From Virgibacillus natechei (lineage in GTDB: Bacteria; Bacillota; Bacilli; Bacillales; Amphibacillaceae): a DNA stretch of 64,000 nt. Below the pieces are notes generated by a model. The model was given only the letters and a program-made list of their open reading frames with translations, was not told where the DNA came from and ran no database searches. A program made the position numbers and the translations under genes. Positions 1-64,000 of this stretch are shown piece after piece. Location of the stretch: contig NZ_CP110224.1 in NCBI RefSeq assembly GCF_026013645.1, forward strand, positions 1,736,001-1,800,000, given 5' to 3'. Each line of letters opens with the position of its first letter. Within the stretch, counting starts at the first letter, position 1.

Positions 1-5
1 AGAAA

Positions 6-524
6 ATGAATCCATTTCTGCGATTTCTTTTTGCCATTGTGATTCCAATCGTTGTACTCATTATAGTGGTGATCATTATATTTTCTGCTGCAGGCGTAAA
101 TGTAATGGATTGGACAAAGGAAAAAGGGAGTAATATTCCAGTTGTGTCTACTTTTATTACAACAGCGGAAGAGGAGAGTCTTCAGCTTGAAGAGGAGCAA
201 GTTCAGGCTGAAATAGAAAGTAAAGAGGCAGAAATACAGGAATTATATCAAGAGATAGATGGACTTGAGTTCGAAAATGAACAAATGGCGCAGGAAATAC
301 TTAGGTTGGAAAACAATGATGAAAATCCAGAGGACGCAGCTGCTGGTTCATTTAAGGATATGGACAATGAGCAAGCAGCATTAATTATTGAAAACCTGGA
401 AAACGAGACGGCTGTTGCTATTTTAGAAGAAGTATCAGATGAGGTACGTGGTGAGATCTTAGAGGCGATGGACCCCGAAACGGCAGCAACTTTAACACAA
501 TTATTGATTAGTAGTGATGAATAA
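6..524 (+). CDS. ylxF: YlxF, MotE/MgtE-N-like flagellar operon protein
   Basis: A 172-residue protein with one N-terminal membrane segment (about residues 6-30). A Glu/Gln-rich predicted coiled coil follows (about 55-105). The C-terminal helical part (about 120-170) resembles the N-terminal domain of MgtE transporters, as in the MotE family. It sits directly before fliK, as ylxF does in B. subtilis. By family knowledge it is a membrane-anchored accessory of the flagellum, possibly a motor or export chaperone, but its biochemical role is not established. The ATG is five bases from the window edge, so its ribosome-binding site is only partly visible. Confidence 0.8.
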   Translation: MNPFLRFLFAIVIPIVVLIIVVIIIFSAAGVNVMDWTKEKGSNIPVVSTFITTAEEESLQLEEEQVQAEIESKEAEIQELYQEIDGLEFENEQMAQEILRLENNDENPEDAAAGSFKDMDNEQAALIIENLENETAVAILEEVSDEVRGEILEAMDPETAATLTQLLISSDE

Positions 525-544
525 AATGATTCACTTGAAAGGGG

Positions 545-1975
545 GTGAGAAAACTGAATGCGATAGGTATGCTTTTTCAACAAGGGCAATTGTCTTTGCC
601 TTCGTCAGGTAATTTAAAGCAGACTAGTGGAGAAGAAGGTAATTCCTCATTATTTCAAATGCTATTAGATGGCGAACAAGCAACAGAACCACACATTACA
701 AAAATGAAAGATTCTAGTTCTGATAATGAAGTGATGAATCTGGATAACACCCCAACAGAAATGAAAGAACACTTGTACAATATGTTAATGGATTCTGATA
801 AATTTGGAGATAAAGCCATTTCTGAAGATGAAATGGGGGCTAAGTGGTTGAATTTGGATAGCGTGTCAACAGAGATAAAAGAACTATTAAATAACATGTT
901 AATGGATTCTGATAACTTGGAAGGTATAACCATTACTGAAGAAGGAATTGCGAGTAAGTGGATTAATTTGGATCGTTTACCATCCGAGGTGACAGATAAA
1001 TTATTCAACATGATAAATGACTCTGATAATGGGGTGGTGAGCTTAGAGCAATTTTTCGAGTCAGGTATACTACCAACAATATCTGAAGAAGCCTTGATAG
1101 ATACATCTGCTATTCAGAAAGAGTTGGGTGGAATTATTGCAAAGGTTGAAACACTTTTATCCCAGATTGAAACGAAGCAGGATATTAAAAGAGCAGCACC
1201 CAAAATACTAGACTTGCTACAACAATGGACTTCCATGCAAAAGAAGTCAGGTAATAGCGAGTCAAATATTTTATCAACGATGAATAATAAAGAAGGAACG
1301 AAAGAACAGGGAATCTGGAGAGAACTCGTACAATCTTTTCAAAAAAGAGATCAATTAGCAGCAAAACAACACTATAATAGTGATGCTAAAGTTACAAGTT
1401 CAGATATAACGAAATGGATTGGCAACGCATTGGATAACCAGGCGCCTGCTGAGAGATTAGCTGGGCAACCGAATGTGACTAACATGCCAATTACGAGATT
1501 GGAACAACACGCTATCTATCTGAATCAAACGCAAGGTTCTCAGTCTGCTGAGAAGCAATTCATCGAACAATTTCAAAAAATAATGCAAGCGAGTAAATTT
1601 TCAACTATGCCGAATGGAACAAATCAATTATCCATTACAATGCGACCTGAAAATTTAGGTGAAATGATGGTTCGGCTAACACAAGTGAATGGGGAAATGA
1701 CAGTAAAAATTCTTGTTACATCTCAAGCATCAAAAGAAATGCTTGAATCAAACATGGGACAATTGAGAAATATTTTTTCACCACAACAAGTTGTTATTGA
1801 AAAACAGGAATTGACTGCTCAACAAGAACAGGATTTGCAGAAGGATAAGGAAGAGAAAGAAGAACAATTGAAAGACCAAAATAATTCTCACTATCAGGAC
1901 CAGGGCAATGATGAGAAAGACTTGGAAGATGATTTTGAAACACAATTCCAGGAATTATTAAATGAGAAAGTGTAG
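545..1975 (+). CDS. fliK: flagellar hook-length control protein FliK
   Basis: The C-terminal third (about residues 340-425) matches the Flg_hook domain, with the motif SITMRPENLGEM that switches export specificity when the hook is complete. The tail is a charged Glu/Lys/Gln-rich stretch. Unusually, residues 66-174 contain three tandem ~38-residue repeats, each with a DSD triplet (83, 121, 159) followed by an acidic helix, resembling degenerate EF-hand loops. The start is uncertain. The GTG at 545 overlaps the strong Shine-Dalgarno (SD) tract (537-545), a CTG at 554 has better spacing, and the first in-frame ATG is at 569. Function is firm from position and C-terminus; the repeat region is lineage-specific. 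Confidence 0.86.
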   Translation: MRKLNAIGMLFQQGQLSLPSSGNLKQTSGEEGNSSLFQMLLDGEQATEPHITKMKDSSSDNEVMNLDNTPTEMKEHLYNMLMDSDKFGDKAISEDEMGAKWLNLDSVSTEIKELLNNMLMDSDNLEGITITEEGIASKWINLDRLPSEVTDKLFNMINDSDNGVVSLEQFFESGILPTISEEALIDTSAIQKELGGIIAKVETLLSQIETKQDIKRAAPKILDLLQQWTSMQKKSGNSESNILSTMNNKEGTKEQGIWRELVQSFQKRDQLAAKQHYNSDAKVTSSDITKWIGNALDNQAPAERLAGQPNVTNMPITRLEQHAIYLNQTQGSQSAEKQFIEQFQKIMQASKFSTMPNGTNQLSITMRPENLGEMMVRLTQVNGEMTVKILVTSQASKEMLESNMGQLRNIFSPQQVVIEKQELTAQQEQDLQKDKEEKEEQLKDQNNSHYQDQGNDEKDLEDDFETQFQELLNEKV

Positions 1976-1984
1976 GTGCATGTA

Positions 1985-2479
1985 ATGACAACGATTGATC
2001 CGAATTTATACTTGCATAACCAATCAACATCAAGAACACCAAGCCCAGAACTTGGAAAAGATCAATTTTTACAAATACTAATGACGCAATTGCAAAATCA
2101 AGACCCTACAGATCCAATGGACGATTCGCAATTCATATCGCAAATGGCCGAATTCTCTTCATTGGAACAAACAATGAATATGGCAAATTCTATTGATCAA
2201 CTTGTCCAAAATCAAACGGTATCTCCAGTAATTCAAAATAGTCATATGATAGATAAAGAGATTTCGTATCAAGCTTATGAACAAGAAACTGGAGCAGCAC
2301 TAGATATTGAAACTAGTAATGTGGTCGCGGTTAGTCAGCATGAGGGATACGCTGTATTAGAATTAGAAAATGGTGAGAAAATCTATGCAGATGCTGTGTT
2401 ACAAATAAATCATCCAAACATAGAAGACGGGGATAGTGCCACGGACGTAACAGGTCCAAGCCCTGAAGGAAGTGAATAA
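1985..2479 (+). CDS. flgD: flagellar hook-assembly scaffold protein FlgD
   Basis: FlgD forms the temporary cap on which hook subunits polymerise. The N-terminal half has the classic FlgD_N signature, including GKDQFLQILMTQL and QNQDPTDPMDD, followed by a Ser/Gln-rich helical stretch. The protein is 164 residues, of the short Bacillus type lacking the long C-terminal extension of enteric FlgD. I chose ATG 1985 because TAGGTG lies six bases upstream; an in-frame GTG at 1976 has no spaced SD. It lies between fliK and the TIGR02530-type gene, with its stop overlapping the next SD. Confidence 0.92.
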   Translation: MTTIDPNLYLHNQSTSRTPSPELGKDQFLQILMTQLQNQDPTDPMDDSQFISQMAEFSSLEQTMNMANSIDQLVQNQTVSPVIQNSHMIDKEISYQAYEQETGAALDIETSNVVAVSQHEGYAVLELENGEKIYADAVLQINHPNIEDGDSATDVTGPSPEGSE

Positions 2480-2480
2480 C

Positions 2481-2858
2481 ATGGATCATCCTATTCACCA
2501 GTTACAGCAACATCATAACGTACAAATTCCGGCAATGAAAAAGCAAGATGTAAAACAGTCATCAGGTACACCATTTCGTGACGTTTTATCTGAGCAACAA
2601 AATTTAAAGGTCAGTAAGCATGCAAAACAGCGTATGGATGAACGGAATATCCAACTTAATGATACGCAATGGAGTGCAATTACAGAAAAAATGGGTGAAG
2701 CAAAGGGTAAAGGTGTAACAGATTCGTTGGTACTTACGAACGAGGCAGCATTATTAGTTAGTACGAAAAATAATACCGTTGTCACAGCAATGGACCGCGA
2801 AGAAGCGACAAGTAAAATTTTCACAAATATTAATGGAACGATTTTAATAAATGACTAA
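2481..2858 (+). CDS. TIGR02530-type flagellar operon protein
   Basis: A small protein of about 125 residues with the family core around VSKHAKQRMDERNIQL (about residues 44-59) and a C-terminal stretch ending in TNINGTILIND. Members occur between flgD and flgE in Firmicute flagellar operons. The family is annotated only as a flagellar operon protein and no function is proven; a hook-cap or hook-assembly role is inference from position. ATG 2481 is preferred, with AAGGAAG seven bases upstream inside the end of flgD, over the in-frame GTG 2472. Confidence 0.85.
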   Translation: MDHPIHQLQQHHNVQIPAMKKQDVKQSSGTPFRDVLSEQQNLKVSKHAKQRMDERNIQLNDTQWSAITEKMGEAKGKGVTDSLVLTNEAALLVSTKNNTVVTAMDREEATSKIFTNINGTILIND

Positions 2859-2939
2859 GCTGGACCCGATTGGGAGGCTTATACAAGTTGTTGACTGATT
2901 GATACAGCTTATTACTAAAACCAAAAAGGGGATAATAAA

Positions 2940-3791
2940 ATGTTACGTTCAATGTATGCAGGTATTTCAGGAATGCAAGGGTCACAAACAAAATTGGATG
3001 TTATTGGTAATAACATTGCCAATGTGAATACATCTGGTTTTAAAAAAGGTCGTGTGACATTTCAAGATATGATGAGCCAAACCACTTCAGGTGCTCAAGG
3101 TCCAACAGATACACGTGGTGGCGTGAACCCAAATCAAGTAGGACTCGGGTCAAAACAGGGAACAATTGATAATATACAAACACAGGGATTCTTGGAAACA
3201 ACTGAAAACCCATTGGATTTAGCCATTGAAGGTGATGGGATGTTTCAAGTTGAAGAAGGTGAAGCGCAAGGTGATGGAGCTCCTTATTATACACGTGCTG
3301 GGAATTTCTACTTGGATGATGAAGGAGATATTATAAATCCTGATGGATATTACTTAACCGGTGAAGCAACTGTTGAGAGTGCTGCTCAAGATGGTAACGT
3401 CACAGAAGGGGACATAATTCGTTTAACGATACCAGATGAAGCTCAAAGTTTCAGCATTCAATCAAATGGCATCGTTAACTATGTAGATGCAGAGGGAGGA
3501 ACACAAGAAGCAGGCCAAATAGTGCTTGCAAACTTTTCAAACCCGGCTGGACTTGAAAAAGCCGGAAATAATCTATTCCTGGATTCACCAAATGCTGGAT
3601 ATAATGATTTAGTTCCACCCGAGACAGCTGGAACCGGTTCTCTCGTCAGCGGAACGTTGGAAATGTCCAATGTTGACCTTGCAGAGGAATTCACAGAAAT
3701 GATTACCGCACAACGTGCATTCCAGGCCAATACTAGAATTATTACAACATCTGATGAAATCCTGCAAGAGCTTGTTAACCTAAAACGATAA
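2940..3791 (+). CDS. flgE: flagellar hook protein FlgE
   Basis: A 283-residue axial protein. The N-terminus MLRSMYAGISGMQGSQ and the motif VIGNNIANVNTSGFKK are the flagellar rod/hook signature. The C-terminus carries the matching heptad-rich segment with AQRAFQANTRIITTSDE, which packs with the N-terminal helix in the hook core. Its length suits the short FlgE of Bacillus (about 264 residues). It is preceded by an AAAGGGG SD and an 80-base spacer with no clear terminator, and followed by swrD. The axial family is certain; the hook assignment comes from operon position. Confidence 0.93.
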   Translation: MLRSMYAGISGMQGSQTKLDVIGNNIANVNTSGFKKGRVTFQDMMSQTTSGAQGPTDTRGGVNPNQVGLGSKQGTIDNIQTQGFLETTENPLDLAIEGDGMFQVEEGEAQGDGAPYYTRAGNFYLDDEGDIINPDGYYLTGEATVESAAQDGNVTEGDIIRLTIPDEAQSFSIQSNGIVNYVDAEGGTQEAGQIVLANFSNPAGLEKAGNNLFLDSPNAGYNDLVPPETAGTGSLVSGTLEMSNVDLAEEFTEMITAQRAFQANTRIITTSDEILQELVNLKR

Positions 3792-3839
3792 TAAGGAGGG
3801 AGGGAGTGCTCTTTTATTAAGCGTACTCCCGCCATTATT

Positions 3840-4058
3840 ATGATTCAATTAAGACGATTGAACGCAGAACCATTTACACTTAATGCTATTATGATTGAAC
3901 AAATTCAATCCTTTCCTGATACGATGATTACATTAACAAATGGCAAGAAGATTATCGTGCAAAATCCTGAATCGGAAGTCATTGAGTTAGTTAACTCTTA
4001 TTATCGAAAAATAGGTATACAGAAAGTGTTAAATGAAGTAGATAAAGGAAGTGAATAG
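3840..4058 (+). CDS. swrD: FlbD-family protein SwrD
   Basis: A 72-residue protein of the FlbD family. It begins MIQLRRLNAEPFTLNA and contains the conserved stretch TLTNGKKIIVQN. In B. subtilis the orthologue SwrD (YlzI) sits between flgE and fliL and is needed for full flagellar torque and swarming. The gene ends eight bases inside the longest possible fliL frame, so the two are likely translationally coupled. The start ATG directly follows a 48-base spacer that contains a purine-rich SD (AAGGAGGGAGGG at about 3793) far upstream, so initiation may be weak. Confidence 0.9.
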   Translation: MIQLRRLNAEPFTLNAIMIEQIQSFPDTMITLTNGKKIIVQNPESEVIELVNSYYRKIGIQKVLNEVDKGSE

Positions 4059-4059
4059 A

Positions 4060-4470
4060 TTGGTCAGAACGATCGTAACTTCGCTCTTAACGTTAGTGAT
4101 AGGCGCTGCTCTTACAGCGGTAGTATTACTGAATGTTACAGATGAAAATAATGAAGGACAAGCTGAGTCTATTGATGACATTGTCGAACATTCTTATGAC
4201 TCTCCAGAAATAACAACTGACCTTCAGAGCGGCAATTTTGTGCGCATACAATTTAAGTTATTAACAGATAGTGATGCAGCAAGAGAAGAAATAGGCAAGC
4301 GAGACTTTCAGTTAAAAAATATATTAATAAAAGAGTTGGCAACAATGGATGAAGAAGACTTCAAGTCCGACTTATCTGAGCTGGAGGATATTGTTAAATC
4401 AAGGTTAAATGAGGTAATGTCGGAAGGAAATATTACAGATGTTTATACAATAAATAAAATTATGCAATAA
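4060..4470 (+). CDS. fliL: flagellar basal-body protein FliL
   Basis: FliL surrounds or stabilises the stator at the basal body. The sequence shows a single N-terminal membrane segment (about the first 25 residues, LVIGAALTAVVLLNV) followed by an acidic extracytoplasmic domain with the FliL pattern NFVRIQFKLLTDSD. At about 136 residues it matches the B. subtilis protein. AAAGGAAG spans 4044-4051, so TTG 4060 has proper spacing while GTG 4051 overlaps the SD; the former is preferred. The SD lies inside the end of swrD. Confidence 0.9.
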   Translation: MVRTIVTSLLTLVIGAALTAVVLLNVTDENNEGQAESIDDIVEHSYDSPEITTDLQSGNFVRIQFKLLTDSDAAREEIGKRDFQLKNILIKELATMDEEDFKSDLSELEDIVKSRLNEVMSEGNITDVYTINKIMQ

Positions 4471-4513
4471 AAATATAATTTATGAAACTACTCCACTATG
4501 GAGGTGAGTATTT

Positions 4514-5509
4514 TTGACAGATGAAATTCTTTCACAAAATGAAATTGATTCTCTTTTATCTGCGATTACATCAGGTGAAATGGATGCAGAAGAATTGCAG
4601 AAAGAAGAGCAGGAAAAGAAGGTACGTGTTTATGATTTCAAACGAGCACTGCGATATTCAAAGGATCAGATTCGAAGTGTATCCAGAATCCATGAAAATT
4701 ATGCACGGTTGTTGACTACTTTTTTTTCATCGCAATTAAGAACCTACATTAATATTTCAGTTGCTTCAGTAGATCAAATCCCTTACGAAGAATTTATTAG
4801 ATCAATTCCTCAGGTAACGGTGTTAAATATTTATAGTGTTGCACCCCTAGATGGAAGGTTAATTATGGAAGTGAATCCAAACATTGCCTATGCAATGCTT
4901 GATCGTGTACTTGGCGGAAAAGGAAGTAGCGAGAATAAGGTTGAAAAATTTACAGAAATTGAAACGATACTAATATCACAATTATTCGAAAAAGCTGTAG
5001 TCAATCTCCAAGAGGCATGGTCTTCTATTGTGGAACTTGATCCTGTACTTGAGGAGTTTGAGATGAATCCGCAGTTTTTACAAATGGTATCCCCAAATGA
5101 AACGGTTGTTGTGGTTTCACTGCATACAACAATTGGAGAAACAAGTGGGATGATAAATATTTGCATTCCACATAATATTTTGGAACCTATCATTTCCAAA
5201 CTATCTGTTCATTATTGGATGCAAGCTACGACGAATAATAAAGACTCGGATGCATATGAAAAAATATCCAAAAATATACAGGATGTTCAAATAGAAGGAA
5301 AAGCATTTTTAGGAGAAACAGATATCAATATTCAAGAATTTTTAAATTTGAATAAAGGTGATGTAATATCCTTAAATCAATCAATTGATCATCCGCTTAC
5401 AATGGCAATAAATAACGAAGCTAAGTTTTATGTGCAGCCAGGTAACTATAAAAATAAAATGTCAGTGCAAGTATTGGAACAAATTGGGGGGAATGAAAAT
5501 GATGAATGA
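4514..5509 (+). CDS. fliM: flagellar motor switch protein FliM
   Basis: FliM forms the middle of the C-ring and binds phosphorylated CheY. Its extreme N-terminus carries the CheY-binding peptide (EILSQNEIDSLL). This is followed by the CheC-like middle domain (about 45-230) and a C-terminal SpoA domain (about 255-325, ending near MSVQVLEQIG). The length of 331 is typical. The start is TTG 4514, supported by a strong GGAGGTGAG SD six bases upstream. Its 3' end overlaps the start of fliY by 11 bases, and the GGGGGG SD of fliY lies within fliM. Confidence 0.96.
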   Translation: MTDEILSQNEIDSLLSAITSGEMDAEELQKEEQEKKVRVYDFKRALRYSKDQIRSVSRIHENYARLLTTFFSSQLRTYINISVASVDQIPYEEFIRSIPQVTVLNIYSVAPLDGRLIMEVNPNIAYAMLDRVLGGKGSSENKVEKFTEIETILISQLFEKAVVNLQEAWSSIVELDPVLEEFEMNPQFLQMVSPNETVVVVSLHTTIGETSGMINICIPHNILEPIISKLSVHYWMQATTNNKDSDAYEKISKNIQDVQIEGKAFLGETDINIQEFLNLNKGDVISLNQSIDHPLTMAINNEAKFYVQPGNYKNKMSVQVLEQIGGNENDE

Positions 5510-6626
5510 CGGAATGCTTTCTCAAGACGAAATTGACGCTCTATTAAAAGTAAGTTCAGATAACGATGTGAATGAGATCGATTATTTATCAACCATAGAA
5601 GAAGACACACTTGGTGAAATAGGTAATATCTCATTTGGGAACTCTGCAACTACGCTTTCTTCGTTGCTAAATCAAAAGGTTGAAATTACAACCCCTTCCG
5701 TTTCTATTATCCAACAATCGGATTTAGAACAGGAATTTAATGCTGAAGCTATAAATATTTCGGTTAACTATACAGAGGGTTTTATCGGAAATAATGTATT
5801 TGTTATGCAGGCAGAAGCTGCAGCAATTATTTCGGATATTATGTTAGGTGGTGATGGTACATCACCAGAAGAGGATTTAACTGAAATTCATCTAAGTGCT
5901 GTACAGGAAGCCATGAATCAAATGATGGGTGCAGCTGCTACAAGTATGTCTAGTGTTTTTAATAAAAAAGTAGATATAACACCACCATCTATCACTAGTG
6001 AGTCAAACTCCAAGCCTATATTTGATGAAGATGCTTATGTCAAGGTCTCTTTTCAATTAAAGATTGGTAACTTAATAGATTCCATTATCATGCAACTGAT
6101 ACCATTTCCGTTTGCAAAGCAATTAGTGGAACAATTAATGAATAAAGAAGTAGTTGATGAAGCTGCAGTAGCGAAGGAACCAATAGAAAAACAGAGCCAA
6201 CCCAAAGCACAAATGAAAAAAACAACCGAAGAACCAACCAATAATACAACAAATGGATTTAATACAAACCCGCAATATTTAGGAAATTCAATGGATCAAA
6301 GCAATGCAGACATTCAGCATGCAACGTTCTCAAGTTTTAATCCGGTTGAACTGAATAAAAATGAACAGCGAAATTTGGATATGCTTTTGGATGTACCATT
6401 AAAGGTTACCGTTGAACTAGGACGCACGAAACGGTCAATAAAAGATATATTGGATTTAGCGCCTGGATCTATAATTGAGCTTGATAAGTTGGCAGGGGAA
6501 CCTGTAGATATTATGGTGAATGAGAAATTGGTTGCTAAAGGTGAAGTCGTTGTAATTGATGAGAACTTTGGTGTACGAGTATCGGATATAATAAGTCAGA
6601 CCGATCGATTGATGAAACTTAAATAA
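5499..6626 (+). CDS. fliY: flagellar motor switch phosphatase FliY
   Basis: FliY is the Gram-positive FliN counterpart and a CheY-P phosphatase in the C-ring. The N-terminal peptide MLSQDEIDALL mirrors that of FliM and should bind CheY-P. Two CheC-type phosphatase motifs follow, around LGEIGNISFGNSATT (residue ~40) and AVQEAMNQMMGAAATS (~140). A low-complexity linker precedes the FliN-like SpoA domain (about 295-375; LDVPLKVTVELGRTK). ATG 5499 (or 5502) fits the GGGGGG SD at 5485-5491. The 375 residues match B. subtilis FliY (378). Confidence 0.96.
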   Translation: MMNDGMLSQDEIDALLKVSSDNDVNEIDYLSTIEEDTLGEIGNISFGNSATTLSSLLNQKVEITTPSVSIIQQSDLEQEFNAEAINISVNYTEGFIGNNVFVMQAEAAAIISDIMLGGDGTSPEEDLTEIHLSAVQEAMNQMMGAAATSMSSVFNKKVDITPPSITSESNSKPIFDEDAYVKVSFQLKIGNLIDSIIMQLIPFPFAKQLVEQLMNKEVVDEAAVAKEPIEKQSQPKAQMKKTTEEPTNNTTNGFNTNPQYLGNSMDQSNADIQHATFSSFNPVELNKNEQRNLDMLLDVPLKVTVELGRTKRSIKDILDLAPGSIIELDKLAGEPVDIMVNEKLVAKGEVVVIDENFGVRVSDIISQTDRLMKLK

Positions 6627-6650
6627 GATTAAACGAAGGAGGATTAATCA

Positions 6651-7013
6651 ATGTCTCAGCGTATCTTAATTGTTGATGATGCAGCATTCATGCGAATGAT
6701 GATAAAAGATATTCTAACGAAGAGTGGATACAATGTAATTGGGGAAGCACAGGACGGTGCTGAAGCTGTTGAGAAATATAAAGAGTTATCACCAGATCTC
6801 GTTACAATGGATATTACGATGCCTGAAATGGATGGTGTAGAAGCATTAAAAAAAATCCAAGAATTAAACCAAGAGGCAAAGGTGATTATGTGCTCTGCCA
6901 TGGGACAGCAAGCAATGGTAATTGATGCCATTCAAGCCGGGGCAAAGGATTTTATTGTTAAGCCATTTGAAGCAGAACGGGTTATAGAAGCAATACAAAA
7001 GGTCTTACGTTAA
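6651..7013 (+). CDS. cheY: chemotaxis response regulator CheY
   Basis: A single receiver domain of 120 residues. The acidic pocket is D9-D10, the phosphoacceptor is D54 (in VTMDITMPEMDG), the conserved Ser is at 82 and the Lys at 104 (IVKPFE). It has no output domain, so it acts by binding FliM and FliY. In Bacillus, CheY-P promotes counter-clockwise rotation. AAGGAGGA lies upstream of the ATG. Its kinase gene, cheA, is not in its usual place in this operon, so the phosphate donor must be encoded elsewhere. Confidence 0.97.
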   Translation: MSQRILIVDDAAFMRMMIKDILTKSGYNVIGEAQDGAEAVEKYKELSPDLVTMDITMPEMDGVEALKKIQELNQEAKVIMCSAMGQQAMVIDAIQAGAKDFIVKPFEAERVIEAIQKVLR

Positions 7014-7026
7014 GAAACGAGTGATT

Positions 7027-7731
7027 ATGTTGACTAAAAAATTATTCTTTAGTATCTGTGTGACAATCCTTCTCACCAGTAGTGTTTTTTCAGTTCATGT
7101 TGAAGCAAGTACAAATGTATTGGATTGTCTTAACGGTAATAGTGATTGTGAAGAGTTGAATGAGGTACCAGAGGAGCCAGAAATGGATGAAGTTCAAGAT
7201 GAAGAATCACAAGTTCAAAATCAAGATGAAGATGAATCGGTAGCAGGTTCTGAAGGTAGTTTGCCGTTATTTGAATTGGTGAAAATGTTTTTTGCTTTAT
7301 TATTAGTCCTTGCACTTATTTATTTATTACTTAAATTTTTAAGCAAGCGGAATAAATTATTCAATCAAGTAAGATCTTTAGAAAATTTGGGTGGTATATC
7401 AGTTGGTCAGAATAAATCGATTCAAATTGTTCGAATAGGATCAAAGGTTCATCTTATAGGTGTTGGTGAAAATGTAGAAATGCTGCATGAGATTACCGAT
7501 GAAGAAATTAAAAGTGAGTTATTACATAGAGAGACAAATGAAGAAAGTGAATTTACCACAAGTAAAATTTTATCATCATTTTTACAACCAAATTCAGATA
7601 GAGGAAAGCGTACAATGAACCGAAAAAACGAATTTAAAAACCAGTTTTCAATTGAACTGGAGAAACTTAAACAAAATAGAAAAAATATAATCAAGCAGAA
7701 TAAACAGAAAGAAGATAAGCCATATGAATGA
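7027..7731 (+). CDS. fliO: flagellar biosynthesis protein FliO (FliZ)
   Basis: About 234 residues: a cleavable-looking N-terminal signal (LFFSICVTILLTSSVFSVHVEA), an acidic extracytoplasmic spacer, and one membrane segment (about residues 83-105, LPLFELVKMFFALLLVL). A basic cytoplasmic tail follows, starting with the FliO-like motif SLENLGGISVGQNKSIQIV. The B. subtilis counterpart is FliZ/FliO, which assists FliP assembly in the export gate. The start is ambiguous among GTG 7021, ATG 7027 and TTG 7030, since no strong SD is visible. It overlaps fliP by eight bases. Confidence 0.85.
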   Translation: MLTKKLFFSICVTILLTSSVFSVHVEASTNVLDCLNGNSDCEELNEVPEEPEMDEVQDEESQVQNQDEDESVAGSEGSLPLFELVKMFFALLLVLALIYLLLKFLSKRNKLFNQVRSLENLGGISVGQNKSIQIVRIGSKVHLIGVGENVEMLHEITDEEIKSELLHRETNEESEFTTSKILSSFLQPNSDRGKRTMNRKNEFKNQFSIELEKLKQNRKNIIKQNKQKEDKPYE

Positions 7732-8389
7732 ATTCATAGATATGTTTTCCAGTTCTGATCCTGCATCTGTTACAACATCTGTTCAATTGCTATTATTATT
7801 AACCGTCTTATCATTGGCGCCGAGTATTTTAATCTTAATGACTAGTTTTACTAGAATTATAATTGTTCTTTCTTTCGTTCGGACATCACTCGCAACTCAA
7901 CAAATGCCTCCTAATCAGGTTTTAATAGGAATTGCATTATTTTTAACCTTCTTTATTATGGCCCCGACGTTTAGTCAGGTATATGACGAAGCCTTGCAGC
8001 CACTTTTTGAAGAGGATATTACATTGGATGAGGCTTATGAACGTGCTAGTATTCCAATGAAAGATTTTATGGCGGGTCATACTAGACAAAAAGATTTGGC
8101 ATTATTTGTGAATTACGCAGAAATGGATGCTCCTGAAACGGTACAGGATATTCCATTAACGACACTCGTACCAGCATTTGCCATCAGTGAATTGAAAACG
8201 GCTTTTCAGATGGGCTTTATGATTTTTGTTCCATTTTTAATTATTGATATGGCAGTAGCCAGTGTCTTAATGTCGATGGGGATGATGATGCTGCCACCAG
8301 TAATGATTTCACTACCATTTAAGATTCTATTATTTGTCCTAGTAGATGGATGGTATCTCATTACGCATTCATTATTGGGCGGCTTTTAA
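7724..8389 (+). CDS. fliP: flagellar type III export gate protein FliP
   Basis: A 221-residue hydrophobic protein with about four membrane segments and the FliP family signatures LTSFTRIIIVLSFVR and LPFKILLFVLVDGW near the C-terminus. FliP forms the pentameric core of the FliPQR export channel. The extracytoplasmic loop between segments two and three holds the conserved MKDFMAGHTRQKDLALF motif. The start overlaps the end of fliO, with an AGAAGATAAG SD inside that gene. A 64-base gap follows before fliQ. Confidence 0.96.
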   Translation: MNEFIDMFSSSDPASVTTSVQLLLLLTVLSLAPSILILMTSFTRIIIVLSFVRTSLATQQMPPNQVLIGIALFLTFFIMAPTFSQVYDEALQPLFEEDITLDEAYERASIPMKDFMAGHTRQKDLALFVNYAEMDAPETVQDIPLTTLVPAFAISELKTAFQMGFMIFVPFLIIDMAVASVLMSMGMMMLPPVMISLPFKILLFVLVDGWYLITHSLLGGF

Positions 8390-8453
8390 TGTGATTTTAC
8401 TAATTAATCGATGATAAACGGAGTTGTTCTAAAGGAGAGGGGGGCTTTTTAAC

Positions 8454-8723
8454 TTGACTAGTGAATTTGTTTTAACATTAGCAGAAAGAGGCATTTATAC
8501 AATTTTAATGGTTACTGGTCCATTGCTTATCTTAGCATTAACAGTCGGGCTCTTAGTTAGTGTTTTTCAAGCTACAACTCAAATCCAGGAACAAACACTG
8601 GCCTTTATTCCTAAAATAGTAGCTGTTTTTCTTGGTCTGGTTTTCTTTGGCCCCTGGATGCTTACGACAATGATAGAGTTTACTGTAGATGTATTTGAAA
8701 ACTTAAACCGGTTTGTAGGATAA
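8454..8723 (+). CDS. fliQ: flagellar export gate protein FliQ
   Basis: An 89-residue protein with two membrane hairpin segments (about 15-38 and 50-72). The FliQ pattern LLVSVFQATTQIQEQTL lies between them. Four FliQ copies wrap the FliP/FliR core of the export gate. TTG is the start codon, supported by a strong purine SD (AAAGGAGAGGGGG at 8431-8443); no ATG is available near the conserved N-terminus. It is followed after three bases by fliR. Confidence 0.95.
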   Translation: MTSEFVLTLAERGIYTILMVTGPLLILALTVGLLVSVFQATTQIQEQTLAFIPKIVAVFLGLVFFGPWMLTTMIEFTVDVFENLNRFVG

Positions 8724-8726
8724 CTT

Positions 8727-9506
8727 ATGCTGGAAATAATTGATATCAATAGTATCCCTATATTTTTACTTATTTTTGTTCGAATAGCGGCGTTTTTTGT
8801 TACATTACCGTTGTTTTCATATCAGACAATTCCAGCGCCATTTACAATTGGATTTAGTTTTTTTCTCGCTTTTATTATGTTTTATACAGTTGATGCCTCC
8901 GCTGTGACTGTTGATTATATGTATCTTTTATTACTTGTTAAAGAAGCCCTTGTTGGACTTTTAATAGGGTTTATCGCTTTTTTAATTCTATCAGCTGTTC
9001 AGGTTGCCGGTGGTTTCATCGACTTTCAGATGGGTTTCGCTATTGCAAATGTGATGGATCCGCAAACAGGAGCGCAAGTTCCTATTACAGGTCAGTATCT
9101 CTATATATTTACACTGCTGTTTCTATTATCGGTTAATGGTCATCATTTATTAATAGATGGTATCTTTTATAGTTATAATTTAATTCCAATTGATGCCTTT
9201 ATACCGTTTCACGATGGATCTATCGCTTATTTTGTAATTAATACGTTTAATCAAATGTTTCTAATTGCATTTCAAATGGCTATACCAATCGTTGGTTGTT
9301 TGTTTTTAGTTGATGTTGCCTTAGGTATTATTGCTAGGACAGTACCACAGTTAAACGTGTTTGTAGTTGGTTTGCCTTTGAAAATATTTGTGAGCTTCGT
9401 CGTTATTTTATTTTTCCTTAGCCTTTATATAGGCCTTGTAAGGAATTTATTCGAGACAATGTTTGAAGTGATGCAGGGGCTTATGCAATTGTTCGGGGGT
9501 GCTTAA
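8727..9506 (+). CDS. fliR: flagellar export gate protein FliR
   Basis: A 259-residue membrane protein with about six hydrophobic segments and the family motifs GFIDFQMGFAIANVMDPQTG and GLPLKIFVSF. FliR completes the FliP5Q4R1 channel and contacts FlhB. The ATG follows fliQ by three bases with only a weak SD (AGGATAA), suggesting coupled translation. The reading frame ends three bases into the fliR/flhB junction, where the flhB SD (GGGGGTG) is embedded in the fliR coding end. Confidence 0.95.
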   Translation: MLEIIDINSIPIFLLIFVRIAAFFVTLPLFSYQTIPAPFTIGFSFFLAFIMFYTVDASAVTVDYMYLLLLVKEALVGLLIGFIAFLILSAVQVAGGFIDFQMGFAIANVMDPQTGAQVPITGQYLYIFTLLFLLSVNGHHLLIDGIFYSYNLIPIDAFIPFHDGSIAYFVINTFNQMFLIAFQMAIPIVGCLFLVDVALGIIARTVPQLNVFVVGLPLKIFVSFVVILFFLSLYIGLVRNLFETMFEVMQGLMQLFGGA

Positions 9507-9507
9507 C

Positions 9508-10587
9508 GTGCAACTGAAACTGGATTTACAATTTTTTGCAGGTGAAAAAACAGAAAAAGCAACTCCAAAGAAAAAACAAGATGAGCGCCAAAAAGGAAAG
9601 GTTGCTAAAAGTCAGGATGTAAATACAGCTATTCTATTGTTATTTTCTTTTATTCTACTATTTGTATTTGGTAGTTACATGAGAGATACACTGACAACAT
9701 TATATGAACATACATTTACAGAATTCATCCATTGGGAGTTAACGGAAAACTCTATTCACCAAATATTCTCAGGAGCTGCTGTTGAACTAGCAAAAATGCT
9801 AGCTCCGATTATGTTGGGGGCAATTATTGCTGGATTGGTATCCAATCTAACTCAAATTGGCTTTTTGTTTACTGCTACACCTTTGAAAGTTGACTTGAAA
9901 AGAATTGATCCAATACAAGGGGCAAAGCGGATTTTCTCGGCACGTGCTCTGGTTGAGTTATTAAAATCATTATTGAAAATTGTTTTTATTGGTGTTATTA
10001 CGTTTACGATTATTTGGATTTATAAAGATGAAATGATGATGCAAGCATTTATAAACGCAGAAAATGCACTAGCATTCTTCTCTAGAGTAACGATAATCAT
10101 GGGGATATCAGCAACCTTAGCTTTATTATTCCTTTCTATTTTGGATTATGTCTATCAACGGTATGACTTCGAAAAAAACTTGAGAATGTCTAAGCAAGAT
10201 GTAAAAGATGAGCACAAAAACATGGAGGGCGACCCTCTTATCAAATCGAAAATAAAAGCAAAGCAAAAGCAAATGGCGCAGCGACGTATGATGAGTGAGG
10301 TTCCAACTGCAGATGTGGTTATTACAAACCCAACTCATTTTGCAATTGCAATAAAATATGATGAGGAAAAAGCTATTGCCCCCTATATAGTAGCAAGAGG
10401 TACAGACCACATGGCTTTAAGAATTAAAGAAATAGCTAAAGCACATCATGTTGTAACAGTAGAAGATAGACAATTAGCACGTTCTTTACATAATGCGCTT
10501 GAAATTGGTGATGTGATTCCTGAGGAGTTTTATCAAGCGGTCGCTGAAATTCTGGCCTATGTCTATCGACTAGAGAAAAAAGTTTGA
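9508..10587 (+). CDS. flhB: flagellar export switch protein FlhB
   Basis: FlhB switches the export apparatus from rod/hook to filament substrates. The N-terminus (LDLQFFAGEKTEKATPKKK) is diagnostic. Four membrane segments follow (to about residue 215), then a cytoplasmic domain with the autocleavage site NPTH at residues 274-277 intact. At 359 residues it matches B. subtilis FlhB (360). The GTG start at 9508 is chosen because it aligns with the family N-terminus and is correctly spaced from GGGGGTG; an earlier in-frame GTG (9499) overlaps that SD. Confidence 0.96.
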   Translation: MQLKLDLQFFAGEKTEKATPKKKQDERQKGKVAKSQDVNTAILLLFSFILLFVFGSYMRDTLTTLYEHTFTEFIHWELTENSIHQIFSGAAVELAKMLAPIMLGAIIAGLVSNLTQIGFLFTATPLKVDLKRIDPIQGAKRIFSARALVELLKSLLKIVFIGVITFTIIWIYKDEMMMQAFINAENALAFFSRVTIIMGISATLALLFLSILDYVYQRYDFEKNLRMSKQDVKDEHKNMEGDPLIKSKIKAKQKQMAQRRMMSEVPTADVVITNPTHFAIAIKYDEEKAIAPYIVARGTDHMALRIKEIAKAHHVVTVEDRQLARSLHNALEIGDVIPEEFYQAVAEILAYVYRLEKKV

Positions 10588-10606
10588 GCAATGAGGAGAG
10601 TCAATA

Positions 10607-12640
10607 ATGAGAGCACGTGATTTGTCTGTACTTTTAGGTGTTATTTTAATAATTATTATGTTAGTTATTCCGCTACCTGGATGGCTATTAAGTGTACTCA
10701 TTTTATGCAATATAACATTAGCATTAATTGTTATCTTAGTATCTATGAATACCCAGGAAGCTTTACAATTTTCTGTTTTTCCTACTCTCTTATTGTTGTT
10801 AACTTTATTTCGACTTGGTTTGAACGTTTCGACAACTAGATCAATTTTATCCGAAGCAGATGCCGGTGGGGTGGTTGACACATTTGGGTCTTTTGTTATA
10901 GGAGGGAACCCACTTGTAGGTTTTGTTGTATTTGGAATTTTAGTTGTTATTCAATTTTTGGTTATTACAAAAGGTGCAGAGCGTGTGTCGGAAGTTGCGG
11001 CTCGTTTCACGTTGGATGCCATGCCTGGTAAACAAATGAGTATTGATGCAGATTTAAATGCTGGATTAATCTCGGAACATCAGGCTAAAGAAAGACGTGA
11101 AAAAGTTGAAAATGAAGCAGATTTCCATGGATCAATGGATGGTGCAAGTAAATTTGTTAAGGGAGACGCGATTGCTGGAATTGTAATTGTCCTAATCAAT
11201 ATTATATTTGGGCTGATAATAGGTATGGTTCAAATGGATATGTCTTTCCAAGAAGCAATCAATACATACATGGCTTTAACGATAGGAGATGGCTTGGTAA
11301 GTCAGATTCCTGCTATTTTAATTGCAACTGCAACAGGAATTGTTGTAACAAGAACGACAACTACTGGTAATCTAGGTTCAGAAGTAACTGGACAATTATT
11401 GCAATACCCAAAATTACTACTCATTGCCGCTGGAACAATCTTTATGCTAGGTTTCACACCAATCAACTTTTTTCTGACTACATTGCTTGCGAGTATATTG
11501 GGACTTAGCGGATATTTATTATTAAAACAGTCCAAGGAACCTGAAGTACCAGACATAGAGGAAGAGGATCAAACGGAAAGCTCTTCAATGAAGTCTTCTG
11601 AGAATGTAGTAAATCTATTAAATATGGATCCAATTGAATTTGAATTTGGTTATGCACTTATACCGCTAGCTGATTCCAATCAAGGCGGTGATTTATTAGA
11701 CCGTATCATTATGATTCGCAGACAATTAGCTATAGAGCTTGGGGTAGTAATTCCTGTTGTTCGAATACGAGATAACATACAGCTCAATCCGAATGAATAC
11801 CGTTTAAAGGTTAAAGGAAATGAAGTAGCATCAGGTGAATTACTATTAGATCATTATTTAGCTATGGCGCCTGATATAGATGACGATCATATAGATGGAA
11901 TTGATACGAAGGAACCAGCCTTTGGGTTGCCCGCAAAATGGATTACAGAAGATAATAAAGATGATGCTGAATTATCAGGTTATACAGTTGTTGATCCGCC
12001 ATCAGTTGTCTCCACCCATATCACGGAAGTCATCAAGCATGTTGCTCACACGTTGTTGGGAAGGCAGGAAACGAAGCAATTAATTGACCATTTAAAGGAG
12101 AACTATCCAATATTAGTGGAAGAAGTTACCCCAGAACCATTAGCGACGGGTGATGTTCAAAAAGTTCTAGCCAAACTACTTAGAGAAAATATATCCATAC
12201 GTAACTTGCCAATCATTTTTGAAACACTGGCAGATTTTTCTAAAATGACAAACGACACAGAGTTACTGGGAGAGTATTCTAGGCAAGCATTATCATCGCA
12301 AATCACCAAACAATTTGTACATGATGATATGTCCCTAAAAGTTATCACTGTATCAGGAAAAGCGGAAAAGATGATTGCCGAAAATATTCAGCAAACGGAG
12401 CATGGTAATTATTTAGCATTAGATCCGGAATCACAGCAGCTTATTATTAAAAAAATACATGAAGAGGTAGAAAAACTATCACTACAGGAAGAAACAGCAA
12501 TTGTATTATGTTCACCGGCAATTCGAATGTATCTAAAGCAACTATTGGATCGATACCTGCCACAAGTCGTTGTGTTGTCATATAATGAATTAGAACCAAA
12601 TGTACAAATTCAAAGCGTAGGGGTGGTGAATGTAGCGTGA
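10607..12640 (+). CDS. flhA: flagellar export gate component FlhA
   Basis: A 677-residue protein. The N-terminal half contains about eight membrane segments and the FHIPEP-family signature region (RFTLDAMPGKQMSIDADL, about residue 140). The C-terminal half is the cytoplasmic domain that forms the nonameric ring docking chaperone-substrate complexes. The length equals B. subtilis FlhA (677). GAGGAG precedes the ATG. The stop overlaps the GTG start of flhF (GTGA), indicating tight coupling. Confidence 0.97.
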   Translation: MRARDLSVLLGVILIIIMLVIPLPGWLLSVLILCNITLALIVILVSMNTQEALQFSVFPTLLLLLTLFRLGLNVSTTRSILSEADAGGVVDTFGSFVIGGNPLVGFVVFGILVVIQFLVITKGAERVSEVAARFTLDAMPGKQMSIDADLNAGLISEHQAKERREKVENEADFHGSMDGASKFVKGDAIAGIVIVLINIIFGLIIGMVQMDMSFQEAINTYMALTIGDGLVSQIPAILIATATGIVVTRTTTTGNLGSEVTGQLLQYPKLLLIAAGTIFMLGFTPINFFLTTLLASILGLSGYLLLKQSKEPEVPDIEEEDQTESSSMKSSENVVNLLNMDPIEFEFGYALIPLADSNQGGDLLDRIIMIRRQLAIELGVVIPVVRIRDNIQLNPNEYRLKVKGNEVASGELLLDHYLAMAPDIDDDHIDGIDTKEPAFGLPAKWITEDNKDDAELSGYTVVDPPSVVSTHITEVIKHVAHTLLGRQETKQLIDHLKENYPILVEEVTPEPLATGDVQKVLAKLLRENISIRNLPIIFETLADFSKMTNDTELLGEYSRQALSSQITKQFVHDDMSLKVITVSGKAEKMIAENIQQTEHGNYLALDPESQQLIIKKIHEEVEKLSLQEETAIVLCSPAIRMYLKQLLDRYLPQVVVLSYNELEPNVQIQSVGVVNVA

Positions 12641-13770
12641 AGGTAAAAAAATTCGTAGCACCAACAATGCCGGAAGCGATGAAACAAATTCGAAATGAAC
12701 TTGGGTCAGAGGCTGTCATATTGAATTCTAAAGAAATAAAAAAAGGTGGTTTTCTCGGATTATTTAAAAAGCAAAATATTGAAGTAATAGCAGCACTTGA
12801 TCCGCACCCTTTAGAAACGAAAGAGGAAGCAAAAACAAAGAAAGAATCAAAAGTACCGGTTATAAATGATCCTGTTTTGCAATCAAATAGCCAATCGGAT
12901 AGTAAAGAAGTTATAAATGAGATTCAAAACTTAAAGAAAATTATTTCGCATCAAGCACTATCAAATGGAAGTAATTATTCAGTTGATTATCAACTCGTCT
13001 ATCAACACTTGCTGGAACAGGAGGTAGATAATAAGCTTGCGGAGCAACTAATAAATAATGTAGTAAAAAAGAGCGAAGGCTTAGAGACTAAGCCTAGTCT
13101 GAATACGATTAAGCAGGAGATTAAAAAAGAAATTCAAAATAGATTACGTGATTTATCTTTTGAAGGTATCACATATGATCAAAAAATCGTTCAATTTGTT
13201 GGTCCGACAGGTGTGGGCAAAACAACTACGTTAGCAAAAATTGCTGCGCATAGTATGCTTAATGATAATAAAAAGGTTGCTTTTATTACTACCGACACGT
13301 ATCGGATAGCCGCCATAGAACAATTGAAGACCTATGCTCGGATCTTGGACGTACCGGTAAAAGTGGCTTATACCATAGAGGAATACAAGAATGCGATTGA
13401 ATCATTTCAAAACTACGATTTAATTTTAATTGACACGGCAGGTAGAAACTTCCGTGATGAGAGATATGTAACAGAATTAGAAGATACGATTGATTTAAGT
13501 ATGGATCTCGCTACATATCTCGTTTTATCCTTAACTGCAAAGCCTAAAGATTTAACCGAAATTTATGATCAATTTTACCATATCCCGATTAAGGAAGTTA
13601 TTTTTACTAAAATTGATGAAACAAGACAGTATGGGACCATGTTAAACATTGCAATAAATAAACATGTCGGTATCGCGTATGTCACAAATGGCCAAGATGT
13701 TCCCGATGATCTTGTGCATCTTACACCAGAAGTAATTACGGATTATATTGTGGGTGAGAATAATGCGTGA
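12637..13770 (+). CDS. flhF: SRP-type GTPase FlhF
   Basis: FlhF directs the number and placement of flagella. The first ~70 residues are the FlhF B domain (MKVKKFVAPTMPEAMKQIR). A Lys/Ser-rich linker and the helical N domain follow, then an SRP-family GTPase domain: the P-loop GPTGVGKTTT begins at residue 189, DTYRIAAIEQL follows, and LIDTAGR and TKIDETRQYG are the G3 and G4/G5 regions. The GTG start overlaps the flhA stop. The 3' end overlaps flhG by eight bases, fitting their joint function. Confidence 0.95.
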   Translation: MKVKKFVAPTMPEAMKQIRNELGSEAVILNSKEIKKGGFLGLFKKQNIEVIAALDPHPLETKEEAKTKKESKVPVINDPVLQSNSQSDSKEVINEIQNLKKIISHQALSNGSNYSVDYQLVYQHLLEQEVDNKLAEQLINNVVKKSEGLETKPSLNTIKQEIKKEIQNRLRDLSFEGITYDQKIVQFVGPTGVGKTTTLAKIAAHSMLNDNKKVAFITTDTYRIAAIEQLKTYARILDVPVKVAYTIEEYKNAIESFQNYDLILIDTAGRNFRDERYVTELEDTIDLSMDLATYLVLSLTAKPKDLTEIYDQFYHIPIKEVIFTKIDETRQYGTMLNIAINKHVGIAYVTNGQDVPDDLVHLTPEVITDYIVGENNA

Positions 13771-14626
13771 TCAGGATCAAGCGGAAATCTTGCGTCGAAA
13801 ACTTAAACATGCCAGTAACCCAAGACAGGCAAAAACGCTGTCTATAATAAGTGGAAAAGGTGGGGTTGGTAAGTCAAATGTTGCACTGAATTTCTCGTTA
13901 GGTTTAATAAAAAATAAAAACAAGGTGTTAATAATCGATTTAGATGTAGGTATGGGAAATATTAATATCTTACTCGGATTACATGCACATAAAACAATTA
14001 TCGACATGTTTAATGAACAGTTATCCATTCATGATATTATCGAGACAGGTCCAGGTGAATTAGCCTATATTGCAGGTGGTTCCGGGATGAGTGATTTTTT
14101 TACAATGAATCATGCAAAAAGAGAGTATTTTTTTACGCAGTATCAAGAATTAATACAAATGTATGATTACATTATCTTTGATATGGGCGCTGGAGCTACG
14201 TCGGATAGTATATTTTTTATTCTTGCTTCCGATGAATGTCTTGTTGTCACAACTCCAGAACCTACATCTATCACAGATGCATATAGCATGGTGAAACATG
14301 TGTTAACAAATCAGGCTGCAATGCCGTTGTACGTGATAATGAATCGCGCTTCAACACATAAAGATGGAATGAAATCCTTGAAAAGATTCAAACAAGTCGT
14401 ATTTCAGTTTCTTCAAACCGACATTCAATTACTGGGAATTCTTCCGGAAGATAAAATTGTTTCTACAGCTGTGAGAAGACAGATTCCCTATGTATTGTTA
14501 AATGAAAAGTCTGCTGTTTCTAAAGCAATGAACCAGCTTACCACTAATTATACAAATAACGTAAAAGAATTTACTGAGTCTGCATCATTTATTCAGAAAT
14601 TAAAAAAATTGCTAACAGAGAGGTAA
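13763..14626 (+). CDS. flhG: MinD-like ATPase FlhG (YlxH)
   Basis: A 287-residue ParA/MinD-family ATPase. The deviant Walker A motif GKGGVGKSN is at residues 31-39, LIIDLDVGMGN follows, and IIFDMGAGA is the switch region. The N-terminal extension (QAEILRRKLKH) carries the Gln/Arg elements by which FlhG stimulates FlhF GTPase activity. FlhG also contacts the FliM/FliY C-ring. ATG 13763 is chosen because GGTGAG lies just upstream; in-frame codons further upstream have no SD. Confidence 0.94.
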   Translation: MRDQDQAEILRRKLKHASNPRQAKTLSIISGKGGVGKSNVALNFSLGLIKNKNKVLIIDLDVGMGNINILLGLHAHKTIIDMFNEQLSIHDIIETGPGELAYIAGGSGMSDFFTMNHAKREYFFTQYQELIQMYDYIIFDMGAGATSDSIFFILASDECLVVTTPEPTSITDAYSMVKHVLTNQAAMPLYVIMNRASTHKDGMKSLKRFKQVVFQFLQTDIQLLGILPEDKIVSTAVRRQIPYVLLNEKSAVSKAMNQLTTNYTNNVKEFTESASFIQKLKKLLTER

Positions 14627-14630
14627 GATT

Positions 14631-15695
14631 ATGCATTTAATCCGTGTGATAGTGATTGATGATTCGGCATTTATGCGAAAAATAATTTCAGATATATTAG
14701 AAAGCGAGAATCGCATCAAGGTTATCGCTACAGCCAGAAATGGTGAGATTGGTATACAAAAAATAAAGGAATTAGTTCCTGATGTTGTGACAATGGATAT
14801 TCATATGCCGGTCATGGACGGAATTACTGCCTTACAACAAATTATGCATAGGAATCCCTTACCCGTTATTATGCTTTCTAGTTCGACAAAAGATGGAACT
14901 GACAGGACCGTTCAAGCAATGTCTAATGGTGCAGTTGATTTTATTATGAAGCCATCTGGATCCATTTCTTTGGATATCGAATCAAGTGCTCAAGAAATAA
15001 TTACGAAGGTCATAAATGCTGCTGAGGCCAAGGTTAATCATTCATCACAATTAAACGAAGGACAAGCCTCTCAAAATACAGCGCGTAAAAAGCAACCATT
15101 TGAAAAAACAATCGTTTCCATTGGTACTTCAACAGGAGGTCCTAGAGCATTGCAACAAGTTTTGATGGACATTCCTAATGACTTTTTACCACCAATTTTA
15201 ATTGTACAACATATGCCAGAAAAATTTACAAAGTCACTTGCGGAAAGGCTAGATACCTTAACAAATATGCATGTCAAAGAAGCTGTTCATGGAGAAACGA
15301 TTAAAGACAGAACAGCTTATATAGCACCAGGAGGGCTCCATATGAAGGCTAAGAAGACTGGTAACAAGTTTGTTATCGAGCTAATAAATGATGCGCTTTT
15401 ATATAGACATCAGCCATCCGTAGACGTGCTATTTAAATCAGTAGCTAATTTGCAACAAGTTAACAAGTTTGCAGTTATATTAACAGGTATGGGTAATGAT
15501 GGTGCAGAAGGAATTAAACGATTAAAAGAAGCAGACGAAAATGCGGTAGTTATTGCGGAATCTGAAGAAACTTCTATTGTTTATGGAATGCCAAATGCAG
15601 CTGTAAAGACAAACTGCGTGGACCATGTTTTACCTTTGAATCAAATTGGTTTGAGCATTGCGAATCTAGTTAGAAGTTCAAAGGGTAGAAGATAA
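14631..15695 (+). CDS. cheB: chemotaxis methylesterase/glutamine deamidase CheB
   Basis: An N-terminal receiver domain (acidic pair D10-D11, phosphoacceptor D56 in VTMDIHMPVMDG) is joined by a linker to the methylesterase domain. The catalytic Ser lies in SIGTSTGG (about 163-170), the His in QHMP (about 193) and the Asp in GMGNDGAEG (about 288). It removes methyl groups from chemoreceptors. GAGAGGTAAG is an excellent SD. In B. subtilis the next gene is cheA; here cheW follows after 32 bases instead. Confidence 0.96.
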   Translation: MHLIRVIVIDDSAFMRKIISDILESENRIKVIATARNGEIGIQKIKELVPDVVTMDIHMPVMDGITALQQIMHRNPLPVIMLSSSTKDGTDRTVQAMSNGAVDFIMKPSGSISLDIESSAQEIITKVINAAEAKVNHSSQLNEGQASQNTARKKQPFEKTIVSIGTSTGGPRALQQVLMDIPNDFLPPILIVQHMPEKFTKSLAERLDTLTNMHVKEAVHGETIKDRTAYIAPGGLHMKAKKTGNKFVIELINDALLYRHQPSVDVLFKSVANLQQVNKFAVILTGMGNDGAEGIKRLKEADENAVVIAESEETSIVYGMPNAAVKTNCVDHVLPLNQIGLSIANLVRSSKGRR

Positions 15696-15727
15696 ACTAT
15701 TAAAATAGCAATATTGGAGTGAATATC

Positions 15728-16180
15728 ATGGATAGGAAAGTGATCGTTTTTCAGTTAAAAAATGAAGCGTATGCTGTATCTGTACAACAAATAGGATCAA
15801 TTGAACGCATGCAGCCAATTACTAGAGTCCCACAAACAGACGATTTTGTAAAAGGTGTTATGAATTTACGTGGTGTTGTTATACCGGTAATTGATTTAAG
15901 AGCTCGCTTTGGTATCGAAAAAATGGCATCCACAGAAACAACTCGAATAATCATTGTATATCTTGATGATATGGAAGTTGGTCTAATCGTTGATGCGGCC
16001 AATGATGTTATCGACATACCAGAAGATGCTATTGAACCTCCACCAGAAGTAATAGGAAGTGTTGACGAAGACTATATAGAAGGTGTAGCTAAACTGGACC
16101 ATCGTTTACTTATTCTGCTTCATTTGCGTAACGTATTAAAACCTGAGGAAATAAATGACTTAAAGACAGTGGAAGGGTGA
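15728..16180 (+). CDS. cheW: chemotaxis coupling protein CheW
   Basis: A 150-residue stand-alone CheW domain with conserved segments EAYAVSVQQIGSIERMQPI, VKGVMNLRGVVIPVIDL and VGLIVDAANDVIDI. It bridges chemoreceptors and the CheA kinase. ATG 15728 has TTGGAGTGA six bases upstream; the GTG at 15719 overlaps that SD. The gene directly follows cheB, with no trace of cheA in the intervening 32 bases. It is clearly the short CheW, not the C-terminal CheW-like part of CheA, because it lacks any kinase sequence. Confidence 0.95.
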   Translation: MDRKVIVFQLKNEAYAVSVQQIGSIERMQPITRVPQTDDFVKGVMNLRGVVIPVIDLRARFGIEKMASTETTRIIIVYLDDMEVGLIVDAANDVIDIPEDAIEPPPEVIGSVDEDYIEGVAKLDHRLLILLHLRNVLKPEEINDLKTVEG

Positions 16181-16192
16181 GGGATTGATGAT

Positions 16193-16816
16193 ATGAATCT
16201 TACAAGTATACAAAGAGATGTACTCAAAGAAATCGGAAATATCGGTGCAGGTAATGCAGCGACTTCCATGTCTAAGTTAATAAATAAAAAAGTAGAAATG
16301 CAGATACCCGCTGTAGATGTCGTAAGTTATGATGAAATGATGGAATTAATCGGTGGTCCGGATGAGTTAATTGTGGCTATCCTTTTCCGAATTCAAGGTG
16401 AAACACCTGGTACAGTGTATTTCATTTTAACAACCAAAGAAGCTGGAACCTTGGTAAGTCAACTCACCGATGAAGTTGAATTTGATTTTGCAAGCGATGG
16501 GCCTGCGAATGAACTAGCAATTTCAGTGTTGCAGGAAATGGGTAATATTCTAACAGGTTCTTATTTAGCAGCTTTATCTGATTTTACCAATATAAATATG
16601 CAACCATCCGTTCCGTATTTAAGCGTGGACATGGCTGGAGCAATTTTAACAGCAGGATTACTTGAGTTGTCCCAAGTAACAGATTCCGTCACCATTATAG
16701 ATACAAAGATCAACAGCAACCTTGGGGATGGGATACATGGTAATTTATTGTTACTGCCGGATCCAGAGTCATTTCCAAAAATATTTAATGCGCTCGGAAT
16801 TGACAAACATGAATGA
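16193..16816 (+). CDS. cheC: CheY-P phosphatase CheC
   Basis: A 207-residue protein with two copies of the CheC phosphatase motif: KEIGNIGAGNAATSMSKL (about residues 12-29) and NELAISVLQEMGNILTGSYL (about 107-126). Each has the expected Glu and Asn residues. CheC dephosphorylates CheY-P and is activated by CheD, the next gene. The ATG at 16193 follows a spread-out SD (GGAAGGGTGAGGG). It overlaps cheD by eight bases, consistent with equimolar expression of the interacting pair. Confidence 0.95.
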   Translation: MNLTSIQRDVLKEIGNIGAGNAATSMSKLINKKVEMQIPAVDVVSYDEMMELIGGPDELIVAILFRIQGETPGTVYFILTTKEAGTLVSQLTDEVEFDFASDGPANELAISVLQEMGNILTGSYLAALSDFTNINMQPSVPYLSVDMAGAILTAGLLELSQVTDSVTIIDTKINSNLGDGIHGNLLLLPDPESFPKIFNALGIDKHE

Positions 16817-17303
16817 CCAGAAAATTATCAAGGTAGGAATTGCTGATTTAAATATTGTTACAGTACCAGATACGATACGGACATCAGGGCTCGGCTCATG
16901 TGTAGGAGTTGTACTATATGATTCTTCAAGGAAAATTGCGGGCCTAGCACATATATTGCTTCCAGATTCCGGTTTGACCAGGCAAGAAAATATAAATCAA
17001 TATAAATATGCAGATACAGCTATCCCTGTTCTAATTGAAAGTTTAGTGAAAGCTGGAGCCGCTAAACGCTCTTTAAAAGCAAAGTTAGCTGGTGGAGCAC
17101 AAATGTTTTCGTTTACTTCTAGTTCCAATATCACTCGAATTGGTACAAGAAATAGTGAGGCTGTTCATGAAAAGTTACAGGAACTTAAAATTCCAGTTGT
17201 GTCATCTGATTTAGGCGGCAATAGTGGTAGAACTATTGAATTTGACCCCTATACATGTGAATTGAAGATACGTAAAATAAAAAAGCAGGAAAAAATCATT
17301 TAA
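16809..17303 (+). CDS. cheD: chemoreceptor glutamine deamidase CheD
   Basis: A 164-residue CheD with the catalytic Cys in TSGLGSCVGVVLYD (about residue 31) and the His in KIAGLAHILLPDS. It deamidates receptor glutamines and, bound to CheC, tunes CheY-P levels. The start ATG lies within the last codons of cheC with no strong SD of its own, implying translational coupling. The length matches B. subtilis CheD (166). Confidence 0.95.
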   Translation: MNDQKIIKVGIADLNIVTVPDTIRTSGLGSCVGVVLYDSSRKIAGLAHILLPDSGLTRQENINQYKYADTAIPVLIESLVKAGAAKRSLKAKLAGGAQMFSFTSSSNITRIGTRNSEAVHEKLQELKIPVVSSDLGGNSGRTIEFDPYTCELKIRKIKKQEKII

Positions 17304-17329
17304 AACTAGTTTAAGGAGGAGCAATTCAA

Positions 17330-18103
17330 ATGACAACTAATAAATCTCCTCACGAACAAAAGCTATGGGATAATTGGATATCAAATAAAGATAATGAAGC
17401 AGCAAATCAATTAATACAAAATTACAGGTACTTAGTAAACTTTCATGTGGAGCGGATTTCCAGTCACTTACCAAATAATGTGAATCGAGATGATATAAAA
17501 AGTTTTGGGCTAATTGGCTTATATGATGCATTGAAAAAATTTGAACCCAGTCGTGATTTGAAATTTGATACATATGCCTCATTTCGCATTCGTGGCGCTA
17601 TTATTGATGGATTAAGAAGGGAAGACTGGCTCCCGAGATCCCGGAGAGAAAAAACGAAAAAGATCGAACAAATCTCACAAGAGTTGGAACAAATGTATCA
17701 ACGAGTCCCTACATCGGAAGAAATTGCTGTAAAAACGGACATGTCACCCAAAGAAGTGGAAACCATTATCAAAGATTCGCTTTTTGCACATGTATTATCA
17801 ATTGAAGAAAAGCCACGAAATGGTGATAGCGATCTAAAGGAAGGCTTAGGTTACACCATTGCTGACGAGGTAACAATTTCACCTGAAGAAAGTGTGCTTT
17901 CGATGGAAGTGAAAGATGAACTTTCAGAAGGTATACAAACATTAAACAACAATGAGCAAATGGTAATCAGTTTATTTTATCATGATGAGTTAACATTGAC
18001 AGAAATAGGACAGGTTCTACATCTAACTACATCAAGGATTTCACAAATACATAAAAAAGCGATTTTTAAATTAAGAAATTCACTAAAAAAAATTCAAGCC
18101 TAA
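17330..18103 (+). CDS. sigD: flagellar/motility sigma factor SigD
   Basis: A 257-residue FliA/SigD-type sigma-28. It has region 2 (RDDIKSFGLIGLYDALKKF and TYASFRIRGAIIDGLRRED, about 55-105), region 3 (about 120-165) and a region 4 helix-turn-helix (LTLTEIGQVLHLTTSRISQI, about 222-241). It drives late flagellar, chemotaxis and autolysin genes, and would be held inactive by FlgM encoded elsewhere. A strong AAGGAGGAG SD precedes the ATG. Placement near the distal end of the fla/che operon matches B. subtilis, where distance from the promoter affects the motile fraction. Confidence 0.97.
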   Translation: MTTNKSPHEQKLWDNWISNKDNEAANQLIQNYRYLVNFHVERISSHLPNNVNRDDIKSFGLIGLYDALKKFEPSRDLKFDTYASFRIRGAIIDGLRREDWLPRSRREKTKKIEQISQELEQMYQRVPTSEEIAVKTDMSPKEVETIIKDSLFAHVLSIEEKPRNGDSDLKEGLGYTIADEVTISPEESVLSMEVKDELSEGIQTLNNNEQMVISLFYHDELTLTEIGQVLHLTTSRISQIHKKAIFKLRNSLKKIQA

Positions 18104-18204
18104 GTCGTAATGAATTATCATCAACTGGTTTTACCAAGAGAGAAGGCTAAGAAGCGCAACCCTTGAGGAAAAGATAGATTTTATTGGATAGAAGGTGTAG
18201 CTAA

Positions 18205-18639
18205 ATGGTATCATTTGTACTGATTATAAGTTTTTTATTACACATCATCACATTGGTTGTTATTTATCAATTCTTTAAACAGATACAGACTTTAAAGCAA
18301 ACAGATTCTAATGATAATGATGATATCGTGGAACTTTTTGAAGTTTATTTACAAGAATTCAAAGATGAAAATAAACGTTTGCAAGATGAACTATTAAAGG
18401 ATATGTCAGCTAGAAATACAGATATAGACAACATAGATATGGAACTAGAAACAACGGCCGAAAATAAATCGCATCATGAACACACCCCCCCAGAATATGA
18501 AGCTGTTGATCGTGTGGAAGCCTCATTACAAGCAAGGATTTTACAACTTTATCATAAAGGACTCTCCGAAACAGAAATAGCACAGAAGTTGGACTGTGGT
18601 AAAACGGAGGTCGCATTAATTATTAAATTACATGCCTGA
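18205..18639 (+). CDS. swrB: swarming motility protein SwrB-like
   Basis: A 144-residue protein with a single N-terminal membrane anchor (residues ~3-23, SFVLIISFLLHIITLVVIY). An acidic helical middle follows, then a C-terminal helix-turn-helix-like stretch (ILQLYHKGLSETEIAQKLDC). This architecture and the position after sigD fit SwrB (YlxL), which in B. subtilis activates the flagellar export apparatus through FliP. Sequence identity cannot be measured here. The 101-base gap before it has no terminator, and the SD is AGAAGGTG. Confidence 0.82.
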   Translation: MVSFVLIISFLLHIITLVVIYQFFKQIQTLKQTDSNDNDDIVELFEVYLQEFKDENKRLQDELLKDMSARNTDIDNIDMELETTAENKSHHEHTPPEYEAVDRVEASLQARILQLYHKGLSETEIAQKLDCGKTEVALIIKLHA

Positions 18640-18660
18640 TGAAAAAAATAATTGTAATAC

Positions 18661-18689
18661 TTGATTACATGCATTCTATGTGATATATT
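18661..18689 (+). promoter_or_regulatory. sigma-A promoter for rpsB-tsf
   Basis: TTGATT at 18661-18666 and TATATT at 18684-18689 are separated by 17 bases, a near-consensus housekeeping promoter. It stands 145 bases upstream of rpsB, which leaves a leader long enough for ribosomal-protein feedback control. No other gene starts in this gap. Confidence 0.65.
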
Positions 18690-18833
18690 AATTTCTGGTG
18701 TAAATACTATGTTCATAAATAATGAACAAGTTTTCATAACACACGTTTAGTAATTTGCGTGGATGGTGCCAGTAAAATGGTCTTTATGCAAAAGTGATCT
18801 AAGCGGAGGAAAAAAACCAAGGAGGAATTTATT

Positions 18834-19601
18834 ATGGCAGCAATATCAATGAAGCAGTTATTAGAAGCTGGTGTACACTTTGGACATCAGACTCGCCGTT
18901 GGAATCCAAAGATGAAGAAGTACATCTTCACAGAGCGTAACGGCATTTATATCATTGACCTTCAAAAAACAGTTAAAAAGGTTGATGAAGCGTACAAATA
19001 CGTAAAAGAAATCGCCTCAAATGGCGGAACGATTCTTTTCGTAGGTACCAAAAAACAAGCACAGGATTCAGTACGTGATGAAGCAACCCGTTCAGGAATG
19101 TACTACATTAACCAACGTTGGTTAGGTGGGACACTTACAAATTTCCAAACGATCCGCAAGCGTATTAATCGTCTAAAAGACATTGAGCGTATGGAAGAGG
19201 ATGGTACATTTGACGTACTACCGAAAAAAGAAGTTGTTGACTTATTAAAAGAAAAAGATCGCTTAGAGAAGTTCTTGGGTGGTATTAAAGAAATGAACAA
19301 GTTGCCAGATGCAATGTTCGTTATTGATCCTCGCAAAGAGCGTATCGCGATCGCTGAAGCTCATAAATTAAACATTCCAATTATCGGAATGGTGGACACA
19401 AACTGTGATCCTGATGAAATTGATTATGTTATCCCAGCAAATGACGATGCAATTCGTGCTGTTAAACTATTGACTTCAAAAATGGCTGACGCTATTTTAG
19501 AAGTAAAACAAGGTGAAGAAATAGAAGAGGCACAGCAAGAAGTTCAAGAAGAAGAATCAGAAGCTAAAACTGAATCTGAAGTTGAAGCTAACCAAGGTTA
19601 A
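18834..19601 (+). CDS. rpsB: 30S ribosomal protein S2
   Basis: A 255-residue S2 with the signatures [20 protein letters not shown] at the start and [19 protein letters not shown], plus [14 protein letters not shown] in the second half. S2 binds late to the 30S head-body junction. The acidic, Glu-rich C-terminal tail (about 30 residues) is longer than in B. subtilis (246 residues) and fits a halotolerant proteome. AAGGAGGAA precedes the ATG. It is followed by an intercistronic terminator and tsf. Confidence 0.98.
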
Positions 19602-19621
19602 TTAATAGTAGAAAAAATGAG

Positions 19622-19658
19622 GGTGATAAGAGGATAAGAGCCTTTTATCACCTTTTTT
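19622..19658 (+). terminator. intercistronic hairpin rpsB-tsf
   Basis: GGTGATAAGAGG (19622-19633) pairs with CCTTTTATCACC (19641-19652) with one wobble, followed by six T residues. It lies between rpsB and tsf, so it probably acts as a partial terminator or processing site setting the S2:EF-Ts ratio. Confidence 0.8.
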
Positions 19659-19685
19659 AGAAAGACATTAGAAGGAGGAAATTTT

Positions 19686-20570
19686 ATGGCTATTACAGCT
19701 AAAATGGTAAAAGAACTACGTGAAAAAACTGGTGCAGGTATGATGGATTGTAAAAAGGCACTACAAGAATCAGACGGAGATATGGAAAGTGCAATAAATT
19801 ATTTACGTGAAAAAGGCATGTCTAAAGCTGCTAAGAAGGCTGATCGGATTGCAGCAGAGGGTGCGACGTATATTGAAGAAGATGGAAATACAGCTGTTCT
19901 ATTGGAAGTTAATTGTGAAACGGACTTCGTAACAAAAAATGAGCAGTTCCAACAATTATTATCAGAAATAGGAAAACATATTTTAAAACAGCAGCCAGAA
20001 AACCTAGAACAAGTACTTACCCAAAAACTACATGGTGATGGTGACACCGTGGAAGCATACATTAACTCAGCTGTTGCAAAAATTGGTGAAAAGATTTCAT
20101 TAAGACGCTTTACACTACAAAACAAAACAGATAACGATGCATTTGGGGCGTACCTTCATATGGGTGGCCGAATAGGCGTATTGTCCGTACTAGAAGGTAC
20201 GAAAGAACAAGATGTTGCTAAAGATATATCGATGCATGTAGCTGCTGTTAACCCACGTTATATTTCTCGTGATGCAGTTTCGGAAGAAGAGGTTAATCAA
20301 GAGCGTGAAGTATTGAAAACACAAGCTTTAAACGAAGGTAAGCCTGAAAATATTGTTGAAAAAATGGTAGAAGGTCGTCTTGGTAAATACTTTGAAGAAA
20401 TTTGTCTATTAGAACAAAACTTTGTTAAAGATCCAGATCAGAAGGTTAAAAAATATGTTGCAGACAAAGGTGCAACAGTTAAGACGTTCGTTCGATATGA
20501 AGTAGGCGAAGGCATGGAAAAACGTGAAGAGAATTTTGCTGAAGAAGTAATGAATCAAATTAAAGAATAA
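19686..20570 (+). CDS. tsf: translation elongation factor Ts
   Basis: A 294-residue EF-Ts, the GDP/GTP exchange factor for EF-Tu. The N-terminal UBA-like domain carries [19 protein letters not shown], and the core contains [18 protein letters not shown]; both are diagnostic. The length matches B. subtilis (293). It has a strong GAAGGAGG SD. It follows rpsB in the usual order and is separated from it by the hairpin at 19622-19658. Confidence 0.98.
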
Positions 20571-20585
20571 GTAGTAGGTGTGTAT

Positions 20586-20612
20586 AGTAGGGAACAAATG
20601 TTGTTCCCTACT
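20586..20612 (+). terminator. hairpin between tsf and pyrH
   Basis: A perfect 12-base-pair stem: AGTAGGGAACAA (20586-20597) and its complement at 20601-20612 around a three-base loop. It is not followed by a proper T-tract, so it may be an mRNA stability or processing element rather than an efficient terminator. Confidence 0.6.
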
Positions 20613-20648
20613 TCTCAATAACAATACAGGTTTTCTATGGAGGTAAAT

Positions 20649-21371
20649 ATGTCTACAGCTCGTTACCGTAGAATTGTACTTAAAATAAGTGGAGAAGCTT
20701 TAAGTGGTGAACAAGGGTCAGGTATTGAACCTAAAGTAATGGAGTCAATCGCAAGCCAAGTAAAAGAAGTGTCCGAACTAGGACTTGAAATTGCTATTGT
20801 TGTAGGTGGTGGAAATATATGGCGTGGAAAAGTAGGAAGTGAAATGGGAATGGATCGTGCAACTGCTGATTATATGGGCATGTTAGCAACGGTAATGAAT
20901 TCTCTTGCACTTCAGGATGCTTTGGAAACCATTGACATTCCTACGCGTGTACAAACATCAATTGAAATGCGTCAGGTAGCCGAACCTTACATAAGAAGAA
21001 AAGCAATTCGTCATCTGGAAAAAAAACGTGTCGTGATCTTCGCAGCCGGTACAGGGAATCCATACTTCTCTACAGATACAACAGCAGCGTTACGAGCTGC
21101 AGAAATTGAAGCTGAAGTAATTTTAATGGCCAAAAACAATGTTGATGGTGTTTATACAGATGATCCTAAAATCAATAAAGATGCAGAGAAGTTTGAGCGT
21201 TTATCATTCTTGGAAATGTTAAACAAAGACCTAGGTGTAATGGACTCAACTGCTTCTTCCCTATGCATGGATAATGATATTCAATTAATTGTATTTTCTA
21301 TTATGGAAAAAGGAAATATAAAAAGGGTTGTTACTGGTGAGAAAATCGGAACAACAATAAGGGGGAAATAA
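20649..21371 (+). CDS. pyrH: uridylate kinase
   Basis: A 240-residue UMP kinase (UMP + ATP to UDP + ADP) of the bacterial amino-acid-kinase fold. It shows [14 protein letters not shown] at the phosphate-binding start, [27 protein letters not shown] and [17 protein letters not shown]. The length equals B. subtilis PyrH. GGAGGT at 20640-20645 lies just before ATG 20649; the ATG at 20637 overlaps the SD and is rejected. It forms a tight unit with frr, two bases downstream. Confidence 0.97.
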
Positions 21372-21373
21372 CC

Positions 21374-21931
21374 ATGTCAGAAATGATAGTTAAAGAAATG
21401 AAAGATAAAATGCAACAAGCTGTACAAGCATTTTCTAAAAACCTGGCAAGTGTAAGAGCTGGAAGAGCAAGTGCTAACTTGCTGGATAATGTTTATGTGG
21501 ATTATTATGGTGCATCAACACCATTACATCAATTGTCCTCTATTTCTGTGCCAGAAGCACGAATGCTTTTGATTTCACCATATGATAAGTCATCCCTTTC
21601 TGATGTTGAAAAAGCAATTCAAAAAGCCGATCTGGGTATATCCCCATCAAATGATGGAAATGTAATTCGTATAAATATGCCAGCACTAACCGAAGAAAGA
21701 CGAAAAGATTTAGTGAAAGTAGTTGGTAAATATGCGGAAGAATCTCGAGTTCAAGTAAGAAATGTTCGCCGTGATGCAAATGATCAATTAAAAAAGGCAG
21801 AAAAAAACAATGACCTTACAGAAGATCAATTGCGTAGTTTTCAAGAGAACGTTCAAAAAGAAACAGACAATCAAATCGCTAAAATCGACCAGATTACCAA
21901 GGATAAAGAAAATGATATTATGGAAGTATAA
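21374..21931 (+). CDS. frr: ribosome recycling factor
   Basis: A 185-residue RRF that splits post-termination ribosomes with EF-G. Signatures are [16 protein letters not shown] near the N-terminus and [20 protein letters not shown] in the long coiled-coil domain. The length is the family standard. The SD AAGGGGG lies in the pyrH end. It is followed by a 389-base non-coding gap before uppS. Confidence 0.98.
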
Positions 21932-21958
21932 TATCATACTATCTTTTTCTTAAATTGC

Positions 21959-22068
21959 TTGTTCAAAAAAATGTCGAATTAGTTACGCTGACAAAGCATA
22001 GTTGATGCGTCGCAAAACCAGAGGATATAGGTTGATTTAACATCAGTTGGTATGGGATTTTTGAACAA
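21959..22068. repeat. MITE-like element with TTGTTCAAAAA ends
   Basis: A 110-base segment bounded by perfect 11-base terminal inverted repeats, TTGTTCAAAAA at 21959-21969 and its complement at 22058-22068. It contains no gene. The same core ends occur around the segments at 51750-51894 and, less exactly, 23937-24149. It lies 27 bases after the frr stop. The rest of this 389-base gap holds the terminator at 22135-22159 and AT-rich sequence probably containing the uppS promoter. Confidence 0.55.
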
Positions 22069-22134
22069 CCTCTTAAATTTTATTCCTTAAAATCTTTATT
22101 AACGCTACAATAAAGTGTAAAATAAGATGCAGAT

Positions 22135-22159
22135 AGCCCTCTTGTTTAAGGGGGCTTTT
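22135..22159 (+). terminator. rho-independent terminator after frr
   Basis: AGCCCTCTT (22135-22143) pairs with AAGGGGGCT (22148-22156) with one wobble and is followed by TTTTG. It ends the rpsB/pyrH-frr transcription unit beyond the repeat element. Confidence 0.75.
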
Positions 22160-22320
22160 GTATTCTTGTTACGTAATCGTTATAATAAAAAATGATTTTA
22201 ATGATATAATGATGATTCATCCTTATAGGATAATATAGTACTATAATTCTTTTTCCTTCAGTATTGATTATAGTTAAAGGATTGTAAGTGGATAATCAAC
22301 AGTATTTGGAGGACAAAACT

Positions 22321-23082
22321 ATGTCAATGAAATTTCCTTTTTTAAACAATAAACAAAAAGAAGAAACAGGGCAAATGGATCTTGAACACATACCGAATCA
22401 CGTAGCAATTATTATGGACGGGAATGGTCGGTGGGCAAAGAAACGTGGTCTTCCACGCATAGCTGGTCATAGGGAAGGTGTTAAGACTGTTAAAAACATT
22501 GTTAAGGCTGCATCTAAGTTTAACCTAGAAGCACTTACCCTTTATACGTTTTCTACTGAAAATTGGAAAAGACCGAAGTCAGAAGTCGATTTTATCATGA
22601 AACTTCCAAAAGAGTTCATCGATGTTTATTTACCGGAGTTGATGAAAAATAATGTAAGACTTGAAACAATTGGTAATGTTGATGCTTTACCCGATCCTAC
22701 GAAAGAAGTAATCCAGTATGCTAAAGGTAAAACAAAGAATAATGATGGATTATTATTAATTTTTGCTTTAAACTATGGTAGTAGAATTGAAATATTGCAG
22801 GCAACGAAACAAATAATGACTGACATAGAAGATTCGAAGCTATCCATCGAAGCTTTAGATGAAAATGTTTTTTCAGAATACTTATATACCAATGGCACAA
22901 CTGATCCGGACTTATTAATACGTACTAGTGGAGAGCAGCGTTTGAGTAATTTTTTATTATGGCAATTAGCCTATTCTGAGTTCTGGTTTACTGACGTATT
23001 ATGGCCAGATTTTGATGAAGAAGTGTTTTTGCAGGCTCTTCTGGATTATCAACAGCGAGTAAGGCGATATGGAGGTATTTAA
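22321..23082 (+). CDS. uppS: undecaprenyl diphosphate synthase
   Basis: A cis-prenyltransferase of 253 residues that builds the C55 carrier for cell-wall synthesis. The catalytic motif MDGNGRWAKKRGLPR (Asp33) is present. ALTLYTFSTENWKRP and DPDLLIRTSGEQRLSNF are the other substrate-binding blocks. ATG 22321 is preferred because TTGGAGG lies nine bases upstream; the GTG at 22288 lacks an SD and would add 11 non-conserved residues. It is followed after 15 bases by cdsA. Confidence 0.96.
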   Translation: MSMKFPFLNNKQKEETGQMDLEHIPNHVAIIMDGNGRWAKKRGLPRIAGHREGVKTVKNIVKAASKFNLEALTLYTFSTENWKRPKSEVDFIMKLPKEFIDVYLPELMKNNVRLETIGNVDALPDPTKEVIQYAKGKTKNNDGLLLIFALNYGSRIEILQATKQIMTDIEDSKLSIEALDENVFSEYLYTNGTTDPDLLIRTSGEQRLSNFLLWQLAYSEFWFTDVLWPDFDEEVFLQALLDYQQRVRRYGGI

Positions 23083-23097
23083 GGTGATGAAAAAGAT

Positions 23098-23883
23098 ATG
23101 AAGCAACGGATCCAGACAGCAATTTTAGCATTGGTTTTATTCTTACCATTCGTTCTTTACGGAGATTGGCCATTTACCCTTTTTGTATATGCAATAGCGA
23201 CCATTGGACTCATTGAACTTATGAAAATGCATAAAGTAACAATCTATTCATTACCATCTTTTTTGGCAATTGCATTCTTATGGTTCATTTTGTTTCCATT
23301 TCAAGATGTTTCTTCTACGTTCTTTGGATTAACACAAATGGAAGTAACTATTTTGTTTGTGATGTCACTGTTGACTTACATGGTATTGGTGAAAAATAAA
23401 TTCACATTTGATGATGTCGGTTTTATGCTTCTAGCAGTTGTATATATAGGAATTGGGTTCTATTATTTAATTGAGACACGTAATGCTGGATTAAATTATG
23501 TTATTTATGCATTACTTGTGGTGTGGTCAACGGATACTGGCGCCTATATATTTGGCCGTAAAATGGGACGTAAGAAGCTTTGGCCCGAAATCAGTCCAAA
23601 GAAAACAATCGAAGGAGCATTAGGAGGAATTATTTTAGCTTGTATTGTCGCCGTAGTTTTCCAATTAATTGCCCCATTCTCCTTCTCTACTCTAGTTGTA
23701 ATACTTGTAACGATATTGGCTTCTGTTTTTGGACAAATTGGTGACTTAGTTGAATCAGCATTTAAACGGCATTATGGAGTGAAAGATTCTGGAAACATAT
23801 TGCCAGGTCATGGTGGAATTTTAGATCGCTTTGATAGCTTGTTGTTTGTTTTTCCATTGTTACATTTTATAGGTTTCATATAA
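23098..23883 (+). CDS. cdsA: phosphatidate cytidylyltransferase
   Basis: A 261-residue polytopic membrane enzyme making CDP-diacylglycerol from phosphatidate and CTP. About seven to eight membrane segments are evident. The CdsA signature near the C-terminus is intact (KDSGNILPGHGGILDRFDS), as is the upstream PKKTIEGALGG. CDP-diacylglycerol is the substrate of PgsA, whose gene closes this window. In B. subtilis dxr follows directly, but here a repeat-bearing gap does. Confidence 0.95.
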   Translation: MKQRIQTAILALVLFLPFVLYGDWPFTLFVYAIATIGLIELMKMHKVTIYSLPSFLAIAFLWFILFPFQDVSSTFFGLTQMEVTILFVMSLLTYMVLVKNKFTFDDVGFMLLAVVYIGIGFYYLIETRNAGLNYVIYALLVVWSTDTGAYIFGRKMGRKKLWPEISPKKTIEGALGGIILACIVAVVFQLIAPFSFSTLVVILVTILASVFGQIGDLVESAFKRHYGVKDSGNILPGHGGILDRFDSLLFVFPLLHFIGFI

Positions 23884-23936
23884 AATGTAGTATAACACTA
23901 CTATTTAAGGCTTGGTATAAATATACTTATTAAGAA

Positions 23937-24149
23937 TGTTCAAAAACCTCGGGGAAATTTTTGCGAGTTTACTTTTTCATGCGTCTGAAACAAATAGTGA
24001 GCAGAAATCTTTCTGCTCCTGTATTACGATGTAAGGAACTTCTACAAACACGTCACGCCCTCTGGGCAACTCGGATCTCACCACTTGTAGAAACCTTAGT
24101 ACTACTCAGATCTATGCCAACTTGCTCATTTTATCTTGTTTTTTGAAAC
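23937..24149. repeat. degenerate repeat element at the missing-dxr locus
   Basis: The 357-base gap between cdsA and rasP has no credible gene. It contains TGTTCAAAAA at 23937-23946 and an imperfect inverse, TTTTTTGAAAC, near 24139-24149. Inside is an imperfect inverted pair: TAAGG.ACTTCTACAA near 24030 against TTGTAGAAACCTTA near 24085. This looks like a decayed MITE. A 61-codon frame inside it has no SD and no recognisable product, so it is not called. Confidence 0.42.
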
Positions 24150-24240
24150 TGTAATTTAAAGGTTTACATTAGTGTTAGAATTAATACAAGCAATCTAAGG
24201 TGGAGTTTATTCCCACATCGATTAAAGGAAGGTGCTTTAT

Positions 24241-25497
24241 TTGACAACAGTTATAGCTTTTATACTCATGTTTGGGTTACTCGTTTCTATCCACGAATGG
24301 GGTCATTTAATCTTCGCGAAGCGTGCAGGGATGTTAGTACGCGAATTTGCTATTGGCTTTGGACCAAAGATATTTTCGTTTACCAAAAATGAAACGTTGT
24401 ACACGATACGCTTAATTCCTGCGGGTGGTTACGTGCGTGTAGCTGGGGAAGATCCGGAGATTATTGAATTAAAACCTGGTCATCATATAGGGCTTGAATT
24501 TAATGCTGCAAATAAGATTAACAAAATTATTGTTAATAATAAATCAAAGCATCCTAACGCTCGGGTTATTGAAGTAGAACATGCAGATTTGGATCATGAA
24601 TTACGTATAGAAGGTTATGAGATAGATGAAGAGGACAAGCTTCGCTTTGAGGTAGATCCTAAAGCATTTTTTGTTATGGATGAGCGAGAGACGCAAATTG
24701 CGCCATATGACCGACAGTTTGCTTCAAAGAGTCCAAGAAAAAGAGGTATGCAGCTTTTTGCAGGCCCAATGATGAATTTTATATTGGCAATTGCACTATT
24801 TCTTTTCTTAGGAACCTTCCAAGGTGTACCAGTTGATGAGGCAAAAATGAGTGAGGTTCAACCAGATAGCCCAGGTGAAGAAGCAGGGTTGCAGGAAAAT
24901 GATGAAATTATACAGATTGAAGGAGAGTCTATATCCACTTGGGAAGAATTTACTGCAATTGTACAGGACAGTCCTGAAGAGGAATTGAGTATGACTGTTG
25001 ACCGTAATGGAGAGCAAGAATCTGTTACAGTGGTCCCTAGAGCAGTAGAAACCCCGGAATTCACGATTGGACAAGTTGGCGTTCAACGAGCATTTGAAAA
25101 GTCATTCCTGGGGACCTTCGAATATGCATTTACCCAAACGTATGATACAACGAACATGATACTAACTAATTTAGGAATGTTAATTACTGGACAGGTTTCC
25201 ATTGAGTTATTATCTGGACCTGTTGGTATATATGATGCGACGGATCAAGTCGTTCAGACTGGTTTTATGAATTTTGTGATGTGGACAGCTATCTTGAGTG
25301 TTAACTTAGGTATTATAAATCTAGTACCGCTCCCGGCGTTAGATGGTGGACGATTAATGTTTGTTGGAATAGAAGCATTACGTGGCAAACCCGTTGCCCC
25401 AGAAAAGGAAGGAATCTTCCATTTTGTCGGATTTGCATTACTCATGCTTTTAATGATTATTGTTACATGGAATGACATACAAAGGCTATTCTTATAA
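24241..25497 (+). CDS. rasP: intramembrane zinc metalloprotease RasP/RseP
   Basis: A site-2 protease of 418 residues that cleaves anti-sigma factors and signal-peptide remnants within the membrane. The zinc motif HEWGH is at residues 18-22 in the first membrane segment. A PDZ domain spans about 195-270. The third zinc ligand lies in NLVPLPALDGGRL (Asp about 368). TTG 24241 is favoured because AAAGGAAGG at 24224-24232 is correctly spaced; GTG 24232 overlaps it. In B. subtilis dxr precedes and proS follows this gene; both are missing here. Confidence 0.94.
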   Translation: MTTVIAFILMFGLLVSIHEWGHLIFAKRAGMLVREFAIGFGPKIFSFTKNETLYTIRLIPAGGYVRVAGEDPEIIELKPGHHIGLEFNAANKINKIIVNNKSKHPNARVIEVEHADLDHELRIEGYEIDEEDKLRFEVDPKAFFVMDERETQIAPYDRQFASKSPRKRGMQLFAGPMMNFILAIALFLFLGTFQGVPVDEAKMSEVQPDSPGEEAGLQENDEIIQIEGESISTWEEFTAIVQDSPEEELSMTVDRNGEQESVTVVPRAVETPEFTIGQVGVQRAFEKSFLGTFEYAFTQTYDTTNMILTNLGMLITGQVSIELLSGPVGIYDATDQVVQTGFMNFVMWTAILSVNLGIINLVPLPALDGGRLMFVGIEALRGKPVAPEKEGIFHFVGFALLMLLMIIVTWNDIQRLFL

Positions 25498-25524
25498 TAT
25501 TAAATCACTACTTTAAACACAATG

Positions 25525-25558
25525 AGAACCCTTGTCTTTTTCTTCTGGCAAGGGTTCT
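25525..25558 (+). terminator. hairpin after rasP
   Basis: AGAACCCTTG (25525-25534) and CAAGGGTTCT (25549-25558) form a perfect 10-base-pair stem with a T-rich loop. The T-tract after it is poor, so termination may be partial. It separates rasP from polC. Confidence 0.65.
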
Positions 25559-25602
25559 CTATGATTATAGCTATTTTGTGAGCTGTATGAGGAGGAGTAA
25601 AA

Positions 25603-28600
25603 ATGGATATTTCAAAAAAAGAGAAAATGAATTTATTATTAAAACAGCTACAAATACCAGAAGAATATATGAAAGACTATTTTCTAGAAAGCTATCTAGA
25701 AAAGTTAGAGGTATACAAGCAGACAAGGACATGGCATTTTCATATCCATGTAAAGCGTGTGCTTCCGCTTAATATGTACCTATTACTGACAAGTAAATTG
25801 CGCGAAACATTTCAACAAGCTAATACAGTTGACCTAACAATTGTTGCCGAAGATAAAGGTTGTGATGGTGACACGATAAAGGGTTACTGGAAGAATTTCA
25901 TACAATCGATAACAAATTTGTCACCTGCCTATAAAGATCTGGTTCATAATCAAACCCCGCAAGTAAACAATAATAAGCTTACGCTAACAGCAAGAAATGA
26001 AGCGGAGGCAACTGCTTTAAAAAAACGATTGGAGGATAGTTTTCAGACTTACTGTAAGAAAATCGGCGCTATGGTTTATACGCTAGAAATTAATGTAAAA
26101 ACAGAAGAAGAAGCTATTCAAAAATTCAAAGAACAAACTGCCTTAGAGGATCAGCAAGTTGTCTTAAAAACTGTACAAGAAAAAGAGAAACGTGATAAAG
26201 ACAAATCCCAAAATGATAATAAGCCATTGCTGCTAGGATACAAAATAAATGATGATGTTATGCAAATGGAAGAAATTCAAGATGAAGAACGTCGTGTTAC
26301 GGTACAAGGCTATATATTTGCAGTTGATATCCGCAAATTACGCTCTGGAAGAAGCCTTTTAATTATTAAAGCAACGGATTATACCGATTCCTTGCAAATT
26401 AAAATGTTCTCTAAAGGTGATGAGGATGCTGCAAAATTTGAATCGGTTAAAGAAGGTATGTGGGTTAAAGCAAGAGGAAGTATACAAACGGATATGTATA
26501 CAAATGAGTTAGCTATGATGGCAAATGATATTCATGAAGTAAAAGTAAAGGTGCGTATGGACGAAGCCACGGATGAAGAGAAACGGGTTGAATTGCACGC
26601 ACACACTACCATGAGTCAAATGGATGCTGTAGTTACGCCGTCAGCCCTTGTTACACAAGCTGCTAAATGGGGGCACAAAGCTGTTTCTATTACCGATCAT
26701 GCTGGGGTTCAAGCGTTTCCTGATGCACATGCTGCTGGTCAAAAGCATGGTATTAAGGTGCTGTATGGAGTTGAAGCTAATTTAGTTGATGATGGTGTGC
26801 CAATTGCCTATAATGAAAACGATCTTGATTTGGAATCTGGCACCTATGTTGTTTTTGACGTGGAAACAACGGGTCTATCAGCTGTATACGACACGATCAT
26901 TGAACTTGCAGGTGTTAAAATTCAACATGGAGAGATTGTTGACCGTTTTGAGTCTTTCTCTAATCCGCACCATCCTTTATCACAGACTACTACAGACTTA
27001 ACTGGTATAACCGATGAAATGGTCAAAAACGCACCAGAAGTAGATGATGTACTTAAGGATTTCTATGAGTGGATGGGTGACAGTATTTTAGTTGCACATA
27101 ATGCTAGCTTTGATATTGGTTTTTTAAATCAGGGCTTTAAAAGAATAGATTATGAGAAAGTGAAAAATCCTGTGATCGATACGTTGGAGCTTGCGCGGTT
27201 TCTGTATCCAGAGTTAAAAAACCATCGTCTAAATACGATGTGTAAGCACCTAGATATTGAACTTACACAACACCATAGAGCTATTTACGATGCGGAGGCT
27301 ACCGGGTATTTACTTTGGAAATTTGTCCAAGGTTTATTGAAAAATGAAATCATAAATCATAATCAATTAAATAATCATATGGGTGAAGGGAATGCATACC
27401 AGCGATCACGCCCACATCACTGCATATTATTTGCAAAAACACAGGAAGGTTTAAAGAATTTATATAAGCTTGTTTCCTTCGCACATATTAATTACTTTTA
27501 CCGTGTTCCGCGTATTCCGCGTTCCCTATTAAAAAAATATAGAACCGGACTTCTAGTTGGCTCAGCATGTGACAAAGGGGAAGTCTTTGAAACAATGATG
27601 CAAAAATCCGAAGAAGAAGCAGAGAATATCGCTGAATTTTATGACTATATTGAAGTACAACCACCAGCCAACTACGCTCATCTGATCGAAAAAGATCTTG
27701 TCCAAAATGAAGCGCAAATCCTGGATATTATTAGAAAGCTCGTGGAAATGGGTCAGCGTATGAATAAGCTGGTTACGGCTACAGGAAATGTTCATTATAT
27801 TGATGATCATGATAAAATGTATCGTCAAATTCTCATTGCTTCTCAAGCTGGTAATCCGCTAAGTCGTCAAACATTACCAGATACACCATTTCGCACAACG
27901 AATGAAATGATGGAATGCTTTAGCTTTTTAGGTGTGGAAAAAGCAAAGGAAATAGTGGTGACAAATACAAATACATTAGCAGAAGAAATAGAAGAAGTTT
28001 CTCCAGTTCAGGATGGGCTCTTCACTCCAAATATAGAAGGATCGGATCAGGAAATAAGAGATACTTGCTACAACCGGGCAAAAGAGCTTTATGGTGAGGA
28101 AGTACCGCAGCTCGTTGTCGATCGATTAGAAAAAGAGTTAGCGAGTATTATTGATAACGGATTTTCTGTCATCTATCTTATTTCGCAAAAATTGGTCAAA
28201 AAATCCCTTAATGATGGATACCTTGTAGGTTCACGTGGTTCTGTCGGTTCGTCTTTAGTTGCAACATTAACTGAAATAACCGAAGTAAATCCCCTACCAC
28301 CACATTATGCCTGTACAGAATGCCACTATAATGAATTTATTACGGATGGATCAGTAGGTAGTGGTTTTGATTTACCTGAAAAGAATTGTCCTAATTGTAA
28401 TAGCCCTTTAACAATGGACGGGCAAGATATCCCATTTGAAACTTTCTTAGGATTCAAGGGGGACAAGGTTCCTGATATCGACTTAAACTTCTCTGGTGAG
28501 TATCAGCCTATAGCTCATAACTATACGAAAGAGTTATTTGGTGAAGATTATGTCTATCGTGCAGGAACAATAGGAACAGTTGCTGAAAAAACAGCTTATG

Positions 28601-29892
28601 GCTATGTAAAAGGGTATGCTTCTGATAAGCAGCTGGTCTATAAAAATGCCGAAGTGGATCGTCTTGTTCAAGGAAGTACGGGTGTGAAAAGGACAACGGG
28701 ACAACACCCAGGTGGTATCATTGTTGTACCTGAGGAGAAGGAGATATTTGATTTCACGCCAATTCAATTTCCGGCGGATGACCGAAAAAGTGAATGGAAA
28801 ACAACCCATTTTGATTTTCACTCCATTGACAGTAATCTATTGAAACTAGATATTCTAGGGCATGATGATCCAACCGTCATTCGCATGCTTCAGGATTTAA
28901 GCGGCATTGATCCGGAAACCATCCCCATCAATGATGCAGAAGTAATGAAAATATTTTCAGGTCCGGAATCACTTGGGGTTACACCAGAACAAATTAATTG
29001 TAAAACAGGTACATTGGGTGTTCCAGAATTTGGAACAAATTTTGTAAGGCAAATGCTTGAAGATACAAAGCCTTCTACATTTGCAGAACTTGTTATGATT
29101 TCAGGTTTATCACATGGTACGGATGTTTGGTTAGGGAATGCACAGGAATTAATTAACGATGGTATCTGTGAGCTTGCGGATGTAATTGGTTGCCGTGATG
29201 ACATTATGGTTTATTTAATGCACAAAGGTTTAGAGGCATCGCTTGCTTTTAATATTATGGAGTTTGTTCGTAAAGGTAAAGGGTTGAAGGATGAGTGGAT
29301 AACGGAAATGAAAAAGCATGGTGTTCCCGATTGGTATATTGAATCTTGTAAAAAAATCAAGTATATGTTTCCGAAGGCCCATGCTGCTGCTTATGTTTTA
29401 ATGGCTGTTCGAATCGCTTATTTTAAAGTACATCATCCCATCTTCTTTTACGCAGCTTATCTTACGGTGAGAGCTAGTGATTATGAACTGGATACGATGG
29501 TTAAAGGTTCAGAAACGATTAAACAGCGAATAGAAGGTATAGCAATAAAAGGAAATGAGATGTCCCCGAAAGAGAAAGGTTTGTTAACTGTACTGGAAGT
29601 CACGTTAGAAATGTGTCAGCGCGGGTATTCGTTGAAAAAAGTTGATCTTTATAAATCAAGTGCTACCGAATTTATCGTAGATGGTGATGCACTAATTCCT
29701 CCCTTTAATGCAGTTGACGGATTAGGGACCAACGCAGCTCTTAACATTGTAAAAGCGCGTGAAGAAGGTGAATTTCTATCCAAGGAGGATCTTCGCGAAC
29801 GAAGCAGGATATCTAAGACTGTACTGGAATACTTGGATAATCATGGCTGTTTAGCCGGAATGGAAGATAAAAATCAATTATCATTGTTCTAG
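25603..29892 (+). CDS. polC: DNA polymerase III alpha subunit, PolC type
   Basis: The 1429-residue replicative polymerase of Firmicutes. Order of domains: an N-terminal domain, an OB fold (about 230-320) and a PHP domain split by the proofreading exonuclease. PHP starts near residue 329 with VELHAHTTMSQMDA; the exonuclease starts near 414 with VVFDVETTGLSA. Then come a Cys4 zinc site (CTECHYNEF...CPNC, about 903-930), the palm with DIDLNFSG (about 957) and LDILGHDDPT (about 1080), and a C-terminal region ending NQLSLF. B. subtilis PolC has 1437 residues. GGAGGAG precedes the ATG. Confidence 0.98.
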   Translation: MDISKKEKMNLLLKQLQIPEEYMKDYFLESYLEKLEVYKQTRTWHFHIHVKRVLPLNMYLLLTSKLRETFQQANTVDLTIVAEDKGCDGDTIKGYWKNFIQSITNLSPAYKDLVHNQTPQVNNNKLTLTARNEAEATALKKRLEDSFQTYCKKIGAMVYTLEINVKTEEEAIQKFKEQTALEDQQVVLKTVQEKEKRDKDKSQNDNKPLLLGYKINDDVMQMEEIQDEERRVTVQGYIFAVDIRKLRSGRSLLIIKATDYTDSLQIKMFSKGDEDAAKFESVKEGMWVKARGSIQTDMYTNELAMMANDIHEVKVKVRMDEATDEEKRVELHAHTTMSQMDAVVTPSALVTQAAKWGHKAVSITDHAGVQAFPDAHAAGQKHGIKVLYGVEANLVDDGVPIAYNENDLDLESGTYVVFDVETTGLSAVYDTIIELAGVKIQHGEIVDRFESFSNPHHPLSQTTTDLTGITDEMVKNAPEVDDVLKDFYEWMGDSILVAHNASFDIGFLNQGFKRIDYEKVKNPVIDTLELARFLYPELKNHRLNTMCKHLDIELTQHHRAIYDAEATGYLLWKFVQGLLKNEIINHNQLNNHMGEGNAYQRSRPHHCILFAKTQEGLKNLYKLVSFAHINYFYRVPRIPRSLLKKYRTGLLVGSACDKGEVFETMMQKSEEEAENIAEFYDYIEVQPPANYAHLIEKDLVQNEAQILDIIRKLVEMGQRMNKLVTATGNVHYIDDHDKMYRQILIASQAGNPLSRQTLPDTPFRTTNEMMECFSFLGVEKAKEIVVTNTNTLAEEIEEVSPVQDGLFTPNIEGSDQEIRDTCYNRAKELYGEEVPQLVVDRLEKELASIIDNGFSVIYLISQKLVKKSLNDGYLVGSRGSVGSSLVATLTEITEVNPLPPHYACTECHYNEFITDGSVGSGFDLPEKNCPNCNSPLTMDGQDIPFETFLGFKGDKVPDIDLNFSGEYQPIAHNYTKELFGEDYVYRAGTIGTVAEKTAYGYVKGYASDKQLVYKNAEVDRLVQGSTGVKRTTGQHPGGIIVVPEEKEIFDFTPIQFPADDRKSEWKTTHFDFHSIDSNLLKLDILGHDDPTVIRMLQDLSGIDPETIPINDAEVMKIFSGPESLGVTPEQINCKTGTLGVPEFGTNFVRQMLEDTKPSTFAELVMISGLSHGTDVWLGNAQELINDGICELADVIGCRDDIMVYLMHKGLEASLAFNIMEFVRKGKGLKDEWITEMKKHGVPDWYIESCKKIKYMFPKAHAAAYVLMAVRIAYFKVHHPIFFYAAYLTVRASDYELDTMVKGSETIKQRIEGIAIKGNEMSPKEKGLLTVLEVTLEMCQRGYSLKKVDLYKSSATEFIVDGDALIPPFNAVDGLGTNAALNIVKAREEGEFLSKEDLRERSRISKTVLEYLDNHGCLAGMEDKNQLSLF

Positions 29893-29930
29893 TAGTTAGT
29901 AGGTAAAAGTTAGGTATTGTAATAGCCATT

Positions 29931-30203
29931 AGAACAAAAGCGCAAGCGCCCGTTTAGCAACGTACAAACTGGAGCACTTCGCAATGAGATAAAGGAAACA
30001 CGATGAACGAAGTGAGTCGATGTTGACTTTCACCACAAGGGTATAAGTGCGACTTTACTTCTGCCTACGCCTCTGGCTTGGAATCAGTAAGTCTTCTTTA
30101 TCGTAGTGGAGGAGTGTGAAGTTTGATAGTTGATGGGCGCTGGAGCTGGACGTGGATATTCCAATATATAAGTTATCCACAGCATTTAATTCTATAGTTT
30201 CCT
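29931..30203 (+). repeat. long dispersed repeat, copy A
   Basis: A ~273-base non-coding segment from AGAACAAAAGCGCAAGCGCC to TATAGTTTCCTA. It is nearly identical to the reverse complement of 40283-40559, differing by about 20 scattered substitutions and a few single-base indels. It is richer in GC than its surroundings. Its ends carry GCGCAAGCGCCCG and GGGCGCTGGAGCTGGACG, able to form structure. It occupies most of the first half of the 611-base gap between polC and rimP. The rest of that gap holds two hairpins (30328-30353, 30387-30413) and the rimP SD. No transposase is associated. Confidence 0.9.
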
Positions 30204-30327
30204 ACACTAGCGTTGCATAAAATAGGAGTCTACCGCTCTTTTATAATGGCATACAAACCTCAATAATCTTGCATCATTCATTCTCTTGTGATATACTTTT
30301 TTTGGTAAGTTATGATACGAACGGTAA

Positions 30328-30353
30328 AAAGAGTGGGTAAATGCCCACTCTTT
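30328..30353 (+). terminator. rho-independent terminator after polC/repeat A
   Basis: AAAGAGTGGG (30328-30337) pairs perfectly with CCCACTCTTT (30344-30353) around a six-base loop. The A- and T-rich flanks would let it work in both directions. Confidence 0.72.
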
Positions 30354-30386
30354 CTTCATACTTCTATTCGATTTTGGTTTAAACTT

Positions 30387-30413
30387 CCCCCTTGCCATAT
30401 CTTCCGGCAGGGG
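30387..30413 (+). terminator. CCTTGCC/GGCAGGGG hairpin upstream of rimP
   Basis: CCCCTTGCC pairs with GGCAGGGG (30406-30413) with one wobble or bulge and is followed by TTTT. A sister hairpin with the same stem occurs upstream of spoIIIE at 49269-49295. It stands about 90 bases before rimP and could be an attenuator or the end of an upstream transcript. Confidence 0.5.
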
Positions 30414-30503
30414 TTTTATATTGATTTGGAAGGTACTTAAATGAAAATAGGTATGTTTGTCCATAATAAGTGGTAAATACAACTGAATAAAGGAGGATAA
30501 ATA

Positions 30504-30974
30504 GTGAGTTCCCAAGTAATTAAAACAACCGAGGAATTATTGCAACCAATTTTAGAGAATAAGAACTTGGATTTGGTTGATATTGAATACGTAAAAGAAG
30601 GTAAAAATTGGTTTCTTCGTATCTATATAGATAAATCTGGCGGAGTTGATATTACAGAGTGTGGAGACGTTTCCGAAGAGTTGAGTGAAAAACTTGATGA
30701 AATAGATCCAATTCAAGAAAACTATTTTTTGGAAGTGTCTTCACCCGGTGTCGAGCGACCATTAAAAACAAAAGAAGATTTTGAAATGAATATAGATAAA
30801 AATATTTTTGTTAAACTATACGAACCAATTGAAGGTGAAAAGGAATACGAAGGTATTTTGAAGGCATTTACAAATGATATGTTGACGATAGAGTATAAAG
30901 TAAAAACTCGTAATAAACAAGTAGAAATTCCATACAACAAAGTAGCAAAAGCAAGACTTGCTGTAATGTTTTAA
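30504..30974 (+). CDS. rimP: ribosome maturation factor RimP
   Basis: A 156-residue RimP (formerly YlxS), exactly the B. subtilis length, needed for 30S maturation. It shows the family blocks [27 protein letters not shown] and [15 protein letters not shown], with a C-terminal SH3-like domain. The start is GTG, supported by AAAGGAGGA. It opens the rimP-nusA-ylxR-ylxQ-infB operon, the canonical arrangement in most bacteria. Confidence 0.96.
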
Positions 30975-30990
30975 AGGGGGAAATATAAAA

Positions 30991-32097
30991 GTGGGCAATC
31001 AATTGTTTGATGCGATTGATCATTTGGCTAAGGAAAAGGGAATTGATAAAGGGATTCTAATGGAAGCGTTGGAGGCAGCCTTAATATCCGCATATAAGAA
31101 AAACTTTAAGTCAGCTTCAAACGTCAGAGTCGAACTTAATGAAGAAACAGGTAAAATGGGTGTCTTTTCTAGAAAAACCATAGTAGAAGAAGTAGAAAAT
31201 AATCAAGAAGAAATATCACTGGATGAAGCGATAAAATTGGATCCAAAATATGAGTTAGAGGATGTTATTGAAGTTGAAGTCACGCCAAAGGACTTTGGTC
31301 GTATTGCAGCACAAGCAGCCAAACAGGTGGTTACACAACGCGTGAGAGAAGCTGAACGTGGTATTATATTTAGCGAGTATTCAGATCGCGAAGAAGATGT
31401 AATGACAGGTATTATTCAGCGAAAAGATTCACGGTTTGTATATGTGAATTTAGGAAAGGTTGAAGCTAAGCTTGCAGAGGCTGAGCAAATGCCGACAGAG
31501 GAATATTTTGTTCATGATCGCTTAAAAGTATTTGTTACGAAAGTAGAAAGCACGAGTAAAGGACCGCAAATTTATATTTCCAGATCACATCCTGGTCTCC
31601 TAAAACGACTGTTTGAAATGGAGGTTCCAGAAATTTATGATGGAATCGTGGAAATTAAATCGGTATCAAGAGAAGCTGGAGATCGTTCTAAAATATCGGT
31701 TCATGCTCCCGATCCTGAGATTGACCCTGTTGGATCGTGCGTTGGGCAAAAGGGGCAGCGTGTGCAGGTTATTGTTGATGAATTAAAAGGTGAAAAAATT
31801 GATATTGTAGAGTGGTCAGAAGATCCCGTGGTATATGTAACAAACGCGCTTAGTCCATCAAAAGTAGTAGATGTATTAGTGAACGAGGAAGAAAAAGCGA
31901 CGACAGTAATTGTTCCAGACTACCAATTATCTTTAGCCATTGGAAAACGCGGTCAAAATGCTCGCTTGGCCGCTAAGTTAACAGGCTGGAAAATTGATAT
32001 TAAAAGTGAATCGGATGCAAGAGCGGAAGGACTTATAACAGATACAGACGATGAAGAAACTTATTCTGACAACAATGATGAAGACTTGTTCGAATAA
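30991..32097 (+). CDS. nusA: transcription termination/antitermination factor NusA
   Basis: A 368-residue NusA (371 in B. subtilis). It has the N-terminal RNA-polymerase-binding domain (to about 125), an S1 domain (about 135-200, DVMTGIIQRKDSRFVYVNLG) and two KH domains (about 230-340; VGSCVGQKGQRVQVI and SLAIGKRGQNARLAAKL). It ends with the acidic tail typical of Gram-positive forms, without the AR repeats of enteric NusA. GTG start with AAAGGGGG upstream. It modulates pausing and intrinsic termination. Confidence 0.97.
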   Translation: MGNQLFDAIDHLAKEKGIDKGILMEALEAALISAYKKNFKSASNVRVELNEETGKMGVFSRKTIVEEVENNQEEISLDEAIKLDPKYELEDVIEVEVTPKDFGRIAAQAAKQVVTQRVREAERGIIFSEYSDREEDVMTGIIQRKDSRFVYVNLGKVEAKLAEAEQMPTEEYFVHDRLKVFVTKVESTSKGPQIYISRSHPGLLKRLFEMEVPEIYDGIVEIKSVSREAGDRSKISVHAPDPEIDPVGSCVGQKGQRVQVIVDELKGEKIDIVEWSEDPVVYVTNALSPSKVVDVLVNEEEKATTVIVPDYQLSLAIGKRGQNARLAAKLTGWKIDIKSESDARAEGLITDTDDEETYSDNNDEDLFE

Positions 32098-32109
32098 GGA
32101 GGGTATAAA

Positions 32110-32391
32110 TTGGCTCAAAAGAGAAAAATACCGCAACGAAAATGTATTGTTACAAATGAAATGAAGCCCAAAAAAGACTTAATTCGTGTTGTCCGTAACA
32201 AAGAAGGAGATGTCTTTGTTGATACGACAGGCAAGAAAAATGGTCGAGGTGCCTATTTGTCACGTGATATTGATGTTATTTTACAAGCCGAGAAGAATAG
32301 TACGTTAAATCGGCAATTAAATACAGAAGTGGATGCAGCCATTTATGAGGAATTGAAACAGCTCGTTGAGGATAAACGAAATGAAGAATAA
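32110..32391 (+). CDS. rnpM: RNase P modulator RnpM (YlxR)
   Basis: A 93-residue basic YlxR-family protein with RKCIVTNEMKPKKDLIRVV and the conserved KKNGRGAYLSRD loop. The family was long described as nucleic-acid binding. The B. subtilis member has been reported to bind and modulate RNase P RNA, hence the name RnpM. The start is TTG, with AGGAGGG ideally spaced. It overlaps the next gene by 11 bases. Family membership is firm. Confidence 0.92.
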   Translation: MAQKRKIPQRKCIVTNEMKPKKDLIRVVRNKEGDVFVDTTGKKNGRGAYLSRDIDVILQAEKNSTLNRQLNTEVDAAIYEELKQLVEDKRNEE

Positions 32392-32686
32392 TTACTTAAA
32401 TATGTTAGGACTCGCATATAGAGCCAGAAAATGCTCTCTTGGGGAAGAAACGATTGTAAAAGATATTCAGCAAAAGAGGGCAAAGTTAGTACTTATGGCT
32501 AATGATGTCGGACCACAAACACGGAAGAAACTATTGAATAAATGTAAGACATATGAAATACCAATTCGTGTTGTGGATGATAGGGAAACATTATCCAACG
32601 CTATTGGAAAATCCCAAAGGGTAGCTGTTGCCATTTTAGATGCAGGATTTGCTACTAAGATTAAATCGCTACTCGGGTCTAATTAA
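32381..32686 (+). CDS. rplGA: L7Ae-family ribosomal protein YlxQ/RplGA
   Basis: A 101-residue L7Ae/L30e-fold RNA-binding protein of the k-turn-binding family, with [20 protein letters not shown] and [17 protein letters not shown]. In B. subtilis (YlxQ, 100 residues) it binds k-turn RNAs; its cellular target is not settled. ATG 32381 is chosen because GAGGATAA lies upstream inside ylxR; the TTG 32366 alternative has no SD. Confidence 0.92.
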
Positions 32687-32702
32687 ATTCGGGGGTGAAC
32701 GT

Positions 32703-34844
32703 ATGAGTAAAATACGTGTATATGAATATGCTAAGCAGAAAAACACAACAAGTAAAGATGTAATTAATCATTTAAATAACTTAAATATTGAAGTTTCAAA
32801 CCATATGTCAACTATTACATCGGAAACAGCTTCAAAATTAGATGAAAAATATAACGCTGCATCTAGTTCAAATGTTAAAAACCAACAGCCAAAGAAAGAG
32901 AACGCATCTAATAAAGCAGGACAATCAATGAATAAAAAAGAGAATCCAGGAAAATCTAATAATTCGAGTAAGCCGCAATCAGGACAGCAAAGAAAACCGC
33001 AACAAAATAGACATAACAATCAAAATCAAAAAGGTAGAAGAGGACGAGGCAATAAACCTGTCGGAAAGAAACAACCACCAGTTAGAAACATACCTGAGCG
33101 AATTACTTATAGTGATACATTAGCAGTTAGTGATCTAGCAAGTAAGCTTAATATGCAAACAGCAGAGATCATTAAAAAGCTTATGTCTCTCGGAGTAATG
33201 GCAACGAAAAACCAAGATCTTGACGATGATACAGTTGAATTAATTTGTACTGATTTAAATATAGAAGTTGAAAAAGAAATTATCTTGGAAGACACAGATT
33301 TTGATAAATATAGGGTAGAAGAAAAAGATGCTGATCTTATTGAAAGACCTTCTGTTGTTACCATAATGGGGCACGTAGACCATGGTAAAACAACGTTACT
33401 GGATTCGATTCGTCACACAAAAGTAACTGCAGGAGAAGCTGGAGGTATTACACAGCATATTGGAGCATATCAAGTAGAAGATCAAGGGAAAAAAGTTACA
33501 TTCCTTGATACACCAGGTCATGCTGCGTTTACTAGCATGCGTTCTCGCGGAGCACAAGTAACGGATATTGCGATTTTAGTTGTTGCTGCTGATGATGGCG
33601 TCATGCCACAAACAGTAGAAGCTATCAGCCATGCGAAAGCTGCTGAAGTACCAATTATCGTAGCCGTAAATAAAATGGACAAAGAAGGCGCGAATCCAGA
33701 TCGTGTTATGCAGGAATTGACTGAATATGAACTGATTCCTGAAGCTTGGGGTGGTGACACAATTTTCGTTAATGTGACAGCAACAAAAGCTGAAGGTATC
33801 GATGATATATTGGAAATGATTTTACTTGTCTCAGAAGTTGAAGAATTAAAAGCCAATCCGAATACGAATGCAACTGGTACCGTGATTGATGCACAGCTCG
33901 ATAAAGGGCGTGGATCTGTAGCAACATTATTGGTTCAAAATGGTACGTTACAAGTTGGAGACATGGTTGTAGTAGGAAACACCTATGGTCGTGTGCGGAC
34001 TATGGTTAACGATGTTGGTCAGCGTGTTTCAGAGGCTGGACCATCTACACCGGTAGAAGTAACTGGATTAAATCAAGTGCCTCAAGCAGGCGATCAATTC
34101 ATGGTGTTTGTTGATGAGAAAAAGGCGCGTCATATTGGGGAAGCTCGAGAGCAAAAATATATTGTTGAAAATCGTAGTCAACAATCAAAAATCAGTTTAG
34201 ACGATTTATTTGAACAAATTAAACAAGGTGAAATGAAAGAAATTAACATTATTATTAAAGCAGATGTCCAAGGATCTGCTGAAGCACTAGCTAATTCCCT
34301 ACAGAAGATAGAGGTAGAAGGTGTGAACATTAAAATTATTCATACAGGTGTTGGTGCGATAACAGAATCGGATATTATTTTGGCTTCGGCTTCCAATGCA
34401 ATTGTAATTGGATTTAGTGTTCGTCCTGATGTCAATGCGAAAAAAGCTGCTGATTCAGAAAAAGTTGATGTACGCTTGCATCGTGTTATATATACTGCGA
34501 TTGAAGAAGTTGAATCAGCCATGAAAGGGTTGCTTGATCCAGAATACGAGGAAAAAGTCATTGGACAGGTGGAAGTGCGTGAAATATATAAAGTTTCTAA
34601 GATAGGAACAATCGCTGGAAGCTATGTAACCGATGGTAAAATCACTCGTAATGCTGGTATCAGAGTTATTCGCGATGGTGTTGTTCAATTTGAGGGAGAA
34701 ATCGATGCCTTGAAACGCTTTAAAGATGATGTTAAAGAAGTAGCTAAAAACTATGAATGCGGAATTACTGTTAAAAATTTCAATGATATTAAAGAGGGCG
34801 ATGTTATTGAAGCATTCATTATGGAAGAAATAGAACGTAAATGA
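32703..34844 (+). CDS. infB: translation initiation factor IF-2
   Basis: A 713-residue IF-2 (716 in B. subtilis). It has an IF2_N module at the start, an unstructured Lys/Asn/Gln/Gly-rich linker (about 55-145), and a second IF2_N (about 155-205). The GTPase domain (from about 217) has the P-loop [22 protein letters not shown] and VNKMDKEGA, followed by domains II, III and the C-terminal fMet-tRNA-binding domain. ATG 32703 follows GGGGGTGAAC. An upstream extension into ylxQ is rejected. The end overlaps ylxP as ATGA. Confidence 0.98.
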
Positions 34845-35119
34845 TCATCTATGCTGAAGTTGAATGTATGATGTATGAGGGACATTCACTTAAGTCGAAA
34901 CGATCAATTATGAAACGGTTAATGGCTAAGTTGCGCAATGAATTTAATGTAACTGTTACGGAGCTGGATTATCATGATTTGTGGCAACGAACAAAGGTGG
35001 GTATTGTTACGATTTCGACAGATCGAAAGCATGCTGAACAAGTGATTCAGGAAGTATTGCGAGTAATTGATACGTATTCGGAAATGGAGCGAACAATTAC
35101 AGAAGTTGAGCGCTTATAA
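34841..35119 (+). CDS. ylxP: DUF503 protein YlxP
   Basis: A 92-residue YlxP-family protein with [19 protein letters not shown] and [16 protein letters not shown]. The function is unknown. The family is a ferredoxin-like fold found between infB and rbfA across Firmicutes, so a role in ribosome biogenesis is only inferred. Its ATG overlaps the infB stop, and no separate SD is obvious, so it is coupled to infB translation. Confidence 0.92.
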
Positions 35120-35165
35120 GCTTTCGGTTTCGAGATAAAAGCATTCGTTAGGCGAGGTGAATTAT

Positions 35166-35507
35166 ATGTCAGATATACGTGCAAATCGTGTAGCAGAGCA
35201 AATGAAGAAAGAGTTAGGAGAAATTTTTACTCAAAAGTTAAAAGATCCGCGAGTAGGATTTGTTACGATTATGGATGTAGAAGTAACGGGCGATCTTCAA
35301 CAAGCAAAAGTATTTATTTCTGTTTTAGGTGAGGAACAAGAAAAGCAGAATACACTTTCAAGTCTTGCAAAAGCAAAAGGATTTATTCGTTCAGAGATTG
35401 GACAGCGAATTCGTTTACGAAAAACACCTGAAATTACTTTTGAAATAGATGAAGCTTTTGAACATGGTAATCGTATAGAAACAATTTTACGCGATCTAAA
35501 CAAATAA
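35166..35507 (+). CDS. rbfA: ribosome-binding factor A
   Basis: A 113-residue KH-fold factor needed for 16S 5'-end processing and cold growth. It shows [19 protein letters not shown] and [21 protein letters not shown] 35166 is preceded by GAGGTGA; the GTG at 35157 overlaps the SD. Its transcript ends at the strong terminator immediately downstream, so truB onward may have separate expression. Confidence 0.96.
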
Positions 35508-35517
35508 TCACATGGAC

Positions 35518-35551
35518 AATCTGGCACGCTTCAAGGCGTGTCAGATTTTTC
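35518..35551 (+). terminator. rho-independent terminator after rbfA
   Basis: AATCTGGCACGC (35518-35529) pairs with GCGTGTCAGATT (35536-35547), with one wobble, followed by a T run. It is a strong intrinsic terminator closing the rimP-rbfA operon. Confidence 0.88.
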
Positions 35552-35557
35552 CGTGCT

Positions 35558-35710
35558 TTTTAAACAGGCTGTTTTCTAAAAGCTTGGGACTACGGTTACT
35601 CGTCCCACCGAAAAGAATTGTCATTTCGTCTCATCTTGCTTTTTCTGCCGTATATCATCACTGCGAATATTTTAAAGCCAGCAATACGTACGAAAAGAGC
35701 CTTTTAAAAC
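35558..35710. repeat. MITE-like element with AGGCTxTTTTC ends
   Basis: About 150 bases between rbfA and truB bounded by AGGCTGTTTTC (35566-35576) and the near-complement GAAAAGAGCCT (35692-35702); similarity of the ends extends several bases outward. An open frame of 71 codons spans it but lacks a ribosome site and a recognisable product. The ends differ from the TGTTCAAAAA family, so this is a second element family. Confidence 0.5.
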
Positions 35711-35731
35711 TACATATGGGAGGCTGAATAT

Positions 35732-36628
35732 ATGAATGGGATATTGCCATTATGGAAACCAAGTGGTATGACATCACACGATTGTGTAATGCGTATACGT
35801 AGAATTTTTAATACCAAGAAAGTTGGTCATACTGGTACGCTTGATCCAGAAGTAGAAGGAGTGCTTCCTATATGCATTGGTCACGCAACTAAAATTGTGT
35901 CTTATTTAACAGAGACAAACAAAACATATGTTGCAGAAGTAATGCTGGGAAAAGCTACCGATACGGAGGACAGCTATGGAAAAATGATTGAAGAAAGCAG
36001 GGTAACAAAATTCCCTTCTGAAAATGAAATAGATAATGTGCTGCAATTATTTAAAGGAAGAATTAGACAGGTTCCACCCATGTACTCTGCAGTAAAAGTT
36101 AAAGGAAAAAAACTATATGAGTATGCAAGAGAAAATGAAACAGTAGAGCGTCCTAGTCGAGAAGTTATCATTCATGACTTAAAGCGTTTATCCTCTCCTG
36201 AACAAGAGAGAAATGTTTTTCAGATAGAAATTGTCTGTTCCAAAGGGACTTATATACGGACATTATGTGTTGATGTCGGTAAGAAATTGGGTTATCCTGC
36301 ACATATGTCAGGTTTAATCAGAATGGAATCAGCTTCCTTCACAAAAGAAAATACAGTTACGTTTAACGATTTAGAAGAAGCAGCAAAATTAGATCAACAA
36401 AATCAACTATTGATGCCTGTTATGAAAGGCCTTGATCATTTGGATATTCTTTATGTGGATCCAGAAACAAAACGGAAAGTTCTCCATGGACAAAAAATGG
36501 ATAAACCTATAGAAGTCCTCCATACTGATCCATTTGTCGTCATGTGTGACGACAAATTATTAGCAATATATCAAACACATCCTGATAAACCTGAACAAAT
36601 AAAACCAGTTCGTGTTTTTAATGGATGA
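35732..36628 (+). CDS. truB: tRNA pseudouridine-55 synthase TruB
   Basis: A 298-residue enzyme forming the universal pseudouridine 55 in the tRNA T-loop. The catalytic Asp38 lies in GHTGTLDPEVEGVLP. IGHATKIVSYL, QVPPMYSAVKVKGKKLYEYAR and SKGTYIRTLCVDVGKKLG are the other conserved blocks, and a C-terminal PUA-like extension follows. GGGAGG is spaced nine bases from the ATG. This SD lies at the edge of the repeat element, so expression may come from readthrough or a promoter within it. Confidence 0.97.
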   Translation: MNGILPLWKPSGMTSHDCVMRIRRIFNTKKVGHTGTLDPEVEGVLPICIGHATKIVSYLTETNKTYVAEVMLGKATDTEDSYGKMIEESRVTKFPSENEIDNVLQLFKGRIRQVPPMYSAVKVKGKKLYEYARENETVERPSREVIIHDLKRLSSPEQERNVFQIEIVCSKGTYIRTLCVDVGKKLGYPAHMSGLIRMESASFTKENTVTFNDLEEAAKLDQQNQLLMPVMKGLDHLDILYVDPETKRKVLHGQKMDKPIEVLHTDPFVVMCDDKLLAIYQTHPDKPEQIKPVRVFNG

Positions 36629-36650
36629 AAAAAAGCGTAGGTGAATGATT

Positions 36651-37595
36651 ATGAGAACATTTGAGCTAACACATCCACATTCCTTAATGACAGAAGATTT
36701 ACCTAGTGTGGTTAGTGCAATAGGTTTTTTTGATGGTGTACATAGAGGGCATCAAAAAGTAATACAGACTGCGGTAACAGAAGCTAAGAACAGAAATATG
36801 GAGAGTGCAGTTATTACATTTCATCCACATCCATCGGTTGTATTAAAAAAAGGTACGCAGCACGTGCAATATATTACTCCTATACGAGAAAAAAAAGAAA
36901 TGCTACAAAAATTAAATGTTGATCGATTGTATGTTATAGAGTTTAATAAGGAATTGTCTTCTTTGTCACCGCAGCGTTTTATTGACCAATTTATTATAGG
37001 GTTAAATATAAAACATTTAGTCGCAGGATTTGATTTTTCTTACGGACATAAAGGGCAAGGCAATATGGATGTGATGGAAGAACATACAAGGGGAGAATTC
37101 ACCTATACAGCAGTTGATAAAGTAACTATCGATGACGAAAAAATCAGCTCAACCAAAATCAGAGAATTTCTAAGTACAGGAAAAATGCAAGAGGCCAATG
37201 TATTGCTGGGCAGACCACTAAACTTGGCAGGTGTTGTTATTAGGGGGGATCAGCGAGGCAAGGCGATCGGATATCCTACAGCTAATTTACAACTGAGCCC
37301 AGACGCATTATTACCAAAGTCTGGAGTTTATGCAGTAAAAGTCCAGTATAAAAATGAAACGTATGAGGGAATGGCTAGTATTGGTACAAATCCAACCTTT
37401 ACAGAAGAGCGAACAGATTTGTCTGTTGAAGTAAATATTTTTGATTATAATAATGATCTATATGGGGAAGAATTGTTTATTGAGTGGCACAAATATTTTC
37501 GTGAAGAGAAGAAGTTTGATGGGGTTTCGGAACTTATTGATGAAATTGCTAATGATGAAATAAAGATACGTCGTTTTTTTTCAAATCAAAACTAA
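36651..37595 (+). CDS. ribF: bifunctional riboflavin kinase / FAD synthetase
   Basis: A 314-residue enzyme making FMN then FAD. The N-terminal nucleotidyltransferase domain has GFFDGVHRGHQKVI (HxGH at 31-34) and the ISSTKIREFL motif. The C-terminal flavokinase domain (from about 183) has GRPLNLAGVVIRGDQRGKAI and GYPTANLQL. ATG 36651 is preferred to 36645 because AGGTGA is six bases upstream. It is called ribC in B. subtilis. The gene is in its usual place between truB and rpsO. Confidence 0.96.
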   Translation: MRTFELTHPHSLMTEDLPSVVSAIGFFDGVHRGHQKVIQTAVTEAKNRNMESAVITFHPHPSVVLKKGTQHVQYITPIREKKEMLQKLNVDRLYVIEFNKELSSLSPQRFIDQFIIGLNIKHLVAGFDFSYGHKGQGNMDVMEEHTRGEFTYTAVDKVTIDDEKISSTKIREFLSTGKMQEANVLLGRPLNLAGVVIRGDQRGKAIGYPTANLQLSPDALLPKSGVYAVKVQYKNETYEGMASIGTNPTFTEERTDLSVEVNIFDYNNDLYGEELFIEWHKYFREEKKFDGVSELIDEIANDEIKIRRFFSNQN

Positions 37596-37616
37596 TTCGG
37601 GTTTCTTACTTTTCTC

Positions 37617-37645
37617 TTGCATTTTCCTCAAAAAAGAGATAAGAT
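37617..37645 (+). promoter_or_regulatory. sigma-A promoter for rpsO
   Basis: TTGCAT (37617-37622) and TAAGAT (37640-37645) are separated by 17 bases. It lies just after the ribF stop and leaves a ~90-base leader before rpsO. Confidence 0.6.
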
Positions 37646-37664
37646 TATCAATGTAAAACCATTG

Positions 37665-37736
37665 CTTGGCAAATCGTAACTCCGACGTTTGCTAGGGAAC
37701 TGGGGATATACAATATATGATTAGGAGGTGAGCCAG
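37665..37736 (+). promoter_or_regulatory. possible S15 autoregulatory leader
   Basis: The rpsO leader contains an interrupted stem, GGCAAA-TCG near 37668 opposite CGACG-TTTGC near 37683, followed by the GGAGGTGAG ribosome site. S15 is known to repress its own mRNA through structured leaders in several bacteria, including Bacillaceae. Assigning this leader to that mechanism is inference from position and the visible stem. Confidence 0.35.
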
Positions 37737-38006
37737 ATGGCTATCACACAAGAACGCAAGAATGAAATTATTAGTGAATATAAAGTTCACGATAATGACA
37801 CTGGTTCTCCAGAAGTACAAATTGCAGTACTTACTGAAGAAATCACAAAATTAAATGAGCATTTACGTACGCATACAAAAGACCACCATTCACGTCGTGG
37901 GCTTTTAAAAATGGTTGGTAAACGCCGTAATTTACTAAACTACCTACGTAATAAAGATATTATCCGTTATCGTGATCTCATTAAAAGTCTCGGTTTACGT
38001 CGATAA
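37737..38006 (+). CDS. rpsO: 30S ribosomal protein S15
   Basis: The 89-residue S15, the family's exact length. It shows [20 protein letters not shown] and [20 protein letters not shown], which bind the 16S central-domain three-way junction. ATG 37737 has a perfect TTAGGAGGTGAG ribosome site. It has its own promoter and is followed by a terminator overlapping its stop codon. Confidence 0.98.
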
Positions 38007-38033
38007 AAAGCAGGAGCAATCCTGCTTTTTTTA
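38005..38033 (+). terminator. rho-independent terminator after rpsO
   Basis: AAAAAGCAGG (38005-38014) pairs with CCTGCTTTTT (38021-38030), followed by more T. It starts within the rpsO stop codon. Confidence 0.9.
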
Positions 38034-38051
38034 TCTTTTAACTACATAAAA

Positions 38052-38080
38052 TTTACATTTCTGTCAATAAACTATAAAAT
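38052..38080 (+). promoter_or_regulatory. sigma-A promoter for pnp
   Basis: TTTACA (38052-38057) and TAAAAT (38075-38080) with a 17-base spacer, 40 bases before the pnp start. This allows pnp transcription independent of rpsO. Confidence 0.65.
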
Positions 38081-38119
38081 GGGTAATAGAATGCTTTTTT
38101 GAAAGGAGCAAAATAATAA

Positions 38120-40234
38120 ATGTCAGAAGCTAAACAAGTTTTTTCAACAGAAATTGCTGGAAAAAAGTTTTCTGTCGAAATAGGAGAACTGGCAAAACAA
38201 GCGAATGGAGCATGTATGATACACTATGGAGATACATCGGTATTATGTGTAGCAACAGCTTCAAAAGAGCCAAAGGATTTGCCGTTTTTTCCATTGACCG
38301 TAAACTATGAAGAACGCTTATATGCGGTTGGGAAAATTCCAGGGGGCTTCATTAAACGGGAAGGAAGGCCAAGTGAGAAAGCAACGTTGACTTCACGCTT
38401 AATTGATCGCCCTATTCGTCCATTATTCCCAGATGGTTTTAGAAATGAGGTACAAGTAATCAGTACTGTCATGAGTGTTGAACAGGATAATCCATCAGAC
38501 ATTGCTGCAATGATTGGATCATCAATCGCTTTAAGCATCTCCGATATTCAGTTTGCTGAACCTATAGCTGGTGTTAAAGTTGGACGAGTTGACGGAGAAT
38601 TCATTATCAACCCTGGTATTGAACAAGAAGAAAAAAGTGATATTGCGTTAACAGTAGCTGGTACAAAAGATGCCATTAATATGGTAGAAGCTGCAGCAGA
38701 GGAAGTACCTGAAAACATTATGCTTGATGCTATCATGTTTGGCCACGAGGAAATTAAACGTCTCGTTGCATTTCAAGAGGAAATAGTACAGGCTGTAGGT
38801 GTTGAAAAATCATCTGTGACGTTATTTGAACCAGATGAAGAAATAGCTACTAACGTAGAGCAAAAAGCAAAAGATAAATTGGCTGCAGCTATTCAAGTAT
38901 TTGAAAAACATGAAAGAGAAGAAGCTATTACGAAAGTGAAAGATGAGACACTAGAACAGTATGCGGAAGAAGAACCAGAAGTTATTAAACAAGTGAAATC
39001 TGTTCTGGATCATATGACTAAAGAAGAAGTACGTCGTCGTATCACGAAAGAAAAACTTCGTCCTGATGGTCGTAAAATCGATGAGATTCGTCCATTGTCA
39101 TCAAGAATTAATGTATTGCCAAGAACGCATGGATCTGGCTTGTTTACACGCGGACAAACACAAGCGCTTAGTATCTGTACACTTGGAGCATTAGGGGATG
39201 TACAGATTTTGGATGGGTTGGATCTTGAGGAGTCCAAACGCTTTATGCATCATTATAATTTCCCCCAGTATAGTGTCGGTGAAACAGGACCTATTAGAGG
39301 GCCAGGTCGTCGAGAAATTGGACATGGAGCATTAGGCGAACGAGCGCTTGAACAAGTTATTCCTTCAGATAAGGAATTTCCGTACACCATACGTTTAGTA
39401 TCAGAAGTATTAGAATCAAACGGTTCTACATCTCAAGCAAGTATATGTGCTAGTACACTCGCTATGATGGATGCAGGGGTACCCATTAAAGCACCTGTTG
39501 CAGGTATTGCCATGGGACTTGTCAAATCAGGAGATGACTATTCTATTTTAACTGATATTCAAGGCATGGAAGATGCTTTAGGTGATATGGACTTTAAAGT
39601 TGCAGGTACTGAGAATGGTGTAACAGCTCTACAAATGGATATAAAAATCGATGGCTTATCAAAAGAAATTTTGGAAGAAGCATTAAATCAGGCTAAAATT
39701 GGCCGTATACAAATCTTAGATTCAATGCTCGCCACAATTGAAGAACCAAAAACACAGCTTTCTGAATACGCACCTAAGATTTTAACAATGAACATTAACC
39801 CTGATAAAATCCGATCTGTTATTGGGCCGAGCGGTAAACAGATTAATCAAATTATTGATGATACAGGAGTTAAAATTGATATTGAGCAGGATGGCGGTGT
39901 CTTTATTTCGTCAACAGATGCTTCTATGAATGAGAAGGCTAAAAAGATTATTGAAGATCTTGTGAGAGAAGTTGAAGTTGATCAAATGTATTTGGGAACT
40001 GTAAAAAGGATTGAGAAATTTGGAGCCTTTGTAGAAATATTTAAAGGCAAGGATGGTCTCGTTCACATTTCTGAGTTGGCAGAAGAACGCACAAATAAAG
40101 TGGAAGATGTTGTATCCATCGGTGACGAAATAATGGTTAAAGTGAAAGAGATTGATCATCAAGGTCGCGTGAATCTTTCCCGTAAAGCAGTTCTAAAGGA
40201 AGAGCAAGAAAAACAGAAACAAGCTGAGTCATAG
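38120..40234 (+). CDS. pnp: polynucleotide phosphorylase
   Basis: A 704-residue PNPase (705 in B. subtilis), the phosphorolytic 3'-5' exoribonuclease of the RNA degradosome. Two RNase PH core domains are separated by the helical domain; the first has [20 protein letters not shown] and the second has [14 protein letters not shown] and [20 protein letters not shown] domain (about 555-615, [15 protein letters not shown]) and an S1 domain (about 621-690) complete it. AAAGGAG is upstream. It is followed by a strong terminator. Confidence 0.98.
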
Positions 40235-40248
40235 ATAATAGAGATACA

Positions 40249-40277
40249 AGAAGCTGGCAACCCAGTTTCTTTTTTTA
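40249..40277 (+). terminator. rho-independent terminator after pnp
   Basis: AGAAGCTGG (40249-40257) pairs with CCAGTTTCT (40262-40270) with one wobble, followed by seven T residues. Confidence 0.88.
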
Positions 40278-40282
40278 TTTCA

Positions 40283-40559
40283 TAGGAAACTATAGAATTT
40301 AAATGCTGTGGATAACTTATACACTGAAATAGCCACGTCCAGCTCCAGCGCCCAGCAACTATCAAACTTCACACTCATCCACTACGATAAAGAAGACTTA
40401 CTGATTGCCAAGCCGGCAGGCGCAGGCAGAAGTAAAGTCGCACTTATACCCTTGTGGTGAAAGTCAACATCGACTCACTTCGTTCGTCGTGTTTCCTTTA
40501 TCTCATTGCGGGGTGCTCCAGTTTGTACGTTGCTAAACGGGCGCTTGCGCTTTTGTTCT
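40283..40559 (-). repeat. long dispersed repeat, copy B (inverted)
   Basis: A ~277-base segment that, read on the minus strand, runs from AGAACAAAAGCGCAAGCGCC to CTATAGTTTCCTA and matches copy A at 29931-30203 almost throughout. It starts six bases after the pnp terminator. Differences from copy A are mostly single substitutions plus a small insertion (CGCCTGCCGGC in place of CGCCTCTGGC). With copy A it brackets the rimP-pnp cluster. The remainder of this 552-base gap holds the candidate structured RNA at 40600-40711. Confidence 0.9.
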
Positions 40560-40599
40560 TTGCAGATACAAAAGTATAAACTTTGAATGAAAACAAATA

Positions 40600-40711
40600 C
40601 ATTTTCATGCTAGATGGTGGCTCTATATAGGTGAGCCATGTTAGTTCCCTATCAATATAAGTGCGGGTTTTGGCTACCGCCACAAAGCTTGGCGATGAGC
40701 CAAGTTTTTTC
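40600..40711 (+). ncRNA. candidate structured leader RNA / attenuator upstream of ylxY
   Basis: A gene-free stretch with stacked hairpins: TGGCTC / GAGCCA around TATATAGGT (about 40617-40637), a GCGG/CCGC-containing element near 40662-40682, and a final CTTGGC-gatga-GCCAAG hairpin (40688-40704) followed by six T. GAGCCA occurs both in the first stem and in the terminator arm, so alternative pairings are possible, as in riboswitches or attenuators. The TAGGTGAGCC part recalls magnesium (M-box) leaders, but the rest does not fit, so no class is assigned. Confidence 0.4.
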
Positions 40712-40786
40712 TAAGTAAAGTTAGTACATACGTTTTATACATACCCTGTCCTTTTATTTCATATGAATGCTACAGGGGGGATTTGA

Positions 40787-41731
40787 ATGTATCGTTATCG
40801 GAAATTTGTTAACTTAGTTGTTTTTCTTTTCATTATTCTTGTAGCTTATAATCCAGAACATAATCCATTTGTTATTAATGAAGTTGGTTCAATAACCGAA
40901 GTAACACGTACAGAGGATGTACTATATAAGGAAATACAAGATAAAAGTCCAGAGTATTCACAAGATCCTCAGAATGCATATATAGATAGTGTTTGGAAAA
41001 AAACGCCTGGAAGAAATGGGGCTAAAGTAAATCTAGAAGAATCTTACGAGAAAATGAAAGAAGAAGGTACATTCAAAGAATCTTTACTTGTATATGATCA
41101 AACTCCTCCAGAAATAAAGCTTAAGGATTTACCAGCTTCTCCTATATTCCGTGGTCACCCAGAAAAGGATATGGTTTCTCTTTTATTTAATGTTTCGTGG
41201 GGGGAAGAACATATTCCCGATATATTGAATATTTTAAATGAACACAGTGTAAAAGCAACGTTTTTTATCGAGGGGAAATGGGCTCAGCAGAATTCTGAAT
41301 CTGTGAAAATGATTGATGAGCAAGGTCATGTTGTAGGAAATCATGCATATAATCATCCAGATATGACCAGATTAACAGAACAGGAAAACACAAGACAAAT
41401 AGCACAGACTAACGAAATTATTAAAGCGATCACTGGCAAAGACTTAAAATGGTTTGCACCACCCAGCGGCAATCATACTGAACAAGTTGTGGAGGTAGCA
41501 GACGCTTTAAATATGGAAACAATACTTTGGACTGTAGATACAATTGATTGGAAGAACCCATCTGTTTCTGTTATGATAAACCGAGTAAATAATAAACTCC
41601 ATCCAGGTGCAACCATTCTAATGCATCCGACATCTTCCATCGTAGAAGGACTTGAACCATTAATTAAGAATATTAAAGAAAACGGCTACCGAATTGGTAC
41701 AATTGAAAAGTTGTTAAATGAAGAAAGATAA
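40787..41731 (+). CDS. ylxY: YlxY-type polysaccharide deacetylase-like protein
   Basis: A 314-residue protein with an N-terminal membrane anchor or signal (about residues 8-22, VNLVVFLFIILVAYN) and a NodB-homology domain (about 120-310). KATFFIEGKWAQQ, the metal motif HAYNHPD and WTVDTIDW are present. The usual catalytic TFDDG motif is replaced by FNVSWG, so the general-base aspartates are missing. The enzyme may be inactive or altered, a feature I also associate with B. subtilis YlxY. It is likely extracellular and wall- or spore-related, but the substrate is unknown. GGGGGGA SD. Confidence 0.87.
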   Translation: MYRYRKFVNLVVFLFIILVAYNPEHNPFVINEVGSITEVTRTEDVLYKEIQDKSPEYSQDPQNAYIDSVWKKTPGRNGAKVNLEESYEKMKEEGTFKESLLVYDQTPPEIKLKDLPASPIFRGHPEKDMVSLLFNVSWGEEHIPDILNILNEHSVKATFFIEGKWAQQNSESVKMIDEQGHVVGNHAYNHPDMTRLTEQENTRQIAQTNEIIKAITGKDLKWFAPPSGNHTEQVVEVADALNMETILWTVDTIDWKNPSVSVMINRVNNKLHPGATILMHPTSSIVEGLEPLIKNIKENGYRIGTIEKLLNEER

Positions 41732-41766
41732 AAGGCATGCACAATGGTAAAGACAGGAGGAAAAGT

Positions 41767-42984
41767 ATGATTGAAAAGCACACAAGTAAAAACGGAGTTC
41801 GAATCGTAATGGAAAATATTCCAGCAGTTCGCTCTGTTACAATTGGTGTCTGGGTGTTAACCGGTTCACGAAATGAATCACAATTAAATAATGGAATATC
41901 TCATTTTTTAGAACATATGTTTTTTAAAGGTACAAATACGAGATCTCCGCAGGATATTGCAGAAGCTTTTGACTCTATTGGTGGTCAGGTAAATGCATTT
42001 ACCTCTAAGGAATATACTTGTTTCTTTGCAAAGGTACTAGATACACATAAAGAATATGCACTGGAAATTCTCGCAGATATGTTTTTTAATTCATCATTTG
42101 ATGAAGCAGAAATTGAAAGAGAGAAGAAAGTAATTTACGAAGAGATTAAAATGTATGAAGACACACCGGATGATATTGTTCATGATTTGCTGGCACAAGC
42201 TTCCTACGGTGAACATCCATTAGGATATCCAATTTTAGGTACAGAAGAGCACTTGAAATCATTTAATGCTGATACACTGAAAAATTATATGAAAGAGCGA
42301 TACATACCGGAGAATGTGGTTATATCTGTTGCCGGAAATTTAGATGATTCCTTCGCAGCTAAAATTGAAGAACACTTTGGATCCTATCAATTTGGTGCTG
42401 ATCGTTCTGAAATACAAAAACCAACCTTTTTGGCAAATAATATTGAACGAAATAAAGATACAGAGCAAGCACATTTATGCTTAGGTTATAATGGGTTGCC
42501 TGTAGGTGACGAAAGTACTTATAGTTTGGTTATTATGAATAATGTGCTCGGTGGAAGTATGAGCTCAAGGTTATTTCAGGAGGTGCGTGAAAATCAAGGT
42601 CTTGCCTATTCAGTTTTCTCCTTCCACGCTTCCTTCTTAGATAATGGGTTATTAACGATTTATGCTGGTACTGGAAAAGATCAATTACCATTATTAGAAG
42701 ACACAATAAATGAAACAATGGGTACATTAATTAAAAATGGTTTAACAGACAAAGAATTAATGAATAGCAAAGAACAGTTAAAAGGAAACCTAATGCTAAG
42801 CCTTGAAAGTACCAATAGTCGAATGAGTCGTAATGGACGTAATGAAATGCTTCTGCAGCGACACCGTACGTTGGATGACATGATTCAAGAAATCGATGCT
42901 GTAAATCATGACTCCATCCAACAAGTAATTGAGTCGATGTTTAATCAACCCCCTTCTAGGGCATTGATAGCACCAAAAATGTAA
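41767..42984 (+). CDS. mlpA: M16-family zinc protease MlpA (YmxG)
   Basis: A 405-residue processing-peptidase-like protein. The inverted zinc motif HFLEH is at residues 46-50, with the downstream Glu in EREKKVIYEEIKMYE (about 115-130) completing the site. The second M16 half lacks the motif, as usual. ATG 41767 has AGGAGG seven bases upstream; a further-upstream ATG (41737) adds ten residues lying over the SD. In B. subtilis this protein lies downstream of ylxY. The physiological substrate is unclear. Confidence 0.93.
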   Translation: MIEKHTSKNGVRIVMENIPAVRSVTIGVWVLTGSRNESQLNNGISHFLEHMFFKGTNTRSPQDIAEAFDSIGGQVNAFTSKEYTCFFAKVLDTHKEYALEILADMFFNSSFDEAEIEREKKVIYEEIKMYEDTPDDIVHDLLAQASYGEHPLGYPILGTEEHLKSFNADTLKNYMKERYIPENVVISVAGNLDDSFAAKIEEHFGSYQFGADRSEIQKPTFLANNIERNKDTEQAHLCLGYNGLPVGDESTYSLVIMNNVLGGSMSSRLFQEVRENQGLAYSVFSFHASFLDNGLLTIYAGTGKDQLPLLEDTINETMGTLIKNGLTDKELMNSKEQLKGNLMLSLESTNSRMSRNGRNEMLLQRHRTLDDMIQEIDAVNHDSIQQVIESMFNQPPSRALIAPKM

Positions 42985-42992
42985 ACAAAGGA

Positions 42993-43024
42993 GAATCTAT
43001 GTTTTTTACATAGGTTCTTTTTTG
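42993..43024 (+). terminator. rho-independent terminator after mlpA
   Basis: GAATCTATGT (42993-43002) pairs with ACATAGGTTC (43008-43017), with one wobble, followed by seven T. Confidence 0.85.
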
Positions 43025-43067
43025 TGGCATATATATGTATAACTCAAGCTTAATGGAGGGGTTAGAT

Positions 43068-43304
43068 ATGCGCTATAAAGATATTAGTGGAAAAGAGATC
43101 GTCAATGTTAGTCAGGGATCTCGGTTAGGAATACTGGGTCAAACAGATTTGGAAATAAATGAGAAAACAGGTCAGATTGAATCTTTTATTATTCCAAATT
43201 ATAAATGGTTTGGACTTAAGAAAGAAGGGGATGAACAAAAAATAAATTGGAATTCGATTAAAAAAATAGGTGAAGACATGATTATGATTGAAATGGAGGA
43301 ATGA
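43068..43304 (+). CDS. ymxH: YlmC/YmxH-family PRC-barrel sporulation protein
   Basis: A 78-residue PRC-barrel-like protein with RYKDISGKEIVNVSQGSRLG and the conserved SFIIPNYKWFG segment, ending IEMEE. Members (YlmC, YmxH) are linked with sporulation; the exact function is unknown. ATG 43068 follows GGAGGGG; an upstream ATG at 43035 overlaps the SD region and is rejected. It is a stand-alone gene between two terminators. Confidence 0.9.
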   Translation: MRYKDISGKEIVNVSQGSRLGILGQTDLEINEKTGQIESFIIPNYKWFGLKKEGDEQKINWNSIKKIGEDMIMIEMEE

Positions 43305-43323
43305 AATGAATTATGACTGCGCT

Positions 43324-43370
43324 AAAAATCAGCTAGTATTGCTTCTGTATACTAGCTGATTTTTTGTTTT
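43324..43370 (+). terminator. strong rho-independent terminator after ymxH
   Basis: A perfect 16-base-pair stem, AAAAATCAGCTAGTAT (43324-43339) with its complement at 43349-43364, followed by TGTTTTTTT. It insulates ymxH from the sporulation genes downstream. Confidence 0.92.
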
Positions 43371-43386
43371 TTTAAAAGTACTTATC

Positions 43387-43413
43387 ACTATCAGCCTTCA
43401 AACACATAAGCTA
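43387..43413 (+). promoter_or_regulatory. sigma-K-type promoter for dpaAB
   Basis: AC at 43387-43388, a 16-base spacer, and CATAAGCTA at 43405-43413 match the mother-cell sigma-K pattern (AC, 16-17 bases, CATAnnnTA). It lies 49 bases before dpaA. In B. subtilis spoVFAB is transcribed by sigma-K, so site and gene agree. Confidence 0.75.
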
Positions 43414-43461
43414 TTAAATAATGATTTCAAGAAAAATGTAGTTTGGAGGGGATTCCCAATA

Positions 43462-44337
43462 ATGAGTCAATTAATTGCAGTAATAGGTGGCGATGCTCGC
43501 TATTTGGAATTAATTCGGCAGTTGCAGACGCTGCCTGATACAACAATTATTCTTGTAGGTTTTGATAAATTGGAACAAGGTTTTACAGGGTTGAAGCAGA
43601 TGGATTTCGATGATCTAGAACCAGACAAATTAGATGCGGTCGTTTTACCGATTACTGGAACAGATATGGCAGGGTATGTTGAAACCGTGTTTTCTGATCA
43701 GCCAATTCATATAGAGAAGGAATGGTTTCTAAAACTTAACAAATCGACACAGGTTTTTACAGGCATTACAAATGATTATTTATCATCTGCTGCAAAAGAA
43801 TCAGATGTTTCATTAATTCCTTTATTAGATAGAGATGATGTTGCTATATATAATTCAATACCAACAGCAGAAGGGACAATTATGATGGCAATAGAACATA
43901 CGGATTATACCATCCATTCCTCACGAGTTATTGTAGTTGGTTTTGGCAGAGTTGGCAATACAGTAGCAAATAAATTCGCGGCACTCGGTGCTAAGGTTTC
44001 TGTGAGCGGCAGTAGTATAAAAGATTTGGCCAGAATAAATGAAATGGGTTTAACTGCTATTCCTTTATCCGAACTAGATGCGTACACAAGTGAATGTGAT
44101 TTACTAATTAATACGATTCCAGCTCCAGTTGTAGAAAAGGATTCCATTCAACATTTGCCTCCACATGCCCTTATAATGGATCTTGCTTCTAAGCCGGGTG
44201 GTACGGACTTCAATTATGCAGAGCAAAGGGGGATACAGGCGATATTAGCTAGAAGTTTGCCTGGTATTGTTGCCCCAAAAACGGCTGGAAAAATTCTTGC
44301 CGATGTCATTAAACAATTAGTAACGAAAGGGGATTAA
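43462..44337 (+). CDS. dpaA: dipicolinate synthase subunit A
   Basis: A 291-residue SpoVFA. With DpaB it converts dihydrodipicolinate (the DapA product) to dipicolinic acid, which fills the spore core. A catalytic-like N-terminal domain (LIAVIGGDARYLELIRQL) precedes a Rossmann NAD(P)-binding domain with VVGFGRVGNTVANKFAALG (about 155-173). TTGGAGGGGA is the SD. The gene is two bases from dpaB and near the diaminopimelate genes that supply its substrate. Confidence 0.96.
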   Translation: MSQLIAVIGGDARYLELIRQLQTLPDTTIILVGFDKLEQGFTGLKQMDFDDLEPDKLDAVVLPITGTDMAGYVETVFSDQPIHIEKEWFLKLNKSTQVFTGITNDYLSSAAKESDVSLIPLLDRDDVAIYNSIPTAEGTIMMAIEHTDYTIHSSRVIVVGFGRVGNTVANKFAALGAKVSVSGSSIKDLARINEMGLTAIPLSELDAYTSECDLLINTIPAPVVEKDSIQHLPPHALIMDLASKPGGTDFNYAEQRGIQAILARSLPGIVAPKTAGKILADVIKQLVTKGD

Positions 44338-44338
44338 A

Positions 44339-44929
44339 ATGAGTTTAGAAGGAAAGCGTATTGGTCTTGGTTTAACGGGATCACATCATATGTATGAAAA
44401 GGTATACCCACAAATTGAAAAGTTGATGGATGAAAAAGCCGAAGTAATTCCAATTGTTTCCTATACGGTAAGAAATACAGATACGAAACATGGAAAAGCA
44501 GAAGAACATATTGAAAGAGTCGAATCAATTACAGGAAAACAGGTAATATCCACCATTCCTGGAGCTGAACCATTGGGTCCAAAGAATCCATTAGATTGTA
44601 TGGTAATCGCTCCGTTAACTGGAAATTCATTGAGTAAATTTGCCAATGCACTTACAGACAACCCCGTATTAATGGCTGCAAAATCTACAATAAGGAATCA
44701 GAAACCTGTTGTTTTAGGGATTTCCACAAATGATGCACTTGGATTGAATGGCATAAATTTAATGCGATTAATGGCAACAAAATATATTTATTTCATTCCA
44801 TATGGTCAGGATAATCCTTATAATAAACCGAACTCACTAGTAGCCAATATGGATTATTTACTTCCAACAGTAGAATCGGCCCTTAATGACAAGCAATTGC
44901 AACCTGTTATTATTCCTCATATCTATTAA
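44339..44929 (+). CDS. dpaB: dipicolinate synthase subunit B
   Basis: A 196-residue flavoprotein-like SpoVFB with GKRIGLGLTGSHHMYE at the N-terminus and DCMVIAPLTGNSLSKFAN, the HFCD flavoprotein pattern. It is the second subunit of dipicolinate synthase in the mother cell. AAAGGGGA lies over the dpaA stop. The next gene, asd, follows after 54 bases, so dpaAB may be partly co-transcribed with asd-dapG-dapA as in B. subtilis. Confidence 0.95.
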   Translation: MSLEGKRIGLGLTGSHHMYEKVYPQIEKLMDEKAEVIPIVSYTVRNTDTKHGKAEEHIERVESITGKQVISTIPGAEPLGPKNPLDCMVIAPLTGNSLSKFANALTDNPVLMAAKSTIRNQKPVVLGISTNDALGLNGINLMRLMATKYIYFIPYGQDNPYNKPNSLVANMDYLLPTVESALNDKQLQPVIIPHIY

Positions 44930-44983
44930 TTTATGATAAGATAGATTTATTATTATTTTTTTATGAGGAAGGGAGTCATATTC

Positions 44984-46030
44984 ATGACAGAAAAAACAAC
45001 TTACAATATAGCAGTGGTAGGAGCTACAGGGGCAGTTGGACAGAAAATCATCCAATTATTAGAAGATAAAAATTTCCCAATAAATGAATTAAAACTTTTA
45101 TCATCAGAAAGGTCAGCAGGAAAGAAAGTTCAATTTAAGCAAAATGAATTAACAGTAGAAGTAGCCGCTCCTGAAAGTTTTGCAGGAGTAGATATTGCAT
45201 TTTTTTCTGCAGGTGGGTCGGTATCCAAAAAACTAGCACCTGAAGCAGTAAAACATGGTGCTGTAGTTGTTGACAATACGAGTGCATATCGAATGGATGA
45301 TGAGGTGCCATTAGTAGTGCCAGAGGTTAATAAGTCAGATATTAAAAGCCATAAAGGGATTATTGCTAATCCAAATTGCTCAACCATTCAAATGGTAGCA
45401 GCATTAAAACCCTTACAGGATGTATACGGTATTGATCGTGTTATTGTATCGACATACCAAGCAGTTTCAGGTGCTGGGGAAGCCGCCAATGATGAATTAG
45501 TTAAACAAACGAAACAATTCATAGCTAATGAAGAAATGGAAGCAGAATTACTTCCAGTATCAGGTGATAAGAAACATTTTCCAATTGCGTTTAATGCATT
45601 GCCACAAATTGACGTATTTCAGGAAAACGGTTATACGTTTGAAGAAATGAAGATGATCAACGAAACAAAGAAAATTATGCATGCCCCACAATTGGCAGTT
45701 TCTGCGACGTGCGTACGTCTCCCTGTGTTTACATCACATGCAGAAAGTATATATATAGAAGTGGAAACAGAAGGTCTAGGAGTTGCTGATCTTTGGAAGG
45801 TCTTAGGCAATGCAGAAGGTGTTGCGCTTGAAGATGATCCTTCAACACAATCGTATCCAACACCTTTAAGTGCTGCAAATAAAGAAGATGTTTTTGTTGG
45901 TCGTGTAAGAAAAGATTTAGATAACGATAAAGGATTTCATATGTGGGTTGTATCTGATAACCTCATGAAAGGTGCTGCTTGGAATTCAATCCAAATAGCA
46001 GATAGTTTAATTCAAAATAAATGGCTATAA
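44984..46030 (+). CDS. asd: aspartate-semialdehyde dehydrogenase
   Basis: A 348-residue NADPH-dependent enzyme (346 in B. subtilis) reducing aspartyl phosphate to the semialdehyde. The GATGAVGQKI dinucleotide loop is near the N-terminus, the active-site Cys132 is in NPNCSTIQM, and the substrate-binding segment is near FNALPQID. ATG 44984 is preceded by GAGGAAGGGAG; the ATG at 44963 precedes the SD and is rejected. It feeds lysine, threonine, methionine and dipicolinate synthesis. Confidence 0.97.
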   Translation: MTEKTTYNIAVVGATGAVGQKIIQLLEDKNFPINELKLLSSERSAGKKVQFKQNELTVEVAAPESFAGVDIAFFSAGGSVSKKLAPEAVKHGAVVVDNTSAYRMDDEVPLVVPEVNKSDIKSHKGIIANPNCSTIQMVAALKPLQDVYGIDRVIVSTYQAVSGAGEAANDELVKQTKQFIANEEMEAELLPVSGDKKHFPIAFNALPQIDVFQENGYTFEEMKMINETKKIMHAPQLAVSATCVRLPVFTSHAESIYIEVETEGLGVADLWKVLGNAEGVALEDDPSTQSYPTPLSAANKEDVFVGRVRKDLDNDKGFHMWVVSDNLMKGAAWNSIQIADSLIQNKWL

Positions 46031-46042
46031 GGTAGTGTTACT

Positions 46043-47269
46043 ATGCAGATATTGGTTCAAAAATTTGGTGGGACTTCTGTACAAACGGAGGATAGCAGAG
46101 AGCATGTAGTAGAACATATAAAAGACGCGTTGAAAAAGGATTATAAAATTGTGGTTGTCGTATCTGCATTAGGAAGAGAACCAGATCCTTATGCAACAGA
46201 TACCTTATTAAACTTAGTTGGGTATCCTCTAAATCACAGCTCTAATCGCGAACTGGATATGTTGATGTCGTGTGGTGAAGTCATTTCGTCAGTCGTTTTA
46301 TCAAATGAATTAAAAAAACACCAAATAACTGCAACAGCATTAACTGGAGCGCAGGCAGGTTTTGTAACTACTGCAGACTTTAACCGGGCTAAAATTAAAG
46401 AAGTAAAACAAGAGCGAATTTTAAAGGAATTTGAAAGAAATGAAGTGATCGTAGTTGCAGGATTTCAAGGGCAAACGAAAACCGGTGAAATAACAACAAT
46501 CGGTCGTGGGGGCAGTGATACTACTGCAGCTGCACTTGCGAACTCCTTGGACGCTGAACGAATCGAAGTATTTACTGATGTTAACGGTATTATGACAGCA
46601 GATCCGCGCATTGTTCATTCCGCTCGTCCCTTGGATGTTGTCACCTATACTGAAATATGTAATTTGGCGTACCAAGGAGCAAAAGTAGTTCATCCACGTG
46701 CAGTGGAAATTGTTATGCAAGCTAAAATTCCAATGCGGGTACGGTCTACTTACCTTAAAGATACAGGAACATTAGTGACATCATCTAGAAGTCAAGACAA
46801 AGTCAAGGATGTGAAGCAGGTCGTAACAGGTATTGCCCATATGTCATCCATTACACAAATTAAAATCCAGACAAAAGAAGGTGCATATCTTCTCCAGTCT
46901 GATGTGTTTAAGGCAATGGCTGAAGCAGGAATTTCCGTCGATTTCATCAATATTTCACCAAGTAGTGTTATTTATACTGTACCGGAAGCATTCACGAAAA
47001 AAGCTGTAGACATATTAGATGTGTTGGGGTTTCACTTTGAAATTATAGAAGGGTGTGCGAAGGTTTCAGCAGTTGGAGCTGGCATGGCTGGAATGCCTGG
47101 AGTTGCTTCTAAGATTGTGCAGGCACTTACCAACAAGGGTATTCAAATACTGCAATCTGCAGATAGCCATACGACAATTTGGATGCTTGTTCATGGGAAA
47201 GATTTAAAGTCTGCTGTAAACGCATTACATGATGTGTTTGAATTAAGTACTAATAAACAATTTATATAA
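46043..47269 (+). CDS. dapG: aspartate kinase, DapG type
   Basis: A 408-residue aspartokinase whose catalytic domain starts VQKFGGTSVQTED and carries TIGRGGSDTTAAALA. Two ACT domains fill the C-terminal third (from about 265), indicating allosteric control. In B. subtilis DapG is the meso-diaminopimelate-inhibited isozyme, encoded between asd and dapA as here. The SD is weak (GGTAGTG). No lysine riboswitch is visible upstream, unlike lysC. Confidence 0.95.
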   Translation: MQILVQKFGGTSVQTEDSREHVVEHIKDALKKDYKIVVVVSALGREPDPYATDTLLNLVGYPLNHSSNRELDMLMSCGEVISSVVLSNELKKHQITATALTGAQAGFVTTADFNRAKIKEVKQERILKEFERNEVIVVAGFQGQTKTGEITTIGRGGSDTTAAALANSLDAERIEVFTDVNGIMTADPRIVHSARPLDVVTYTEICNLAYQGAKVVHPRAVEIVMQAKIPMRVRSTYLKDTGTLVTSSRSQDKVKDVKQVVTGIAHMSSITQIKIQTKEGAYLLQSDVFKAMAEAGISVDFINISPSSVIYTVPEAFTKKAVDILDVLGFHFEIIEGCAKVSAVGAGMAGMPGVASKIVQALTNKGIQILQSADSHTTIWMLVHGKDLKSAVNALHDVFELSTNKQFI

Positions 47270-47287
47270 AGAAAGTTGTGATATGGA

Positions 47288-48172
47288 ATGAATTTTGGAA
47301 GCGTACTAACAGCAATGGTAACTCCATTTAGCCAAAATAATGATATCGATTATGATCAAACTGAGATATTAATTGAGTATTTACTCGATAACGGTACGGA
47401 AGGGCTCGTGATCAATGGTACGACTGGTGAATCACCAACCCTCTCCATTGAAGAAAAAATCAACTTGTTTAAACATGTTGTTAAGGTTGTGAATCAACGC
47501 GTTCCTGTCATTGCAGGAACCAGTAGTAATGATACTGCCGCCTCCATTGCTTTGACAAAAGAAGCGGAAAAGGCGGGTGTGGACGCTGCGATGATTGTTG
47601 CTCCATACTATAATAACCCGTCTCAACGTGGTATGTATGAGCATTTTAAAGCAATTGCAAACGCAACATCTTTGCCTGTAGTGCTTTATAATATCCCAGG
47701 TCGATCAGTGGTAACAATAAATGCAGAAACGATAATCAAATTAAGTAAAATTGATAATATTGTTTCCGTAAAAGAAGCGTCAGGGGATCTGGATTTAGTT
47801 TCGCAAGTTATTGAAGAAACAAGCGATGACTTCAGTGTATATAGTGGAGAAGACGGCTTAACCCTGCCAATGCTTGCAATAGGTTCTGATGGTGTTATTT
47901 CGGTTTCATCTCATATAATAGGTAATGAAATGCAGCGTATGGTAAAAGCATATCGTACAGGAAATATTCAAGATGCTGCTTCCATACACCGAAGAACACT
48001 TCCAATTATGAGAGAGCTATTTAAATCGCCATCACCTGCGCCGGTAAAAGCAGCGCTAGAGATAAATGGAGTTAATACTGGGGGTGTACGTTTACCGTTA
48101 CTCTCAATTACAGCAGATGAAAAAAAAGCGTTAAAAATTATAATGGATAATCAAAAAGTATCGGCTAAATAA
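47288..48172 (+). CDS. dapA: 4-hydroxy-tetrahydrodipicolinate synthase
   Basis: A 294-residue TIM-barrel aldolase-type enzyme condensing pyruvate with aspartate semialdehyde. The Schiff-base Lys162 lies in VSVKEASGD, the proton-relay Tyr in [11 protein letters not shown], and [11 protein letters not shown] is the substrate loop. Its product supplies peptidoglycan diaminopimelate, lysine and, via dpaAB, spore dipicolinate. In B. subtilis rnjB follows; here a terminator and tepA do. Confidence 0.97.
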
Positions 48173-48187
48173 AGCCGATACTTTTTT
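48153..48187 (+). terminator. rho-independent terminator after dapA
   Basis: AAAAAGTATCGGCT (48153-48166) pairs perfectly with its complement at 48173-48186 and runs into six T. The upstream arm lies within the last codons of dapA. Confidence 0.92.
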
Positions 48188-48251
48188 CGCATGTAACTGT
48201 TCATTTACGTTCATACTACTTATAGAATGTAATCTAAAAGGAGTGTATGGA

Positions 48252-48980
48252 ATGAACAAAGAACCAGAGAAAAAAGAAAATCCAAATGAAGAGGATAAAA
48301 ATTCTTCAGTAGTAAATAAAATACAGCAACTGGGACAATCAAATATACCAGAAGCCCCAGACACCAATGTTCATGTACTTACTATCATTGGACAGGTGGA
48401 AGGTCATGTGCAATTACCACCACAAAACAAAACAACGAAATATGAACATTTGCTTCCTCAATTAATTGCGATTGAACAAAACCCCAAAATTGAAGGTCTG
48501 GTTGTGTTGCTTAATACAGTAGGTGGGGATGTCGAAGCAGGACTCGCATTAGCTGAAATGATTGCTTCTATCTCTAAGCCAACTGTTTCTATTGTGTTGG
48601 GTGGGGGACATTCCATTGGAGTTCCTATTGCTGTGGCAACTGATCATTCCTATATCGTTCCGACAGCAACAATGACAATTCACCCTGTAAGAGTAACAGG
48701 ACTGGTGATTGGTGTGCCACAGACTTTTGAATACCTAGATAAGATGCAGGATAGAGTAATTGATTTTGTAACAAATCATTCAAACATAACGGAAGAAAAA
48801 TTCCAGGAACTTATGTTTGCAAAAGGGAATTTAACAAGGGATATTGGTACAAACGTAATTGGTACCGATGCTGTTGAATATGGATTAATTGATAATGTTG
48901 GCGGTGTGAACGAAGCAATGAAAAAAGTTAATGAATTAATAAGTGCAAATAAAAATACAGGAGATCAGGTGATACAATGA
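48252..48980 (+). CDS. tepA: ClpP-like protease TepA (YmfB)
   Basis: A 242-residue ClpP/crotonase-fold protease without a signal peptide. The N-terminal ~40 residues are charged and probably flexible. The core shows [19 protein letters not shown] and [15 protein letters not shown] with the likely nucleophile Ser121; [11 protein letters not shown] supplies the His. B. subtilis TepA was first described as translocation-enhancing and is implicated in degrading small proteins of spores. AAAGGAG is eight bases before ATG 48252. The end overlaps ylzJ (ATGA). Confidence 0.93.
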
Positions 48981-49180
48981 TATTATATACACCAATGTCA
49001 GAAGCAGAAATATTCCCAACTTCAGCGGATGAATATGGGAATAGACAAATTGTCTCTCGTGAAGGAAGATCTTTATATGTAGAACAAACGGATGATGGCT
49101 ATCAATTGTTGCAACTGATGTCCACAGATCCTCAAGACTTCCTGAATGAGAAATATTCGCCAGGAAGTATTTTAAAATAA
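48977..49180 (+). CDS. ylzJ: YlzJ-like small protein
   Basis: A 67-residue protein of the YlzJ family with [13 protein letters not shown] at the start and [17 protein letters not shown] at the end. The function is unknown. It is always found downstream of tepA in Bacillaceae, and here its ATG overlaps the tepA stop, with the SD-like CAGGTGA inside tepA. Co-expression and perhaps co-function with TepA are inferred. Confidence 0.88.
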
Positions 49181-49200
49181 GGTTACTTGGCAGTGTTTAA

Positions 49201-49237
49201 CGGGTAATAAAATCCCACTGAATGTAATTTCACTTTA
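49201..49237. repeat. short dispersed repeat, copy 1
   Basis: The motif GGGTAATAAAATCCCACTG followed by AATGTAATTTCACTTTAT is shared, with a few changes, with 51706-51743 and 61514-61554. It lies between ylzJ and spoIIIE and no gene covers it. Confidence 0.6.
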
Positions 49238-49246
49238 TGATATAAT
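49238..49246 (+). promoter_or_regulatory. extended -10 promoter for spoIIIE
   Basis: TGATATAAT is an extended -10 element (TGn plus TATAAT) 94 bases upstream of spoIIIE. No good -35 is present at 17 bases, consistent with an extended -10 promoter. It abuts the end of the dispersed repeat. Confidence 0.45.
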
Positions 49247-49268
49247 GGTAATATCTGTATGGAACGTA

Positions 49269-49295
49269 AACCCTTGCCACATTTCGGCAGGGGTT
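49269..49295 (+). terminator. CCTTGCC/GGCAGGGG hairpin upstream of spoIIIE
   Basis: AACCCTTGCC (49269-49278) pairs with GGCAGGGGTT (49286-49295), with one wobble. It has no T-tract, so it may be a leader stem rather than a terminator. It resembles the hairpin at 30387-30413. Confidence 0.45.
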
Positions 49296-49339
49296 ACTGT
49301 TTATATATATCTTATATATAATTGAGGTGAAATGAAATA

Positions 49340-51616
49340 ATGGCAAAAAAAAGAAAAAAACGTAGAAGTAGTAAACTAAAAAAACAAGTCAAATTTGAAT
49401 TACTGGGATTATTATTTATTTTTCTTGCTATATTTGGTAGTGGAGCCGGTGCTATAAGCGATGGTGCAATACCTGGTGGTTTGGAACAAATCTTTCGCTT
49501 ATTTTTAGGTATATGGTATTTTGTAGCATCTGTGTTTTTACTCGTAACTGGAATAATATTATTAATAAAAAGGCGTTTTCCAGATTTTTTAAACAAAAAG
49601 ATAATCGGCTTTTATATTTTATTTGCAGGTATATTATTATTAACCCATATTCAAACGTTGCAAAGTCTTCTTGTCTCCGTTGGCGAGGTGTCTATAATTG
49701 GTGCAACATGGGATAACTTCCTATCGTACGCTAATGGACAAGGAACAACGATGCAAACAGGTGGAGGTATGGTAGGAGGGCTCTTATTTACGTTTTGTTA
49801 TTATTTATTCTCCTCCGTAGGGGCACAAATTGTCGCAGCCTTTTCTATCATTATCGGTGTTATTTTCATGACCGAACTGTCATTGGGTGACTTTTTCGCT
49901 AAGGCGTGGAAAAAGATTAAATCACTAATTGTAAACTATCAAACGAAGTGGAAGGCTGCTAGAATTGAAAAAAATAACCAGAAAGAAGCAGAGCAATTCG
50001 AATCTGCATCCAGTGCCAGTGATAATCTTGGGTCAGAGGAGCCGTTAATTCAGGATTTTTCCGAAGTGACTTCTTCACTCGATATAGTGGAAAGTCAACC
50101 GATGCAAAAAGAAGTTGAAGAAGAGGCCGTAGAAGAAATCGATGAAACGATTAATAATATGCCGATGACTGAATCAGAAAATCATGAGTATGAATTACCT
50201 TCTCCCGGTTTATTAGCTGAACCTGCACATAATTCACAACAGCAGGAGAAGTCACAGATTCAAGCTACCGTGAAGAAATTGGAACGCACATTTGAAAGCT
50301 TTGGAGTAAAAGCGAAAATCACGAAAGTCCATGTTGGTCCGGCGGTTACGAAGTACGAAGTATATCCGGAAGCGGGAGTTAAAGTAAGTAAAATAGTGAA
50401 TTTACATGATGATTTAGCTCTAGCGTTAGCTGCAAAAGATATTCGAATAGAAGCGCCAATTCCAGGAAAATCAGCAGTTGGTATTGAAGTGCCAAACCAG
50501 GAAATTGCAATGGTATCCTTTCGTGAAGTGTTGGATAACAGCTCAAATAATAAGGAATCAAAACTTTTATTCGCATTGGGTCGTGATATTTCGGGAGAAG
50601 CAATTGTTTCCGAACTAAACAAAATGCCTCATTTATTAATTGCTGGTGCAACTGGTAGCGGTAAAAGTGTTTGTGTAAATGGTATTATAACAACCATTCT
50701 AATGCGAACCAAACCACATGAGGTTAAAATGATGATGATTGATCCCAAAAAAGTTGAGTTGAATGTTTATAATGGTATACCACACTTACTTGCACCAGTG
50801 GTTACGGATCCAAAAAAAGCATCAAGGGCGTTGAAAAAAGTAGTTTCTGAAATGGAAAGAAGATATGAATTATTTGCTGATACTGGAGCTCGGAATATTG
50901 AAGGCTATAATGAACATATTCGAAAATATAACCAAACGATTAATGAAGAGGAAGCGCAACCTAATCTACCATATATTGTTGTGTTGGTAGATGAATTAGC
51001 TGATTTAATGATGGTAGCTTCTAACGATGTGGAAGACTCTATCACGAGACTTGCTCAAATGGCCCGTGCGGCTGGTATCCATTTAATAATCGCAACACAG
51101 CGTCCGTCAGTTGACGTTATTACTGGGGTTATTAAAGCAAATATACCTTCTCGAATTGCCTTTAGTGTTTCTTCTGCGACTGATTCACGTACTATTTTGG
51201 ATTCCGGTGGAGCAGACAAGTTATTGGGTCGAGGGGATATGTTATTTCTCCCAGTTGGATCTTCAAAGCCTATGCGAATTCAAGGGGCATTTCTATCGGA
51301 CGAGGAAGTTGAACGAATTGTTGACCATAGTATAGAGCAGCAAAAGGCGACGTATCAGGAAGAAATGATACCTGAAGAGACAAGTGATGTTGTTGAAGAG
51401 GTGGACGATGAATTATATGGAGATGCGGTTCAGCTTATAACAGAGATGCAAAGTGCTAGTGTTTCCATGCTACAAAGAAGATTCCGTATTGGATATACAC
51501 GAGCAGCTCGGTTAATAGACGCAATGGAAGATAGAGGTATTGTAGGCCCGTATGAAGGGAGTAAGCCAAGAACCGTTCTGGTTTCCGAGTCGGCCTCTGA
51601 GGAAAAAACATCCTAG
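49340..51616 (+). CDS. spoIIIE: FtsK/SpoIIIE DNA translocase
   Basis: A 758-residue DNA pump. The N-terminus is strongly basic, followed by four membrane segments (to about residue 185). An acidic linker (about 210-300) precedes the motor: an alpha domain, then a beta domain with Walker [11 protein letters not shown] (about 436-445) and Walker [14 protein letters not shown]. The C-terminal winged-helix gamma domain (about 695-750, [19 protein letters not shown]) reads orienting DNA sequences. In B. subtilis SpoIIIE (787 residues) moves the chromosome into the forespore. GAGGTGA SD. Confidence 0.97.
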
Positions 51617-51637
51617 AACATTGGGATAGAGAATAGT

Positions 51638-51692
51638 AAGACAGTATATTTCCAAAAACTGAAATGTAAAGTTGGATTATACTGTCTTTTTT
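51638..51692 (+). terminator. terminator after spoIIIE
   Basis: AAGACAGTATA (51638-51648) pairs with TATACTGTCTT (51678-51688) over a 29-base loop and runs into TTTTT. Confidence 0.7.
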
Positions 51693-51705
51693 ATCGCAGG
51701 TTTAT

Positions 51706-51743
51706 GGGCAATAAAATCCCAACTGAATGAAGTTTTACTTTAT
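51706..51743. repeat. short dispersed repeat, copy 2
   Basis: GGGCAATAAAATCCCAACTG then AATGAAGTTTTACTTTAT, homologous to 49201-49237. It ends seven bases before the MITE-like element at 51750, so the two may form one composite unit. Confidence 0.6.
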
Positions 51744-51749
51744 AGAGGA

Positions 51750-51894
51750 TGTTCAAAAAGTCCGGTAAAAATGACACATCGAATTTCTTCGTTGGCTTGC
51801 TTTTCCGTTGTTCACGTATTAATTGCATACGTTCCACTACTCAAAGCTACGCCGCCTTGAACTTCTCGGTCCTTTTTATCCTCCTTTTTGAACA
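51750..51894. repeat. MITE-like element with TGTTCAAAAAG ends
   Basis: A 145-base segment bounded by perfect 11-base inverted repeats, TGTTCAAAAAG (51750-51760) and CTTTTTGAACA (51884-51894). It contains only gene-free sequence with short spurious frames. It lies in the 466-base gap between spoIIIE and the GntR gene. The remainder of the gap has the terminator, the short repeat and AT-rich upstream sequence of the regulator. Confidence 0.6.
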
Positions 51895-52068
51895 CGCATT
51901 TATAGGACTAGTTTTGAAGAAAATTGTTATAACATGAGTAATATTTAATGAATTTGTCCTATAACTATTTCTTTATTTTTGTAAGAATGATATAGTTATG
52001 TTGAAGATTAAAGTGAGTCTTACGTCTGAGGTCGGATCTCTTTAAAATCTAGAAACTTACAAATTAAA

Positions 52069-52085
52069 AAGGAGGGATTATCATT
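52069..52085 (+). promoter_or_regulatory. ribosome site and ATT start of the GntR gene
   Basis: AAGGAGGG (52069-52076) is a strong ribosome site, and the codon at the right distance (52083-52085) is ATT. An in-frame TAA stands at 52065-52067, and there is no ATG, GTG or TTG until codon 10 (TTG 52110), which has no SD. Confidence 0.55.
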
Positions 52086-52808
52086 TCTATTAAGACGGAT
52101 TCACGTCAATTGTATTTACAAGTTATTGATGAAATTAAACGCGGAATAGAAAATGGTAGATATGAAGAAAGGCAAAAACTACCCTCCGAATTCCAGCTAT
52201 CTAAGTATATGGGTGTGTCACGTGCAACATTAAGAGAGGCCTTACGTATATTAGAGGAAGATAATGTTGTAACAAGAAGGCATGGTGTTGGTACATTTGT
52301 GAATCCCAAGCCGATCTTCTCGTCCGGGATCGAAGAATTAAATAGTGTCACATACATGATAGAGCAATCAGGAAAGACGGCCGGTACACAATATTTAACT
52401 ACAGAATTTCTTGATCCAACCGATGATGATCAAGTCAAGTTCTCCCCTAAACAAATTAACAAGCTTGCAAAGATTGAGCGAATTCGTACTGCGGACAATG
52501 ACCCGGTGGTATTTTGTATTGATAAAATCCCAGAAGGTTTGATTCCATTGGAAGCAGTCCATAAAAGAGACTCCTTATTCAAAGTAATGGAAGATTATTC
52601 GGATAGACGTATTAATTATGCAGTAACTTATATAGAGCCTATTGGATACCATGATCGAATCCATGATTTATTAAAATGTGATCCTGGCCAACCGTTACTG
52701 TTGTTAAAGCAGGTGCATTACACAGAGGAAGATGAGCCAGTCCTCTATTCAGCAAATTACTTTCGTCCCGATGTATTTAGTTTCCACGTTTTAAGAAAAC
52801 GTGTGTAA
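52083..52808 (+). CDS. ymfC: GntR-family transcriptional regulator (YmfC-like)
   Basis: A HutC-subfamily GntR regulator. An N-terminal winged helix (about 10-75; KLPSEFQLSKYMGVSRATLR and RRHGVGTFV) precedes a C-terminal UTRA effector domain (about 95-235). The conserved domain begins LYLQVIDEIKRGI at residue 10, so the start must lie upstream. The only codon matching the SD is ATT 52083, giving 241 residues; with TTG 52110 it would be 232. It sits between spoIIIE and the BMP-type transporter, which it may regulate (inference). Confidence 0.88.
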   Translation: MSIKTDSRQLYLQVIDEIKRGIENGRYEERQKLPSEFQLSKYMGVSRATLREALRILEEDNVVTRRHGVGTFVNPKPIFSSGIEELNSVTYMIEQSGKTAGTQYLTTEFLDPTDDDQVKFSPKQINKLAKIERIRTADNDPVVFCIDKIPEGLIPLEAVHKRDSLFKVMEDYSDRRINYAVTYIEPIGYHDRIHDLLKCDPGQPLLLLKQVHYTEEDEPVLYSANYFRPDVFSFHVLRKRV

Positions 52809-52902
52809 GGGTTGACTAAACCAGGGAGGTGATCGAAAAATTAGCCTGCAGGATTGTTTCTTTTTAATTTCCAATTAACCAAAAAATAGGGAGGTACATT
52901 AA

Positions 52903-54006
52903 ATGAGAAAAAACCAATTTATTCTATTATTTGTCTTATTATTAAGTCTTGGTGTATTTTTAGCTGCCTGTGGCAATGGAGCTGATGAAGAAACAGATAC
53001 GGGTTCTGATAATGATGAATCTGCAGAGGAAACGACTGACTATAGTGCTGCATTAGTTACAGATGAAGGTGGTGTAGATGATAAATCATTTAACCAATCA
53101 TCATGGGAAGGTTTACAGGCATGGGGGGAAGAGCATGGTCATACAGAGGGAGAAGGATATGATTATGCGCAATCCGATGCGGCTTCCGATTATGAACCAA
53201 ACTTAACACGTCTGGTTCGCAATGATTATGATTTGATTTTTGGAATTGGTTTCTTATTAGAAGATGCGATTGCGAATATAGCTGAGCAGAATCCTGAAAC
53301 AGACTTTGCAATTGTAGATACTGTAGTTGATGCACCAAATGTGGCAAGTATAACATTTGCTGAACATCAAGGATCTTTCTTGGCAGGTGTTGCTGCAGCT
53401 GAGAAAACGAATACAGATCAAGTAGGATTTGTTGGTGGAGTTGAATCAGATTTAATCAATAAATTCGAAACAGGCTTTATTGCTGGTGTCAAATCTATTG
53501 ATCCTGATATTGAAGTAGACGCTCAATATGTAGGTGACTTTAGTTCTGCAGATGATGGCAAATTAATTGCAACTCGTATGTACAATGATGGAGCAGATAT
53601 TATTTACCATTCTGCTGGAGCAGCTGGTAATGGTGTGTTTTCTCAAGCCAAGGACCTTAAGCAAAATGACCCAGATCGTGATGTATGGGTGATTGGGGTA
53701 GACCGTGACCAACATGAAGAAGGCGTAATTGGAGACGAAAATGTTACCTTTACTTCTATGGTTAAACGTGTCGATATTTCAGTTCAAGAGGTAAGCGATT
53801 TAGGCCTCAATAGTGAGTTTCCGGGTGGTGAAGTGATTGAGTTCGGACTTGAAGATGAAGGTGTAAGTATTGCTACTACAAATGATGAAGCGCTTACGGA
53901 TGAGATTATAGTTGAAGTAGAAGATTGGGAAGAAAGAATTATGAATGGCGATGTAGATGTTCCACAAACGCATGAAGAATTGGAAACTTATTTGGATTCA
54001 TTATAA
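52903..54006 (+). CDS. BMP-family nucleoside-binding lipoprotein
   Basis: A 367-residue substrate-binding lipoprotein. A type II signal peptide ends at Cys23 in the lipobox LAAC, followed by a very acidic linker (about 25-48). The BMP/PnrA domain has ALVTDEGGVDDKSFNQSSW and DQVGFVGGVESDLINKFE. BMP proteins bind purine or other nucleosides; B. subtilis NupN (YufN) is the closest named relative by context. GGGAGGT SD. Hairpins before the ATPase gene would allow higher expression of the binding protein. Confidence 0.9.
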   Translation: MRKNQFILLFVLLLSLGVFLAACGNGADEETDTGSDNDESAEETTDYSAALVTDEGGVDDKSFNQSSWEGLQAWGEEHGHTEGEGYDYAQSDAASDYEPNLTRLVRNDYDLIFGIGFLLEDAIANIAEQNPETDFAIVDTVVDAPNVASITFAEHQGSFLAGVAAAEKTNTDQVGFVGGVESDLINKFETGFIAGVKSIDPDIEVDAQYVGDFSSADDGKLIATRMYNDGADIIYHSAGAAGNGVFSQAKDLKQNDPDRDVWVIGVDRDQHEEGVIGDENVTFTSMVKRVDISVQEVSDLGLNSEFPGGEVIEFGLEDEGVSIATTNDEALTDEIIVEVEDWEERIMNGDVDVPQTHEELETYLDSL

Positions 54007-54014
54007 AAATATAA

Positions 54015-54040
54015 AAAAAGGCTAGTAAGGTAGCCTTTTT
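54015..54040 (+). terminator. intercistronic terminator after the lipoprotein gene
   Basis: AAAAAGGCTA (54015-54024) pairs with TAGCCTTTTT (54031-54040). It probably allows partial readthrough into the transporter genes. Confidence 0.8.
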
Positions 54041-54057
54041 CAACCTTAATATTCATT

Positions 54058-54116
54058 GAAAATCGCCGAATGAAGCGTTTGTCATTACTTTCATCCCTCT
54101 TCATTTGGTGATTTTC
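54058..54116 (+). promoter_or_regulatory. long hairpin between lipoprotein and ATPase genes
   Basis: An 18-base arm, GAAAATCGCCGAATGAAG (54058-54075), pairs with 54099-54116, 16 of 18 positions matching, around a 23-base loop. It could be an mRNA stabiliser for the upstream cistron or a protein or attenuation site. Confidence 0.55.
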
Positions 54117-54160
54117 TTATTAAAAATGAAAAGGGTTTTTAGTAAAGGAGTGAACAAAAG

Positions 54161-55687
54161 GTGGATTATGTAATTGAAATGCTAAACATACGTAAAGAAT
54201 TCCCTGGTGTTGTTGCGAATGATGACATAACAATACAATTAAAAAAAGGTGAAATTCACGCGTTGTTGGGCGAAAATGGAGCTGGAAAGTCGACGTTGAT
54301 GAATGTACTTTTTGGTTTATACCAACCGGAAAAAGGCGAAATTCGTGTCAGAGGTGAAAAGGTACATATTACGGATCCAAACGTTGCAAATGACTTGGGA
54401 ATTGGAATGGTCCATCAGCATTTCATGTTAGTAGAACCTTTTACTGTAACACAAAATATCATTCTGGGTAGTGAACCTAAAAAAAATGGGAAGATTGATA
54501 TAAAAAAAGCAGAAAGAGATGTTCAAGCATTATCAGACCAGTATGGACTAAAAGTTGATGCAAGAGCAAAAATAAGTGATATCTCTGTAGGCATGCAACA
54601 ACGTGTGGAAATACTGAAAACGCTTTATCGAGGAACAGAAGTATTGATTTTAGATGAACCTACGGCTGTTTTAACCCCCCAGGAAATTATTGAATTAATG
54701 GATATTATGGAATCGTTAATTGCAGAAGGCAAATCTATTATTCTAATTACACATAAATTAAAAGAAATTATGAAGGCATGTGATCGTTGTACGGTTATTC
54801 GTAAAGGGGCAGGTGTGGATACCCTGAATGTAGCAGATACTACTGTCACAGAGCTTTCATCTCTCATGGTTGGTCGAGAGGTTAGTTTTAAATCCAATAA
54901 AACACCTGCGAGTCCTCAGGAAACTGTTCTTAAGGTTGAAAATCTAGTTGTTAAAGATTCTAGGAAAGTAGATATGTTAAAAGGTCTGAACCTTGAAGTA
55001 CGTGCTGGTGAAATACTCGGGATAGCAGGGGTTGATGGTAACGGGCAATCCGAGCTAGTGGAAGCAATAACTGGATTAATAAAATCTGAAAAAGGTTCCA
55101 TCCATTTAAAGAATAAAACGATAAAAAACTTACCACCTCGTAAAATTACCGAAAGTGGTATTGCTCATATCCCTCAGGATCGTCATAAATTTGGGCTGGT
55201 ACTTGATTTTCCAATCGGGGAGAATCTGGCTTTACAAAATTATTATCAAAAACCATACTCCAATAAAAAAGTATTGAATTATAAAGAAATTTATGAAAAT
55301 GCAGAGAAACTAATTGGAGAATATGATATCCGAACTCCCAGTGCATACACACTTGCTAGAGCATTATCAGGTGGGAACCAGCAAAAAGCAATAATTGCTC
55401 GCGAAGTGGATCGTTCACCAGATTTATTAATTGCAGCTCAGCCTACAAGAGGCTTGGATGTTGGGGCTATTGAATTTATTCATAATAAATTAATCGAAGA
55501 AAGAGATAAAGGAAGGGCTATTTTATTAGTCTCTTTTGAACTAGACGAGATATTTGACGTTAGTGATCGAATTGCTGTGATTTTTGATGGAGAAATTGTA
55601 GCAGATCTGAAACCGGAGGAAACAACTGAACAAGAGCTAGGCCTTTTAATGGCAGGAAGCAAGAAAGAAAAGGTTGGTGGAGAATAA
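54161..55687 (+). CDS. nupO: nucleoside ABC transporter ATPase (NupO-type)
   Basis: A 508-residue double-ABC ATPase. The first domain is complete: Walker A GENGAGKSTL, signature ISVGMQQRVEILK, Walker B LILDEPTAVL. The second has a degenerate Walker A (GVDGNGQSEL), signature ALSGGNQQKAI, and a Walker B lacking the catalytic Glu (LLIAAQPTRG). Such asymmetry is normal for this carbohydrate/nucleoside class. The GTG start with AAAGGAG is well spaced. It overlaps the permease by one base. B. subtilis NupO (YufO) is 510 residues. Confidence 0.92.
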   Translation: MDYVIEMLNIRKEFPGVVANDDITIQLKKGEIHALLGENGAGKSTLMNVLFGLYQPEKGEIRVRGEKVHITDPNVANDLGIGMVHQHFMLVEPFTVTQNIILGSEPKKNGKIDIKKAERDVQALSDQYGLKVDARAKISDISVGMQQRVEILKTLYRGTEVLILDEPTAVLTPQEIIELMDIMESLIAEGKSIILITHKLKEIMKACDRCTVIRKGAGVDTLNVADTTVTELSSLMVGREVSFKSNKTPASPQETVLKVENLVVKDSRKVDMLKGLNLEVRAGEILGIAGVDGNGQSELVEAITGLIKSEKGSIHLKNKTIKNLPPRKITESGIAHIPQDRHKFGLVLDFPIGENLALQNYYQKPYSNKKVLNYKEIYENAEKLIGEYDIRTPSAYTLARALSGGNQQKAIIAREVDRSPDLLIAAQPTRGLDVGAIEFIHNKLIEERDKGRAILLVSFELDEIFDVSDRIAVIFDGEIVADLKPEETTEQELGLLMAGSKKEKVGGE

Positions 55688-56733
55688 TGACTTCAAATAA
55701 AATGTTTAATATCCTTGTTCCACTAATCTCTATTTTTATTGGTTTGTTTGCGGGTGCCATTATTATGTTGGTTTTTGGTTATAATCCGATCGAAGGTTAT
55801 GTAGCATTATGGCATGGTGCGTTTGGTGATTTGTACTTTATCGGTGAAACAATCCGTCAAGCCACGCCATATATACTAACTGGTCTTGCAGTTGCCTTTG
55901 CTTTTCGAGCTGGCTTATTTAATATAGGTGCAGAAGGACAGGTTTTTGTTGGTTGGATTGCAGCTGTGTGGATTGGTACTACAATGGATGCACCAATGTA
56001 TATTCACTTACCTGTAGCAATAATTGTTGCAGCGGTTGCTGGTGCTTTGTGGGGATTCATTCCTGGATTATTAAAAGCAAGACTGGGCGTGCATGAAGTT
56101 ATTGTAACAATTATGTTGAATTATGTAGCCCTATATAGCTCAAATGCTATCGTACGAACTGTCCTATCTAATAACGAGGATAGGACGGAGAATGTTGCTC
56201 CCTCAGCTTCACTCGCATCGGATTGGTTACAAGAATTAACTTATTTCTCACGTATGCATTATGGAATATTAATTGCTTTATTTGCAGCGGTTATAATGTG
56301 GTTTATTATCGAAAGGACAACGATTGGATACGAACTCAAATCCGTTGGCTATAATAAACATGCATCAAAATATGCAGGAATGAGTGTTAAACGGAATATT
56401 ATATTAGCAATGGTTATTTCGGGAGCGTTTGCAGGGTTAGCTGGTTCCATGGAAGGATTGGGAACATTTCAGCATATGACAACCCAAAGTGGCTTTACGA
56501 ACTTAGGGTTTGATGGAATAGCGGTTGCTTTGCTAGGGGCAAATACAGCCCTGGGTGTTGTACTGGCCGCACTCTTATTTGGCGCATTGAAAGTAGGCGC
56601 TTTAAATATGCCGACTGAATCTGGAGTACCTAATGAATTAGTAGATATTATTATTGCGTTAATCATTTTCTCTGTAGCTTCCAGTTATATCATTCGCCTG
56701 CTTATACTTCGCTTTAAAAAGGAGGGAAAATAA
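55687..56733 (+). CDS. nupP: nucleoside ABC transporter permease (NupP-type)
   Basis: A 348-residue BPD_transp_2-family permease with about eight to ten membrane segments. It shows AFRAGLFNIGAEGQVFVGW and GFDGIAVALLGANTALGVV, the hallmarks of BMP-linked permeases. The GGTGGAGAA ribosome site lies in the ATPase gene, and the ATG overlaps its stop. It pairs with the next gene to form the heterodimeric channel. The substrate is inferred as guanosine or related nucleosides from the NupNOPQ system. Confidence 0.92.
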   Translation: MTSNKMFNILVPLISIFIGLFAGAIIMLVFGYNPIEGYVALWHGAFGDLYFIGETIRQATPYILTGLAVAFAFRAGLFNIGAEGQVFVGWIAAVWIGTTMDAPMYIHLPVAIIVAAVAGALWGFIPGLLKARLGVHEVIVTIMLNYVALYSSNAIVRTVLSNNEDRTENVAPSASLASDWLQELTYFSRMHYGILIALFAAVIMWFIIERTTIGYELKSVGYNKHASKYAGMSVKRNIILAMVISGAFAGLAGSMEGLGTFQHMTTQSGFTNLGFDGIAVALLGANTALGVVLAALLFGALKVGALNMPTESGVPNELVDIIIALIIFSVASSYIIRLLILRFKKEGK

Positions 56734-57693
56734 ATGGGGTTTGTTGATCTATTACAATCTATTATTCCACCAGCACTTTTCTTTTCAGCACCTCTTATAT
56801 TTACAGCGTTAGGCGGAGTATTTAGTGAACGATCTGGAGTTGTAAACATTGGTTTAGAAGGTTTAATGATCATGGGTGCGTTTGTCGGCATCGTGTTTAA
56901 TCTAACGTTCGCAGATGTCTTTGGTGCATGGACACCATGGGTATCCATTATTGTTGCTACCATTGTTGGAGCGATATTTTCAATTATTCATGCAGTGGCT
57001 TCTGTATCTTTTAGAGCTAATCAAGTTGTTAGTGGTGTAGCAGTAAATTTCTTGGCACTAGGTTTGGGTGTTTTCCTTACGAAACAATTTTATGGAAAGG
57101 GTCAGACTGATATGGTTTCAGAACCATTTTATACGACGAACATTCCGTTATTAGCTAACATCCCAATTATTGGACCGATATTTTTTCAGAATATATATGT
57201 CTCATCATATCTTGCGATTGTATTAGCTTTTGTAGCATGGTATGTACTTTACAAGACCCCATTTGGATTACGTCTACGTGCAGTTGGGGAACATCCAATG
57301 GCCGCTGATACAAATGGTATTAATGTTTCTAGAATGCGCTATATAGCTGTTATTATTTCTGGAGCATTAGGAGGTTTGGGTGGTTCTGTATTTGCTTTGA
57401 CAATCGCCCTAAACTTTTCCCATGCAACGATTGTTGGCCAGGGATTTATGGCACTAGCAGCTGTTATCTTTGGTAAATGGCATCCGCTGGGAGCGATGGG
57501 CGCCGCATTATTCTTTGGCTTTGCCCAAAGTTTAAGTGTTATTGGAGGAGGTATTCCTCTTCTGGCAGATGTACCTCAGGTCTACTTATTAATTGCACCG
57601 TACGTTCTAACCATTCTTGCTTTAGCAGGATTTATCGGACGTGCAGAGGCACCGAGAGCAAATGGAGAGCCCTATATTAAAGGCAGTAGATAA
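56734..57693 (+). CDS. nupQ: nucleoside ABC transporter permease (NupQ-type)
   Basis: A 319-residue second permease with GVFSERSGVVNIGLEGLMIM and GQGFMALAAVIFGKWHPLG motifs and about eight membrane segments. It starts immediately after the nupP stop, with AAGGAGGG inside the end of that gene. The unit of binding protein, ATPase and two permeases is complete and ends at a strong terminator. Confidence 0.92.
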   Translation: MGFVDLLQSIIPPALFFSAPLIFTALGGVFSERSGVVNIGLEGLMIMGAFVGIVFNLTFADVFGAWTPWVSIIVATIVGAIFSIIHAVASVSFRANQVVSGVAVNFLALGLGVFLTKQFYGKGQTDMVSEPFYTTNIPLLANIPIIGPIFFQNIYVSSYLAIVLAFVAWYVLYKTPFGLRLRAVGEHPMAADTNGINVSRMRYIAVIISGALGGLGGSVFALTIALNFSHATIVGQGFMALAAVIFGKWHPLGAMGAALFFGFAQSLSVIGGGIPLLADVPQVYLLIAPYVLTILALAGFIGRAEAPRANGEPYIKGSR

Positions 57694-57702
57694 GCGATAT
57701 TT

Positions 57703-57742
57703 AACTGACTTGTTGTCTAATAATAGCAAGTCAGTTTTTTTT
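57703..57742 (+). terminator. rho-independent terminator after nupQ
   Basis: AACTGACTTG (57703-57712) pairs with CAAGTCAGTT (57727-57736), followed by eight T. Confidence 0.9.
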
Positions 57743-57813
57743 CGTCTATAATGGATTACAAATGGTAAATATGTGCAGGATAAAGGTGATTATGTAGTAT
57801 TGGAGGATGTTCA

Positions 57814-59112
57814 ATGAATAAAGTTGAGGAAAAAGTAGTAAATGAAAATGGGATGAATATCCATTTTATTCAAAGCAACAAATTTAAAACAATTAATATA
57901 GTAGCTAAATTTAAATCTCCATTGGAACGTGAGACGATAACTAATAGAGCTTTACTTCCTTATATTTTGAAACAAGGAACAAAAAGTTACCCAAGCAGGC
58001 AGAATCTACAGTTGAAGTTAGATGATTTATATGGTGCAGTACTTTCAATTGATGGAGCAAAAAAAGGTGAAAATCACATTATCAGTTTCCGTTTGGAGCT
58101 GGCAAATGAAAAGTATATCCCGGAAGAATCCTCTATACTTGAAGAGGGTATTTCATTATTTAGTGAACTTTTATTTCAACCAAATGTTTCCAACAATGCT
58201 TTTGAGGAAGCTGCATTCAATCGGGAAAAAGATACATTAAAACAGAAGATGAACGCCATAAAAGATAATAAAATGAGTTTTGCAAATATGCGTCTAATCG
58301 ATGAAATGTGCGAAGGAGAACCTTACCAATTACATGTACATGGATATGAAGAAGATCTTCGGTCCGTAACAGCTGAAACATTATATGATTATTATAAATC
58401 GATGCTTACAGAAGATATGTTGGATATCTATGTACTAGGTGACTTTGACGAAGCAGACGCAAAAGAAAAACTAATAAAATCGATGAAACGAAAAGAAGAA
58501 AAACCAAAATCAGAAGAGGCACAGCAAAACAAATCAGAAAGAAAACAAATAGATGAGCCTAAAGAAATAATAGAAGAGCAAAAGATTCAACAGGCAAAAC
58601 TGCATATCGGCTATCGGACAAATGCTACAGTTCGAGATCAAGATTATTATGCTTTGCAGGTATTCAATGGAATGTTCGGAGGGTTTCCGAGTTCGAAATT
58701 ATTTATCAACGTAAGAGAAAAGAACAGCCTCGCTTATTATGCTGCATCGCGACTTGAAAGTCATAAAGGGTTGTTATTGGTCTTAAGTGGTATTGCACCG
58801 AATGATTTTGAAAAGGCCAGGGATATTATTAAAGAGCAAATGAGTGCTATGAAAGCCGGAGATTTTACGGATACAGAATTAAATGAGACGAAAGAATTAG
58901 TAGTAAATCAGCTGTTGGAAATAATGGATAATCCACAAGGTATGATTGAGCTTCTATACCAGCAAGTACTGGCCGACAAAGAAATGAAACCTGATCAACT
59001 AATCGCCAATATTAAAAAAGTGACGAAAGATGATGTTTTAAATGTTGCAGGTAACATTGAAGAAGATACCGTTTATTTATTAACAAGTGAGGGAGGAAAT
59101 TCTAATGAATAA
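57814..59112 (+). CDS. ymfF: M16-like protein YmfF (non-catalytic partner)
   Basis: A 432-residue M16 peptidase-fold protein. The N-terminal region, where HxxEH should be, reads LLPYILKQGTKSYPS, so the zinc site is absent. The second half resembles other M16 partners (QVFNGMFGGFPSSKLFINVRE). It is followed with an eight-base overlap by ymfH, which has the zinc site. By analogy with other heterodimeric M16 pairs the two likely form one protease (inference). A charged linker spans about 228-260. GGAGG SD. Confidence 0.9.
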   Translation: MNKVEEKVVNENGMNIHFIQSNKFKTINIVAKFKSPLERETITNRALLPYILKQGTKSYPSRQNLQLKLDDLYGAVLSIDGAKKGENHIISFRLELANEKYIPEESSILEEGISLFSELLFQPNVSNNAFEEAAFNREKDTLKQKMNAIKDNKMSFANMRLIDEMCEGEPYQLHVHGYEEDLRSVTAETLYDYYKSMLTEDMLDIYVLGDFDEADAKEKLIKSMKRKEEKPKSEEAQQNKSERKQIDEPKEIIEEQKIQQAKLHIGYRTNATVRDQDYYALQVFNGMFGGFPSSKLFINVREKNSLAYYAASRLESHKGLLLVLSGIAPNDFEKARDIIKEQMSAMKAGDFTDTELNETKELVVNQLLEIMDNPQGMIELLYQQVLADKEMKPDQLIANIKKVTKDDVLNVAGNIEEDTVYLLTSEGGNSNE

Positions 59113-60388
59113 ACAAACGTACAATGATATGGATGAAACCATCTATACAGAAACGCTAGATAATGGTTTAACCGTTTTTTTGCTACCGAAGCAGGAAATG
59201 TCTAAAACATATGGTGTGTTCTCTACAGATTATGGTTCCATCGATCAAAGGTTCGTTCCGATTAAAGAAAATGAGACAACCACTGTACCTGAAGGTATCG
59301 CCCATTTCTTAGAGCACAAACTGTTTGAAAAAGAAGATCGAGATGTTTTTGCTGATTTTGCAAAACAAGCTGCTTCTCCAAATGCTTTTACATCATTTAC
59401 AAAAACAGCTTATTTATTTGCTGCTACAAATCATATCGAAAAGAATGTAGAAACACTGATTGATTTCGTTCAAGATCCCTATTTTTCAGAGGAATCAGTT
59501 GAAAAGGAAAAAGGAATTATTGCTCAAGAAATTAATATGTTTGATGATGAACCAGATTCGCAATCTTTTATGGGAACGATTAAAGCTATGTTTGAAAAAC
59601 ACCCTGTAAACATAGATATTGCAGGAACAGTCAAATCAATCAACACGATCACAAAAGATGATCTGTATACGTGCTATAATACATTTTATCATCCGGCAAA
59701 TATGACGTTATTTATTGCTGGAAACTTTGATGCGGAGAGTATGATGAACTTAATTCAAACGAATCAGCAATCAAAAGAATTTGAGGAAATGGATACTATA
59801 GAACGAGAGCTTCCAGATGAACCAGCTGAAGTGGCTAAGAAGGAGAATAAAATTTCCATGCCAGTATCTATTCCGAAATGTACCGTTGGAATAAAGGAAT
59901 CGTCTTCTGAGTTAAAAGGTGAAGCATTTTTAAAGAAGGACTTATTACAAAGTATGATAATGGATCATTATTTTTCAAAAGGTGGATCATTTTATCAGAA
60001 GCTATATAGTGAAAACCTTATTGATGGAAGTTTTTACTTTGAAACGAATTTAGAAAAGAGTTTTGGCTATTCCCTGATAGGGAGTAATACGGAAAACCCT
60101 GATGATTTTGCAGAAAAAGTTAAAGCGTTATTGAAGTCCACAGCTTCAGATTCACTTTCCAGCGAAGAATTCGAACGTATGAAGAAAAAGAAGGTTGGTC
60201 AGTTATTAAGAGCAATGAATTCGTTGGAATTTATAGCGAACAAATATGTTGATTACCATACATTGGATATAGATCTATTTGACGTACTCCCAACGCTGCA
60301 AGCTATAACGCTTGATGAAGTAAATGATTTCTTGCAGGATTGGATAAAAGAAGACCGTTTAGCTGTATGTAAAATAGCTGCAGAGTAA
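59105..60388 (+). CDS. ymfH: M16-family zinc protease YmfH
   Basis: A 427-residue M16 peptidase. The zinc motif HFLEH is at residues 67-71, in GIAHFLEHKLFEKED, and the downstream Glu lies in EKEKGIIAQEINMFDDE (about 136-152). ATG 59105 follows GAGGGAGGAAA within ymfF, and the upstream GTG overlaps that site. It is the probable catalytic partner of YmfF. In B. subtilis the pair lies in the same order before ymfI. Confidence 0.92.
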   Translation: MNKQTYNDMDETIYTETLDNGLTVFLLPKQEMSKTYGVFSTDYGSIDQRFVPIKENETTTVPEGIAHFLEHKLFEKEDRDVFADFAKQAASPNAFTSFTKTAYLFAATNHIEKNVETLIDFVQDPYFSEESVEKEKGIIAQEINMFDDEPDSQSFMGTIKAMFEKHPVNIDIAGTVKSINTITKDDLYTCYNTFYHPANMTLFIAGNFDAESMMNLIQTNQQSKEFEEMDTIERELPDEPAEVAKKENKISMPVSIPKCTVGIKESSSELKGEAFLKKDLLQSMIMDHYFSKGGSFYQKLYSENLIDGSFYFETNLEKSFGYSLIGSNTENPDDFAEKVKALLKSTASDSLSSEEFERMKKKKVGQLLRAMNSLEFIANKYVDYHTLDIDLFDVLPTLQAITLDEVNDFLQDWIKEDRLAVCKIAAE

Positions 60389-60398
60389 GGAGAACCGT

Positions 60399-61118
60399 AT
60401 GGGGGAAAACGTATTAATTATCGGGGCAAGCGGAGATATAGGCCTTGCGATAGCAGATCAGCTTGCAAGCGAAGGGTATCAATTATTGCTTCATTATAAT
60501 AAAAACAGAAAGAGGATCGACGATTTCAAGAATATGCTTGAAAAAGAATGTCTGCTTACTGTCATACAAGCAAATTTAAGTAATGATGAAGAGATTAAAA
60601 AATTATTGAACCAACTGGTATTTCCAGTGGATTACATTATTTTTGCAAGCGGGGCGGCACATTATGGGTTATTTCAGGATACAAAAGAACAAGTTATGGA
60701 TGACATGCTCACATTACATGTAAAAGCGCCGTGGATGATTACACAATATTTATTACCAACCATGATTCAAAAAAATACAGGTAAAATTATTGTCATTACG
60801 TCGTTATGGGGAGATATAGGTGCAAGTAATGAAGTAGTTTACTCTACCGTGAAAGGAGCACAAAATAGCTTTGTAAAAGCTTTAGCAAAAGAGATCGCCC
60901 CTTCCGGAATTTCTGTAAATGCTATTAGTCCGGGCTATATTGAAACGAAAATGAATAATCACTTAGCTGATGATGAAAAAGCAGCACTCATTTCTGAAAT
61001 TCCAATCAATCGTGCTGGGTTGCCCAGTGAAGTAGCGCATACAGTTCGTTTTTTATTGGACCAGCGCTCCAGTTATATTCAAGGTGAGATAATAAATATG
61101 AACGGTGCTTGGAAGTAA
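60399..61118 (+). CDS. ymfI: short-chain dehydrogenase YmfI
   Basis: A 239-residue classical SDR. The cofactor loop is GASGDIG (about 9-15), the catalytic triad members are Ser135 (ITSLWGDIG) and Tyr148/Lys152 (YSTVK), and NAISPGYIETKMN is the C-terminal motif. The family relative is FabG-like, but the substrate is unknown. AAGGAG SD ten bases after ymfH, so it is co-transcribed with the proteases. Confidence 0.92.
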   Translation: MGENVLIIGASGDIGLAIADQLASEGYQLLLHYNKNRKRIDDFKNMLEKECLLTVIQANLSNDEEIKKLLNQLVFPVDYIIFASGAAHYGLFQDTKEQVMDDMLTLHVKAPWMITQYLLPTMIQKNTGKIIVITSLWGDIGASNEVVYSTVKGAQNSFVKALAKEIAPSGISVNAISPGYIETKMNNHLADDEKAALISEIPINRAGLPSEVAHTVRFLLDQRSSYIQGEIINMNGAWK

Positions 61119-61197
61119 ATATTAATCCCCTTCTTTCATGTATAAATGAAGAAGAAATTCAAATACTATTCATGAAGTAATGGAAGGAGGCATATAT

Positions 61198-61458
61198 ATG
61201 TCAGTTCTTGATAATTTTGATTCATGGAAAGGTTTCTTAGCTAGTAAACTTGATCAGGCACAGCAGCAGGGAATGAGCGATCAAACGGTCTCCACTCTAG
61301 CTGAAGAGGTAGGAGATTACCTTGCCGCTAATGTAGATGCAAAGAATGAGGAAGAGGCAGTGCTAAGAGAACTCTGGAATGCCGCTTCTGAAGATGAACA
61401 ACAGGCACTTGCTAATACAATGATCAAGATGGTGAAAAGTCAAGGAAATACAAATTAA
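61198..61458 (+). CDS. ymfJ: DUF3243 protein YmfJ
   Basis: An 86-residue all-helical acidic protein with NFDSWKGFLASKLDQAQQQG and LRELWNAASEDEQQALANTM, matching the YmfJ/DUF3243 family. The function is unknown. ATG 61198 follows GGAAGGAGG; an ATG at 61180 overlaps this SD. It is flanked by ymfI and ymfK as in B. subtilis. Confidence 0.9.
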   Translation: MSVLDNFDSWKGFLASKLDQAQQQGMSDQTVSTLAEEVGDYLAANVDAKNEEEAVLRELWNAASEDEQQALANTMIKMVKSQGNTN

Positions 61459-61471
61459 TTTCTTTAATGAT

Positions 61472-61498
61472 GAAGAAGCTGTAAAACGCAGCTTCTTT
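61472..61498 (+). terminator. hairpin after ymfJ
   Basis: GAAGAAGCTG (61472-61481) pairs with CAGCTTCTTT (61489-61498), with a short T tail beyond. Confidence 0.7.
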
Positions 61499-61513
61499 AC
61501 TTTTATCGGATAA

Positions 61514-61554
61514 CGAATAACAACATCCCCCCACTAAATGTAGTTTTACTTTAT
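61514..61554. repeat. short dispersed repeat, copy 3
   Basis: AATAACAACATCCCCCCACT then AAATGTAGTTTTACTTTAT resembles the copies at 49201-49237 and 51706-51743. All three lie just downstream of a gene in the + orientation. The region up to ymfK is otherwise AT-rich leader. Confidence 0.5.
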
Positions 61555-61665
61555 ACAGGTGAATCGCTTTTCACTGAACAGAAAATCATTTATTATGTAA
61601 TATAGATATATTGTTTGCCTTTATATGTTAATATTAATACAGTATGCAATAAAAGGAGCTTTTTT

Positions 61666-62460
61666 ATGGAAAAAACAGAATGGTACCTTGAATATGAAAT
61701 TCAACATAACCGTCCTGGATTACTTGGTGATATATCTTCTTTATTAGGGATGTTATCCATTAATATTATAATGATAAATGGAATTGAGAATTCACGAAGA
61801 GGAATACTCATTCTCTCCAAATATGATGAGAATATCGCTCGTTTAAAGTCAATATTAGAAACAATGACTACGATTAGGGTAACGAAGATACGTAAACCAA
61901 GGCTATTTGATAAACTAGCTGTACGACATGGAAAGTATTTACACAGGGATACAAATGACCGAAAAACAATTCGTTTTGTTCGAAATGAATTAGGATTATT
62001 AGTAGATTTTATGGCAGAAATTTATAAAAAAGAAGAGCATAAATTAATTGGTATTCGCGGAATGCCGCGGGTAGGGAAAACTGAATCTGTTGTTGCTGCG
62101 AGTGTTTCGGCAAATAAACACTGGTTATTCGTATCTAGTACACTACTGAAACAAACTGTACGCAGTCAATTAATTGAAGGAGAACATGACCCCAATAATA
62201 TTTATATTATTGATGGTGTTCTGTCAAAAAGACAAATAGATGATGAAAAGCATTGGCAATTAATTAGGGAAATTATGCAACTTCCATCTATCAAAGTTGT
62301 AGAGCATCCAGATATATTTGTGCAAGCAACACAATATACAATTGATGATTTCGATTACATTATTGAGTTGCGCAGTCATGAAAATGAAGAAATTACATAC
62401 GAACCAATAGAAAGACAAGAATTTACTCAAAATGACGGTTTTTCCATGTTTGATTTTTAG
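61666..62460 (+). CDS. ymfK: YmfK-family protein (ACT-like plus P-loop-like, DUF3388)
   Basis: A 264-residue protein. The N-terminus (about 1-75) resembles an ACT/amino-acid-binding fold (HNRPGLLGDISSLLGMLSIN). The rest carries a P-loop-like GIRGMPRVGKTESV (about 130-143) and IYIIDGVLSK, consistent with the DUF3388 family. The function is unknown. ATG 61666 follows AAAAGGAG, and earlier in-frame starts lack an SD. An ATPase or ligand-sensing role is inference from the motifs. It directly precedes rodZ. Confidence 0.88.
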   Translation: MEKTEWYLEYEIQHNRPGLLGDISSLLGMLSINIIMINGIENSRRGILILSKYDENIARLKSILETMTTIRVTKIRKPRLFDKLAVRHGKYLHRDTNDRKTIRFVRNELGLLVDFMAEIYKKEEHKLIGIRGMPRVGKTESVVAASVSANKHWLFVSSTLLKQTVRSQLIEGEHDPNNIYIIDGVLSKRQIDDEKHWQLIREIMQLPSIKVVEHPDIFVQATQYTIDDFDYIIELRSHENEEITYEPIERQEFTQNDGFSMFDF

Positions 62461-62477
62461 AATAGGCGGTGTTATAT

Positions 62478-63380
62478 ATGGAATTAGGAGAAAGGCTACG
62501 TGAGGCTAGAGAAGCAAAAAACATATCATTGGATAGTTTACAGGAATCGACAAAAATACAAAAAAGATATTTAGCTGCTATAGAAGAAGGCAATTTTGAT
62601 ATACTTCCAGGGAAGTTTTATGCTAGAGCCTTTATCAAGGAATATGCTAACGCTGTTGGTATAGATCCAAATGATGTTTTAGAAGAATATAAGGAAGATA
62701 TTCCCAAAACGGAAAATGAAAAAGATGTGCAGTATACACGAATACAACGGACGCGAAAAGAAAACAATACAGAAAAGAACCCAGCTATATTCTCACTTAT
62801 GCCCACAATAATCGTCGTAATATTAGTAATCGGTATCATTTTGGCAGCATTTTTTTTCTATCAACAAGCGTCCTCTGATGAGGATGAGAGCATAACGCAA
62901 GGGGAACAAAATGATAATGAAGTTATTATAACGAACCCTGATGACGAGAATGGAACAGAAGAAGATGATGAGTCAAATGAAGCATCAGAGGACATAGAAG
63001 ATACGCCGTCAGAAGAGGAGGAGGAAGAACAGCCTCAAGCTGAATTTAATTTGACGGAGGAAGGTAGTGGAACAGTACCTGTATCTACTTTTGAATTAAA
63101 TAACGTGGGCGAAGAGCTCTCACTAGTTATGGAAGCAGATGGAAGCTCATGGGTGAGCATAACAAATGAAAATGAAGAAGTTTTGTATACAGATACGTTA
63201 ACGGAGGAAGATTCACCTTTAGAATTAGACCTAACGGGTGAAGATAGAATTGAGTTTAATATTGGCTATACACCAAATATTCAAATTATGATGAACGATG
63301 TTGAATTAGAATATGCGGTTGATCCTGATGATCGAGATCATCAAAGAATATGGGTAGACATCAACAGCGAAACCGAATAA
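62478..63380 (+). CDS. rodZ: cell-shape protein RodZ (YmfM)
   Basis: A 300-residue RodZ. The N-terminal HTH_25 domain (about 1-70; GERLREAREAKNISLDSLQ) contacts MreB. A basic juxtamembrane stretch, one membrane segment (about 108-128) and a strongly acidic linker (about 130-190) follow, then a C-terminal beta domain (DUF4115, about 200-295; GSSWVSITNENEEVLY). It links the cytoskeleton to wall synthesis. ATG 62478 has AGGCGGTG upstream. Confidence 0.93.
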   Translation: MELGERLREAREAKNISLDSLQESTKIQKRYLAAIEEGNFDILPGKFYARAFIKEYANAVGIDPNDVLEEYKEDIPKTENEKDVQYTRIQRTRKENNTEKNPAIFSLMPTIIVVILVIGIILAAFFFYQQASSDEDESITQGEQNDNEVIITNPDDENGTEEDDESNEASEDIEDTPSEEEEEEQPQAEFNLTEEGSGTVPVSTFELNNVGEELSLVMEADGSSWVSITNENEEVLYTDTLTEEDSPLELDLTGEDRIEFNIGYTPNIQIMMNDVELEYAVDPDDRDHQRIWVDINSETE

Positions 63381-63387
63381 TGCTTAT

Positions 63388-63423
63388 AAACCCTTCCCTA
63401 CATGTATGGTGGAAGGGTTTTAT
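63388..63423 (+). terminator. rho-independent terminator after rodZ
   Basis: AACCCTTCC (63389-63397) pairs with GGAAGGGTT (63411-63419), followed by TTTAT. The loop region can add further pairs (CTACATGTATGG). Confidence 0.8.
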
Positions 63424-63458
63424 ACCTTGGAAGATAGGAAATAGGAGGATATGACGTC

Positions 63459-64000
63459 ATGAATATACCAAATAAGATTACCTTGTCACGTATTTTTTTA
63501 ATTCCCGTATTTATTGTTTTATTAAGTGTGCCTTTTGATTGGGGTCAGTGGAATATAGGGGATACACAATTACCTGTTTCTCATTTTGTAGCGGCTTTAC
63601 TGTTCATTTTCGCTGCAGCTACGGATTGGGTAGATGGGTACTATGCCAGGAGGTATAACCTTGTAACTAATTTAGGTAAGTTTCTCGATCCACTTGCAGA
63701 TAAACTGCTTGTATCGGCAGCCTTGATTTTATTAGTAGAAATGGGATTAGCGCCGGCATGGGTTGTTATATTAATTATAAGTAGAGAGTTTGCCGTAACA
63801 GGAATCCGGTTAGTAGCGGCAGGTGAAGGTATAGTACTAGCAGCAAGTAGTATGGGTAAATTAAAAACAGTCACTCAAATTGTTGCAGTTGCAGCCCTGC
63901 TGCTTCATAATTTTCCTTTTTCCGATATAGGATTTCCGTTTGCTACGATTATGCTTTATGTAGCTTTATTTTTCACGGTATATTCTGGTTGTGATTATTT
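63459..64000 (+). CDS. pgsA: CDP-diacylglycerol-glycerol-3-phosphate 3-phosphatidyltransferase (partial)
   Basis: About 180 codons are present; the frame stays open to the window end, so only the last dozen or so residues are likely missing. The CDP-alcohol phosphotransferase signature is complete: D56-x2-D59-G60-x2-A63-R64-x8-G73-x3-D77-x3-D81. PgsA uses CDP-diacylglycerol from CdsA to start phosphatidylglycerol synthesis. Several membrane segments are visible. ATAGGAGGA precedes ATG 63459. In B. subtilis cinA and recA follow. Confidence 0.94.
   Translation, partial: MNIPNKITLSRIFLIPVFIVLLSVPFDWGQWNIGDTQLPVSHFVAALLFIFAAATDWVDGYYARRYNLVTNLGKFLDPLADKLLVSAALILLVEMGLAPAWVVILIISREFAVTGIRLVAAGEGIVLAASSMGKLKTVTQIVAVAALLLHNFPFSDIGFPFATIMLYVALFFTVYSGCDY

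Follow-up and report, generated by a model that had tools for sequence, protein, structure and literature searches.

Inverted repeats around the rimP-pnp cluster of Virgibacillus natechei belong to a dispersed, folded element family with IS91-family transposons as candidate helpers

Two near-identical non-coding repeats bracket the rimP-pnp cluster of Virgibacillus natechei in inverted orientation, raising the question of whether they form a switch that could flip this operon or are copies of some mobile or structured element. We followed them through a window of 64,000 nt (the whole stretch of DNA analyzed; contig NZ_CP110224.1, forward-strand positions 1,736,001 to 1,800,000), through the 3.87-Mb genome, which is a single contig, and through relatives, the nearest named ones by PNP being Oceanobacillus species.

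Copy A (29932..30204, + strand) lies in the non-coding gap between the end of polC (29892) and rimP (30504), and copy B (40281..40558, − strand) in the gap between the end of pnp (40234) and the next gene (40787). The repeats reported in the earlier note are real: copy B is 95% identical to copy A over query 1–274, with inverted arms at 29931–30072/40418–40559 (142 nt, 97% identity) and 30082–30189/40299–40406 (108 nt, 94% identity). We call the strand that starts GAACAAAAGCGC the R-strand; it is the + strand for copy A, which ends in TATAGTTTCC, and the − strand for copy B. On the opposite T-strand (+), copy B starts CATAGGAAACTATAG and ends GCGCTTGCGCTTTTGTTC. As the note had also observed, it follows the intrinsic terminator of pnp immediately (hairpin plus T-run, 40250..40276, +; T-run at 40270–40276). 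Each copy carries an optional hairpin module of ∼72 nt, at 30028..30099 (+) in copy A and as one unit at 40389..40462 (−) in copy B. The two exact window sites for TTATCCACA, which we take to be the DnaA-box consensus, fall in the tails of copy A (30173..30181, +) and copy B (40307..40315, −). Directly behind copy B is a probable copy of type 2, a second short hairpin repeat with a T-run at its end (40559..40725, +; limits approximate, by eye). Scanning the window with a covariance model of the element, filters off, gave 70.3 and 63.2 bits for A and B and 18.1 bits for the next match, and an Rfam scan of the window at gathering cut-offs gave no match.

When the whole genome was searched with copy A, the best 40 of 72 candidates contained 92 matching pieces. 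Patterns for the two ends were found at 58 and 57 places genome-wide (reversed-pattern control, 0), and reading of these places set the size of the family, here termed type 1, at about 60 non-coding copies. Other copies match copy A as well as copy B does, at 3658845 (96%), 2215830 and 1272571 (95%), and nothing therefore marks A and B out as close kin. Gaps of 10.63 kb or less between neighboring copies numbered 14 of 59, with 8.8 expected at random, and bracketing of this kind is therefore ordinary at the given copy number. The nine-gene polC-to-ylxY set, judged by the genes found per locus, was collinear and on one strand at 80/80 named loci, 75 of which contain both the polC end and rimP. 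Inverted repeats of ∼275 nt with ∼95% identity, 10 kb apart, could in principle recombine, but that they act as a switch inverting the rimP-pnp cluster is, given this collinearity and the lack of any special A–B link, so improbable that we set it aside; the operon-flip idea is without support. The bracketing pair is not a private one and owes its arrangement to the chance placement of copies of a dispersed family.

Copies with both ends measure 119–729 nt. The minimal copy is query 1–99 fused to 168–274, and longer copies add self-contained hairpin modules at fixed points, the ∼72-nt one in 0–5 tandem units. The Rfam model Bacillaceae-1 (RF01690) matched one optional module 19 times (29.6–43.3 bits) at 18 of the 20 loci scanned, with 9 of the 19 matches reaching the 35-bit gathering cut-off; matches of a second module to the model were all below that cut-off. 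The 3′ end is GTTC in 37/39 copies of the first set and lacks this motif in several copies added later (L164, L169, L176, L178). NTTG, judged by eye, is the commoner sequence at the left junction. Some copies are truncated (L173, L179), and two different loci (L065 and L066) carry identical rods, the rod being the folded body described below. An exact TTATCCACA is present at 39/59 positions in the genome, a denominator that, here and in the terminator tally below, still includes L175, a chance pattern match within a gene. Just 4/14 tail-bearing loci of other genomes have the exact box, and the DnaA-box idea was dropped for the family. Searches of plasmid and phage collections with the type-1 element gave no match; a literature search by sequence string and topic, in which subscription papers and supplements were largely beyond reach, gave no title describing the family.

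The suggestion that the repeats are structured was borne out. On the R-strand there are 41 consensus pairs, 27 of them with changes on both sides (13.3 in shuffles), and 96.1% of paired cells can pair (84.0% in shuffles). All five covariation measures exceeded all 500 shuffles, and each dropped when partners were slid. The Rfam match to Bacillaceae-1 is on the opposite strand; that strand, our first choice, was abandoned for its consensus energy of −29.6 kcal/mol versus −45.8 kcal/mol for the R-strand. The R-strand folded better in 30/30 minimal rods and in 45/55 copies of the genome, and the strand comparison of pair cells counted 25 A-C versus 11 G-U. The difference is smaller once folding is corrected by shuffles (mean z −4.3 versus −5.0, the R-strand better in 22/30). 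The rod would fold on the strand opposite to the terminator T-run. It could be RNA or single-stranded DNA, both being compatible with a covarying fold.

On the T-strand side, a terminator was found within 60 nt at 39/59 positions of the genome, its T-run beginning 10–21 nt ahead of the element, compared with 1/54 at the other junction and 9/400 random window sites. In relatives, with both orientations read, 11/39 rods had a terminator on the T-strand side versus 1/39 on the other; all 11 were 58–70 nt behind the rod, and 28/39 were without a detected terminator. These 39 rods, a few of them overlapping or doubtful calls (e.g., L040, L054, L056, L257, L268), came from 31 of 59 given loci; 28 loci were dropped, 27 for want of a recognized rod or for lying too close to an end and one for being from the V. 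natechei genome itself. With one orientation read, at the loss of 29/53 loci, the tallies were 10/24 versus 3/24 (random, 9/200). The terminator signal in relatives is weaker, yet one-sided. Among the 54 V. natechei copies with both ends, 41 lie behind a co-directional gene, at a median of 75 nt from its stop. An RsaE/RoxS-like sRNA (64.8 bits, under the cut-off of 79) precedes one copy.

Orthologous sites differ in occupancy. One relative (G002) lacks the element at the pnp site; another (G001) has an insertion of its own behind rpsO, between rpsO and pnp, that is missing from G021; and in O. rekensis the polC-rimP gap contains a degenerate copy in opposite orientation. The dinucleotides flanking the insertion match in 26 of the 44 copies with a GCATA-like start (17.2 when permuted, p 0.0002, kinship of copies not being controlled). 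The earlier proposal of a mobile element gains from the ∼60 copies and from the sites empty in relatives, which together suggest movement.

Extending the search to other genomes, as the earlier note had proposed, uncovered a widespread family. A DNA search found the element in 31/61 genomes, and a covariance model derived from a set of 30 minimal rods found the rod in 43/61 (E ≤ 1e-3) and in 27/250 genomes of the class (E ≤ 1e-5), V. natechei being included in each count. Part of the matches in the class genomes are of a shorter (∼120 nt), weaker-scoring form. Model matches ranged from 0 to at least 51 among relatives; V. natechei itself yielded at least 27 for its about 60 copies, and per-genome model counts are therefore lower bounds. 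Head-to-tail arrays of type-1 elements occur in relatives and are compatible with rolling-circle movement.

A candidate for the mover came from the start of the element. Searched alone, the 17-nt start motif AAGAAAGTATAAAATTT was found at 33 places in the genome (reversed control, 8), comprising type-1 copies, chance matches, the type 2 repeat and three copies or remnants of a longer element. One of these three encodes an IS91-family transposase, interrupted by a stop, and begins right where the 3′ end of a type-1 copy stops. The IS91 domains detected were Zn_Tnp_IS91 and Y2_Tnp, and NCBIfam identifies the intact relative from G021 as an equivalog of IS91 (transpos_IS91, 316 bits). The motif precedes the transposase frame at 4/7 IS91 loci, exactly in V. 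natechei, G021 and G043 and with two changes in G003; from motif to open frame are 48–54 nt in V. natechei and G021. At the other three loci (L328, L329 and L331, the last without a recognized frame) the motif was sought and not found. Type-1 starts at 14 loci of other genomes, in a register set by eye, agreed with the motif at a mean of 14/17 positions versus 7.6 for motif shuffles; AT-richness gives part of this likeness, a single shuffled motif reaching 12/17 (probability 0.018).

The other end of the transposons and their sites also resemble those of type 1. IS91 3′ ends in V. natechei, G021, G043 and two plasmids are a hairpin plus TTTTCTT[G/A], and G043 has head-to-tail IS91 copies. A 99%-identical IS91 element occurs at two different sites in plasmids p_2 of Pediococcus pentosaceus and unnamed5 of Lacticaseibacillus paracasei, both directly behind a terminator. 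The left plasmid site was empty in 3/6 related plasmid stretches; two of the six (L345, L346), as well as L350, gave no readable junction, and further Pediococcus plasmids that share a neighbor gene with L340 were not tallied as extra sites. Six of eight IS91 copies lie behind a terminator-like hairpin plus T-run; one of these hairpins is a type-1 end, another closes the IS91 copy ahead, and a third is somewhat farther away (31 nt); a terminator was absent ahead of the other two (L323, L326). Eight copies in G018 resemble another IS91 group, by eye, and a search for the IS91 protein among IMG/VR viral contigs confirmed nothing. By sequence comparison, type 1 shares its ends with autonomous IS91 elements; at 3/7 IS91 loci the start motif was not detected.

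Neither copy A nor copy B is overlapped by an IS91 frame, and type-1 copies are 119–729 nt long; type 1 is therefore not IS91 itself but at most a dependent partner. Our preferred explanation, held with moderate confidence, is that A and B are dispersed non-autonomous elements that are partners of IS91-family (HUH, rolling-circle) transposons. An IS91-family HUH transposase would move type-1 copies in trans by rolling-circle transfer. The type-1 3′ end, a hairpin plus TTTTGTTC, resembles an intrinsic terminator, and because of this resemblance the enzyme would accept host terminators, as well as the ends of copies already in place, as look-alikes of its target. Insertion behind terminators and stacking from head to tail would both follow from this. 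Helper and element do not go strictly together: Y2_Tnp was found in 8/61 genomes, seven of them element-positive, and is missing from 36/43 element-bearing genomes (no association by presence/absence, Fisher p 0.42). Among the matches listed per genome, the median was 25.5 with Y2_Tnp and 4 without (one-sided p 0.015). Given the 8/61, most element-bearing genomes would have lost the helper or use another.

Other helpers might be considered. In a retro-insertion scheme akin to a bacterial SINE, R-strand RNA would be reverse-transcribed, primed from the T-run of a nicked terminator, with the reverse transcriptase (RT) of a group II intron as helper. The polarity suits T-run priming, the would-be template is the better-folding strand, the truncated copies would be in keeping, and group IIC introns reportedly insert behind Rho-independent terminator stem-loops (PMC7923331). 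Elements were present, however, in 24/35 genomes positive for RT (PF00078) and in 19/26 RT-negative ones (Fisher p 0.78), in G016 there are 19 model matches without any RT, and no Rfam group II domain was detected at five scanned loci down to E 5, leaving the scheme improbable. A Y1 HUH transposase (IS200/IS605 or RAYT) is to our minds an equally poor prospect as mover. REP elements are thought to be mobilized by such an enzyme, Y1_Tnp is common (52/61 genomes), and elements occur in 39/52 Y1-positive versus 4/9 Y1-negative genomes (Fisher p 0.11), but just 2/20 RAYT-like loci have an element within the stretch, and G016, G017, G035 and G048 bear elements without a Y1_Tnp match. Presence of RT or of Y1 transposase does not follow presence of the element, and both were rejected as helpers.

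It is also conceivable, if unlikely, that the element serves the host as a 3′-end RNA or a terminator cassette, for instance by protecting mRNA ends or backing up termination. Selection would then maintain it and gene conversion spread it, and it would now be barely mobile or not mobile at all. Strong covariation, the position of most copies shortly past the stop of a co-directional gene, and the hairpin plus T-run that terminates copies would all fit a cassette; the swing in model matches from none to at least 51 among relatives, the empty orthologous sites, the same rod at two different loci and the head-to-tail arrays speak against it.

Among known systems, the IS91 family (IS91, IS1294, ISCR; HUH Y2 rolling-circle) shares with type 1 the 5′ start motif, a 3′ hairpin plus T-run (TTTTNTT), which in some copies appears to run into GTTC/CTTG, as well as copies arranged head to tail and a position behind terminators. 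It differs in that type 1 has no transposase gene, that the type-1 body is a folded, covarying rod, and that the 2-nt match across type-1 insertions is not textbook IS91. IS1294 reportedly targets GTTC or CTTG, with look-alikes of ter, and has neither terminal nor direct repeats (PMC6052338). Pneumococcal BOX, compared by description only, is likewise dispersed and modular, with a tandem-repeatable boxB and an RNA-like fold, but reportedly carries inverted repeats at its termini, and a link to ISSpn2 has been proposed for it (PMC3049150); type-1 ends are unlike each other and land at a terminator. Bacillaceae-1 RNA covers in Rfam only the module, which here plugs into an element of greater length. 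The bcr1 repeats of the Bacillus cereus group and Bhal-1 of B. halodurans, short dispersed stem-loop repeats of Bacillaceae (PMC2267715), are alike by kind only. Group IIC introns reportedly share insertion behind terminator stem-loops (PMC7923331), whereas type-1 copies are too short for an RT frame.

Three standard classes were rejected for type 1. A DDE MITE should have terminal inverted repeats, and GAACAAAAGCGC and TATAGTTTCC are unlike by eye; a REP/RAYT system should have a RAYT gene flanked by the repeat, and 2/20 RAYT-like loci hold the element; a group II intron should have catalytic domains and an RT, and a scan of five loci down to E 5 hit none of the Rfam group II models, while copies are too short for an RT.

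To our knowledge, the mover is not known for many small dispersed repeats of bacteria. For type 1 the mover question becomes testable through a candidate helper that matches it in ends and landing sites, in named plasmids as well. Tentatively, and with somewhat less confidence than in the partnership with IS91-family transposons, type 1 may belong to a superfamily that spans the Bacillales, made up of non-autonomous rolling-circle elements and equivalent, among bacteria, to the non-autonomous Helitrons, with a modular covarying RNA body that accepts plug-in motifs such as Bacillaceae-1. Terminators would then be genome-wide targets, used because they resemble the transposon's own end, and each copy would be the next landing site. 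Bacillaceae-1, an Rfam RNA with no regulatory role in its source table, gains a physical context. If this is true, terminators would be an insertion niche that is safe for the host and renewable for the element.

Exact TTATCCACA sites, matching the DnaA-box consensus, occur only twice in the 64-kb window, at 30173 and 40307, once in each of its two type-1 elements (copy A, between polC and rimP, and copy B, directly after the pnp terminator). The same exact sequence was present at 39 of the 59 type-1 positions of the V. natechei genome, a set that includes one chance match inside a gene. At another locus (L065), a cobalamin riboswitch (1798–1990; 103.8 bits) adjoins a type-1 copy.

Directly behind copy B lies a probable short repeat of a second type (about 40559–40725, judged by eye), apparently unrelated to the type-1 element. 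In it, a hairpin containing AAGAAAGTATAAAAACT is followed by one that resembles a terminator, GGCTTGG..CCAAG TTTTCTAA. Type-2 repeats were also found at loci L296, L299, L304, L313 and L315, and a search of the V. natechei genome gave 16 matches to the hairpin part; judged by eye, terminators precede several of the copies. Elsewhere in the window, a 476-aa reading frame contains a direct duplication (735–962) of 114 nt, 75% identical.

The placement of copy B after the pnp terminator is shared by a rod-like element other than type 1 in O. rekensis (L071, approximately 12220–12350), identified by eye, as were its start, GTCTAGCT, and its end, CCGCTTTTGTTTT.

Head-to-tail arrays of type-1 rods in other genomes are often closed, by eye, by a partial trailing copy beside host sequence (L271, L283, L284, L286 and L290), as if the final unit had been shortened.
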